Source of the DNA: Gemmatimonadaceae bacterium
Lineage (GTDB): Bacteria; Gemmatimonadota; Gemmatimonadetes; Gemmatimonadales; Gemmatimonadaceae
Assembly (NCBI GenBank): GCA_025358925.1
Contig: JANYHT010000005.1
Location: 1 to 39,334, forward strand
Length of the DNA: 39,334 nt
Reading direction: 5' to 3'
Shown here: positions 1 to 39,334 of the stretch, piece after piece
Layout: every line of letters starts with the position of its first letter
Numbering within the stretch: position 1 is the first letter of the stretch
Made by a program: the position numbers and the translations under genes
Notes under the pieces: generated by a model
Databases searched by the model: none
What the model saw: only the letters and a program-made list of their open reading frames with translations
Told to the model about the DNA's origin: nothing

Positions 1-141
1 GACACGCCGGAGCTCAGTGCCGCCATTGATGCGCTGGCGCGTGCGTGTGATCGCCGTGATACGACGAGCGTGAAAAGCAGCCGTACGGTGATCGAAGAAC
101 GGGCGCCCGGACATCCGGCATTGGTGGCTCCGTGCTACTAA
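1..141 (+). CDS. 3' end of an unidentified protein (partial)
   Basis: Frame 1 is open from the first base to a TAA at 139-141 and gives the last 46 residues of a protein that begins outside the window. The fragment is hydrophilic, starts DTPELSAAIDALARACDRRD and ends VAPCY. No domain is recognisable in so short a piece. The stop codon overlaps the stop codon of the convergent minus-strand gene (TAG read from 140 to 138), so the two genes share their last four bases and there is no room for a terminator between them. The frame is certain to be open, but that it is coding is inferred from the codon pattern and the neat tail-to-tail fit. Confidence 0.6.
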   Translation, partial: DTPELSAAIDALARACDRRDTTSVKSSRTVIEERAPGHPALVAPCY

Positions 142-1334
142 AACCGCCGCTCAAGCATTAACCGCCCACCCAGCACAGTAAAACTGCTCTTCCCAATGCC
201 TGTATCAACGCCACCGATACGTGCGGTCAGCATCGGCTGCAGTGTCCAATCGGCGCCATTGATAGCAAGGCCAACTATCGGCGCCACAGACGTTGACGCG
301 GCCGTCGCTAACCGATTGTCGATCGCAACCGCCGTGAGCACGCGACCACTCACTTCAAACACTGCGTCCACGCGACTCGTGAGCGGCTTTGCGGCACGCG
401 CGCCAGCTTCGAACATCACGTTACCACTATTTGCTAACTCGGTCCCGTCGCGCTTAAGTGCCGAACGCAATCGCAGTGCTCCAAACAGTGCCGCATTCTT
501 CAATTTTGTTGTGGCCGGCATGAACTGCGCGTCCAATGCAACCGTAGGTCCAATCTGAATTTTGACCGGAGCGGTATTCGTGCCGCGGGACACTTTATCT
601 GCGCCAAATAAATCGAGACTCGCGGTAATCAGGCCCTTACTTTCACCGAACAGTCTCGTTGCACCAGCACTGAGGCGTACCACTTCGCCCGGATCATACG
701 AGTTGACCGCAGCGCCGACGGCCAATGCGGCAAATGGATCGTATTGTCCGCGCCACTCGACACTCGTGCCCAGCGCTACGCCCCACTGTTTTGAGGCAGA
801 GGCAAAACTCTTGACAACGCCGAGCGTCGCACCAGCCCCGAAGCCAACCGCTGGTTGCGTCATGTTAATGGCCGGTGATCCCAGCACTGAGAGCGCAGCA
901 GTTTGCGAGCGATCAAGTTTCGTGACGCCCGTGGGAATGTTCGCGCCAAGGGTAATGCGCAGGCCCATACCGTCAAACCGGCGCGATGCGCGGACACGTA
1001 TATCACCGATGCCGCTCAGGGCATCGTCCGACGCGGACGTGCCCGCGACCTTCCGCGTACCGCTGGTGAAGCTCGCGCCTGCATCCAGCAACCACACGCC
1101 GGCGAGTACGGTGCTGTATTGAAGCGGCACCGCGAGATTGGTCGCGGAGAGCACGCGTGTCGAGTCAACACCGGCAAGATCGGACTCCAGCACGCCACCG
1201 GTAAACGTTGTGCGTTCGACAATGATGCCGGTCGTAATTTTTGATGTCGACTTTTGCGCTGTCACAGCGATCGGGCTGAGCACGAAGACGCTCGCGACAA
1301 TACCCTGCGACCAAGGAGAAATCATGCGGCGCAT
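138..1334 (-). CDS. Putative outer-membrane beta-barrel protein
   Basis: A 398-residue protein with an N-terminal signal peptide (basic MRRM, hydrophobic stretch, cleavage likely after AVTAQ). The rest is built of short alternating polar/apolar segments rich in Gly, Ala, Thr and Arg, as in transmembrane beta strands, and the last residue is Phe (LERRF), the usual C-terminal signal for insertion by the BAM complex. I infer an outer-membrane barrel; no specific family or substrate is recognised. The chosen ATG (1332-1334) overlaps the TGA of the upstream CsgG-like gene in a TGATG junction, which implies translational coupling; a second ATG lies three codons further in (1325). The frame is open upstream to 1400 but that part would lie inside the previous gene. 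The pairing suggests that barrel and lipoprotein act together in the envelope. Confidence 0.7.
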   Translation of the reverse strand: MRRMISPWSQGIVASVFVLSPIAVTAQKSTSKITTGIIVERTTFTGGVLESDLAGVDSTRVLSATNLAVPLQYSTVLAGVWLLDAGASFTSGTRKVAGTSASDDALSGIGDIRVRASRRFDGMGLRITLGANIPTGVTKLDRSQTAALSVLGSPAINMTQPAVGFGAGATLGVVKSFASASKQWGVALGTSVEWRGQYDPFAALAVGAAVNSYDPGEVVRLSAGATRLFGESKGLITASLDLFGADKVSRGTNTAPVKIQIGPTVALDAQFMPATTKLKNAALFGALRLRSALKRDGTELANSGNVMFEAGARAAKPLTSRVDAVFEVSGRVLTAVAIDNRLATAASTSVAPIVGLAINGADWTLQPMLTARIGGVDTGIGKSSFTVLGGRLMLERRF

Positions 1335-2266
1335 CACGGTGTAATCCGCACGATCACTGTGCCCGCGGCCGGTGACAGCGCCGGGCACGTGGGCGGGCAC
1401 AACGCTGGTGGTGCTGCGGAGCGCACCACGCGATCTGTGACGCTGAGCAGCAATTCGTCAAGCAACAGATCAAACGGACGTCGCGTTGTTGCAAGCGCAG
1501 CGATAGACGCAGGAGGCAATACGGGCGACGCGCCAATCAATGCCGGTGCTTCTGTCGGCGAGAGTGCGTCAACGGCCTCCTTAAAATTTGGATCAAGCTT
1601 TACGGCTTGCGCATAGAACTGTCGTGCTTGCGTCATGTTGCCCATCGCCTCGGCACGACGACCATTGCCGAACGCAATCAACGCGTCCACTCGGCGCGTG
1701 GGTCGCTTGGCGAGTCGCTCGCGTTCAGCAGGCGAAAGTGCGATGCCAAGTTTTTCGAACGTTTGCTGCGCCAGGCGCTCCTGCCCATCAATCAGCGCAT
1801 TGAGCGCGATGCGTTCAGAAAAAACCAATTCTGTCGTACCCAATTGCACATTCAGCACCGAAACGTCAACTGACGCACCATTTGGCGTGCGACTCACAAC
1901 ACCGCTGAGTACGCGTTCGGCGCCCACCAACTGTCCCGCACGCGGTACTGATTGCGGCGCGACACGACCGCTCGCGGCAAGTCCAAGTTCCTTGAGCACC
2001 GCGTCAAGACGAGCTCGTTCTACAACTCGCAGTCGTGGGACCAACGCGAGATCGCGCGTGAGCATTTCGGAAAGGGCGAAGCCAAGCCCTTCCATGCCCA
2101 CACCACCCGTGAGCGGTAGCACGGCGACGGTGCGCGACGACGGCATCACAGGTCCAACTGGTTTTGCCGGTACGCTCGACGTCGCGCACGACATGAGTAC
2201 CCCGCCAGCAACAGTGAACATGAAGAGAACAGCACAGCGACGGTACGGCTGCAGCGCAAAACTCAT
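1334..2266 (-). CDS. CsgG/FlgO-like envelope lipoprotein with TPR-like tail
   Basis: A 310-residue predicted lipoprotein. The signal peptide ends in a lipobox-like LMSC (Cys about residue 30). The next 120 residues follow the CsgG/FlgO-type fold: a strand TVAVLPL, a helix with ALSEMLTRDLA, then RLRVVERARLDAVLKELGL and a segment on the level of 'GAERVLSGVVSR'. This pattern is typical of proteins that find the last-named 'enzyme-like' ER...L motif in FlgO/CsgG relatives. A helical stretch near residues 210-245 (ARQFYAQAVKLDPNFKEA) resembles one TPR. CsgG itself forms an export pore, but most short homologues have no known role. The ATG at 2266 was chosen because the signal peptide starts there; the frame extends to 2314. 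A promoter candidate sits at 2333-2362, and the barrel gene follows with a 1-nt overlap. A second CsgG-like gene lies at 6990. Confidence 0.72.
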   Translation of the reverse strand: MSFALQPYRRCAVLFMFTVAGGVLMSCATSSVPAKPVGPVMPSSRTVAVLPLTGGVGMEGLGFALSEMLTRDLALVPRLRVVERARLDAVLKELGLAASGRVAPQSVPRAGQLVGAERVLSGVVSRTPNGASVDVSVLNVQLGTTELVFSERIALNALIDGQERLAQQTFEKLGIALSPAERERLAKRPTRRVDALIAFGNGRRAEAMGNMTQARQFYAQAVKLDPNFKEAVDALSPTEAPALIGASPVLPPASIAALATTRRPFDLLLDELLLSVTDRVVRSAAPPALCPPTCPALSPAAGTVIVRITP

Positions 2267-2301
2267 CGGGTGACCAGAGTGCGGTACTTGCCAAGTGAAA
2301 C

Positions 2302-2383
2302 GGCCTCGCGGCACAATGCGTGTCGACGGCCTATTCTATCTGACGCGTCGGCCTCGCGGCAAGAGGATCGATACGCTATTCTA
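2302..2383. repeat. Two-copy direct repeat in a divergent promoter region
   Basis: GGCCTCGCGGCA occurs at 2302-2313 and 2350-2361, and CTATTCTA follows each copy at 2331-2338 and 2376-2383. The two boxes are 17 nt apart in the first copy and 14 nt in the second. The repeat lies between the divergent CsgG-like lipoprotein and Ig-like protein genes, so it may be a duplicated operator or promoter. Confidence 0.6.
2333..2362 (-). promoter_or_regulatory. Candidate sigma70-type promoter for the CsgG-like/barrel unit
   Basis: On the minus strand TTGCCG (2362-2357) and TAGAAT (2338-2333) are spaced by 18 nt, fairly close to the TTGACA/TATAAT consensus. Transcription would start near 2326, about 60 nt before the start codon at 2266. 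The -35 element lies inside one copy of a direct repeat and the -10 inside the other. Assigned by eye only. Confidence 0.35.
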
Positions 2384-2439
2384 GCGCAGATAGCTTTCCC
2401 TTCGTCTTTCTCGACGTGCCAACCTCGACGCGTAGCGCA

Positions 2440-5247
2440 ATGCCCATGGTTAGCCGACTTCGTGCGCGATGGTTCGCGCTTGCGCTGCTCGCGATGCAGC
2501 CCATCGCGTGCGCAGAAAAAACTCTCGTGACCGCGCTGGGTACTGGCGACGCGCGACTTGGGATTGCTGTCTCGCTCGGTACGCTCGCTGCCGATGGCGA
2601 TATCACGGCGGTTCGTGTAACTGCGCGATACACTGTGTCGGGTGCCGTCGTGCTGCTGAAAGACGTCACGGTTCCGTACGCGCAGGGGCAGACGCGCGAC
2701 GTCGCACTCTCGCTCGACATCACGCAATGCTTGCGAGACGTCAGCACCGTCGCGATTACGGCAACGAATTGTCCGGTACAAGTGACAGTGGACGTGCTCG
2801 CGGGCACACGAGTGTTGGCACGTGATGTGTTGCCCGTCGTGCAGGTACGCGCGGGTGAGTCGGCGTCGACGCCGGCGCTCGCGGCGCGCGGTGCGACATC
2901 GGTCCGTCTTGTCTATAACGGCGCCACCGCGCCGACCTCGCTCTCGTTCGTAGTTGGATCAACTGCGTCGCTGTCGGCCGAACCCCTCGATGCGGCAAGC
3001 GTGTCGATTGCGGGTCGCACGCTTGTGTGGACAACGTCGGCGCCGACGGTTGCCAGCGTCAGTGCGACTGGTGTGATCACTGGCGTTTCGGTTGGTACCG
3101 CGACGGTCACCGCAACAACGGGTACTGGCGCGGCATTGGTGCAAAACAGCATCACTATAAACGTCACGGCTCCCATTCCGGCGTCCGTGGAAGTCGCTCC
3201 GGCAACGACTACCATCGCGGTTGGCGCAACACAATTGCTCACGATAATTGTGAAGGATGCTGCGGGTATCGCCATCACACCCACACCCGCGCTGACATTT
3301 GCAAGTACGCAACCCATCGTAGCGACGGTGTCCGCGACGGGAACGGTCACGGCAATCGCGGCAGGATCAACAATCATTACCGCGCGCACCGCGAATGGCG
3401 TGACGGGTACAGCAACGATAGGCGTGTTCGCGGTACCTGCGAGTGTGCGGTTCACACCTACGTCAGCGAGTCTTGACGTTGGAGCAACACAAACGTTTGC
3501 GCCAACCGTAAGCGACGCCGCAGGTGTCGCGATCACACCAACGCCAACGCTGCAGTGGAGTTCATCCTCGAGTATTGTGGCCACCGTGACACAGTCGGGA
3601 GTTGTTACGGCCGTCGCGTCCGGCAGCGCAACAATCACGGCCACAACGTCAAATGGTATCGTCGGCACAGCAACGGTGGTCGTCGCCGCCGTGCCGACTA
3701 GCGTTACACTCGCTCCGCTCGCGACAACACTGAATGTCGGAGCGACACAAACGCTTACGCCAACGGTACGCGACGCAGCAGCCGTCATCATCACGCCAAC
3801 GCCCGCGCTGACGTGGACAACCTCTGCGGCAACTGTCGCAACGGTATCGCAAGCGGGTGTTGTAACGGCCGTTGCACCGGGCACAGCGACCATCACGGCA
3901 CAAACCAGTAACGGTATTCGCGGAACGGCAACGTTCAGCGTGCAAGGTGTACCTGCGACACTCACCATAACGCCGCTGTCCGCATCACTCGGCGTCGGCG
4001 CGACACAAGCGTTGACGCCACTCGTACGTGATGCCGCCGGTGTCGATATCACCTCGAGCTCGCCCGTTACATGGTCGAGCGCCAACACCAGCGTGGCGAG
4101 CGTGTCATCCACCGGTCTGGTTACGGGCATCGCCAGTGGAGTAACCACGATTACTGCACGCACCGCAAATAACGTCACCGCAAGCGCGTCAATCACCGTC
4201 GGCACCGCAGGTACGTACTCTGGGCGAGTCTTCGATTTTGAAACGAACACCGGCATTGTTGGCGCCACGATCACGCTGAACAGCGGCGGCCAAGTCCAGC
4301 GCGTAGTAACGACAGACAACGCCGGCAACTACACCTCAGGTAGCATTGTTGGTGGTCCGTTCGACATTCGAGTCATCGCCAACGGCTATACGTCAGCAAG
4401 CATTGTCGGTGCCGCCAGCAACGGCGCCCAAACACTGGAAGCGATTCCATTGGTCAAAACAGCAGTCGGCGGCGGCACAATTTCCGGCACGGTGCTCAAT
4501 GCGACCACCAACCAACAAATCGTGACCACCGGTACGTTGGATTTATACGCTGGCGTGAATACAACGACGGGTATCATTCTCGCCACGACTACCACCGCAA
4601 CGTCCGGCTTCTATCAATTCTCAACGGTGAATGCTGGCACCTATACCGTTGCCGCGCGCGCCACGGGATTCAGCAATGGCAGTCGCACCGTAGTCTCACT
4701 CGGTGCCGGTCGCGTGGCGTCATCGCAGAACGTGTTGCTCTCGCCGACGTCCAGCACGGGATCATTGCGCATTGTGTTGACGTGGGGCGCACTGCCGCCA
4801 GACTTGGATTCACACCTCACTGGTCCGAGTATAAATGGGACCAGCTTTTGGGTCTACTATGCGTCACGCGGTTCGTGTACCACGTTCCCGTACGCGTGCC
4901 TCGACGTTGACGCGGTGAACGGACGTGGTCCAGAAACAATTTCCATCGCGCAACGCACCACCGGACGTTACGTGTACTCAGTACATAATTACTCGGCGGG
5001 CAATAGTACGTCTGACGTTGGACTGTCCAGCTCCGGCGCGCGTGTCGATGTGTATGGTGCGACGGGGTTACTGCAAAGCTTCGCAGTACCTTCACTGCCA
5101 GGCACGCTGTGGACGGTGTTTGATTGGGACGGCGTGACCATTCGTGCCATCAACACCATCAACGGCCTCGCACCACCTGCGTCCAGCGCACCACCGGGTG
5201 CGATCCGCGCGGAACCGGCCGTGTTGCCACCCAAGATTAAGCCGTAG
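2440..5247 (+). CDS. Large surface protein: five Ig-like (BIG2) repeats, two CarboxypepD_reg-like domains, YfaP/DUF2135-like C-terminus
   Basis: A 935-residue exported protein, with a hydrophobic signal segment ending in PIAC (a poor lipobox, so lipidation is possible only). About residues 30-150 form a unique domain. From about 158 come five bacterial Ig-like domains with the BIG2 signature (VATVSATGTVTAI.AG.ATITA); the last four are encoded by units of exactly 258 bp beginning at 3181, 3439, 3697 and 3955. Around 592-770 are two domains like the carboxypeptidase regulatory fold (YSGRVFDFETNTGIVGATI; GTISGTVLNATTNQQI). The last about 150 residues resemble YfaP/DUF2135 (IVLTWGALPPDLDSHL, then VYSVHNYS). 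Such proteins are usually cell-surface adhesins or scaffold proteins. The ATG at 2440 gives a compact signal peptide; a GTG at 2416 and an ATG at 2446 are alternatives. Ends 14 bp from the convergent kinase gene. Confidence 0.82.
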   Translation: MPMVSRLRARWFALALLAMQPIACAEKTLVTALGTGDARLGIAVSLGTLAADGDITAVRVTARYTVSGAVVLLKDVTVPYAQGQTRDVALSLDITQCLRDVSTVAITATNCPVQVTVDVLAGTRVLARDVLPVVQVRAGESASTPALAARGATSVRLVYNGATAPTSLSFVVGSTASLSAEPLDAASVSIAGRTLVWTTSAPTVASVSATGVITGVSVGTATVTATTGTGAALVQNSITINVTAPIPASVEVAPATTTIAVGATQLLTIIVKDAAGIAITPTPALTFASTQPIVATVSATGTVTAIAAGSTIITARTANGVTGTATIGVFAVPASVRFTPTSASLDVGATQTFAPTVSDAAGVAITPTPTLQWSSSSSIVATVTQSGVVTAVASGSATITATTSNGIVGTATVVVAAVPTSVTLAPLATTLNVGATQTLTPTVRDAAAVIITPTPALTWTTSAATVATVSQAGVVTAVAPGTATITAQTSNGIRGTATFSVQGVPATLTITPLSASLGVGATQALTPLVRDAAGVDITSSSPVTWSSANTSVASVSSTGLVTGIASGVTTITARTANNVTASASITVGTAGTYSGRVFDFETNTGIVGATITLNSGGQVQRVVTTDNAGNYTSGSIVGGPFDIRVIANGYTSASIVGAASNGAQTLEAIPLVKTAVGGGTISGTVLNATTNQQIVTTGTLDLYAGVNTTTGIILATTTTATSGFYQFSTVNAGTYTVAARATGFSNGSRTVVSLGAGRVASSQNVLLSPTSSTGSLRIVLTWGALPPDLDSHLTGPSINGTSFWVYYASRGSCTTFPYACLDVDAVNGRGPETISIAQRTTGRYVYSVHNYSAGNSTSDVGLSSSGARVDVYGATGLLQSFAVPSLPGTLWTVFDWDGVTIRAINTINGLAPPASSAPPGAIRAEPAVLPPKIKP
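3181..4212 (+). repeat. Four tandem 258-bp coding repeats (Ig-like domains)
   Basis: Corresponding codons recur at 3181, 3439, 3697 and 3955, a spacing of exactly 258 bp (86 residues) with no indels. The copies are diverged at DNA level but keep the order PASVxxxP, VGATQ, D(A)AGVxIT, VATVS, ITA. A fifth, more diverged copy precedes them (about 2911-3180). Confidence 0.85.
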
Positions 5248-5261
5248 CGCGCCACGTATGG

Positions 5262-6881
5262 CTAGCAGCCGTAGAGCGACGTATTTCGTGTAACGGAGTT
5301 GCGATCCGCAACCGACGTTGCGACACCGCGTGCACGACTGAGCGTGCTACACGCGCCCGCTCGATCACCGGCGAGCTTCAGCAAGTTGGCCTTCAACAAA
5401 TACGCGCGCGCACTATCGGACGGCGTCTGTGCGCTTGGTAGCAGCACGTTAATGCGCGCGATTAAGTCATTCGCATGCGCAGGGTCATCATGACCCTCGT
5501 CCGCTAAGAGCAACGCATCGAGTGAGTCGCGCACGACGTCGAGTCGCGCGCTCAGGTCACTCAGATTTTTTACGGGACGCGTTGACGCGATTGTTGTATC
5601 AACGTTGGGCCGAAGAACAACGGGTGAAGGTGATGTGCTCACGGTCGATTGAGTGCGCGTAACTGCGGCGACCGAGTCAAGCACTGGCGCGGCTGGTGCC
5701 GCCGCACGCATTGTGCTATCGCCAACGCGCAGTGGCACGACACCGCTGGCGATCGGCGCCTGCAATGGTCCGCGATCCTTGCGCATCACCACCAGTACTA
5801 ACGCAGCAGCAACAAGCACAAGCACTCCAATGGTTGGCGCGATCCAGCGTGGCCGACGGATCGCGTTTCCTTCACCGGAAGCAACAGGTGTTGGCAGCAC
5901 GCGCACACCACCACTCGGCATTGGACGCGTGTTGCCGTCCATCGCATCCCGCAACGCTTCGGAAAATGCCGCCGCCGATGGATAGCGGCCACTTGGTTCA
6001 CGCGCCAACACGCGATCAAACACCGCCTGCAAGCCCACGGGCCACGCACGCGAAGGCGCTACTTCGTCAAGCCGCAACGGTGCGTCCATCAACACGGCGC
6101 TAAATCCGCGCTCTGGCGTTGGTGCCGCAAACGGTAACGTGTTGGTCAGAGCACGAAACGCCAACAAGCCCAACGCAAAAACATCAGAGCGACAATCAAT
6201 CGTCGACCCAAGAAACTGCTCCGGACTCATATACTGCGGCGTGCCCGTGACAAATCCTGGCGTCGTGAGCGTATCATCGTTATCGGGACCGATGGCCTTC
6301 GCGATGCCAAAGTCCACAATTTTTGCGCACTCTCGGCCGTCGGCAGTTGTCATCAGGAGCACGTTGTCGGGCTTGAGATCGCGATGCACAATATCCAATC
6401 GATGTGCGGCGCCTAGTCCGTCTGCAAGTTGCGTTATCAGCGATACCACGCGCACCGACGGCAGGGCGCCCTCTTGATCGAGCACCCACGACAGCGTCGG
6501 TCCGGGGATGTACTCCATGGCAAGGTACGTCCCGCCACCAGCTAACCGTCCAAAATCGAAGACCCGCGCCACATGCGGATTCTCAATGCGGCTTGTGCTA
6601 CTGGCCTCGCGCGTAAACCGCGCGACCGCGGCCGGATCATTGGTGAGTCGAGCGTGGAGGACTTTGACGGCGACTTTTCGGGGAAGGTGGACGTGGTGTC
6701 CCAAGTACACGCGTCCCATGCCACCTTCACCCAGAAGCGCCGTGATCACGTAGCGCTCATCGATCACGCTGTCGATCAGACTATCGCCCGCACTCCCACC
6801 TTGCAGCGCCGAACCGTCGGCCGCGCAAAAGATGTGTTCGTCTTCGTAGATCCGGTCGCACAGCGGGCAAGTTTTGGACAT
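5262..6881 (-). CDS. Membrane-anchored Ser/Thr protein kinase with N-terminal zinc ribbon
   Basis: A 539-residue eukaryotic-like (Hanks-type) kinase. Residues 5-19 (CPLC...FC, then DG) form a small zinc-ribbon-like motif. The kinase domain runs about 44-315: glycine loop GEGGMG (51-56), ATP-binding Lys73, catalytic HRDLKPDN (His166, Asp168), DFG (Asp190), and the activation-segment end GTPQYMSPEQ. All catalytic residues are present, so it should be active. A single membrane segment lies at about 347-366, followed by a 170-residue extracytoplasmic part ending in a helical region (AYLLKANLLKLAGDRAGAC) that has no sensory domain I recognise. It would phosphorylate cytoplasmic or envelope-associated proteins in response to a signal outside. 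The start at 6881 places the zinc ribbon at the N-terminus. Divergent from the CsgG-like gene at 6990. Confidence 0.93.
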   Translation of the reverse strand: MSKTCPLCDRIYEDEHIFCAADGSALQGGSAGDSLIDSVIDERYVITALLGEGGMGRVYLGHHVHLPRKVAVKVLHARLTNDPAAVARFTREASSTSRIENPHVARVFDFGRLAGGGTYLAMEYIPGPTLSWVLDQEGALPSVRVVSLITQLADGLGAAHRLDIVHRDLKPDNVLLMTTADGRECAKIVDFGIAKAIGPDNDDTLTTPGFVTGTPQYMSPEQFLGSTIDCRSDVFALGLLAFRALTNTLPFAAPTPERGFSAVLMDAPLRLDEVAPSRAWPVGLQAVFDRVLAREPSGRYPSAAAFSEALRDAMDGNTRPMPSGGVRVLPTPVASGEGNAIRRPRWIAPTIGVLVLVAAALVLVVMRKDRGPLQAPIASGVVPLRVGDSTMRAAAPAAPVLDSVAAVTRTQSTVSTSPSPVVLRPNVDTTIASTRPVKNLSDLSARLDVVRDSLDALLLADEGHDDPAHANDLIARINVLLPSAQTPSDSARAYLLKANLLKLAGDRAGACSTLSRARGVATSVADRNSVTRNTSLYGC

Positions 6882-6989
6882 CGGCAGGGGTCACGGTGAA
6901 CGAAATCAAACGGCAGACGCAGCGCGAGCATGACAGGTCATCTTGACGCTGAATTGGCGATGCACCAACGTCAATGAGCATGCAGACGC

Positions 6990-7769
6990 ATGTTACCCCT
7001 CTTTTCCGAGGTTCTGGTGTCCCGCACCACATCTGCCCATGCAGTGCCGCTAACCCGCGTGAACCGAATCCTCACCGTCGTCGGGCTGTCGCTGACCGTT
7101 GCGATACAGACGGCGAGCGCTCAGGCGCGCATCATGGATACGCGTCCTACCGTTGCCGTATTCTACTTCGACAACGGATCGCTTGTTGACAACGCCAAGT
7201 TCGAACCGCTGCGTAAAGGGTTGGCGATGATGCTTGGCTACGAATTGGCGCGAAATCCAGGCATTCGGGTGGTGGAGCGCGACAAACTACAGGAACTCTT
7301 GGCCGAACAGAACTTGCAAAATTCAGATCGGGTCGATCCCGCGACGGCCGTGCGTTTGGGCAAATTGCTCGGCGCTCGGCATTTCATTGACGGAACCTTC
7401 ATCATTGACGCGAGCAAGAAGCTGCGCATTGACGTGCGCGCGGTGAATACGGAGACTGGGCAGTGGGATTATGTCGAGACCATTCGCGGCAAGTCCGATC
7501 ATTTGCTCGACATTGTCGGAGAGCTCGGCGCAAAAATAAATAAGGGGATGAAGTTGCCGGAGATTCCCATTGTGAAGGGCGCGGTTGTGCCAGCGACGCG
7601 TGGGCCCAATCAGGAACGCATTTCGCAATTAGTCAGTCGTGCAGAGGAGGAGATGGACCGCGGGAATACGAAGTACGCCGCGACGTTATACCGGAACGTG
7701 TTGGAGTTGAACAAAAACTATGATTTGGCGCAGACGCGGTTGGCTAGCATAGAACGTTTGGCGAAATAG
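6990..7769 (+). CDS. CsgG/FlgO-like periplasmic protein
   Basis: A 259-residue exported protein. After a hydrophobic signal segment ending ASAQA, the core has the CsgG-type order: strand TVAVFYFDNGS, helix PLRKGLAMMLGYELA, then IRVVERDKLQELLAEQNLQ and the signature ARLGKLLGARHFIDGTFI-like segment (VRLGKLLGARHFIDGTF), followed by strands for RIDVRAVNTETGQWDYVET. The C-terminal 60 residues look like a TPR-like pair of helices (ISQLVSRAEEEMDRGNTKYA). It is the second CsgG-like protein in 7 kb and shares this domain order with the lipoprotein at 1334-2266, but lacks a lipobox. The start is uncertain: ATG at 6990 gives a long N-terminus, GTG at 7059 a compact signal peptide (VNRILTVVGLSLTVAIQ). 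It lies divergent from the kinase and just upstream of the BTAD protein (61 bp). Confidence 0.75.
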   Translation: MLPLFSEVLVSRTTSAHAVPLTRVNRILTVVGLSLTVAIQTASAQARIMDTRPTVAVFYFDNGSLVDNAKFEPLRKGLAMMLGYELARNPGIRVVERDKLQELLAEQNLQNSDRVDPATAVRLGKLLGARHFIDGTFIIDASKKLRIDVRAVNTETGQWDYVETIRGKSDHLLDIVGELGAKINKGMKLPEIPIVKGAVVPATRGPNQERISQLVSRAEEEMDRGNTKYAATLYRNVLELNKNYDLAQTRLASIERLAK

Positions 7770-7830
7770 GTTGCAGTCGGCGATACCCTGTTGACGCCGC
7801 ATTGACGCGCACGCGCTATGTGTTCGCGCG

Positions 7831-10800
7831 ATGAAACTGATGCCAACGACGCGCGGTGCGCCAAGTACCGATTCCGTGCTGCCCGCATTTCTGCTGCGCA
7901 CCCTTGGCGCGGCTGAGCTCTGTGAAATTGCGCCTGGTGGCGCGGTACTTCCGCGCGTGTTGGGTCCGGGCAAGCCGCTTGCGCTACTCGTGTATTGTGC
8001 GTGCGCGCGCGACCGAGCGCACGCCCGTGACATGCTTGCGGCGTTACTCTGGGCCGACTCCGACCCCGAAAAGTCTCGACATAATGTACGCCAAGCGCTT
8101 TGGCGACTTCGTCGCGTACTTGGCGATGTGTTGGTCACGCGCGATGACGCGGTTGAAGGCATTCACCCCGCGCTCGAATCGGATCGAGAACGATTCCTGC
8201 GCGCCGTACATGGCGATGATGCGGAGTTAGCGCTCTTATTGTACTCGGGTCCATTTTTGCGCGGCCTGACCTTACCGGGTGGCGATGAATTTGAAGACTG
8301 GGCGATTGCGGAGCGGCGGCGGTTAGAAGACTCGCTCCTTCGCGTGGTGCAGCCGTATGCGCGTGAGCTCGTGAAGCGCGATCGACCGGGACGCGTGTGT
8401 GAAGTTGCGGAACGATTGATCGTACTCGCGCCTGACTCACTCGACGCGCATCGCATTGCCACCGATTTGTTGGTGGCGGCCGGCGACCGTTCGGCGGCAC
8501 GTCGTGTCGCGGATCGACTTGAGCAATTGGCTGTTGAAACGATCGGCCACACGCCGACTGATGCGGCTGCGGCCATTGCACGGGCGCGTACCACGGCGAC
8601 CGTTGAGCCAGTCGAAATCGTGCGCGCGATTGCGCTGGATCTGGTTGGCCGCGATGCAGAATTTGGTGCTGTACTCGAGGCGTGGAGTCGCGCTCGTGTT
8701 GGCACGACGCAGGTGGTCGCGATGACCGGTATTGCTGGCATCGGGAAGAGTCGATTGCTCGCCGCTATTGCTACACGATGCAGCGGCCGACGCGCTCGTT
8801 CGGTGAGTGTGCGCGCCAATCCCGGAGAGCTCGAGGTGCCGTTTGGATTCGCGGCAGGCATTGCTCGTGCGCTCTCGACGCAACCGGGTGCAGCGGGCAT
8901 TAATGTTGACAGCGCGCGTGAAATTGTCGCGCTCGACCCTGGGCTTGGCAGTGTGTTTGCAACGACGCCGTCCGCGACCGATGGCGGTGAAGCAGTGCGA
9001 CGACGCGCGCTCGCCCTGTTGGATCTCGTGAGCGCCATCGCTGAACAGGAACCATTGGCGTTGTTACTCGACGATTTGCATTGGGCCGATGCATCATCAC
9101 GACAACTGCTCGCGGTTGTCCTTGGACGTGCGACGGAATTACCGCTAATGGTTGTGGTGACTACGCGAGCGACGAGTGCGGTGATTGTCGAGCATCGGGC
9201 CCTCACGACGGTGTCACTGCTCGCGCTAGACGGCGATGCGGTGATTGACGCCATTCGAAGTTCTGGTAGCTGGCCCGAGCACGCAGAGGCGCAGCTCTTT
9301 GTGCGTCGGCTCGCGAGCGTGTGTGATGGAATTCCGCTCAGTGTGGTAGAGCGACTCGCCTTGGCTCGTGATACTGGCAACCTCGTTGATCACGACGGCA
9401 TGTGGGACTCTCCAGACTGGCAGCAGGCCACGCGTGATATCGGGGTCGCGTCGCCGCTTGATCAGCGTTTGCTCGCCTGCACGCCGATTGAATCGCGCAC
9501 GTTGCTCACGTTGTCCGTCGCGGGTACTCCACTCGCGGACGCGGTCATTCGCGACGCATTGCCCAAGGAGAGTGCGTCGACCGTGGCGGACGCACTCCAA
9601 GCACTTGAAGTAAAAGGGCTGCTCGTACGCACGCGCGACGGGTGGTCGATGTGGCATGATGTCGTCAGTGAGCGCACGCTTGCACTCACTGCACCTGAAG
9701 ACCGTCAAGCGCGGCACGGTGCGTTGGCGACTGCGCTCATGTTGTCTGGCTCGTCGCTCTCTCATGCAGCGGCCGTTCGTCATTTCGTGCAGGCGATGGA
9801 CGATGACGCGGCTGGCGTGGTGTTCGCGAAGATTGTTGCGGCGGGGCGTCGGAGTGGCGATGCGCGACATGCACGCGATGTCCTCACCGACTGTGTTGGC
9901 GAGCGTCTGTCCGAGGTGCGGCTGCGTCGTGTGCTCCGTGCTGTGCCATTCTGGAATCGTAGTGCCCGTTTACGCACGCGCTCAGTCTTGGTTGCGGCAT
10001 CACTCGTGGTGCTCGCCACCAGTGTGTCTGCATGGTATGCGCGTCGGCAGCCCGCATTAGCGTTTGCGCAAGCGCCCGTGGTTGCGGAGGCCGCACGCAG
10101 TTTCCGATCAGACGCATTTCGATTGCTGCCGTCTGCAATCGTGCGCTTCGGATCGAGCGAACGTGTGTTACCAGCAGCAGCGGGATCGTCGATGGTACAC
10201 GTGCGCTCGCTCCGAGCGACTGCGACAATTTTATCCGGTGACTCTGTCGTTGCGGACAGCGGTGTCGCGAGTTTTGGCGCGTTGCGTTTTGCGACGACCG
10301 ACTCGGTGCTCATTCTACGCTTTGAAGCAGAGGGATTTCGCCCGCTCGACTTCGAACTCAAGATGCGGGATAATCACCTGCCGAATGGACCAGGACGCTC
10401 GTCGACGAGGCTCTATGATGGCATGCTCAATGGTCAACATGTGCGCGGACCAAACGCACAAATCGTTGTAGCGCGTGACGCAACGGTGTCGGGCGTGGTG
10501 CAGGTGGAATACAACTCGTCGTGGCCAGCGGCGTCGGTGTGGCTGTCCCTCACGCCTACGTGGGGACGTGCGTCCGAAGTGGGCCGCGAGATCATCCCCG
10601 TCTCAACTCCGGTGCGGCAAGATGTCGTGGACGTACCAGTCGATGTCGTTGCACCACACGCACCTGGACAATATTGGATTTTGTTTATGGTCGACGCCGA
10701 GCCGTCTGGTGGGTTTGGTCTTTCGCGCACGAATTGGACGCTCGGTGCTGCGGAGTGGGGTGACGGGAACGATCTTGCGGCGCTTCCGGATAGCGTGATT

Positions 10801-10968
10801 CGCGTGGCCAATCGCGATGGCATCGTGCTCACGGACATTTTGTATCCAGCGTTGTGGAACACGGGCGGATATGTGTGTCGTGATAGTGCAGGCGTCGTGC
10901 ATGGCAAGCGCGTCAAGTACTGTCCGCGTCAACTGGGCATGTTCGGTATCCGAGTGATCGTCAATTGA
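7831..10968 (+). CDS. BTAD-AAA ATPase regulator fused to a membrane-anchored C-terminal region
   Basis: A 1045-residue protein. Residues 20-105 look like the winged-helix OmpR/SARP-type domain (HARDMLAALLWADSDPEKSR, VRQALWRLRRVLGDVL), and 110-250 like the bacterial transcriptional activation domain (BTAD), a TPR-like fold. A STAND/AAA-type ATPase follows with Walker A GIAGIGKS (300-307) and Walker B LLLDDLHWAD (411-420). The usual C-terminal LuxR or TPR part is absent. Instead there is one hydrophobic segment at about 717-737, then 300 residues without a recognised domain that would sit outside the cytoplasm. DNA binding was not shown; I infer a membrane-bound sensor/regulator. An ATG is used, without a strong ribosome-binding site. 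It is in line with the CsgG-like gene 61 bp upstream and probably co-transcribed with it. Confidence 0.83.
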   Translation: MKLMPTTRGAPSTDSVLPAFLLRTLGAAELCEIAPGGAVLPRVLGPGKPLALLVYCACARDRAHARDMLAALLWADSDPEKSRHNVRQALWRLRRVLGDVLVTRDDAVEGIHPALESDRERFLRAVHGDDAELALLLYSGPFLRGLTLPGGDEFEDWAIAERRRLEDSLLRVVQPYARELVKRDRPGRVCEVAERLIVLAPDSLDAHRIATDLLVAAGDRSAARRVADRLEQLAVETIGHTPTDAAAAIARARTTATVEPVEIVRAIALDLVGRDAEFGAVLEAWSRARVGTTQVVAMTGIAGIGKSRLLAAIATRCSGRRARSVSVRANPGELEVPFGFAAGIARALSTQPGAAGINVDSAREIVALDPGLGSVFATTPSATDGGEAVRRRALALLDLVSAIAEQEPLALLLDDLHWADASSRQLLAVVLGRATELPLMVVVTTRATSAVIVEHRALTTVSLLALDGDAVIDAIRSSGSWPEHAEAQLFVRRLASVCDGIPLSVVERLALARDTGNLVDHDGMWDSPDWQQATRDIGVASPLDQRLLACTPIESRTLLTLSVAGTPLADAVIRDALPKESASTVADALQALEVKGLLVRTRDGWSMWHDVVSERTLALTAPEDRQARHGALATALMLSGSSLSHAAAVRHFVQAMDDDAAGVVFAKIVAAGRRSGDARHARDVLTDCVGERLSEVRLRRVLRAVPFWNRSARLRTRSVLVAASLVVLATSVSAWYARRQPALAFAQAPVVAEAARSFRSDAFRLLPSAIVRFGSSERVLPAAAGSSMVHVRSLRATATILSGDSVVADSGVASFGALRFATTDSVLILRFEAEGFRPLDFELKMRDNHLPNGPGRSSTRLYDGMLNGQHVRGPNAQIVVARDATVSGVVQVEYNSSWPAASVWLSLTPTWGRASEVGREIIPVSTPVRQDVVDVPVDVVAPHAPGQYWILFMVDAEPSGGFGLSRTNWTLGAAEWGDGNDLAALPDSVIRVANRDGIVLTDILYPALWNTGGYVCRDSAGVVHGKRVKYCPRQLGMFGIRVIVN

Positions 10969-11074
10969 GTGTCAACAGTGTGATGTAGTCGTTGTGTGCA
11001 CGGCGATCGCACGATCGGGACTTGGCGACTGTGCGGCCATTGACGGTGGATCGACGGATGACAGATAGCGTATC

Positions 11075-11105
11075 GAGGTGCGTCATCCGAACCTCACCGC
11101 ACCTC
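11075..11105 (+). promoter_or_regulatory. Perfect 8-bp hairpin in the leader of the PEP-CTERM gene
   Basis: GAGGTGCG (11075-11082) and CGCACCTC (11098-11105) can form a stem with a 15-nt loop, 23 nt before the start at 11129. It may end the upstream transcript or control translation. No U-tract follows, so a simple intrinsic terminator is not well supported. Confidence 0.4.
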
Positions 11106-11128
11106 ACTCCAACGATCAGGATTACTTC

Positions 11129-12220
11129 ATGTCGTTCATGCAACGCAGAAATTGGGGGACCACACGTCTCTTCGGAATCGTGCTACTCGCCTCAGTGTGC
11201 CTGACCACGACAAATGCGCACGCGCAGGCACCGACGCTTTGGAATTGGCAGCTCGTCAGTCAGGGCTCACCGCTGCAACCGTACGATCCGCGCGCCGCGC
11301 TCACTTCGATCTACGCAAAGACAACGACCGATGTGTATCTCGCCGGTTGTTATCGCTGTCTTGAACGGTGGGATGGCACAACGTTCTCCGCACAGGCGCA
11401 GCCAGCCGGCAACAATCGCTATACCGTGTCTGGCGCGCCAGATGGCAGCGTCTACTCGGCCGGTCAGTCCAACTTGCTGCGCTTCGACGGTTCGAGTTGG
11501 ACAAGTGTGCTTCAAGCACAGAGCGAACTGTTCTCAACGTATGTCGCACCTGATGGCACCGTCTTCACGTCCGGCGATGGTGTGGTCTATCGCAATGCGG
11601 GCGCCGGATATGTCCGCCTTACCACCGGACTAAGCACAGCGTTTAACACCGATCGCCTCCTCGCAATGACCGGATTTAGCGCCAACGATGTATTCATTGG
11701 CGGCTACGGCGGCAAAATTCTACGTTTTAACGGCACAACATTTTCGTTGATGAATACCGGAACAACGGAGCCCATTGACGCGATAGATGCGAGGAGTCCA
11801 ACGCAGGTCTACGCCGTTGGACAGCACGGCACCGTTTTGCATTTCAACGGCGTTGCGTGGATCACACTTCCCCCACCCGCGCTCGGCAATCTGCGTGGTG
11901 TGCAAGTGCTCGGTGACAACGACGTCATCGTCTCGGGTGACGGCGGCGTGTTGGCGCGATGGAACGGACTCGCGTGGTCGTACATCAATCTTGGCACGAC
12001 ACTCACGCTCGGCAACATCAGTACGCCGGACAATGGGCAAACACTGTTTATTGTCGCGATCACCAACAGCGATGTGCAGTTTTACGAAGGGCGCAACGCG
12101 AGTCCGTTGTCGTCGACGGTGCCGGAACCGGGTTCGCTCGCGTTGGTTGGGGTTGGGATTGCGGGGCTGGTGTTTGGAATGCGAAAGCGCAGTGCGTTTT
12201 CATTGACTCGCGGCAGATAA
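11129..12220 (+). CDS. PEP-CTERM protein with beta-propeller-like repeats
   Basis: A 363-residue secreted protein. The signal peptide (RRNWGTTRLF, then hydrophobic core, cleavage near NAHAQA) follows from the ATG at 11129; the frame itself is open from 11078. The body contains at least five repeats with the pattern [R/H][W/F][D/N]G..[W/F], e.g. RWDGTTF, RFDGSSW, RFNGTTF, HFNGVAW, RWNGLAW, spaced about 40-60 residues, which fits the blades of a beta propeller. The C-terminus has VPEPGS, a hydrophobic segment and a basic end (MRKR), the PEP-CTERM sorting signal recognised by exosortase, so it is probably delivered to the cell surface. No exosortase gene lies in the window. Function of the propeller unknown. 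Convergent with another PEP-CTERM gene at 12322. Confidence 0.85.
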   Translation: MSFMQRRNWGTTRLFGIVLLASVCLTTTNAHAQAPTLWNWQLVSQGSPLQPYDPRAALTSIYAKTTTDVYLAGCYRCLERWDGTTFSAQAQPAGNNRYTVSGAPDGSVYSAGQSNLLRFDGSSWTSVLQAQSELFSTYVAPDGTVFTSGDGVVYRNAGAGYVRLTTGLSTAFNTDRLLAMTGFSANDVFIGGYGGKILRFNGTTFSLMNTGTTEPIDAIDARSPTQVYAVGQHGTVLHFNGVAWITLPPPALGNLRGVQVLGDNDVIVSGDGGVLARWNGLAWSYINLGTTLTLGNISTPDNGQTLFIVAITNSDVQFYEGRNASPLSSTVPEPGSLALVGVGIAGLVFGMRKRSAFSLTRGR

Positions 12221-12251
12221 GTTTTACGCGGGTCGATCACACACAGTTGGT

Positions 12252-12288
12252 AGCGCCATGCGACGCGGTGGACCGTTTGCATGGCGCT
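12252..12288. terminator. Bidirectional hairpin between convergent PEP-CTERM genes
   Basis: AGCGCCATGC (12252-12261) pairs perfectly with GCATGGCGCT (12279-12288) around a 17-nt loop. It lies in the 101-bp gap between two convergent genes, the usual place for a shared terminator. There is no clear U-tract on either side. Confidence 0.55.
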
Positions 12289-12321
12289 CGCTCTACAATG
12301 CGCTTTACCAAGTGCGATGAG

Positions 12322-13050
12322 TTACGCGTTGCTTTGGCCACGAGATATCAGCACAAACAGACCGAGTCCACATGCGAGCAGCAAACACGTTGATGGCTCT
12401 GGCGCGATAAGGAACGGGTTGTTGCTGAACCTCGCAGTAAAAGCTGCGTCACAACTGTAGCAGCCTTCGTTGTGATACCAAGTCACCGTGGAAAGGTCAG
12501 AAAAGGTGCCACCGTAGTACGAATTGATCCATGTGCCGCTGGTGTAGTCGTCGTAACCGTACCCCATCAGCAGTCCGTAAATTTTGTCAAGCATCTGATC
12601 AATCACTTCGGTCGTACTAAGAAACAATACAATGTTTTGATTTGGCGCGACCAGCACGCCTCCCGTGACAAAGTTATAGAAACCCGGGCCAACTTTTGTA
12701 TCGCTTTTCCAAAGAACCGAACCAGTCGCGTGTTCGTTGGCCGCATCCCATCCCATCACGTACGCGTTAAAATGCAAATTGGGATTGTAGATTTGCGGAT
12801 TCCCATGCGCGTTCAACTGGAATGAAAACGAATCCAAAGAATTGCTTCCGTTCGGCGTGATGAGCGTTTGCCCGTACGTCGAATTCGCCGCGTTCGTCAA
12901 CATGCCGATTTGTCGAGGTGCGGGCGGCGTTGAGATGGTCACTTGCGCCTGCAGTGTTGTCGGATAAAACGCCAAGTGGAGTACGGACAGTGCGGAGAAG
13001 AAAGGTCTGGTAAATTTGAAAACCACGCTGCGAATTGCTGCACCGAGCAA
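12322..13050 (-). CDS. PEP-CTERM protein
   Basis: A protein of up to 242 residues. It begins with a signal peptide (basic residues before a hydrophobic core, cleavage near LQAQ). The central part is rich in Asn, Gly, Tyr and Thr with no family I recognise; it reads like a beta-sandwich, with MLTNAANSTYGQTL and SGTWINSYYGGTF. The C-terminus is a PEP-CTERM signal: APEPST, a hydrophobic helix containing a Cys, and a short basic end (ISRGQ). It should be exported and anchored or released by exosortase. The start at 13050 is a TTG; a GTG at 13026 would give a shorter and more typical signal peptide (FKFTRPFF...). The gene is convergent with the PEP-CTERM gene at 11129 and divergent from the orphan gene at 13146. 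Confidence 0.78.
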   Translation of the reverse strand: MLGAAIRSVVFKFTRPFFSALSVLHLAFYPTTLQAQVTISTPPAPRQIGMLTNAANSTYGQTLITPNGSNSLDSFSFQLNAHGNPQIYNPNLHFNAYVMGWDAANEHATGSVLWKSDTKVGPGFYNFVTGGVLVAPNQNIVLFLSTTEVIDQMLDKIYGLLMGYGYDDYTSGTWINSYYGGTFSDLSTVTWYHNEGCYSCDAAFTARFSNNPFLIAPEPSTCLLLACGLGLFVLISRGQSNA

Positions 13051-13145
13051 CTTCTAGGCAATTGAGACTGGCGGACGTCACGCTTCATCAGTTGATTCGA
13101 CCAGCATGCAATTTAGGAAAACCGCACAGCCATGTCTTACGTCAT

Positions 13146-13685
13146 ATGATCAATTCCGGGGTACAGTCGCGTGCGATGCAAGACGTGATCGAGGCGCTGC
13201 TTCGAGATCCCGCAGCACCGTGGAGGATGCTTGCGACAGTTACGCTAACCGATGCGCTTAACATTGCGAGTGCTGCGGGTGTCGAAGCCGCGCTCGAAAG
13301 TCGGGAGTCTGGGTTCGATGAGAACATCATTATCGAAGCCTCGGGATCAAACGCGCCGGAAACGATAATTTTTTCGCGCGAGGACGGGCCGCGCATTGAG
13401 GCGAAGCGCTCGCGGCAATCCAACGTCGCGACGATCGAATTCCGCGCATCAATTTCATTAACGGTCGTGCACATAAATCTTGTGTTGAGTTCACCAGTCG
13501 GTAACATCTGCTTGCCCGTGATCACCGGTGACCATGCGGCCGTACTTTCACACGGATGGGCTCAAAATTCCGCAGGACGTTCGGCGCCGATGCGGGTGCA
13601 CGGTAATGCGCTCGCCGATGCGCTACGCCGCCTGTCTCATCCCAACGTAGGAACGATTACAGAAGCGTCGGACACTAGGTGGTAG
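13146..13685 (+). CDS. Orphan protein of unknown function
   Basis: A frame of 179 residues from ATG 13146 (in-frame ATG also at 13176; the frame is open from 13035, but this would overlap the divergent gene's leader). The protein is soluble, with no signal peptide or membrane segment. Visible pieces include a helical N-terminal half (MQDVIEALLRDPAAPWRMLA, DALNIASAAGVEAALES) and a more beta-rich middle (ASISLTVVHINLVLSS). No family is recognised. The complementary strand also has a long open frame (13142-13525), so coding direction is not beyond doubt; I prefer the plus strand for its longer frame and the helix/strand pattern. It stands alone, and may belong to the accessory stretch that includes the nuclease and toxin-antitoxin remnant. 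Confidence 0.45.
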   Translation: MINSGVQSRAMQDVIEALLRDPAAPWRMLATVTLTDALNIASAAGVEAALESRESGFDENIIIEASGSNAPETIIFSREDGPRIEAKRSRQSNVATIEFRASISLTVVHINLVLSSPVGNICLPVITGDHAAVLSHGWAQNSAGRSAPMRVHGNALADALRRLSHPNVGTITEASDTRW

Positions 13686-13716
13686 CCTTCGCGATTATGA
13701 GCCAGACCACAATATT

Positions 13717-13908
13717 TTAACGCTCGGCGTGTAACCAACATCGAACCTCACGATTCGTAACAAACTCTGGTCTAGTCTTCGACAATGACTTTTCGCACCC
13801 ATGCGTTCGCTCGGCGTCGCTTAACGATTTGAGGCGGACAGTGTCCAACGGCGCAAAGGTATATCGGAGAATCGTGTGTGCGTGAAACCACTTCACGAAC
13901 CGACGCAT
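13717..13908 (-). CDS. Small hypothetical protein downstream of the nuclease gene
   Basis: A 63-residue frame (ATG at 13908) starting 11 bp after the stop codon of the PD-(D/E)XK gene and on the same strand, so it may be the second gene of a two-gene unit. Residues near the start (VKWFHAHTILRY) and end (VRCWLHAER) contain Trp, His and Cys. Codon third positions are only mildly GC-rich. No family is recognised and it may not be coding; without it the 13686-13919 gap holds nothing else I can name. Confidence 0.3.
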   Translation of the reverse strand: MRRFVKWFHAHTILRYTFAPLDTVRLKSLSDAERTHGCEKSLSKTRPEFVTNREVRCWLHAER

Positions 13909-13919
13909 ATTGCAGCGCC

Positions 13920-14897
13920 TTAGGACAGCGCGGCCCAGGCTTGACTGAGCACCTTCTCCGCGAGTCGTAGTCGCTCCACCGTTGCGTCAAGGTCTAATCG
14001 GCCATCGCAAAGCATCCGATAGTCTCCGTTGAATTGAGCTACTGTCATGGTCGCACCTCTGATCGTCGTCTTACACACATCGAGCTCGTTGTGCCCTCCG
14101 ATTTTGATAAGCTTCTGCTGCAACTGATGTGCAAGATCCGGGCTTTGATCGTTGCTCTTCGTAAGTTTGAAACACAGCTTGCCCTCTTCGAGCTGAAGGT
14201 AGGGCACACCCTCAGAGTTCGCGATTCCCCACCAAAATCCTTGGAAGCCACCACGCGGGTTGCTCACCGGGCCCCAATCGCCGCCGATCGTTTTTCGCTG
14301 TAGTTCGGAATAAAACCCCTGCCATGTACGTGCTTTTTCCCAATCGGGGAAAGGTAATTTCCAAGAATTGAAATCGTCTTCAAGCTGTAGCAGCCAATTG
14401 CGGAAATCACGCGCAATGGAGTCGGTGAGAACGTCGGGACTCGACTCTTTAAATAGTCGTAAAAAATCGGCGCGAGTAAACCGAAAGTAGCCCGCCTCCT
14501 CCACAGCTTTATAGCTCGACTGCTCGTGGGTCTGCACATAAACCAACAGGCATTTTTCTACTGGTACCCCTTCCGACGAAATCGCGTTAGGGTAGCGCAC
14601 GAGCTGATCATTGTGCTCGGTGCTTCCGACTTTGTCCTCAATGCAAATCGTCCACTCATCGTTGATTCGAACGACCAGATCGATGTTCTTGTGCTGACGT
14701 TTAATAGTGAGTGAATTAATCACCGGCATTACCTTCTTGTTTAGCCTAAAGAATTCGTGCAATATGGACGCTCCAAGTGCGTGGAGCCCGGCACTAAATT
14801 GCGCATTTTTGGGATCGGCCCACGCGATAAGCCAAGCAAGCACAGCATCCTGCGACAGCTCCTTCGTCGCGTAGTGGAAAAGATTCGGGCGAGTCAT
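13920..14897 (-). CDS. PD-(D/E)XK nuclease superfamily protein
   Basis: A 325-residue protein beginning MTRPNLFHYATKELSQDAVL, which matches the N-terminus of the PDDEXK_4 type (NLF.YATKELSQDA..CWL.EWAD). The nuclease core is visible at Asp73 (NIDLVV), Glu87 and Lys89 (CIEDKV), with a downstream Gln98 (DQLVRY), so the D...ExK catalytic set is complete and a Mg-dependent nuclease activity is expected. Target unknown; relatives are often encoded alone or near defence genes. The ATG at 14897 is chosen because homologous sequence starts there; the frame extends to 14963. No methylase or other restriction partner is adjacent. A small frame follows 11 bp downstream; upstream lies a Clp N-domain protein. 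Confidence 0.85.
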   Translation of the reverse strand: MTRPNLFHYATKELSQDAVLAWLIAWADPKNAQFSAGLHALGASILHEFFRLNKKVMPVINSLTIKRQHKNIDLVVRINDEWTICIEDKVGSTEHNDQLVRYPNAISSEGVPVEKCLLVYVQTHEQSSYKAVEEAGYFRFTRADFLRLFKESSPDVLTDSIARDFRNWLLQLEDDFNSWKLPFPDWEKARTWQGFYSELQRKTIGGDWGPVSNPRGGFQGFWWGIANSEGVPYLQLEEGKLCFKLTKSNDQSPDLAHQLQQKLIKIGGHNELDVCKTTIRGATMTVAQFNGDYRMLCDGRLDLDATVERLRLAEKVLSQAWAALS

Positions 14898-15021
14898 TTC
14901 AAATCGTGGGCTTAGGGTTGATGTGTGGAACGCTTGCGGTCCATTAACGGTCAGCCAAAACATTGGGCCGTGAGACTGTCAGCGAATCGGAAGATTGTCA
15001 AGAGAATGTAGCGTCGCCAAG

Positions 15022-15036
15022 GTGCTCTCGGAGCAC
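15022..15036 (-). terminator. Short hairpin downstream of the Clp N-domain gene
   Basis: GTGCTC (15022-15027) and GAGCAC (15031-15036) form a perfect 6-bp stem around TCG, 58 bp past the Clp-domain gene on the minus strand. No U-tract follows, so termination is only possible. Confidence 0.25.
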
Positions 15037-15093
15037 ACGGTTGCCCGAAAGAATGGGAGGCGGCGGCACCGTCAGTGCCATACCTCTCGCACG

Positions 15094-15678
15094 TCACGCG
15101 AGCATGGTGAGAAACTGCAGCGCCGCCGAGCGACTCGACAATTCTTCACGGACGCTCGTGCCGTCCGTGAAGTGTACTTCGACTTCGACGCGACGGATCG
15201 GACGAGTGGTACGTCCGAGCGAATCCACCTCCTCTTTCATCGCGAGCGCCGCGGCAATCGCAGCACGGGTCGCGTCGAGCGTCGCACCCGCCTGCGCGAG
15301 AAGCTGCGCCACATTGCCACTCTCGCGGACAAGGCCTACCAGTAGATGTTCAGTGCCGACATACGCCAGATCGAGTGCATGCGCCTCGGTCATCGCGAAT
15401 TCTAAGACCTTCTTCGCGCGCGTTGTGTATGGTGGCACGAACTGCGTCGCGGTCTGCGGGTGCTCCGGGTTCACAACTTCCGTCAGGCTTTCGAGAAGAC
15501 TGTGGACATCGATGTTGAGTTTCGCGAAAATCGCGGTCGTTTCAGCGTCCGGCTCGTGCAGCAGGGCAGCGAGCAGCTGCTCGATTCCGACCGCTGCGAG
15601 ATGCTGTCGTGTAGCCTTCGCGGCAGCCGCTGCGATGACCTGTCGTGCGCGCTCATTGAAATTGAATCCGTATGCCAT
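15094..15678 (-). CDS. Stand-alone Clp N-domain protein (ClpC/ClpA N-terminal repeat type)
   Basis: A 194-residue protein with two Clp N-repeat motifs: residues about 5-70 (FNERARQVIAAAAAKATRQH, VGIEQLLAALLHE) and 80-145 (YTTRAKKVLEFAMTEAHALD, VGTEHLLVGLVRE). These match the substrate- and adaptor-binding N-domain of ClpC/ClpA unfoldases. There is no AAA domain, so it cannot unfold proteins itself; comparable ClpS-like or ClpT-like free N-domains in other organisms modulate the Clp protease. A 45-residue tail (RRVEVEVHFTDGTSVREELS) is extra and beta-rich. It lies alone, upstream of the nuclease gene by 197 bp. ATG start at 15678; no strong ribosome-binding site was seen. Confidence 0.85.
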   Translation of the reverse strand: MAYGFNFNERARQVIAAAAAKATRQHLAAVGIEQLLAALLHEPDAETTAIFAKLNIDVHSLLESLTEVVNPEHPQTATQFVPPYTTRAKKVLEFAMTEAHALDLAYVGTEHLLVGLVRESGNVAQLLAQAGATLDATRAAIAAALAMKEEVDSLGRTTRPIRRVEVEVHFTDGTSVREELSSRSAALQFLTMLA

Positions 15679-15965
15679 GGCGTTGGTGATAGGGTTGTGA
15701 GCGGCCAGGTAACTGCGGTCGATTTGTATTGCACGCTGGTAGGCATTCTGCTTAACTCATCAGCGCCCACGGCATCCTCATTAACGCGATGGAAACGCCT
15801 AAGCTCGCGCGCGAAAAACCGGCCGGTCGGGCGATGTTCGATGACCCAGACAGTGCCCTAGTAACTAATCCTCCTCGAGCGGAGCGGTCGCGCATTCAGC
15901 ACTGTTGCAAACGCACAAGCACGTAATCACCGTAATAAGTCTTACCCATTACCGCAGAGTGTCCA
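15679..15965. other. Gap without a supported gene
   Basis: This 287-bp stretch lies upstream of two divergent units (Clp-domain gene, toxin-antitoxin remnant) and should hold their promoters. I see no RNA gene, clear promoter or family-like frame in it. Confidence 0.5.
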
Positions 15966-16196
15966 ATGCCCTCGTCCACTTTAACTTCAAAGTATCAGGC
16001 CACAATTCCAAAGGCCGTGCGGGGAACGCTGCAGCTAGGTGCTGGGGATGGAATCGACTAAACGCTCGAGAGCGACGGCCGAGTGTGGCTGCGGAAATCG
16101 CTACCCGTCACGTCGATCGAGTTGCAGGCACTCGAGGCAACCCTTACGCCGGAGTGGAACTCACAAGTCGATGACCTCGCTTATCGCGACCTTTAG
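15966..16196 (+). pseudogene. AbrB/SpoVT-type antitoxin, interrupted by an in-frame TAA
   Basis: Reading from ATG 15966 gives MPSSTLTSKYQATIPKAVRG, the swapped-hairpin AbrB DNA-binding start (SKYQATIPK.VR). After GAGDGID the frame meets TAA at 16059-16061 and then continues in the same frame as TLESDGRVWLRKSLPV and ends EWNSQVDDLAYRDL, the acidic tail typical of antitoxins that bind and neutralise the toxin. Without the TAA the protein would be 76-77 residues, the usual size. The simplest reading is a single substitution such as TAC or TAT to TAA. The end overlaps the toxin frame by 26 bp, the normal arrangement of an antitoxin-toxin operon. The 31-residue truncated product could not bind the toxin. 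Readthrough or a sequencing error is possible. Confidence 0.85.
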
Positions 16197-16516
16197 GCCG
16201 GGCGACGTGGTGGTCGTGCCATTCCCGTTTACCGATCGCGAGGCTGCGCAGCGTCGGCCGACGTTGGTGTGCTCCCTCGAATCGTACAACCGGGATGCTC
16301 GACACCTCGTGCTCGCCATGATCACGACGATGGGCCATGACGCATGGCCGCCGCGATGTCGTCCTTTCCGACCTCGCGGCGGCGGGATTGATTGCGCCGT
16401 CAATCGTGCGATGGAAACTGTTCACGCTCGCCGACTTATTCGTTATCAGAGTGGTGGGCGCGCTTTGCGAGCGAGATCGATTTGCGTGTCGCGCCGCGCA
16501 ACCGCTCGCACTCTGA
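16171..16516 (+). pseudogene. MazF/PemK-type toxin, frameshifted
   Basis: ATG 16171 opens a frame with FRPGDVVVVPFPFTD, then RRPTLVCSLESYNRD and LVLAMITTMGHDAWP, a textbook PemK/MazF start (ribonuclease toxins of type II systems). After about 16345-16354 the frame turns to nonsense, whereas the +1 frame continues RDVVLSDLAAAGLIAPSIVR, then WKLFTLADLFVIRVVGALCE and stops at 16514-16516. Removing one C in the run CCGCCGCG joins the halves into 114 residues, the usual family length. The unshifted frame runs on through the antisense of tRNA-Gln, which shows it is not genuine. So the toxin is broken in one place, like its antitoxin. Both lesions being single-base events suggests recent decay, or error in the underlying sequence. 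Confidence 0.85.
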
Positions 16517-16631
16517 TCGGAGTTGCGCGCAACGCTTTGCGAACGAATACGAAGCCTCTCGAAACAGGCTCAGTCGTCGCTGGTGTGGTTAGCAGTCCAC
16601 GCAACATCCCGCTTCTCGCTTCTAAGCACGA

Positions 16632-16663
16632 AGCGCCGCACCGACAGCTGTCGTTGCGGCGCT
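16632..16663 (-). terminator. Long hairpin after tRNA-Gln
   Basis: A 32-nt inverted repeat: AGCGCCGCACCGACAG (16632-16647) against its near-perfect complement 16648-16663, with one C/T mismatch and no spacer, so the innermost pairs open as loop. It lies 6 nt past the 3' end of tRNA-Gln on the minus strand, where a terminator is expected. No strong U-tract follows. Confidence 0.65.
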
Positions 16664-16669
16664 CACGAT

Positions 16670-16741
16670 TGCCCCTCCAGGTTTCGAACCTGGAACCTTC
16701 TGATTCAGAGTCAGACGCTCTGCCAGTTGAGCTAAGGGGCA
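16670..16741 (-). tRNA. tRNA-Gln (anticodon CUG)
   Basis: A 72-nt cloverleaf: acceptor TGCCCCT with AGGGGCA, D-arm GCTC/GAGC, anticodon stem TCTGA/TCAGA with loop CTCTGAA (anticodon CTG, reading CAG), T-arm CCAGG TTCGAAA CCTGG. All stems pair perfectly. CCA is not encoded. It lies 675 bp downstream of the glutaminyl-tRNA synthetase gene on the same strand. A strong hairpin follows at 16632-16663. Confidence 0.95.
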
Positions 16742-17146
16742 TCAGGGATCAGCCGTTCGGGCATCACCGTTTCTGGCGAGCCACAAGATATCGACCGCAG
16801 AGCCCTCGGCGGTAGTGCTAGCCAGGATGCAGTGCGAGCACGCTTCAACGTCGTACCTATTCAGCCAGCGCAAACGACAATTCGACAAGCAGCTGATGCA
16901 ATCGACGCACGGACTGCGTCACCTCCAAAGTCCCGTCCACACAGTCGACAAAGATGGAGCGGGCCGTCAGGCAACGCGCACTCGCCCCCCAGGAGTCCAA
17001 ATACGCCTCTCGGCAACAGGCATGACCACTTGTGTTGCGCACATCGTCGACACGGCTTAAGAGCACACCGCGTGGTAGGAGCGTCTCTCTAAACACCCGT
17101 CATCGAAACTGTGCGCGAGTGATCACCAGAGTACACCCAGACCCCG
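16742..17146. other. 405-bp gap, possible small frame only
   Basis: No RNA, repeat or recognised gene. A minus-strand frame of 79 codons (GTG 17096 to 16857) ends in a helical stretch (VTQSVRRLHQLLVELSFALA) and has four Cys, but resembles no family and has no ribosome-binding site. I leave it uncalled. The gap should hold the tRNA-Gln promoter. Confidence 0.3.
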
Positions 17147-17323
17147 TCACGTCGTTGGCGGATCCTTCTGACGCGTCTTCGCAACGCCCGACAAAATGCC
17201 GAGCCCAACGAGAATCACACACGCGATCACGACGTACAGTGTCGGGACGCCAGCCACGACCAAGCCCCACGCCACACCGCCGATCACGATCAAAAATCCG
17301 ATAAGGTAAAGCGGAAACGACAT
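17147..17323 (-). CDS. 58-residue membrane protein
   Basis: A short protein with two hydrophobic segments (about 4-26, IGFLIVIGGVAWGLVV, and 30-46, YVVIACVILVGLGILS) and a hydrophilic, basic C-terminus (KTRQKDPPTT). The start ATG at 17323 is well supported by AGGAG 7 nt upstream, one of the clearest ribosome-binding sites in the window. It lies 92 bp downstream of the glutaminyl-tRNA synthetase gene on the same strand. No family is recognised; small two-helix proteins of this kind are common and often conserved within a phylum. Function unknown. Confidence 0.75.
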   Translation of the reverse strand: MSFPLYLIGFLIVIGGVAWGLVVAGVPTLYVVIACVILVGLGILSGVAKTRQKDPPTT

Positions 17324-17415
17324 AGGTATCTCCTGTAGCGGGTATGCGGATGAGCAACGCATGACGACAATGCAAAATCCGGTCCGCAATCAGCCACACT
17401 CGCTCATTGAACAAC

Positions 17416-19125
17416 CTACCCTTTCTTCACTTCCTTCGCCCACGAATCCCGCAAACTCACGATGCGGTTGAATACTAAGGCGTTCGCCGTCGACACCTCG
17501 TCACTCATGAAATACCCAGTCCGCTCAAACTGATACCGCGTACCAACCGCGTCACTCGCGACACTCGGCTCAATGCGACCGTGCATCACCACCAGTGACT
17601 CCGGATTAAGCGCTGAAATAAAATCCGACCCCTCGGACACCGCGTCCGGATCGGCTTGCGAAAAGAGTCGATCATACAAGCGCACTTCGCACGGCAGCGA
17701 CTCCGTCGCCGACACCCAGTGAATGGTCCCTTGCACCTTGCGACCATCGGGCGCGTTGCCACTGCGTGTTGCGGGATCGTACGTGCAACGCAACTCAATC
17801 ACGTCGCCCGCATCGTTCTTCACGACGTCTTGACACGTGATCAGATATCCAAAGCGCAGCCGCACTTCTTTGCCTGGTGCCAGTCGGAAAAACTTCTTGG
17901 GCGGATCTTCCATGAAGTCGTCGCGATCCACGAACAGCTCGCGCGTAAACGGCACCAGTCGCGTTTCGCTGCGCGCGTTGTCGGGCGGGTACGACGACGC
18001 CTCCATCTGTTCAACCTGCCCTTCTGGATAGTTCGTCAGCACCACTTTCAACGGCTGCAGGACACAGAGCACGCGTGGCACAAGAGTATTCAGGTCATCA
18101 CGAATGGCATGCTCAAACGTTGCAATCTCGACGCGTGCATCTTTACGTGCTACGCCGATCACGTCGCAGAACGCACGAATCGCTTCGGGACGCACGCCAC
18201 GACGACGCAACCCGGCAATGGTGGGCATGCGCGGATCATCCCAGCCCGACACATGGCCCTCATTCACCAGACGCAACAGCTTCCGCTTACTAAGCACCGT
18301 GTAATCCAACTCGAGACGCGCAAACTCCGTTTGCCGCGGTGGATTGTCAAAACCCACTTCGTGCAAGAGCCAGTCGTAAATTTCACGATTGTCCTTGAAC
18401 TCCAGCGTACACAACGATCGCGTAATGCCTTCGATGGCATCCGACAATCCATGCGCGAAGTCATACAACGGATACAAGCACCAATCGTTACCGCGCCGAT
18501 AGTGATGCGCGTGTCGAATGCGCATCAGCAATGGATCACGCATAATCATGTTGGGGTGCGCAAGATTGGCTTTCGCACGCAACACGTGCGCGCCATCCGC
18601 AAACTCGCCGACGCGCATGCGACGCAGCAGATCGAGATTTTCTTCGACGCTCCGGTTGCGGTGTGGCCCTGCCACACCAGCCGATGTGACGGTGCCACGT
18701 CCAGCGCGGATCTCGTCTTCGTTTTGCGAGTCCACGTAGGCGCGACCGTTGTGCACCAATCGTTCAGCAAACTCATAGAGCTGTTCGAAGTAGTCACTCG
18801 CGTAGTACTCGCCATCCCACTGAAAGCCCAACCACTGCACATCCCGCTTGATCGACTCGACATACTTCACGTCTTCCGTGAATGGATTCGTGTCGTCAAA
18901 GCGCAAATTGCAGGTGCCGCCAAACTCCTGCGCGATGCCAAAGTTAAGGCAAATGGATTTGGCGTGTCCCATGTGCAAAAAACCGTTGGGCTCGGGCGGG
19001 AAGCGCGTGGATGGCGCGCGACCAAAGCGGCCGGCAACAACGTCATCCGCCACCATCTCACGAATGAAGTCGCGACGTGGCGAGGCGGCAGGAGCGGCGG
19101 ATTCGGAAGCAGTCGTATCGGACAC
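17416..19125 (-). CDS. glnS: Glutaminyl-tRNA synthetase
   Basis: Class I synthetase of 569 residues that charges tRNA-Gln with glutamine. The catalytic part begins RFPPEPNGFLHMGHAKSICL, with HMGH in place of the HIGH motif, followed by CNLRFDDTNP. The second signature is VLSKRKLL (KMSKS equivalent), as in GlnRS of E. coli type. The C-terminal beta-barrel anticodon-binding domain (about 330-569) is present, so length is normal (E. coli 554). Start choice: the frame extends to 19239 but would overlap the divergent gene starting at 19216, so I prefer GTG at 19125 (MSDTTASES). Its presence shows direct glutaminylation; whether GatCAB is also used cannot be told. tRNA-Gln(CUG) lies downstream on the same strand. 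Confidence 0.95.
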   Translation of the reverse strand: MSDTTASESAAPAASPRRDFIREMVADDVVAGRFGRAPSTRFPPEPNGFLHMGHAKSICLNFGIAQEFGGTCNLRFDDTNPFTEDVKYVESIKRDVQWLGFQWDGEYYASDYFEQLYEFAERLVHNGRAYVDSQNEDEIRAGRGTVTSAGVAGPHRNRSVEENLDLLRRMRVGEFADGAHVLRAKANLAHPNMIMRDPLLMRIRHAHHYRRGNDWCLYPLYDFAHGLSDAIEGITRSLCTLEFKDNREIYDWLLHEVGFDNPPRQTEFARLELDYTVLSKRKLLRLVNEGHVSGWDDPRMPTIAGLRRRGVRPEAIRAFCDVIGVARKDARVEIATFEHAIRDDLNTLVPRVLCVLQPLKVVLTNYPEGQVEQMEASSYPPDNARSETRLVPFTRELFVDRDDFMEDPPKKFFRLAPGKEVRLRFGYLITCQDVVKNDAGDVIELRCTYDPATRSGNAPDGRKVQGTIHWVSATESLPCEVRLYDRLFSQADPDAVSEGSDFISALNPESLVVMHGRIEPSVASDAVGTRYQFERTGYFMSDEVSTANALVFNRIVSLRDSWAKEVKKG

Positions 19126-19215
19126 AGAGATGGCTGAGTGAGAGGGGCGGGCGAAAGTTAACCCGAACGTGGTCACTTTCGGCACGGGCGTCTTCCTTGC
19201 AGTGTATTTCTCTTT

Positions 19216-20514
19216 ATGCACTCCACTCTCCGGCTTCATCGCGCCTACACTTTCGCGGCGCTCGCAATATTGCCTCTCGCGGTCAACGGTTGTCGAGCGG
19301 TGACCCTCGCTTACGGAGCTGACATCGCGTCCGCACGCGTCAATGCCGACGCGCTGCTCTCCGCCATCGAGCAGCGATTTACACGTCCGGCGCGCACACC
19401 CAAATTCGCAAATGCGCGTATGCGTGTTGCTCGGTACTCGTTTGCGCCGGGCAAATTGGCGAACGATACGGCACTGTGGACGTCGATGCGCACCACGCGC
19501 ACTGGTGCGGATCGCGAATTAGAAATTGCCGCGACGATGACGAACGGGCAGTTCACGTTCAGTGCGCTTCCCAACGTGCCCGTGCCGGTGCACATAGGCG
19601 ATGAGCGGCATCTCATTCGCCTTACGCAACTGAACAACGATGATGACTGGCAATGGGATACGTCCGTCGACCATGCTGTTGGCCCGATGCCTCCGAGTCG
19701 CGCGACGGATATTGCACGTGCGCTGCTGCTGTCCGGTGAACGGCCTGCGGCAACGGTGCGTGCGGACTATCGCGCGGCGTTTCCTCGAACAACACAAGCG
19801 CTTGGTCGGCTCTTCACCATCGACTCACTCACGACCACCGCGCAATCGGATGGATCGACGCTCGTCGCGATGCAAATTGCGGTCGGCGCCGACAATCTCA
19901 AAAGTGCATTTCCCGCCTTTGCGAAATTTGTGGCCAAGTATGTCGAGCCTGCGCGGTATCGTTATCGGCTGAGTGATCGCGCTGGCGGCGATTGGTTTGA
20001 TCTGCAACAAGCCAATCGCAAACTCAACATCAAGTTTCGTTCGCATGGCGGCGAGCTGCAACCGCTCGTCGGGATTGCGCGGCACATGCCGGACACGCTT
20101 ATCCTCAACGTTGACGCGCTGGAAAAGATTTCGTTTTTTACGGTTGGTGTGACCGGCTTGCAGGGCGAATTTGTGCACGTGCGTACGCCAACTGAGCGCT
20201 CTTGGGCGATGCGATTTGCAAAAGAGCCAAGTTGGCACTTGCCGCTGGTGGCTGAGCGGTTGCTGCGGTCACCGTTACGTCGACCGTTTGAGGGGCGCGG
20301 CATTGACTTTCGCTTCGGCTTTCGGACTGGCGCTGAAGGACAGACCCTCCTCGCGCGCACATTCACGGTAACTGTTCGTGAAAGCGCGATCATGCGATTT
20401 TTGGGTAACCTTGGGTTTACTGCAATGACGGACTATGCGGCAACGGATGTTGAGGAGAGTCGCTTTGTGGCCGAGGCATTTGCGGCGATGCGCGCGGATA
20501 TTCGGGCGCAGTAA
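19216..20514 (+). CDS. Putative lipoprotein of unknown function
   Basis: A 432-residue protein with a signal peptide (HRAYTFAALAILPLAV) ending in VNGC, a plausible lipobox (Cys about residue 26). The mature part is mixed alpha/beta with no motif I recognise. Around residues 250-300 are DRAGGDWFDLQQANRKLNIK and RYRYRLSDR, and near the end MRFLGNLGFTAMTDYAA. It probably sits in the outer membrane or periplasm. The gene is single, divergent from glutaminyl-tRNA synthetase (90-bp gap holding both promoters), and ends before a terminator hairpin at 20524-20549. The ATG at 19216 gives a normal signal peptide. The product may be an orphan of the phylum. Confidence 0.65.
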   Translation: MHSTLRLHRAYTFAALAILPLAVNGCRAVTLAYGADIASARVNADALLSAIEQRFTRPARTPKFANARMRVARYSFAPGKLANDTALWTSMRTTRTGADRELEIAATMTNGQFTFSALPNVPVPVHIGDERHLIRLTQLNNDDDWQWDTSVDHAVGPMPPSRATDIARALLLSGERPAATVRADYRAAFPRTTQALGRLFTIDSLTTTAQSDGSTLVAMQIAVGADNLKSAFPAFAKFVAKYVEPARYRYRLSDRAGGDWFDLQQANRKLNIKFRSHGGELQPLVGIARHMPDTLILNVDALEKISFFTVGVTGLQGEFVHVRTPTERSWAMRFAKEPSWHLPLVAERLLRSPLRRPFEGRGIDFRFGFRTGAEGQTLLARTFTVTVRESAIMRFLGNLGFTAMTDYAATDVEESRFVAEAFAAMRADIRAQ

Positions 20515-20523
20515 ACGACAGAA

Positions 20524-20549
20524 GCCCCCGTGGAATAACCCTCGGGGGC
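20524..20549 (+). terminator. Hairpin terminator
   Basis: GCCCCCG (20524-20530) and CGGGGGC (20543-20549) form a 7-bp GC stem with a 12-nt loop, 9 nt after the stop of the 19216 gene. No long U-tract follows. Confidence 0.6.
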
Positions 20550-20705
20550 CCCTCTAGAAGTGCCACGCGCGCCGTCATTGGAACTCTCCGTCCTACCGAA
20601 CGGCGGCGGGCCTAAACCTTCTACAACATAACACGACCAAGGTTCCAACAAAGTCACAACCCGTGTCGGACTGTCACATTTTCGCCGATACTGGCGGTCC
20701 ATCAG

Positions 20706-20720
20706 AGCGCACCACGCGCT
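20706..20720 (-). terminator. Possible terminator after tRNA-Ala
   Basis: On the minus strand AGCGC-GTGGT-GCGCT forms a 5-bp stem about 27 nt past the tRNA-Ala 3' end; a TTTTG lies just before it. Weak. Confidence 0.3.
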
Positions 20721-20746
20721 TCAAAACACTCCGAAAGGACACTTGA

Positions 20747-20819
20747 TGGAGCTGAGGGGGCTCGAACCCCTGACCTCTGCAATGCGAATGCAGCGCTCTC
20801 CCAGCTGAGCTACAGCCCC
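20747..20819 (-). tRNA. tRNA-Ala (anticodon CGC)
   Basis: A 73-nt cloverleaf: acceptor GGGGCTG with CAGCTCC plus A73 (one G-U pair), D-arm GCTC/GAGC, anticodon stem CTGCA/TGCAG with loop TTCGCAT (anticodon CGC, reading GCG), T-arm AGGGG TTCGAGC CCCCT. CCA is not encoded after A73. It lies alone, 230 bp past the lipoprotein gene on the other strand. A promoter candidate is at 20897-20924. Confidence 0.95.
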
Positions 20820-20855
20820 GTATGATCGATGCGCTTCCGGTAAAGGAAACGGAAA

Positions 20856-20878
20856 GCCCCGCACCTGAAGCGCGGGGC
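20856..20878 (-). promoter_or_regulatory. GC hairpin in the tRNA-Ala leader
   Basis: GCCCCGC (20856-20862) and GCGGGGC (20872-20878) pair perfectly. On the minus strand the stem is followed by TTTCC-GTTTCC, like a weak U-tract, so this could be an attenuator 37 nt before the tRNA or the processing site of its precursor. Confidence 0.35.
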
Positions 20879-20896
20879 CACGCAAGGAACGAGGAG

Positions 20897-20924
20897 AAGC
20901 TATCTCGCCAACGGGCCATGTCAA
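20897..20924 (-). promoter_or_regulatory. Candidate promoter of tRNA-Ala
   Basis: On the minus strand a perfect TTGACA (20924-20919) lies 16 nt before TAGCTT (20902-20897), a poor -10. Transcription would start near 20890, about 70 nt before the tRNA. Confidence 0.4.
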
Positions 20925-21161
20925 GGTAACGCGACTTCTCCGAGGTACTTACGCACCGCAATGTGATAAAACGCACACATGGGCACGTCTCTTGCCCGTC
21001 ACGGTGTTGCGATCCAGCTACCGCGAGCGGCGCAAGAGGACTAAATCCCTCTGTAATCTGCAGATGTTGTCGGCTCGGCACGCTTCTCCGATGCGTGCAA
21101 TCTGTCGCGACGGATCGACGTGTACTGGCGCACGTTAACCACACCTTTCGGATTTACTCTA

Positions 21162-21833
21162 GTGTTCAAACGCCAACTCTCGCTTTTCGCTTTCGCCGCG
21201 CTGTTTGCGGCGACGGCGCTGCCTGCGCAGAGTTTGCTCACGGCCACTGTGAGCGGCATGACGCAAGTCACCGACTTCAGCGCGTCCTGCAGGAACGGCA
21301 ATGGAAATGGTTATTACTGCTTTGGTACGGGACCGCGTGACGTTGGGAAAGATGGATTTGTTGTGCAGTACTCGGCCACCAGCGCACAGTCACTCATCGG
21401 TTTCGATGTTTATCACTTTGTCGATAACGGCGACTGGCAAGGCATTTATTACGGCGCCACGAACACCGACAATTCTGTAGTCCGTTTCACGTTTGCGACG
21501 GCCGTGTCCAGCGTTGGTGCAATTATCAATTATTCGCCAAAGAATGGTACGCCAACCATTCGCGCCTTTGACGCCTCGAACAACGTGATCGCGACGTTTG
21601 GCCTGATCGGTCCCGCCTCCATCACGACGACGGGACTGAACGACGGAGCGTTTCGCGGTATCTCATCGTCCAGCGCCAACATTACGGCGTTTGAAATTAC
21701 GGGTGGATTCATTGCCACACAAAATCTCTCAGTATCCGGTTTGACGACCGTGCCGGAGCCGTCAACCGTTGCGCTGACGGGCGTCGGTCTGCTTGGACTC
21801 ATCGTCCTGCGTCGGCGTACGCGCAAGCAGTAA
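21162..21833 (+). CDS. PEP-CTERM protein
   Basis: A 223-residue secreted protein. From the GTG at 21162 the N-terminus is FKRQLSLFAFAALFAATALP, a compact signal peptide with cleavage near PAQS; an earlier GTG at 21120 adds 14 residues. The body resembles the beta-sandwich of many PEP-CTERM proteins, with GFDVYHFVDNGDWQGIYYG, RAFDASNNVIATFG and ITAFEITGGF. A Cys pair is seen near the N-terminus (ASC, YYCFG). The end is VPEPST, a hydrophobic stretch and RRRTRKQ, the exosortase sorting signal. Third such protein in the window. It has no operon partner; upstream is a 300-bp gap, downstream the photolyase 92 bp on. Function unknown. Confidence 0.8.
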   Translation: MFKRQLSLFAFAALFAATALPAQSLLTATVSGMTQVTDFSASCRNGNGNGYYCFGTGPRDVGKDGFVVQYSATSAQSLIGFDVYHFVDNGDWQGIYYGATNTDNSVVRFTFATAVSSVGAIINYSPKNGTPTIRAFDASNNVIATFGLIGPASITTTGLNDGAFRGISSSSANITAFEITGGFIATQNLSVSGLTTVPEPSTVALTGVGLLGLIVLRRRTRKQ

Positions 21834-21925
21834 ATAGTCGGCGCCACATTGCGGGAACGATTGTCCCCGCGCCGAGCGCTTGGCAAAGTAGAGCCCATTG
21901 ACCGTCACTTCTTCAACCGCCTCTC

Positions 21926-23374
21926 GTGCCGCACGCGCTTGATTCTGATTATGTCCGCGATCAACTCGTCGCCCGCACGCTCGATCTGAACGGCAAGCGG
22001 TACAACTCCGATGGCGAGTACGTCCTGTATTGGATGCAATCTACGCATCGGCTGGAAGAGAACTGGGCGTTACGCGCAGCCATTCGTACGGCGAATCGCC
22101 TCAAGCGTCCGCTTGTGATTCACCAAGGTCTCGACCCATCGTATCCGCACGCGTCGGATCGTCATCACACATTCATTTTGCAAGGCGCACGCGAGACGGC
22201 ACGACGAGCCGCTCAATGCGGTCTGTCCTACCACTTCGTGTTGCGTCGCACACGTGATGATGATCGACGCGTGGTTGATCGGCTAGCATCACGGGCGTAT
22301 GTGGTGTTGACCGATCTCTTTCCAACGGCCGGTATTCGCGAGCGCACCGCGCGATTCGCCGAACGGGTGTCTTGTCGCGTGCTCGCCGTGGATGGGTCGT
22401 GCACCGTGCCCAGTAGTTTGTTTGCCACACCTGAGTATGCAGCACGCACTATTCGACCGAAGTTGGCGAAGCTGCTCGATGCGGCGATTGAACCGGTGAC
22501 GGAATCGATGCCGACGGTGGCCCTCGATGATGCGTTGCGTGTACGCGTCCGCGAAATGCTGCACGTAATACCGCTGCCGATAGGCGAAATGAATGACGCA
22601 GACATTGCGCGCGAAGTCGCCGCGTGCGAGATCGATCACAGCGTGCCGGCCGTCGCGCTGCAAGGCGGTGCTGCGCAAGCGGAAGCACGTCTTGCGCACT
22701 TTGTCGACGATGTATTGCCGACTTACGCTGAACGACGCAACGAAGCAAGCGACAGCGACGGCACCAGCGGCCTCTCCGCGTATTTGCATTACGGGCACAT
22801 TGCCTCGGCGCAGGTAGTGCGTGCCGCACGCGAGAGTGGCGCGCCCGCTGAGAGTCTCAATGCCTTCGTCCAGCAAGTCACAACCTGGCGGGAGCTATCG
22901 TTCAATTGGTGTTTGCGCACGCCGCAGTACGAGGCACTCACGTCACTGCCCGATTGGATTCAGCGGACGATGGCGGCGCATGTACACGACCCGCGACCGG
23001 TGCTGTACGACTTGGCAACGCTCGAAGCCGCGCGGACGGGCGATGCGTTGTGGAATGCGGCCCAACGACAGTTGGTCGAGACGGGGCTCATTCACAATTA
23101 TCCGCGGATGTTGTGGGGCAAGACCATGTTGCTGTGGACTCCCGACTACGAGACGGCGCGCCGCCACCTGTTCTATCTCAATGACAAATGGGCCTTGGAT
23201 GGACGGGACCCGAATAGTGTTGGCGGGATCATGTGGTGTTTGGGTTTGTGGGATCGACCGTGGGGCAACAAGCCAATTTGGGGCGGCATCCGCCCAATGG
23301 TGACCTCGCGCGCAAAACTCAAGTTCGATGTAAAGTCATACATTGCCGCGCAAGAAACGCTTTGGTCGCGGTAA
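21926..23374 (+). CDS. phr: Class II deoxyribodipyrimidine photolyase
   Basis: A 482-residue photolyase that uses light and reduced FAD to split cyclobutane pyrimidine dimers. The N-terminal alpha/beta part begins with YVLYWMQSTHRLEENWALRA, the class II signature (YVLYWM...R), and has LVIHQGLDPSYPHASDRHH. The C-terminal FAD-binding helical part contains LSAYLHYGHIASAQVVRAA, WRELSFNWC, and ends with YLNDKWALDGRDPNSVGGIM and DRPWGNKPIWGGIRPM, both diagnostic for class II. Length is normal for the class. The start is a GTG at 21926. It is followed after 11 bp by the threonine/serine dehydratase gene and probably co-transcribed with it. No light-responsive regulator is seen nearby. Confidence 0.93.
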   Translation: MPHALDSDYVRDQLVARTLDLNGKRYNSDGEYVLYWMQSTHRLEENWALRAAIRTANRLKRPLVIHQGLDPSYPHASDRHHTFILQGARETARRAAQCGLSYHFVLRRTRDDDRRVVDRLASRAYVVLTDLFPTAGIRERTARFAERVSCRVLAVDGSCTVPSSLFATPEYAARTIRPKLAKLLDAAIEPVTESMPTVALDDALRVRVREMLHVIPLPIGEMNDADIAREVAACEIDHSVPAVALQGGAAQAEARLAHFVDDVLPTYAERRNEASDSDGTSGLSAYLHYGHIASAQVVRAARESGAPAESLNAFVQQVTTWRELSFNWCLRTPQYEALTSLPDWIQRTMAAHVHDPRPVLYDLATLEAARTGDALWNAAQRQLVETGLIHNYPRMLWGKTMLLWTPDYETARRHLFYLNDKWALDGRDPNSVGGIMWCLGLWDRPWGNKPIWGGIRPMVTSRAKLKFDVKSYIAAQETLWSR

Positions 23375-23385
23375 GATTCATCCGT

Positions 23386-24381
23386 ATGAGCCCCATAAGC
23401 CCGGATCCTCGCGTATTACCCGCAGTCAGCGCAGTGCGTGCTGCCGCCGAACGACTGCGCGACGTACTGACACCGAGTCGACTCGAGCGCTCCGACGCGC
23501 TGTCGACACGTGTTGGTGTGGATGTCTACTTAAAATATGAACTCGAAAACCCAACGGGTTCGTTTAAAGTGCGTGGCGCGTACAACGTGCTCGCCTCAAT
23601 GTCTTCCGAAGAACGGGCGCGCGGCGTCGTTGCATCGAGTGCCGGTAATCATGGACTCGGCGTCGCATATGCCGCGCATGCGTTTGGAGTGCCCGCCATG
23701 TTGTATGTGCCTCGCACCGCGCCGCAGGTAAAGAAGGACGGCATTCGCGCACTCGGTGCAACGGTCAACGATGACGCTACCGACTACGACGCTGCGATGG
23801 TGCTGGCCAAGGCGCACGCGATCCTGCACGGCATTCCATTCATCAATCCATGCCTTGGCCTTGAGTTGTTGGCTGGTCAAGGTACGGTCGCGTTGGAGCT
23901 GCTCTCGCAATTGCCAACCGTGCGCACTGTGTTGATTTGCACCGGCGGCGGCGGATTGTTGGGCGGGATGGGTGCGGTGTTGCGTGCACTGGCACCGCAC
24001 GTCCGCACCGTCGGCGTGCAGAGTGTCGAGACGCCCGTAATGACACGCAGCTTGGCAGCAGATCGCGTCGTTGAAATTCCGGTGACGCCGACGTTGGCCG
24101 ACGGACTCGCGGGCCAAATCGACGAGGACGCGTTGCACATTGGACGCGTCTGCGCGGATGAAATGGTATTAGTTACGGAAATCGAACTTGGTGAGACGAT
24201 TGCGTGGTTGGCACGATCACAGGCCCTCGTGGTAGAGGGCGCGGGTGCTGTCACCATTGCGGCATTGCGACATGGTCGGACGTCCGTGCTTGAGGGGCCG
24301 ATTGTCGCGTTGGTGAGCGGCCGAAACATTGACGCGACTCGCCATGCCGCATTATTAGCACAGTATCCCAGCTCAGCGTAG
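23386..24381 (+). CDS. Threonine/serine dehydratase (PLP-dependent)
   Basis: A 331-residue fold-type II PLP enzyme that deaminates threonine (to 2-oxobutanoate) or serine. The PLP lysine is Lys61 in PTGSFKVRGA; SSAGNHGLGVAYAA holds the substrate carboxylate; TGGGGLLGGMG is the phosphate-binding loop; SGRNID is near the end. There is no C-terminal ACT-like regulatory domain, so it is of the short catabolic type (TdcB) or a serine/threonine racemase-like relative rather than full-length IlvA. The chosen ATG at 23386 is 11 bp after the photolyase stop. A strong hairpin terminator follows at 24397-24424, ending the transcript. Confidence 0.9.
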   Translation: MSPISPDPRVLPAVSAVRAAAERLRDVLTPSRLERSDALSTRVGVDVYLKYELENPTGSFKVRGAYNVLASMSSEERARGVVASSAGNHGLGVAYAAHAFGVPAMLYVPRTAPQVKKDGIRALGATVNDDATDYDAAMVLAKAHAILHGIPFINPCLGLELLAGQGTVALELLSQLPTVRTVLICTGGGGLLGGMGAVLRALAPHVRTVGVQSVETPVMTRSLAADRVVEIPVTPTLADGLAGQIDEDALHIGRVCADEMVLVTEIELGETIAWLARSQALVVEGAGAVTIAALRHGRTSVLEGPIVALVSGRNIDATRHAALLAQYPSSA

Positions 24382-24396
24382 CGGACCAAAAAAGAC

Positions 24397-24424
24397 GCCT
24401 CCGCGATCGAACGATCGCGGAGGC
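24397..24424. terminator. Strong bidirectional intrinsic terminator
   Basis: GCCTCCGCGATCG (24397-24409) and CGATCGCGGAGGC (24412-24424) pair perfectly with a 2-nt spacer. The upstream side has CCAAAAAAGA and the downstream side ATTTTT, so it has the U-tract needed in both directions. It separates the dehydratase gene from the convergent KGG gene. Confidence 0.92.
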
Positions 24425-24469
24425 GAACTTATTTTTGACCGTCACACCGGCGGCATGGCGGCGTTGTAC

Positions 24470-24835
24470 TTACGCGCCGTCCGCAAGTAATGCATCATCG
24501 CGTGAACGAACGGACGGGCGCGAACCATTGCGAACGCTTTCTCCCATACCGTCGCGCGACACCGTGATCGCCACTTCGCGATCCGAACTTTGCTGCTGTC
24601 GCGCATGCCGAGCAGCAGCGCTGCGAGATTCTCCACCTTCGCGGCCAATGGCCGCCATGTGCTCTCGATCTTGACTCACGGTGACGCCACCTTTGCGACC
24701 GGCGTTGCGAGCCTCGTCCGACGACCATTCGTGCGCCGTACCCTTCTCGTGAGCCGCTCGCCCACCTTTGCTGGCAATCTCTTTCTGTCGCGCAGGATCC
24801 ATTGATGCAAACCCACGACGGCTTTTTCCGGTCAT
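24470..24835 (-). CDS. KGG/Em-GEA-type stress protein
   Basis: A 121-residue hydrophilic protein with glycine-rich repeat motifs of the KGG (stress-induced) type: RQKEIASKGGRAAHEKGTAH, DEARNAGRKGGVTVSQDREH, and IGREGGESRSAAARH. Such proteins (LEA_5/Em_GEA-like) are thought to protect cells from desiccation or stress. The C-terminal 45 residues (from RQQQSSDREV) are low-complexity and may be less conserved. Start at ATG 24835; the frame extends to 24868, and an inner ATG (MDPARQKE) is also possible. Divergent from the RNase Z gene (216-bp gap) and convergent with the dehydratase across a strong terminator. Confidence 0.8.
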   Translation of the reverse strand: MTGKSRRGFASMDPARQKEIASKGGRAAHEKGTAHEWSSDEARNAGRKGGVTVSQDREHMAAIGREGGESRSAAARHARQQQSSDREVAITVSRDGMGESVRNGSRPSVRSRDDALLADGA

Positions 24836-25051
24836 ACACGCCCCCCGGCTCCGGAAGTAGACGAACAAATGGCGTTGTCGTCGAGCAGCACGCGCTGCTT
24901 CGCCGAGTGCTCGATAACAAACGCAGCATCACACTGCCGGTACTCTGCAAGCCTTGGACCGCTGCAATTATTGATGATTGGCGATGCACGCACGATTGCA
25001 GTCCGGAATGCAGAAACCGTGCGTCCGTCTTCGTCCTCTATATTGCAGCCA
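24836..25051. other. Divergent promoter gap
   Basis: 216 bp between the divergent KGG and RNase Z genes. It should hold both promoters; no clear element was recognised. Confidence 0.4.
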
Positions 25052-26023
25052 ATGCCACTACGCGTTCGTTTCCTCGGAACCGCGGCCTCCCGACCGACCG
25101 TCGAACGAGGGGTCAGTTCGCTCGCCATCATTCGAGAAGGCGAGACTTTTTTGTTTGATTGTGGAGAGGGTACGCAACGGCAAATGATGCGCTACGGCAT
25201 CTCGTTCGCCTTTGACGATCTCTTCTTCACGCATACGCATTCTGACCATATCCTCGGCCTTACCGGGCTCATACGCACGCTGCAACTCCAAGGACGGACT
25301 GAGGAATTACGCCTGTGGGGGCCGCCGGGCGCTGGCAGGACGTTGCGCCAATGCATCAGCTTGGGTGGAGAACGTACGTCATTCCCGGTCACAATAACCG
25401 AATTGGAGCCTACATCGTCCGTGAAGCGTGATGGTTTTCGTTTCGATACGTTCGCGGTGAAGCACCACGGTGGCGCGTCGCTGGGATTCGCATTGGTCGA
25501 GGAAGATCGGCTTGGACGGTTCAATCCGGACTTGGCACGCTCAATGGGCATTCCCGAAGGACCATTATGGGGACGCATACACAAAGGCGAGTCGATCGTG
25601 CTCGATGATGGGCGCGTCATCGCTCCGTCAGTTTTGGTGGGTGATCACCGACGTGGGCGACGTATCGTGATCACTGGGGACACACGTCCGTGCGACGCGA
25701 CCGTCACGGCGTCCGTCGATGCAGATCTACTGATTCATGAGGCGACGTTTGCGGATGATGAAGCGCTGCGCGCGGTGGAGACCGGACACAGCACTGCGCG
25801 CGAAGCGGCACAGGTTGCGTTACGCGCTGGAGCGCGGCGACTCGTGCTCACACACATCTCGGCGCGGTATTCACGCGACGCGCATGAACTCGAGCGCGAG
25901 GCGCGCGAAGTCTTTCCGAAGACATCGATTGCGCGCGACGGGGCCGAGTTTGAGCTGGGATTGACGGAGGAGCTTGCAGCGAGCGGCGGGCCACCGGAAC
26001 AGATAGCAACGGCTATCGACTAG
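25052..26023 (+). CDS. rnz: Ribonuclease Z
   Basis: A 323-residue metallo-beta-lactamase-fold endonuclease that removes 3' trailers from tRNA precursors. It starts MPLRVRFLGTAASRPT and has FDCGEGTQRQM, the zinc motif THTHSDH (His61, His63, Asp65, His66), and later VKHHGGASLGF, ITGDTRP and HSTAREAAQVA, then LTHISARY, all RNase Z hallmarks. Because neither tRNA in the window encodes CCA, such an enzyme is needed to make their 3' ends. ATG at 25052 is chosen because the family starts there; the frame extends to 24869. Its end overlaps the convergent DNA polymerase gene by 11 bp, so the two have no terminator between them. Confidence 0.93.
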   Translation: MPLRVRFLGTAASRPTVERGVSSLAIIREGETFLFDCGEGTQRQMMRYGISFAFDDLFFTHTHSDHILGLTGLIRTLQLQGRTEELRLWGPPGAGRTLRQCISLGGERTSFPVTITELEPTSSVKRDGFRFDTFAVKHHGGASLGFALVEEDRLGRFNPDLARSMGIPEGPLWGRIHKGESIVLDDGRVIAPSVLVGDHRRGRRIVITGDTRPCDATVTASVDADLLIHEATFADDEALRAVETGHSTAREAAQVALRAGARRLVLTHISARYSRDAHELEREAREVFPKTSIARDGAEFELGLTEELAASGGPPEQIATAID

Positions 26024-28430
26024 CGATCTTCGCTTGCATGGGACTGCTCAACACGGTGCGAATATCATCGAGCGCCGACACAAACAACGGCAGTTGCTGC
26101 GTATCCGCGAACACCGTCGCAAAATCGGAAGGCGTGAATGCTGTGACCAGCCGTTCGGCAAACGAGGTCCGTAACAGTCGTATGTAGTACGGCACATCAT
26201 AGTCGCGAGCATCTGTCTGTTCGCTGACGACGGCCTCATCATCAAACTCTGTCACAACGCCGCCGCGGTGTTTCGTGCGATACACACGAACGCGTTCGCC
26301 GACACGCCACGATGTGCGACCGCTCGCGAGCATTGCCTCGTATGCAAACTCACGTCGTACATGGCGTGTTTCGAGGTATCGCGACGGAGACTTGGTGAGT
26401 CGAACCCGTGACGATACGGCCAGTGTAGGCAACGCCCGCGCCTGCAACGCTTGTACTGTGTTGAGATAGGCCGCGCGCACGCCAACCACATCGTTGCGCA
26501 ACGCACAGGCAATCGCCGCACGCAGAAATGTCTCGCCGTACGGTTCTGCGCGACTCGAGCGAAATGCGACGCCGCGCAATACGAGTATTCCGTCGTAGCC
26601 GAGTAACGCGTAGTTCTTTGGTTGATGCGAAAGCATAGCGGCGTAGCGACCCTCGAACTCAAGCTGCACGAGCGGTGGCAGCAACGCGGCGACTTCGGTT
26701 ACGACACGCCGTTCGTTGATTTCCGTCCACGATTCGGGAACGGTGAAATAAACGCCATCGGTATCCGCTTCGAGTAGCGTGACGCCTCGCGTTGCAAGTT
26801 CGCGACACATGAAATCGAGCGTCTCACGCCCTCGTCGCGTCACGTCGTTGGCCGCATGCACATCAGCAAATCGCGTGAGTCCGCCGCCCGCCGCGAGATA
26901 CCCGTACGCAGAGTTCACCACGAGCTTCATTGCTGCAGACATTGCTTCGTGCGTGTACCGCTCCGCCGATCCAACGGGGGCCGCGCGAGCATTTGCTTTG
27001 GCGGCCAGTCGCGTCTCAACCAAACGATCGACAAGCGCGAGCAGTGCGCCAAGGTGATCGCGTGCTGGACCGATGCGAAACGCGCGCATGAGCGAAGGAT
27101 AAAGACTGGCCACGTCGGCTTTCACGACGCGCTGCGCCACGCCCGTAGCGAATAGATGCAGTGCAGCGCCCGAGTGCGTGGTGCCATCGCCGTCCGCATG
27201 GGCTGGCAATGCCATACCCGCACGCAGATAGGCGCGCACCAGCAACGGGTCGATCACCCCCGTGGCGGCACCGGCGTCGGCCAGTCGTTCGTATCGACGC
27301 GGAGCCATTCGTGCGAGCGCAAAGGCAGCGCCGCCGAGCATGCGTGCGAGTCCGGCAACTTCGTCGACGTCAGCGGTGGCGTAGCGTCGCACGCGATCTG
27401 GATCGCGCTTGTATGTCTCGTAGATTTGGTCGCCACGAATGAGTTCGCGATTTGGCCCGGCAAGCCCGAGGTGCCGCGCCACCGCCTTGAGCCCGTGCCC
27501 GGGCAATTCGCGCGTCGAGAAATCGTACCGACGCACGGCGTCGAGCGTATCGATCAACTCTCGGCCTGGTGCGACGAATCGAACGCGTCGTTTCGCGTCG
27601 GTCGCACTTGGTGCGCCACGACGTGCAGCACGTTGCTTCAAACCATTGAAATGAATTCGACCCAGTGATAGCGACACCCCAAGCTTGCGTGCTCGCGTAT
27701 CCAGAAATGGAAGGTCGAAGCCGTGTAAGTTGTGATTCTCGATGACGTCAGGATCAGCCGAGTGAATTGTATCAACGAGTTGTTTTATGAGCTGCGCTTC
27801 GGCGGCATCGCTCTCGTTCGCTGCTTCGAGCACCTGCGTCGCGCCGCTCGGCAATCGCACGGCCACCATAAACATGCGTTCGCGTTCGGCATCGAGCCCA
27901 GTGGTTTCGAGATCGAATTGCAGTCGCACTAGTTGATCAAACGTGAGGTCGCGAAAGTACGTGCGTCCTGTGGATACGAGATATTGCTCTTCGGGTGGCA
28001 AGACAAGCACGGCTTCCGGCCCAAGCTCGCGCAGATGTCCCACGCGATGACCAAGTCGTCGCGTCGCCCCGGTCAGCACTGCGGTGCTCAACGTATTCGC
28101 GTGCTCGGCTGAGACGAGAAACCGCAGCGCACCGGGCCCGTCAAGTTCGCGATACGTGACTTGCATTGGCGCTGGCTGCTGCGTCGCGTGTGCGCGAACC
28201 AGTCGTTGACCGAGATGCGCTAGGTCTTCGAGTTGATCCAACAACAACCACGGCTTGAATCGTGCGGACTCGCGCAGCAGTGCGTTCGTACTCGGCTCGC
28301 GTCGCCAAATCATCGCCGTGCCGTCTGGCTCTGCCCAGACGGACACAATACCCGGCGTTGGATCCCAACCCCACAACCACTCGTCTTCGTCAGCCGTGGA
28401 AGGCGCGACAGGCGGCGCGGATGTAAGCAC
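26013..28430 (-). CDS. Family B DNA polymerase with exonuclease domain
   Basis: An 805-residue replicative-type B-family polymerase. The 3'-5' exonuclease motifs are complete: FDLETTGL (Asp173, Glu175), NLHGFD (Asn234, Asp239) and YATAD (Tyr350, Asp354). Polymerase motifs: A, KADVASLYPSL (Asp439); B, KLVVNSAYG (Lys502-Gly510); C, EADTDG (Asp556, Asp558), where the usual last Ser is Gly. The Ser-to-Gly change is seen in some bacterial and archaeal B-family members, so activity is likely. Its length matches Pol II-type enzymes. Expected role: translesion or repair synthesis. It is the last gene of a five-gene minus-strand operon; its GTG start at 28430 abuts the TGA of the MFS gene (TGAGTG). 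The stop overlaps RNase Z by 11 bp. GTG is used though no ribosome-binding site is strong. Confidence 0.9.
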   Translation of the reverse strand: MLTSAPPVAPSTADEDEWLWGWDPTPGIVSVWAEPDGTAMIWRREPSTNALLRESARFKPWLLLDQLEDLAHLGQRLVRAHATQQPAPMQVTYRELDGPGALRFLVSAEHANTLSTAVLTGATRRLGHRVGHLRELGPEAVLVLPPEEQYLVSTGRTYFRDLTFDQLVRLQFDLETTGLDAERERMFMVAVRLPSGATQVLEAANESDAAEAQLIKQLVDTIHSADPDVIENHNLHGFDLPFLDTRARKLGVSLSLGRIHFNGLKQRAARRGAPSATDAKRRVRFVAPGRELIDTLDAVRRYDFSTRELPGHGLKAVARHLGLAGPNRELIRGDQIYETYKRDPDRVRRYATADVDEVAGLARMLGGAAFALARMAPRRYERLADAGAATGVIDPLLVRAYLRAGMALPAHADGDGTTHSGAALHLFATGVAQRVVKADVASLYPSLMRAFRIGPARDHLGALLALVDRLVETRLAAKANARAAPVGSAERYTHEAMSAAMKLVVNSAYGYLAAGGGLTRFADVHAANDVTRRGRETLDFMCRELATRGVTLLEADTDGVYFTVPESWTEINERRVVTEVAALLPPLVQLEFEGRYAAMLSHQPKNYALLGYDGILVLRGVAFRSSRAEPYGETFLRAAIACALRNDVVGVRAAYLNTVQALQARALPTLAVSSRVRLTKSPSRYLETRHVRREFAYEAMLASGRTSWRVGERVRVYRTKHRGGVVTEFDDEAVVSEQTDARDYDVPYYIRLLRTSFAERLVTAFTPSDFATVFADTQQLPLFVSALDDIRTVLSSPMQAKIASR

Positions 28431-29726
28431 TCACGCCGCCTTAAGTTCCGGGTGCAATTGCCTGAGCCGTCGCAGCGTGGGATTCCGCCATGCGACTACA
28501 CCCACAACGGCAAGCGTGGCGATGCCACCCAATACGACACTTGGCACAGTGCCTAACCACTTCGCCGATATGCCAGACTCAAAGGCACCGATTTCGTTTG
28601 ATGAACCGATGAAAATTTGATTGACGGCCGAAACGCGGCCGAGCAATTGTTCTGGTGTTCGCGCTTGTAGCATGACGCTGCGAATAACCACGCTTACCGC
28701 GTCAAACGCGCCGCTGAACGCGAGCAGTGCGACCGAGAGCCAGAACGTGGTGCTGAGGCCGAAGCCAATCATGCACGCACCAAAGCCGGTCACTGCGATG
28801 AGCAACGACTTGCCGGTATGATTGAACGGCGGCCAGCGCGTGAGCAGCACGCTCATAATGACCGCACCAACAGCGGGTGACGCGCGCAAGAAGCCCAATC
28901 CACTTGGACCGACATGCAGTATCTCGGCAGCGAATACCGGTAACAGCGCGGTGGCGCCACCAAAGAGCACGGAGAACAAATCGAGCGTGAGTGCGCTGAG
29001 GAGCATCGGTTCGCCGAACACAAAGCGCAAGCCGCCTGTCAAGCGCTCAATGATAGGCTCTTCGGTGATGTGGCGAATGGGCGACTTGTGTCGAACGGCG
29101 ATCATAAGTCCGGTCGCGAACATCATCAACATCGCGGCTGTGACGTAACCGAGATTCGTGCCACCGATCGCGTATAACACGCCACCGAGTGCGGGTCCAA
29201 GCACAGCCGCAAGTTGCCAGCTTCCACTGCGCCATGTGACGGAGTTGGTGAACAGGGCTCGCGTTACCAGTTCTGCACTAAGCGCTTGACGTGCCGGTTG
29301 CAGGAATGCGCGAGCAACGCCGCTTACGACAATGACAGCGTAGATTGCGTTCACGCGTACGCGAACTGCGAGCGCTGCCGTGCCCAATGAGACGGTTGTC
29401 GGATCGCGTGAGAGAAACCAGAGCGCGAACGAGCAAACCACCAGTACTGCGAGTGAGTACAAAGCAATGCGACGCCGATCGTGTGTGTCTGCCACATGGC
29501 CGGAAAACAGCGACATCCCTATTGCGGGCAATGCTTCGGCGAGGCCGACCAGCCCTAATGCGAGCGGATCACGTGTTAAATCATAGATTTGCCAACCAAC
29601 GACCGTGCCCTGAATTTGTATCGCGAGTGTGAACGTGAAGAGTGCCGCGATGTAGCGACGAAAATTTGGGATCCGGAGCGCGGCGTAGACGTCTGGTGCG
29701 GCGGTCGGCGAAATTGGGTCGGCCAT
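28431..29726 (-). CDS. MFS exporter (EntS/MFS_3-like)
   Basis: A 431-residue permease with about 12 hydrophobic helices. The start motif YAALRIPNFRRYIAALFTFT, then VVGWQIYDLTRDPLALGLVG, and GHVADTHDRRRIALYS (the MFS loop 2-3 motif) place it with the enterobactin exporter-like MFS_3 group, most of which are efflux carriers; the substrate is unknown. C-terminal tail RNPTLRRLRQL is cytoplasmic. The ATG at 29726 is the family-like start, yet the upstream lipoprotein frame extends 146 bp into it. The gene is followed directly, with zero gap, by the polymerase, so the two are co-translated. Residue spacing is typical and no lesion is seen. Confidence 0.88.
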   Translation of the reverse strand: MADPISPTAAPDVYAALRIPNFRRYIAALFTFTLAIQIQGTVVGWQIYDLTRDPLALGLVGLAEALPAIGMSLFSGHVADTHDRRRIALYSLAVLVVCSFALWFLSRDPTTVSLGTAALAVRVRVNAIYAVIVVSGVARAFLQPARQALSAELVTRALFTNSVTWRSGSWQLAAVLGPALGGVLYAIGGTNLGYVTAAMLMMFATGLMIAVRHKSPIRHITEEPIIERLTGGLRFVFGEPMLLSALTLDLFSVLFGGATALLPVFAAEILHVGPSGLGFLRASPAVGAVIMSVLLTRWPPFNHTGKSLLIAVTGFGACMIGFGLSTTFWLSVALLAFSGAFDAVSVVIRSVMLQARTPEQLLGRVSAVNQIFIGSSNEIGAFESGISAKWLGTVPSVVLGGIATLAVVGVVAWRNPTLRRLRQLHPELKAA

Positions 29727-30921
29727 GCAGGGAATCTATCGCATGATGCCGGAGCCAATGTGCGCGCTGCACGATGCCATCGAGCGTGGTAGAAATATCG
29801 AAGGCGCGTGCCAGCGCAGCGCGCAGTTGCGTGCCCACTGATGGTGCATCAAGCGTAATGAGCTGATACGCCGGTGCCGCAACAGTAGCAATCGGCCATT
29901 CGCGAGATGGGCCAAGCGTGTGTGCGGAGAGTCCAAGCTTGAGGGCATTGCCGTCGGCTAATGGGCGCGCCACCACATCGTACGTGCCGCGATTCCAATG
30001 CACTCGGCTGGAGTCGACTGTCCAATCGGGAAGCGACGGGCGGACGCCTGACCACCACGGTGGCGCGGCAGCAGCAATCGGCGGCAGATACACCGCGAGC
30101 GCATCTCCATCTATTCCTGTGCCTGGCACCAAGAATGCGACAGCGGGAGCGCGGCCGATATCCGTGATACCAAAGCTCGTCGAATCAAAATGGAAACTGT
30201 CGAGCGTTTCTCGCGCAGCAAGTGCACGTTCATCGTTCGCCTTTTGCACCGAGTCCTTGATTTTCGCCAATGATGCACGACCCACCAGCACCACACGCGC
30301 AGCCTCCACGGCGCCAAACAATCCAATCAACGTAGCCCGTTTCCCATATCGGACGTCCACCACCTCGCGGCGGCCTTCGTGCCGATGCGGCTCTGCAACT
30401 TCCACATCCACGTCGAGCAAATGTCGGTACGTGAGATACGGACCGTGTACATCGACAATCTCGATGTTTTCGGTCACGACCGTTCGCGGATCGTCAGTCG
30501 TTTGTTCGTTGTCGGGATCGATCGGGACTTCCAGCGGATGGCGCTTTTCCCACGCTGCCGCTTCGTGCATGACGGTGGAGTCTTCGAACAACAGCGTGGA
30601 GTCCGAATGCAGGAGCTCGCGGGACCAAATTCGCGACGAGGTGAACGACGCGTCGCTGTACTCCACACCGTCTTCCGCGACAAATACTTCGTAGAAATGC
30701 CCATCCACTTCGGTGAGCAAAATGGGCGCGCTCCGTACGCGAATGCCTTCGCTGCTACTGTGTACCCAATAGGTCGAGTCCCCCGCAGCGAACAGAAATT
30801 CTGCTGCGGGTGGTAAGCGATTGCGATCACCCGCACGCGAGCACGCGGAAAGCACGCTCATGCCGACGCAGACGGTCGTGACCACGTGCAGGGCCCGAAG
30901 CCGAGCGGCTTGGCGCACCAT
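29581..30921 (-). CDS. Putative lipoprotein with DUF3298/RsiV-like segment
   Basis: A 446-residue frame with a lipoprotein signal (VGMSVLSAC lipobox). The mature part is beta-rich; near residue 240 the stretch SFGITDIGRAPAVAFLVPGT, followed by GDALAVYLPP and AP, recalls the DUF3298/RsiV extracellular domain (FxLTxxGLxFYFxxYxIAPY), but only loosely. No enzyme motif is seen. The ATG at 30921 lies 5 bp after the stop of the aminotransferase gene, so they are co-transcribed. Residues from about 398 on run in another frame over the start of the MFS gene (146 bp) and look like shadow sequence, so the true end may be earlier, e.g. after a frameshift to the frame stopping at 29736-29738. Assignment of a function is not possible. 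Confidence 0.7.
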   Translation of the reverse strand: MVRQAARLRALHVVTTVCVGMSVLSACSRAGDRNRLPPAAEFLFAAGDSTYWVHSSSEGIRVRSAPILLTEVDGHFYEVFVAEDGVEYSDASFTSSRIWSRELLHSDSTLLFEDSTVMHEAAAWEKRHPLEVPIDPDNEQTTDDPRTVVTENIEIVDVHGPYLTYRHLLDVDVEVAEPHRHEGRREVVDVRYGKRATLIGLFGAVEAARVVLVGRASLAKIKDSVQKANDERALAARETLDSFHFDSTSFGITDIGRAPAVAFLVPGTGIDGDALAVYLPPIAAAAPPWWSGVRPSLPDWTVDSSRVHWNRGTYDVVARPLADGNALKLGLSAHTLGPSREWPIATVAAPAYQLITLDAPSVGTQLRAALARAFDISTTLDGIVQRAHWLRHHAIDSLHGRPNFADRRTRRLRRAPDPKFSSLHRGTLHVHTRDTNSGHGRWLANL

Positions 30922-30926
30922 CGCGC

Positions 30927-32216
30927 TCAGGCCGCGCTGGGGATGTTGGCGCTTCGCAATTCGCGGACGCCGCTCACCAGACGGTCCACCTCATCGGCAG
31001 TGGTGTAGCAAACGCAACCAGCCCGTACGAGTCCTTCGTCACTCATGCCGAGTTTTTTTGCAACGGTTGTAGCGTAAAAGTCGCCATGCGAGACGTAGAG
31101 GCCACGCGGCGCGAGCGCGAGTGCGACGTGCTCCGACGCATGCCCCGCAACGCGAAATGACACCGTTGGCGTACGCGCCGTGCCGGGTGGTGGTCCGTAC
31201 AGCGTCACGCCGTCAATCGACGATAGTCCTTCCCAAAGCTGCGCGAGTAGCGCTTCACCACGCGTGTGCAACGCACTGAACACGGTGGACAATTTTGCGC
31301 GGCGTGAAAGCGTGGTATCCTCAGCGAGCGATGCAAGAAAGTTTACAGCCGCTGCGGCGCCAACAATGCCTTCATGATTTTGCGTCCCAGTTTCTAAAAT
31401 CTCGGGCACGAAATCCGGTGCTGGCTCAAGGCGTGGTAGGTCCAGTGCAGCCGTGGCGTCATGGCGACCGTAACACACGCCGATGTGCGGTCCATAAAAC
31501 TTGTAGGCGCTGCACAATACGAAGTCAGCGTTGATCGCTTTCGCGTCAACGAGCGCGTGCGGTGCATAGTGGACCGCATCCACCACCGTGATCGCCCCAA
31601 CGGCGCGCGCCATCGCCACGAGCGCGGCAACGTCGGTGACCGTACCGACAATGTTTGATGCCGCACCGATCGCCACGACTTTCGTGCGCGGCGATAAGAG
31701 CTTCGCGAACGCGCCCTCTTCGTGGCGAAACGTTTGGAGATCGAGCGGGAGCCACCGCAAGACCGCACCTCGCTCCTTCGCGATTGCCTGCCATGGTGCA
31801 ATATTCGCGTGGTGATCAAGTTCGGCGACGATAATTTCGTCGCCCAGCTTGAGCGTTCTGCCAATCGCGCGCGCGATGTGAAACAGAATGGTGGTCATGT
31901 TGGCGCCGAACGAAATTTCATCAGGGCCAGCGCCGAGAAAATCGCCCAGCGCTTCACGGGACGCATGGAGCAGAAGATCGGTTTCCTTACTCGTGGGATA
32001 CGACCAATGCGTATTCGCGTTGTGATTCAACATGTAATCACTGACGGCGTCGACGACCATTCGCGGTACTTGTGTGCCACCCGGTCCGTCAAAATACGCG
32101 ACCGCATTCGCACCTTCGTGCCGCGAGAGTGCTGGGAAATGTGCGCGCACGCCCTCGGTGTACGCGACGCGTTCGTGCTTCGTCCCAATCGGTGTTCCGA
32201 CCATTGTGTCTGTCAT
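30927..32216 (-). CDS. Class V aminotransferase-fold protein, VC1184-type
   Basis: A 429-residue PLP enzyme of the cysteine-desulfurase-like VC1184 group. It has YFDGPGGTQVPRMVVDAV near the start, ANMTTILFHIARAIG and ELDHHANIAPWQAIAKE, DAVHYAPHALVD, and the PLP-binding SAYKFYGPHIG (Lys), then TGTQNHEGIVGAAAAVNFLA. The active-site Cys of NifS/SufS desulfurases is not visible; the matching loop reads GLYVSHGDFYATTVAK, so desulfurase activity is doubtful. The ATG at 32216 overlaps the TGA of the upstream dehydrogenase (ATGA). It stands in a five-gene operon, upstream of the lipoprotein and MFS genes, with beta-hydroxyacid dehydrogenase first. The substrate is unknown, though the pairing suggests amino- or hydroxy-acid metabolism. 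Confidence 0.86.
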   Translation of the reverse strand: MTDTMVGTPIGTKHERVAYTEGVRAHFPALSRHEGANAVAYFDGPGGTQVPRMVVDAVSDYMLNHNANTHWSYPTSKETDLLLHASREALGDFLGAGPDEISFGANMTTILFHIARAIGRTLKLGDEIIVAELDHHANIAPWQAIAKERGAVLRWLPLDLQTFRHEEGAFAKLLSPRTKVVAIGAASNIVGTVTDVAALVAMARAVGAITVVDAVHYAPHALVDAKAINADFVLCSAYKFYGPHIGVCYGRHDATAALDLPRLEPAPDFVPEILETGTQNHEGIVGAAAAVNFLASLAEDTTLSRRAKLSTVFSALHTRGEALLAQLWEGLSSIDGVTLYGPPPGTARTPTVSFRVAGHASEHVALALAPRGLYVSHGDFYATTVAKKLGMSDEGLVRAGCVCYTTADEVDRLVSGVRELRSANIPSAA

Positions 32217-33124
32217 GCCGATGCTCCGGTGCTCGGATAGATTTCGGCGCCGCCCATGCGTTCGACCACACGTGTGGCCTCGACATGATCGGCCAATTCG
32301 CCGAGTTCGTTGTGCGCCATGCGGAAGAGTTCCGCTGTGAGTTGTAGTAGTGGTGACGGTACGTGTTGCTCGCGCGCCAGATCGGCGGCGATCGCTACAT
32401 CTTTGTCGAGCAACGCCAGCCGAAACGTACGAGGAAACTCGCGCGTCAGCACACGCGGCGGAAAGAGGTTCATGCTCGTGTTGCTTCGTCCGCTGGAGGC
32501 ATTGATCACCTCGAGCGCGATATCGGCAGCCACACCGGCCTTCTGCAATGCGACGAGCCCTTCCGCCAGTCCCCAAATGTGCATCGCGAGCATCGCGTTA
32601 TTTACGGCCTTAAGTGCGTCACCCGTACCAACCACGCCACAGTGCACAATCCGTTGTCCGAAGCATTCGAGGATCGGCCGCACACGGTCGACGGTGTTGA
32701 CGTCACCGCCCACCATGACGGTGAGTGTGCCCTGAACGGCACCAACCACTCCGCCAGAAACGGGTGCGTCGAGATATCCGATCTGGTGCTCTGCAAAGCG
32801 CGCTGCCATGCGACGTGATGTGGCGGGGTCGCCCGACGTGCAGTCAACGAAAACCGCACCCGCCGGCATGGTAGCGAGTATGCCGTCGGGACCATCCAAC
32901 AGTGATTCGACGTCGCGAGAGACGGGCACGCAGCAAACGACGACGTCGCGGTCGCGCGCTGCATCAGCGGGCGAGAGAGCAACGCGCGCCGGTGTCTCAG
33001 CGACGAAAGCATCGGCACGCGCTCGCGTACGATTCCACACCACGAAATCAAATTCGTCGCGCGCGAGGTGGCGCGCCATTGGTGCACCGATGGCACCGAG
33101 GCCGAGAAATGCAACGCGAGGCAT
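32213..33124 (-). CDS. Beta-hydroxyacid dehydrogenase (3-hydroxyisobutyrate dehydrogenase-like)
   Basis: A 303-residue NAD(P)-dependent dehydrogenase. The Rossmann motif is GLGAIGAPMARHL near the N-terminus, the substrate-binding signature DAPVSGGVVGAVQGTLTVMV, and the catalytic Lys lies in GTGDALKAVNNAML. These fit the 3-hydroxyisobutyrate/6-phosphogluconate-type family that also includes tartronate semialdehyde and glyoxylate/succinic semialdehyde reductases, so the exact substrate cannot be set. The family start MPRVAFLGLG defines ATG 33124, though the frame extends to 33196. It is the first gene of a five-gene operon that includes the class V aminotransferase-like gene (4-bp overlap). The intergenic region upstream (33125-33229) is shared with the divergent micro-ORF/HMA-like pair. 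Confidence 0.88.
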   Translation of the reverse strand: MPRVAFLGLGAIGAPMARHLARDEFDFVVWNRTRARADAFVAETPARVALSPADAARDRDVVVCCVPVSRDVESLLDGPDGILATMPAGAVFVDCTSGDPATSRRMAARFAEHQIGYLDAPVSGGVVGAVQGTLTVMVGGDVNTVDRVRPILECFGQRIVHCGVVGTGDALKAVNNAMLAMHIWGLAEGLVALQKAGVAADIALEVINASSGRSNTSMNLFPPRVLTREFPRTFRLALLDKDVAIAADLAREQHVPSPLLQLTAELFRMAHNELGELADHVEATRVVERMGGAEIYPSTGASA

Positions 33125-33167
33125 GCAGTCGTTGGTGAGGGAAGTCGCTGAGATCGGTGCGGAGTGC

Positions 33168-33196
33168 TTGACTTGCCCGCACTGAGAGTCAAACAT
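33168..33196 (+). promoter_or_regulatory. Candidate promoter with an inverted repeat
   Basis: TTGACT (33168-33173) and AAACAT (33191-33196) are 17 nt apart, a possible -35/-10 pair for the micro-ORF and HMA-like gene. TTGACT is also inversely repeated as AGTCAA at 33187-33192, giving a 6-bp dyad that overlaps the -35, so a repressor could bind here. It sits 72 bp from the divergent dehydrogenase start. Confidence 0.35.
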
Positions 33197-33229
33197 GCGT
33201 GGTCTGCGTGTCGGAGAGGAGGTGAGCCC

Positions 33230-33283
33230 GTGAAAAATCTTATGGTTTACGCTATTTTATACGCCAAGGTCGTAATGCGGTGA
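33230..33283 (+). CDS. 17-residue micro-ORF with a strong ribosome-binding site
   Basis: GTG 33230 opens MKNLMVYAILYAKVVMR and stops at TGA 33281-33283. A perfect AGGAGG lies at 33217-33222, 7 nt upstream, the best ribosome-binding site in the window. Its TGA overlaps the GTG of the next gene (33280-33282) in a GTGA junction, so translation of the HMA-like gene would be coupled to it. The hydrophobic peptide could be a leader or a small membrane peptide. Alternatively, it and the next frame are one gene split by a frameshift. No database match can be judged from the sequence alone. Confidence 0.45.
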   Translation: MKNLMVYAILYAKVVMR

Positions 33284-33546
33284 GTGCTGCTGGCTCGCGT
33301 ACTCGCGTGCACATCACGCTGGATGGACTCGTGGCAATCCATGCAGTACGGGCAGTGCGGATGGCGCTTGGCGCGGTACCCGGTGTTGTGTCCGCGGAGG
33401 TAACCATGATCGGCGCCGCTGTCGAAATCGAAGGCATTGTGGACGCACTCGCGCTGCGCGCGGTACTGGCTAGTGCGCTCCATGTAGTCGGGGTTCGCAT
33501 TGTGACAATCAGCGTGTCGCCGGGCCGCATTCTGCCGCTCGCGTAA
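33280..33546 (+). CDS. HMA-like ferredoxin-fold protein without metal cysteines
   Basis: An 88-residue protein matching the heavy-metal-associated (HMA) domain in layout: strand RVHITLDGLVAIHAV (first strand and loop), helix AVRAVRMALGAVPGV, strand VSAEVTMIGAAVEIEG, helix and last strand VGVRIVTI. In true HMA domains the loop has GMxCxxC; here the equivalent DGLVAIHA has no cysteine, so copper or zinc binding by this site is not expected. The start is a GTG overlapping the stop of the 17-residue frame. A second GTG (VHITLDG) lies at 33307. The gene is single, divergent from the five-gene operon and 151 bp before MgtE. Role unknown: perhaps a chaperone or regulatory domain. Confidence 0.55.
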   Translation: MSAAGSRTRVHITLDGLVAIHAVRAVRMALGAVPGVVSAEVTMIGAAVEIEGIVDALALRAVLASALHVVGVRIVTISVSPGRILPLA

Positions 33547-33582
33547 CGCGCGAAATACGATGTGCCCGGCGACTTCTTGCGC

Positions 33583-33610
33583 CGAGGTGCTCAGGCTAAC
33601 TTGCGCCTCG
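33583..33610 (+). promoter_or_regulatory. Hairpin upstream of mgtE
   Basis: CGAGGTGC (33583-33590) and GCGCCTCG (33603-33610) form an 8-bp stem with one G-U pair and a 12-nt loop, 37 bp past the HMA-like gene. It may terminate that gene or be part of an mgtE leader. The known M-box magnesium riboswitch is not recognisable here. Confidence 0.4.
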
Positions 33611-33697
33611 CAAGACCCTACTCGCCGCTCGCTCTGCCTAGACCTTTGATCGCCGCGCGGTGACGAGCCTTGCTCGCGCCGAGGGGGGAACCGGACG

Positions 33698-35173
33698 ATG
33701 CCACCCCAGAAAGAAGTCAAACGGCCGCTAGCGGCATTGCTGGTGCCCGACCTCCTCGAACTGCTTGAGGAGTCGCCGGAAAGCATCGGTCCGCAAACCG
33801 AAGAAATGCATCCGGCCGATCTCGCGGACGTCGCCGAAGCGATGCCGGTTGAAAAGGTGCGCGCATTCTTGGCCGCATTATCCAGCGAGCGTGCTGCCGA
33901 GGTGTTGGAGTATCTCGACGACGACCTCCGTACGCAGGTGCTCGAGGAGCTGACGGCGCGCGAGGCCGCCGACATCATCGAAGAGATGACGCCGGACGAA
34001 CGCGTCGACGCACTCGACGAGCTCGACGAAGAGACGGCTGACGAAATTTTGTCAGAGATGGGCGCCGAGGCACAGGCGGAGACGGAGCGGTTGCTCGAGT
34101 ACGATCCGTATACGGCTGGTGGTTTGATGACAACCGAGTTTGTGTCGGTCGCCGAGGATCTCACGGTGGAAGAAGCGTTGCGCGCCGTGCGGGCGATGGC
34201 GCGTGCAGGTCGTCGCGAAGCGATGTACACGATCTACACCACGGATACGAACGGACGTTTGCACGGGGTGTTATCGCTACGCGAACTCTTGGCGGCGCCG
34301 GAAGGTGCACGTATTGCCGAGATCGCGTGGAGCGACGTCGTGAGTGTGTCGCCCGACATGTTGCAGGAAGAAGCGTCGCAAATCATTTCCAACTACGACC
34401 TTGTTGCGTTGCCCGTCGTCGACAAAGAGCGACGACTGTTGGGCGTGGTCACGGTTGATGACGCCATCGACGTCATCCAGGAAGAGCAAACGGAAGACGC
34501 GCAGAAATTCGGTGGTATGGAAGCCATCGAAGAGCCGTACATGCAAACAGCGCTCCCGATCATGATCCGGAAGCGGGCAGGCTGGCTGGCCGTGTTATTC
34601 ATTGGCGAAATGTTTACGTCAACGGCCATGCAGCACTACGAAACGTCGCTTGAAAAAGCGATCGTACTCAGTCTTTTTATTCCGCTCATCATCAGTTCGG
34701 GCGGCAATTCTGGGTCGCAGGCCACGTCGCTCATTATTCGTTCGCTCGCGCTGCGTGAAGTCACCGTGCGCGATTGGTGGAAAGTGGCAATGCGTGAACT
34801 GCCCTCTGGACTTGCACTCGGCGCGATCCTCGGCTTGATCGGTATCGGTCGCATTTTGTTGTGGCAGTGGATGTTTGCGCGCGGCGTGCATGTCGGCGAT
34901 TTCGACGTTGCATGGTGGCATGTTCCACGGGTGGATCTCGGTTACAACTACGGGAAATACGCGATACGCATCGCGCTCACGATCGGTATCGCGCTCGTCG
35001 GTGTGGTGACCTTTGGGTCGCTCACGGGCTCGATGCTCCCATTTATTTTGCGACGCGCAGGTTTTGATCCGGCGAGTGCGTCGGCGCCTGCGGTCGCGAC
35101 GCTCGTGGACATGACCGGTATTGTCATTTACTTCACGGTCGCAGCAACGATGCTGGGCGGAATTCTCCTCTGA
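33698..35173 (+). CDS. mgtE: Magnesium transporter MgtE
   Basis: A 491-residue MgtE-type channel for Mg2+. Order is that of the family: acidic cytoplasmic MgtE-N domain (30-130, with LLEESPESIGPQTEEMHPAD and DERVDALDELDEETADEI), two CBS domains (about 150-270, MTTEFVSVAEDLTVEEALRA and VSPDMLQEEASQIISN), and a C-terminal transmembrane domain (about 290-490) with five helices, including SLFIPLIISSGGNSGSQATS, the pore-lining signature. The CBS and N domains sense cytosolic Mg and close the pore. A GAGGGGGG ribosome-binding site lies 8-9 nt before ATG 33698. Length is slightly larger than Thermus MgtE (450). EamA follows 5 bp later, so the two may form an operon. Upstream leader has hairpins but no known Mg riboswitch. 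Confidence 0.95.
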   Translation: MPPQKEVKRPLAALLVPDLLELLEESPESIGPQTEEMHPADLADVAEAMPVEKVRAFLAALSSERAAEVLEYLDDDLRTQVLEELTAREAADIIEEMTPDERVDALDELDEETADEILSEMGAEAQAETERLLEYDPYTAGGLMTTEFVSVAEDLTVEEALRAVRAMARAGRREAMYTIYTTDTNGRLHGVLSLRELLAAPEGARIAEIAWSDVVSVSPDMLQEEASQIISNYDLVALPVVDKERRLLGVVTVDDAIDVIQEEQTEDAQKFGGMEAIEEPYMQTALPIMIRKRAGWLAVLFIGEMFTSTAMQHYETSLEKAIVLSLFIPLIISSGGNSGSQATSLIIRSLALREVTVRDWWKVAMRELPSGLALGAILGLIGIGRILLWQWMFARGVHVGDFDVAWWHVPRVDLGYNYGKYAIRIALTIGIALVGVVTFGSLTGSMLPFILRRAGFDPASASAPAVATLVDMTGIVIYFTVAATMLGGILL

Positions 35174-35178
35174 ACGCG

Positions 35179-36123
35179 TTGGCGCGTCAGAGTGTGCTTC
35201 GCGCCACGTTACTGGTTGCGTTGAGTGCGTGTTGTTTCGGATCGATTTCACCGCTCACGGTCATTGCGTTACGCAGTGGGGCGGCGCTGCAAGGCATTCA
35301 GGCGTGGCGATATTTGACGACGGCAGTGCTGCTGGTGCTGTACGCGTTGTTCACTCGTGCGCCGGCGCATCCGATTGCGGGTCGTGAATGGTGGCGGCCA
35401 CGTGTGTTGCTCGTGGCGGGTGGCGGGCAGGCGACCGTGGCAACGCTCGCGTTGTTGGCGTTGCGATGGATTCCGGCATCGACCGAAGCATTTTTGTTTT
35501 ACACATATCCGGCGTGGGTGACACTGTTCACCGCGTTGCGCGGTGTCGAGCGCCTGACGCGCACGCGACTTCTCGCGCTGGCGTTGGCGCTAGGTGGTAT
35601 TGCGTTTATGGTCGGCGCGCCCGATGCGAAGTCGTTGCAACCGATCGGAGTGGCGTGTGCGTTGATCGCGGCGATTGTGTATTCGGCCTACATCCCAGTC
35701 CTTGACCGCCTGCAGCGTGATCGCGCACCGCTGGATGTGTCTCGTGCTATTGCCGTTGGCGGGGCGATCTTGTTTCTCGCCTGGGCGATTGCAACCAACG
35801 CGCTGTTCGCGCATTTCGACGCGCGGACCGTCGTTGCCAGCGTGTTGCAGGGCATCCTCTCGGCGGGTGCGTTTGTTGGCTTTCTGGCGGGATTGGCGAG
35901 TTTGGGCGCGGTGCGCACGGCCATCACGTCGACGATCGAGCCATTTTGGACGACGCTGCTCGGCGTCTTGCTGTTGGCGCAGCCTGCGGGCGACGGCACG
36001 CTGATTGGCGGCGCGGCGATCATGGCCGCAGTCCTGCTGCTGCAGTGGAGATCCGTGTCGAGTGTGCCACTAGATTCGTCTACAGCGCAGAGGGTGGATC
36101 ATTCTGGTCGCCCGACCTCCTGA
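35179..36123 (+). CDS. EamA/DMT-family transporter
   Basis: A 314-residue inner-membrane carrier of the drug/metabolite transporter superfamily, with about ten hydrophobic helices in two EamA repeats (residues about 8-140 and 155-295). Family features are [20 protein letters not shown] at the start, [20 protein letters not shown], and the second-half [19 protein letters not shown]. The substrate is not predictable; amino-acid or metabolite efflux is typical. The start is a TTG at 35179, 5 bp after the mgtE stop; a GTG at 35194 is also possible and would leave the first helix intact. The gene is close-coupled to mgtE and followed 8 bp later by the epimerase gene. Confidence 0.87.
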
Positions 36124-36131
36124 GGATTTGC

Positions 36132-37148
36132 ATGGCAAAGATTTTGGTTACCGGCGCTGCCGGATTTATCGGCTATCACACGAGTGAACGTTTGCTTGCG
36201 CGCGGCGACGAAGTGGTCGGCCTTGACTGCGTGAACGACTACTACGATCCCACGCTAAAAGAGTCGCGTATTGCGCGACTTGCCACGAAACCGGGCTTTC
36301 GTCTTGAGCGCAGGCAGTTGGGTGATCGCGCGGGCGTTGAGCGGGTCTTTCGCGAAGAGCGTTTTGACAAGGTGATTCATCTCGCGGCGCAGGCGGGCGT
36401 GCGGTATTCGCTCACGAATCCGCACGCGTACATCGAGAGCAACTTGGTGGGTTTCCTGCATATTTTGGAAGGATGCCGTCATCACGGGGTGCAGCATCTC
36501 ACATATGCGTCGTCGTCGAGCGTGTACGGTGCGAACACCGCGATGCCGTTTTCGGTGCATCAGAATGTGGATCATCCAGTGTCGCTGTATGCCGCGACCA
36601 AGAAGGCCAACGAGCTGATGGCGCACACGTACAGCCATCTGTATCGCTTGCCGACGACAGGACTGCGCTTCTTCACCGTGTACGGACCGTGGGGCCGCCC
36701 CGACATGGCGATGTTTTTGTTTACAAAAGCGATTCTCGATGGGAAGCCCATTGACGTGTTTAATCACGGCAAGATGTTGCGCGACTTCACATACATCGAT
36801 GATATCGTCGAGGGTGTGGTGCGCACCAGCGATCATACCGCGCAACCAAATCCCGACTGGAACAGTGACGCGCCTGATTCGGCGACAAGTCGCGCTCCAT
36901 ATCGCCTCTACAACATTGGCAACAACAATCCGGTGGAGTTGATGTATCTCATCAGCACCATTGAGCAGCAGTTGGGGCGTGTTGCGGAGAAGCGCATGCT
37001 GGATATTCAGCCGGGTGACGTGCCGGCAACGTATGCCGACGTTGAGGCGTTGGTGCAAGATGTTGGCTTCGCGCCGAAGACACCAATCGAAGTTGGCGTT
37101 CGGAATTTTATTGCGTGGTATCGCGAGTATTACGGCGTGGGAGACTGA
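36132..37148 (+). CDS. UDP-glucuronate 4-epimerase-like nucleotide-sugar epimerase
   Basis: A 338-residue extended short-chain dehydrogenase. NAD motif GAAGFIGYH at the N-terminus; SSSSVYGAN and catalytic YAATK (Tyr-x3-Lys); [20 protein letters not shown] and [11 protein letters not shown]. These fit the UDP-GlcA/UDP-GalA 4-epimerase group (CapI/LspL type). It would turn UDP-glucuronate, made by the next gene's product, into UDP-galacturonate for surface polysaccharide. GAGG lies 6-9 nt before ATG 36132. EamA ends 8 bp upstream and the dehydrogenase starts 7 bp downstream, so all belong to one transcription unit. An exact substrate cannot be fixed by sequence alone, and UDP-GlcNAc epimerase is less likely. 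Confidence 0.88.
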
Positions 37149-37155
37149 GTCCGAC

Positions 37156-38460
37156 ATGAAGATCACGATGATTGGCACGGGATATGTCGGACTCGTCTCG
37201 GGGGCGTGCTTCGCGGAGTTTGGGCCGCACGTTAGGTGTGTTGACCTGGACACGGCAAAGATTGAACGGCTGCGTCGCGGTGAAATTCCCATTTACGAAC
37301 CGGGGCTGGAAGCGCTTGTCGCAAAAGGCGTGCAGAGCGGGCGTTTAAGTTTTACGACGGACCTCGCGTCCGCTGTTGCGGATGCCGACGCGGTATTCAT
37401 TGCCGTTGGTACGCCGTCGCGCCGTGGTGACGGGCATGCCGACTTGCGGTATGTCGAAGCGGCGGCGGCCGACATCGCCCGCGCGCTTACGGGATACACG
37501 GTGGTCGTGACCAAGAGCACCGTGCCCGTAGGTACCGGTCGTCGCGTCGCGCAGATTATCCGGGAGACAAATCCTACTGCCGATTTTGACGTCGCGTCCA
37601 ACCCCGAGTTTTTGCGAGAGGGTTCGGCTATTCCGGACTTTATGCGCCCGGATCGCGTGGTGATTGGTGCCGAGACTGAGCGTGCACGCAGCGTGATGCA
37701 GTCATTGTATCGACCGCTGTATTTATTGGAGACACCGGTGGTGATGACGACGCTGGAAACAGCGGAGCTCACGAAGTACGCGGCCAATGCATTTCTTGCC
37801 ACCAAAATCACGTTCATTAACGAGATTGCGGATTTGTGCGAGAAGGTTGGGGCTAACGTGCAAGATGTGGCGCGCGGCATGGGGCTGGACGGCCGCATCG
37901 GTAAGAAATTCTTACATGCGGGGCCGGGTTACGGCGGTTCGTGCTTTCCGAAAGACACGATTGCGTTGGTGCGCACCGCGCAGGAGTACGGCTCGCCAGC
38001 ACGCATCGTCGAGACCGTGGTGCAAGTGAATGATCGTCGCAAAGGGGCGATGGCATCACGCGTGATGACGGCCGCAGGTGGAAGCGTGCGTGGAAAAACG
38101 GTGGGCGTGCTTGGTGTGGCGTTCAAACCCAACACCGACGACATGCGTGATGCGCCAAGTCTCGCCATTATACCGGCGCTGCAGGACGCGGGCGCCAACA
38201 TTCGTGCGTATGATCCGGCGGCCATGCATGAAGCAACCCCGCTGCTGCCGGGCGTGACGTGGTGCGCCGACGCGTATGATGCGGCGCAAGGTGCGGATGT
38301 GCTCGTGCTCATCACGGAGTGGAACGAATTTCGCGCGCTCGACTTGGAACGAATCGGTGCCGTCATGCGCGCGAAAGTACTGGTTGATTTGCGCAACGTG
38401 TACGATGCCGCCGAAGTGCGCGCGTCGGGTTTCGCATACTCCAGCGTTGGACGCAGCTAA
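37156..38460 (+). CDS. UDP-glucose 6-dehydrogenase
   Basis: A 434-residue UDP-glucose/GDP-mannose dehydrogenase. MKITMIGTGYVGLVSGACFA is the NAD-binding N-terminus; IPIYEPGL, TKSTVPVGT, NPEFLREGSAIPDFMRPDRV follow; the catalytic Cys263 is in GYGGSCFPKD; the C-terminal domain has VAFKPNTDDMRDAPSL. It oxidises UDP-glucose in two steps to UDP-glucuronate, a precursor of acidic polysaccharides. The substrate (UDP-glucose rather than GDP-mannose) is inferred from the overall pattern and from the epimerase immediately upstream, which would use UDP-glucuronate. ATG 37156 starts 7 bp after the epimerase. The DegT-type gene follows 4 bp later. Normal length. Confidence 0.93.
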   Translation: MKITMIGTGYVGLVSGACFAEFGPHVRCVDLDTAKIERLRRGEIPIYEPGLEALVAKGVQSGRLSFTTDLASAVADADAVFIAVGTPSRRGDGHADLRYVEAAAADIARALTGYTVVVTKSTVPVGTGRRVAQIIRETNPTADFDVASNPEFLREGSAIPDFMRPDRVVIGAETERARSVMQSLYRPLYLLETPVVMTTLETAELTKYAANAFLATKITFINEIADLCEKVGANVQDVARGMGLDGRIGKKFLHAGPGYGGSCFPKDTIALVRTAQEYGSPARIVETVVQVNDRRKGAMASRVMTAAGGSVRGKTVGVLGVAFKPNTDDMRDAPSLAIIPALQDAGANIRAYDPAAMHEATPLLPGVTWCADAYDAAQGADVLVLITEWNEFRALDLERIGAVMRAKVLVDLRNVYDAAEVRASGFAYSSVGRS

Positions 38461-38464
38461 CGCG

Positions 38465-39334
38465 ATGCGCGTTCCGTTTCTTGACCTCAAGGCGCAGTAT
38501 CAATCGCTGCGCGAGGACATAGGCGTGGCAATCAACCACGTGTTTGAAGGCGGCGTGTATGCCAACGGGCCGAACGTCACCGCGTTCGAACGCGAATTTG
38601 CCGACTACGTCGGTACACCAAATGCCATTGGTTGCGCCAATGGTAGCGACGCGCTGGAAATGGTGTTTCGCTCGTGGGGCACGCGTGGCGGCGATGAAAT
38701 TATTGTGCCGGCCAATGCGTGGATCACTGCCGTGTCATCAGCCACGATGTACGGCGCCAAACCGGTGTTTGTGGATGTGGACGAACGCACGGGCACTATC
38801 GACCCCGTAGATGTCGAACGCAAGATCACGTTTCGGACGAAGGCCATTGTCGTGGTGCATACGTTTGGTGTGCCAGCGGATATGGACGCGATCCTGCGTG
38901 TTGCCCGACCGCGTGGCATTCGTGTTTTGGAAGATTGCGCCCAATCGCTCGGCGCGCGCATTGATGGTCATCAAGTGGGTACCATCGGTGCTGCGGCCAC
39001 TTTCAGTTTTCGCCCTGACAAAACACTCGGTGCCTACGGCGATGGCGGTGCCATTGTCGTGAACCGCGATGAAGATGCCGAGCTGTTACGTCGTATTGGT
39101 AATAGTGGGCAGGCGTTCGAGAACGATCACCGCATGGAAGGACGCAATAGTCGGCTGGACGAATTGCAGGCTGCAGTGTTGCGCGTGAAGTTGCGGCATC
39201 TTGATGATTGGGTGGATGCGCGTCGTCGGCACGCCGCACGCTATATCACGCAGCTTGCTGGATTGCCGCTGACACTGCCCGCCGTGCCCAAGTTTGCCGA
39301 GCCATCGTGGCAGATATTTGCGATCCGCGTGGAG
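38465..39334 (+). CDS. DegT/DnrJ/EryC1-type sugar aminotransferase (partial)
   Basis: The frame from ATG 38465 is open to the window end (290 residues seen, so the C-terminus is missing). It has the DegT family order: VPFLDLKAQYQSLREDI, NGSDALEMVFRSWGTRGGDE, VPANAWITAVSSATMYGAKP, LEDCAQSLGARIDGH, and the PLP lysine in FSFRPDKTLGAYGDGGAI (Lys of PDK; PTKNLG in most relatives). These enzymes transfer an amino group to a keto sugar nucleotide. Its place after the epimerase and UDP-glucose dehydrogenase fits synthesis of an amino sugar for surface polysaccharide. Start 4 bp after the dehydrogenase stop. Confidence 0.9.
   Translation, partial: MRVPFLDLKAQYQSLREDIGVAINHVFEGGVYANGPNVTAFEREFADYVGTPNAIGCANGSDALEMVFRSWGTRGGDEIIVPANAWITAVSSATMYGAKPVFVDVDERTGTIDPVDVERKITFRTKAIVVVHTFGVPADMDAILRVARPRGIRVLEDCAQSLGARIDGHQVGTIGAAATFSFRPDKTLGAYGDGGAIVVNRDEDAELLRRIGNSGQAFENDHRMEGRNSRLDELQAAVLRVKLRHLDDWVDARRRHAARYITQLAGLPLTLPAVPKFAEPSWQIFAIRVE

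Follow-up and report, generated by a model that had tools for sequence, protein, structure and literature searches.

A conserved five-gene envelope module of Gemmatimonadota and its link to type VI secretion in relatives

Five neighbouring genes in the window, the whole stretch of 39,334 nucleotides analysed here, make up a real and recurrently conserved envelope module of Gemmatimonadota. They encode a predicted outer-membrane β-barrel, two proteins with CsgG-type domains (CsgG1 and CsgG2), an Ig-repeat lipoprotein and a Ser/Thr kinase. In many relatives, the module is linked to the type VI secretion system (T6SS), and this link is real. The window is the entire contig C9 of its own 4.0 Mb draft genome, which is 96% complete.

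Results

Organization of the locus

The six ORFs that the original prediction joined into one envelope block are all present at their positions; the starts are probably later for three of them (barrel, CsgG1 and repeat protein), judged by alignment of relatives. The features are:

1–138, + strand: C-terminal part of a third CsgG2-like gene, truncated by the contig end, with the remainder on contig C25
138–1334, − strand: outer-membrane β-barrel (predicted), 398 aa, ~16 strands, signal-peptide-like start
1334–2266, − strand: CsgG1, probable lipoprotein with a TolB-N/CsgG-type domain and TPR (Pfam CsgG, AlphaFold2 (AF2), fold search)
2440–5247, + strand: Ig-repeat lipoprotein (putative), 935 aa, with a module-specific N-domain, five Big_2 and two CarboxypepD_reg domains
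5262–6881, − strand: Ser/Thr kinase with a Cys-rich N-terminus, kinase domain, one transmembrane segment (TM) and a helical C-terminal part
6882–6989, no strand: short intergenic region between the divergent kinase and CsgG2 genes, an arrangement that is conserved
6990–7769, + strand: CsgG2, predicted periplasmic protein of CsgG/TolB-N type with a TPR-like C-terminal part (Pfam CsgG, 1.7e-13)
7831–10968, + strand: BTAD-AAA_16 protein with one TM, a neighbour outside the conserved module

The CsgG1 stop and the barrel start overlap by one base (TGATG), so the earlier description of a CsgG-like lipoprotein coupled to the barrel is correct. The rest of the third CsgG2-like gene is found where contig C25 ends (L099:8383-8967), and because the gene is split between both contig ends, C25 and C9 are probably adjacent in the genome. 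In the relative G018 this gene is intact (L031:2962-3654), and within L031:2962-6266 extra genes, including another Ser/Thr kinase, separate it from the barrel; these are absent in the window genome. Elsewhere in the window, at 13920-14963, a PDDEXK_4 nuclease-like gene with no evident partner lies near PEP-CTERM genes.

Conservation and rearrangement of the module

In relatives, five of the six genes co-occur instead of lying scattered; the BTAD-ATPase does not travel with them. A paralogous locus on contig C43 of the same genome carries, in this order, CsgG1, the barrel, a repeat lipoprotein, CsgG2 on the opposite strand and the kinase; this layout, the canonical one, is seen again in other members of the genus. 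Among the same-genus barrel loci other than that of the window, all five genes are found in 11 of 17, at about 25–50% identity, a count that leaves out L031 and L021, which are cut by contig ends. In the other six, the lipoprotein lies some genes away (L044), CsgG1 alone is lacking at a contig start (L075), or two or three parts are present (four loci).

The succession of CsgG1 and barrel and the divergent kinase/CsgG2 pair are retained in the window copy, with the blocks re-ordered. In the trees, the window and G018 copies group on a long branch, apart from the canonical copies. The window block is a diverged, rearranged second copy of the module. The placement of the kinase between two CsgG-like genes, on which the sensory interpretation was built, is true in the window, but since gene order and orientation vary among relatives, it is a local rearrangement; the conserved features are the mutual divergence of kinase and CsgG2 and the succession of CsgG1 and barrel. 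Decay of the window copy is ruled out by dN/dS values of 0.04-0.10 against G018 for the barrel (0.09), CsgG1 (0.09), CsgG2 (0.04) and BTAD genes. These four are under purifying selection; the Ig protein and kinase of the window copy were not found in the G018 assembly.

These genomes are rich in kinases and Ig-repeat proteins, as would suit a chance gathering of common envelope genes. Such a gathering is highly improbable, however, given that the genes recur at low identity with changed order and that nine control genes are almost entirely missing from the 32 barrel loci: BTAD, PEP2, PDDEXK and five more distant window genes occur in none, PEP1 in two. Chance neighbourhood is refuted for the five genes and stands for the BTAD-ATPase.

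Across 61 relatives, 34 barrel profile matches occur in 30 genomes, and CsgG1 adjoins the barrel in 33 of the 34, the last lying at a contig start (compared by eye). At phylum level, the barrel is found in 100 of 249 genomes, with 128 matches. From these, 40 loci were hand-picked (the best outside the genus plus a spread over longer contigs), none of which was used in the profiles; profile E-values are circular for loci that supplied alignment rows. CsgG1 adjoins the barrel in 39 of the 40, the remaining one being cut by a contig end. A lipoprotein N-domain match above 25 domain bits is present in 14, a count that excludes weak calls below 12 bits (L181, L184, L186 and three ORFs of L168). CsgG2 is matched in 12, the kinase in 13 and both in nine, and the CsgG1-barrel pair stands alone, with no lipoprotein match, in 19. 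The five genes also recur together, differently ordered and oriented, in further genera and in some genomes that share no more than the class. These counts (39, 14 and nine) give a layered composition, with the CsgG1-barrel pair as the core, the lipoprotein as the next layer and the CsgG2-kinase arm as the outer layer. In several pair-only loci, the barrel is followed by a gene that we take to be YebC-like.

A full-text literature search returned nothing combining Gemmatimonas with CsgG, and nothing combining ‘TolB N-terminal’, TPR and kinase; subscription papers are mostly outside its coverage, which makes this weak evidence of novelty.

The barrel protein

No Pfam family matches the barrel above cut-off. 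AF2 folds it (mean pLDDT 83.7) into an outer-membrane barrel with ~16 long strands, counted from the listed elements, which bears out the barrel-like character first proposed. The protein consists of the barrel alone, with no fused TPR scaffold in the model. The closest solved structures are CdiB (Z 19.4), OprB (18.1), PelB (17.8), CymA (17.7) and PgaA (17.5); ordinary porins lie within 2–3 Z of the best matches, and the fold search cannot discriminate among 16-strand barrels. The named relatives of the protein are Gemmatimonadaceae, several of them labelled Gemmatimonas. When the contigs were scanned with a narrowed alignment of the barrel, the strict patterns that such a scan requires limited the yield to 11 loci.

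CsgG1 and CsgG2

Both CsgG-like proteins exceed the Pfam CsgG cut-off of 20.8 bits (CsgG1 27.9, CsgG2 50.8), with partial coverage: profile positions 36-99 and 7-97, respectively, of 210. The CsgG1 TPR match in the same scan is below cut-off. The AF2 model of CsgG1 (pLDDT 68.8) is confident for residues 43-236, and the last 72 residues are unmodelled (pLDDT <50). The modelled CsgG1 combines a fold of TolB-N/CadC/LpoB/PelC type with TPR, and its matches descend from TolB (Z 14.1) through FlgT (11.8), CadC (10.8), LpoB (10.7) and PelC (10.2) to CsgG (8.2). Like TolB and CadC, its best and one of its best fold matches, it has this periplasmic domain; unlike them, it lacks the TolB propeller and the DNA-binding domain and is free-standing with TPR.

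The pore of CsgG is built by two transmembrane hairpins. Against true CsgG, 115 residues of CsgG1 align across a 203-residue range, and close to 90 CsgG residues, presumably the pore hairpins, have no counterpart. In the CsgG1 model, no pore hairpins are seen, only short loops between the strands at 118-153; for CsgG2, the alignment and the end of the Pfam match near position 97 likewise indicate that none are present. The CsgG-like label therefore holds at the level of the Pfam match and misleads as to function. A curli-type secretion channel is rejected: about half of the CsgG domain is shared, but the pore hairpins are absent and the TolB, CadC and LpoB folds are closer.

CsgG2 is 98% identical to its G018 counterpart and 44–49% identical to those of canonical loci, and no lipid site is seen in it. 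In a PDB sequence search, most hits of the CsgG1 and CsgG2 profiles were TPR proteins. Other families of CsgG2-like proteins occupy a separate locus with MlaE, MlaD, PrmC and release-factor genes, and CsgG2 is thus not exclusive to the module. In one such locus (L061), the CsgG2-like gene stands beside MlaE/MlaD, PrmC, peptide release factor and S41 peptidase genes.

Comparison with PelBC and Slam

In the PelBC complex, a ring of twelve PelC lipoproteins surrounds the 16-strand PelB barrel (PMC12141448). The module resembles PelBC (9h80) in pairing a lipoprotein of the same broad fold with a 16-strand barrel encoded by an adjacent gene. It differs in that PelB itself carries TPRs, whereas here the barrel stands alone and the TPRs are on the lipoprotein; the pair here has a linked repeat lipoprotein and kinase, and the Pel synthesis genes are not seen. 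A PelBC-like exporter of polysaccharide or another polymer would account for the 16-strand barrel and the PelC-type fold, but no polysaccharide synthase occurs among the Pfam-scanned neighbours, which cover part of the genes, and this explanation is improbable. As for a PelC-type ring lipoprotein, the CsgG1 model scores lower against PelC than against TolB (Z 10.2 vs 14.1).

Slam genes often adjoin lipoprotein genes (PMC5449769), an analogy for regarding the repeat lipoprotein as a client. Both systems comprise a barrel plus TPR with a lipoprotein gene adjacent, the lipoprotein here being a putative substrate; in contrast to Slam, TPR and barrel are on separate proteins, and the barrel has ~16 strands rather than 14. 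Slam membership is rejected: no DUF560-type barrel Pfam match is found in 20 barrel members at E 0.1.

The repeat lipoprotein

Five Big_2 and two carboxypeptidase-regulatory-like (CarboxypepD_reg) domains are found by Pfam in the repeat protein, in agreement with its predicted repeat-rich nature. The proposed YfaP-like end is not borne out: neither the protein nor the rest of the genome gives a match to DUF2135 (PF09906), with the threshold relaxed as far as E 10. In the aligned relatives, the N-terminal 150 residues contain three invariant Cys residues, one of them at the lipid site; the lipid-site motif of the window protein, PIAC, is atypical. A module-specific domain spans about residues 25–160, and 18 of 18 matches to it in the 61 genomes, among the matches listed, are in barrel loci. 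Behind this domain, relatives carry InlB-like repeats, the window protein carries Big_2 and regulatory-like domains, and L045 carries a PEP1-like part. The lipoprotein combines a module-specific N-terminal domain with interchangeable passengers. In L156 (G173:C40), four N-domain lipoproteins surround one CsgG1-barrel pair.

The kinase and the BTAD-ATPase

The kinase matches PF00069 at 8.7e-37 with conserved catalytic residues. It has a Cys-rich, zinc-ribbon-like N-terminal stretch and a single hydrophobic segment (347-365), followed by a 174-aa, helical part, in line with the kinase with an outside domain originally described.

For the BTAD-ATPase, AAA_16 is matched at 2.9e-22 and BTAD just at cut-off. 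The proposed single membrane crossing finds a candidate in segment 716-734, which is weakly hydrophobic; a second segment, at 426-444, lies inside the ATPase domain. Near-full-length matches with at least 44% identity occur in about ten of the 61 genomes, sometimes in tandem. Beyond the close relative G018, the orthologs have other neighbours, and together with its absence from the 32 barrel loci this leads to its rejection as a module member; it is a separate unit that landed beside CsgG2 in the window/G018 lineage. At window 7831-12220, the BTAD-ATPase is followed by a PEP-CTERM protein, and the same two are adjacent in G029 (L094), where the neighbour is a relative of PEP1; this suggests that they form a small unit of their own.

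Link to type VI secretion

The T6SS link did not figure in the original prediction. In the canonical locus, tssM lies beyond the kinase. TssM is found beside the kinase in seven same-genus loci and also in L150, L153, L181 and L184, of which L181 and L184 share no more than the class. In the genus, kinase and tssM are convergent and hence not one transcript; in L181 and L184 they are on the same strand. In G020 (a single contig of 4,636,964 bases, which we take to be Gemmatimonas aurantiaca T-27), a full T6SS cluster extends beyond tssM, with TssK, TssL, TssB, TssC, Hcp, ImpE, TssA, TssF, TssG and VgrG, some of these subunits being named from Pfam titles. Near this cluster (L101:9951-15634) are a LanM-type lanthionine synthetase (DUF4135 + LANC) and a C39-peptidase ABC exporter. 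Among the full texts searched on Gemmatimonas aurantiaca and type VI secretion, none appears to be about it, subscription papers lying mostly outside coverage.

Across the 30 genomes of the genus, the module is present in all nine TssF-positive genomes, and five of the 14 module-positive genomes, including that of the window, lack TssF. Here G011 (kinase on another contig than the barrel, no full CsgG2) and G002 (nothing beyond CsgG1, the barrel and a weak match to the lipoprotein) are counted as negative, and G022 (split over two contigs) and G007 (CsgG1 cut off) as positive. At phylum level, the barrel occurs in 27 of 30 TssF-positive vs 73 of 219 TssF-negative genomes (Fisher p 2.3e-9, which assumes independence and ignores phylogeny). 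In 14 of the 27, tssF and the barrel share a contig, 6.5-56 kb apart; in the other 13 they are on different contigs, and in one of these 13 genomes the contig with tssF has no more than a small piece of the barrel. The linkage figures, like the p value, take no account of phylogeny and treat genomes as independent.

In other bacteria, T6SS is under the control of the PpkA kinase and of FHA proteins (PMC3953482). As in that threonine phosphorylation pathway, a membrane Ser/Thr kinase lies beside tssM in relatives, and an FHA-trypsin fusion gene lies beside the module kinase in the deep relatives L181 and L183; unlike PpkA, the kinase here has a Cys-rich N-terminus and a helical C-terminus. No TssF is found in the window's own genome, though both module copies are present, so both stand alone. 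As the module outlives the T6SS there, T6SS cannot be its only role.

Discussion

The original idea of a sensory system controlling an outer-membrane assembly remains plausible and gains weight, with the BTAD-ATPase excluded from it. The best reading, though still a tentative one, is a lipoprotein-barrel assembly that displays the repeat lipoprotein and is joined by a CsgG2-kinase sensing arm. CsgG1, as a lipidated outer-membrane protein with a TolB-N/PelC-type domain and TPRs, would dock to the 16-strand barrel from the periplasm, and the two would together make up an outer-membrane translocon or assembly. The client of this pair would be the adjoining repeat lipoprotein, in which the N-domain beside the lipid anchor may act in docking or sorting and the variable segments (Ig, InlB-like or propeller-like) may be exported as surface-displayed passengers. 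Periplasmic CsgG2 and the single-pass kinase would constitute the sensing arm, reporting the assembly state to the cytoplasm through phosphorylation.

Co-conservation, the low dN/dS values of barrel, CsgG1 and CsgG2, the confinement of the N-domain to barrel loci among the matches listed, the four lipoproteins of L156, the passenger swap of L045 and the match of PelBC (9h80) to both models (barrel Z 17.8, CsgG1 Z 9.4) count in favour of surface display. The non-discriminating barrel fold, the greater closeness of CsgG1 to TolB than to PelC, its unmodelled last 72 residues and the atypical PIAC motif count against it. The 19 pair-only phylum loci, several with the YebC-like gene, imply that the client may be something else.

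The T6SS linkage of relatives suggests another role for the kinase arm. The module may be a T6SS accessory, in which a PpkA-type kinase senses envelope contact via CsgG2/CsgG1, the barrel and lipoproteins serve as outer-membrane anchor, gate or contact sensor, and the window and C43 copies are stand-alone, repurposed descendants. The position of tssM, the co-occurrence with TssF and the neighbouring FHA-trypsin gene argue for this role. Module copies in TssF-lacking genomes, the convergent kinase and tssM of the genus and a barrel pair much commoner than T6SS argue against it, and it is possible but rather unlikely.

A further proposal, unlikely as it stands, is an undescribed outer-membrane addition to T6SS: the TolB/PelC-type lipoprotein and 16-strand barrel would form a gate or contact sensor with swappable surface lipoproteins, read by the kinase beside tssM, and stand-alone descendants such as the window locus would, once the secretion system was lost, work as surface-display machines coupled to a kinase.

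In conclusion, an envelope module is now defined for a little-studied phylum, its proposed client is open to testing, and the kinase and outer-membrane barrel are possible unrecognised partners of the Gemmatimonadota T6SS. As G020 carries the whole arrangement, gene removals could be attempted in a cultured species.

Follow-up and report, generated by a model that had tools for sequence, protein, structure and literature searches.

A probable pseudogenized second copy of a MazEF/PemIK-like toxin-antitoxin module in a Gemmatimonas-type bacterium

Introduction

MazF/PemK toxins are RNases that are held by the C-terminal tail of the antitoxin, and the AbrB-fold N-terminal part of the antitoxin binds the operator. 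The locus we describe here resembles MazEF/PemIK modules, in which a PemK_toxin domain (PF02452) is paired with an AbrB/MazE-type antitoxin (PF04014/PF15937). The likeness concerns the order of the genes (antitoxin before toxin), their overlap, their sizes, the family profiles that they match and the presence of a palindrome upstream of the antitoxin. The locus lies in a window of 39,334 nucleotides (the whole stretch of DNA that we analyzed) from a Gemmatimonadaceae bacterium. In contrast to MazEF/PemIK, both of its frames are broken and its palindrome is imperfect, so it is very probably not a working module.

Toxin-antitoxin loci that have decayed are not new. Degenerate chromosomal loci and orphan antitoxins have been reported, for example, ccdAB in E. 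coli, a parE pseudogene in Caulobacter and yacB in Shigella (PMC7354431). Frameshifted or pseudogene toxins in such degenerate loci have already been described, and related antitoxins are known to cross-interact (PMC7354431). Our locus is similar to these cases in that it is a chromosomal module whose function was lost or whose toxin was inactivated. It differs from them in that the antitoxin is broken too and in that an intact sister copy is found in the same genome. For toxin-antitoxin systems in Gemmatimonas, we found nothing specific in the literature.

As read from one assembly, this Gemmatimonas-type bacterium very probably carries here a dead type II toxin-antitoxin module, the pseudogenized second of two copies. 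Below we present the evidence for this reading together with the alternatives. A first-pass annotation of the same DNA had proposed a toxin-antitoxin pair with a single-base lesion in each gene, and we discuss where this description holds and where it does not.

Lesions in the antitoxin and the toxin

The antitoxin frame opens with the ATG at 15966 and encodes 31 residues before it meets a TAA at 16059–16061. It then continues in the same frame for another 44 residues to a TAG at 16194–16196; the first-pass annotation had noted both the TAA and the resumption in frame. Across the whole frame, 78% of the residues are identical to those of an intact antitoxin encoded on contig C65 of the same genome (see below), and the C-terminal tails of the two proteins agree in 22 of 27 residues. 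The 31-residue piece in front of the stop matches the Pfam families PrlF_antitoxin (E 2e-5) and MazE_antitoxin (E 6e-5), both below the cut-offs, as is expected for a piece this short. Some antitoxin residues that are otherwise uniform among the copies are changed in the window alone, for example, E20G and R29G. The stop at codon 32 is predicted to cut inside the AbrB fold and to take off the antitoxin tail.

The toxin is broken in a different way. Homology extends from the ATG at 16171 to about 16345, and from about 16349 it is found one frame later, ending at 16516. The broken window genes were searched and aligned as separate pieces, and the two halves of the toxin align with the intact toxin of C65 in two frames (E 1e-24 for residues 2–57 and E 3e-17 for residues 56–110), which bears out the proposed frameshift at about 16345–16354 with resumption in the +1 frame. 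The first half also scores above the Pfam cut-off for PF02452 (PemK_toxin; E 2.4e-5, 24.9 bits against a cut-off of 23.1). These matches place the toxin homology far beyond chance. The profile check recommended by the first-pass annotation puts the first toxin half above its cut-off and the first antitoxin piece below. Among the toxin positions that are changed only in the window and are otherwise uniform are 4, 39 and 87 (in the aligned pieces). The frame change is predicted to take off the C-terminal half of the toxin.

One alternative would be that the pair is intact and only appears broken through two errors in base calling or assembly. Both lesions are read from a single assembly, and the frame change falls within a short GC-rich repeat, CCGCCGCG, which is prone to slippage errors. 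The antitoxin stop is harder to explain in this way. The codon at its position encodes Phe (TTT/TTC) in C65 and in the four copies from the same genus that we compared, and TAA is two substitutions, at adjacent bases, away from it. A single base change would restore some sense codon, though not Phe. Hence, the claim that both genes would be of full length if one base each were changed is only partly right: the intact antitoxin homologue is indeed exactly 76 residues long, but the antitoxin stop is two substitutions from the Phe codon of its relatives. For the antitoxin, a single-base lesion is too simple a description.

We do not regard the 258-residue open reading frame at 16039–16815 (+) as a gene, although a gene caller might annotate it as one: it consists of the toxin frame, which continues beyond the shift and crosses the antisense of the tRNA-Gln.

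Table 1. Features of the toxin-antitoxin relic and of the islet in which it lies (window coordinates)
Feature	Position	Strand	Remarks
Variable islet holding the pair	12298..16597		G018 without DNA-level match here
347-residue protein	13920–14963	-	PD-(D/E)XK nuclease domain PF14281; partial matches to the PADLOC candidate defence family PDC-S26, E 1e-11; in islet
194-residue protein	15094–15678	-	Clp_N repeats without ATPase part; in islet, adjoins toxin-antitoxin relic
Decayed operator	15921..15952	+	Window GTAATAAGTCTTACCCATTAC; C65 perfect palindrome GTAATGGGTAATACCCATTAC; most genus copies GTAATACGTATTAC
Weakened Shine-Dalgarno region	15946..15965	+	Before antitoxin start; GAG match only
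Antitoxin pseudogene, AbrB/MazE/PrlF type	15966..16196	+	76 codons, in-frame TAA at codon 32 (16059–16061)
Toxin pseudogene, PemK/MazF type	16171..16516	+	One-base frame change at about 16345–16354; overlaps antitoxin end
tRNA-Gln (CTG), islet border	16669..16741	-

Damage upstream and the state of the neighboring genes

Damage to the locus is not limited to the two frames; the first-pass annotation missed the changes in the ribosome-binding site and the operator (Table 1). In the window, the best palindrome upstream of the antitoxin pairs at 7 of 10 positions versus 10 of 10 in C65, and a perfect GTAATACGTATTAC core is present in five of the seven other copies we found. Similarly, the Shine-Dalgarno sequence is reduced to GAG in the window, whereas it reads AAGGAG in C65 and includes GGAGG in all seven other copies; each of these eight intact copies matches in at least five bases. 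Judged by pattern, both the operator and the ribosome-binding site of the window copy appear weakened. This argues against sequencing errors as the source of the lesions.

Neither do the surrounding genes point to a poor sequence. When aligned at the DNA level with the nearest relative, genome G018, the large genes around the locus contain no uncompensated internal frameshift. Small indels at 8164/8171 and 21541–21558 restore the frame, and the remaining indels are found outside of genes, near the ends of genes or in unconvincing open reading frames. Together with the two-substitution stop and the degraded upstream region, these genes make it very unlikely that errors created both lesions.

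Intact copies in the same and in other genomes

A search of the window's own genome returned one other strong match, on contig C65 (1368–1941, E 5.7e-106). This sister module (1404–1953, L002) is 75% identical to the window at the DNA level across the operator-antitoxin-toxin cassette. It differs from the window copy by intact frames, a perfect 10-pair palindrome, an AAGGAG ribosome-binding site and other chromosomal neighbors. The C65 antitoxin scores above the cut-offs for MazE_antitoxin, PrlF_antitoxin and TIGR01439, and the C65 toxin, whose intact frame overlaps the antitoxin end, scores above the Pfam cut-off for the PemK/MazF family (E 5e-13). We assign C65 to the window genome because 5 kb of its interior are 88% identical to G018, just as the window flanks are 86–87% identical to G018.

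Intact copies also exist elsewhere. Among 60 related genomes searched, four of the same genus carry a full-length toxin (63–65% identity) with no frame change, each with an intact antitoxin of 74 residues. A scan of named genomes yielded seven copies with open toxins in Gemmatimonas or Gemmatimonadaceae metagenome-assembled genomes (MAGs), which include the four from the same genus, as well as more distant ones in many phyla. The intact relatives are unremarkable, yet they are only distantly related to solved MazF-type proteins; the best match is 7bye (E 1e-5), and MazF6 gives E 2e-4. In a tree of nine copies, the window and C65 are grouped apart from the seven others with 100% support. By this tree, the window and C65 copies are each other's closest relatives among the copies found.

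Neither the stop nor the frame change is present in any of the intact homologues examined, that is, in C65 and the seven other Gemmatimonadaceae copies. This is the comparison with relatives that the first-pass annotation had called for, and it also bears on a further alternative, namely that readthrough of the TAA and ribosomal frameshifting are programmed and yield two full-length proteins. It is true that both frames resume with good homology. Yet none of the intact homologues has either feature, and it is improbable that recoding would arise twice, independently, in so small an operon whose ribosome-binding site is degraded. We give this idea almost no credence. The first-pass annotation had left room for sequencing errors and for readthrough of the antitoxin stop; both are disfavored by the regulatory damage, the two-substitution stop, the intact neighboring genes and the homologues free of lesions. 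Real pseudogenization is by a wide margin the likeliest of these readings, programmed frameshifting included.

DNA homology between the copies begins at the operator and stops at the end of the toxin, except for flanks common to two members of the genus. The module is thus a compact cassette of about 600 bp, which several species of the genus carry at different places in the chromosome. A TATTACCGTATTAC-type operator-like motif that resembles the Gemmatimonas operator is also found upstream of the toxin in L062, L063 and L064 (at about 1171–1301), which are related pairs in MAGs labeled Natronospirales and Nitrococcus. Hence, the DNA site seems to be conserved with the cassette across phyla.

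Selection and the timing of decay

The divergence between the window and the C65 copy shows a dN/dS of 0.15 (0.07 for the antitoxin and 0.23 for the toxin), and 85 of the 141 differences are at third codon positions. This low ratio indicates that both copies encoded functional proteins for most of their divergence and that the decay is comparatively recent. The ratio of changes at codon positions 1 and 2 to those at position 3 is 0.29 on the window branch versus 0.16 on the C65 branch; it is higher in the window in 74 of 100 codon bootstraps, which is not significant. Relaxed selection on the window branch is therefore suggested at most.

How a redundant module could have decayed

The intact module would presumably work like MazEF/PemIK: an RNase toxin would be held by the antitoxin tail, and the toxin-antitoxin complex would autoregulate by acting on the palindrome. 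The window copy would produce neither an active toxin nor a folded antitoxin. This loss could be tolerated in one of two ways. Either the antitoxin became dispensable once the toxin was lost, or the antitoxin from C65 serves for both toxins. The intact spare on C65 may be the reason why both genes could decay without harm; its antitoxin may neutralize the window toxin and could have shielded the cell regardless of which gene was the first to break. Given the similarity of the tails and the cross-interaction described for related antitoxins (PMC7354431), either order of decay is possible.

The first-pass annotation had argued that a toxin that has lost its antitoxin must be lost too. Decay of both genes is supported, in line with this argument, but the obligation is weakened by the intact C65 antitoxin with its 22 of 27 identical tail residues. 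Since a paralogous antitoxin can lift the obligation, a double lesion does not prove that the two genes had to decay together.

One could also argue that the pair, though truncated, is still of use. Translation from an internal start (e.g., GTG at 16083) would give a 37-residue antitoxin tail that could bind the C65 toxin; alternatively, what is left of the operator could bind the C65 antitoxin. The tail is well conserved relative to C65, and orphan antitoxins with cross-interaction have been described (PMC7354431). However, the symmetry of the operator is lost, and recent decay predicts conservation of the tail equally well. We therefore regard a residual function of the pair as highly unlikely, and we are just as doubtful that the intact module on C65 is modulated in trans by such a tail peptide or by the remains of the operator. 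If it were true, the relic would be a toxin-antitoxin pseudogene with a regulatory role.

As a pseudogenized second copy, the relic is a real but ordinary case of gene decay, part of routine genome turnover. It nevertheless provides a clean, small example of a redundant toxin-antitoxin module dying, in which every part, from the operator and the ribosome-binding site to the antitoxin and the toxin, has suffered damage and the intact sister is kept.

A variable islet next to a tRNA gene

Contig C465 of G018 matches the window at 6872–12297 and at 16598–16645, with nothing between at the DNA level. We infer that C465 adjoins, across a contig break, contig C125 (window 16652 onward). The homologous borders are about 1.85 kb apart in G018 versus 4.3 kb in the window. 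Since G018 carries a different insert at the same place, the pair sits in a variable islet, bordered by a tRNA-Gln gene (Table 1). A comparison of 16598–16745 with 11800–16590 for att-like repeats of the 3′ end of the tRNA-Gln gave no exact match of at least 11 bases, so an integrase-type insertion could not be shown. The islet also contains a PEP-CTERM-like gene at 12322–13050, and the shorter insert of G018 has one as well (both read by eye from the C-termini).
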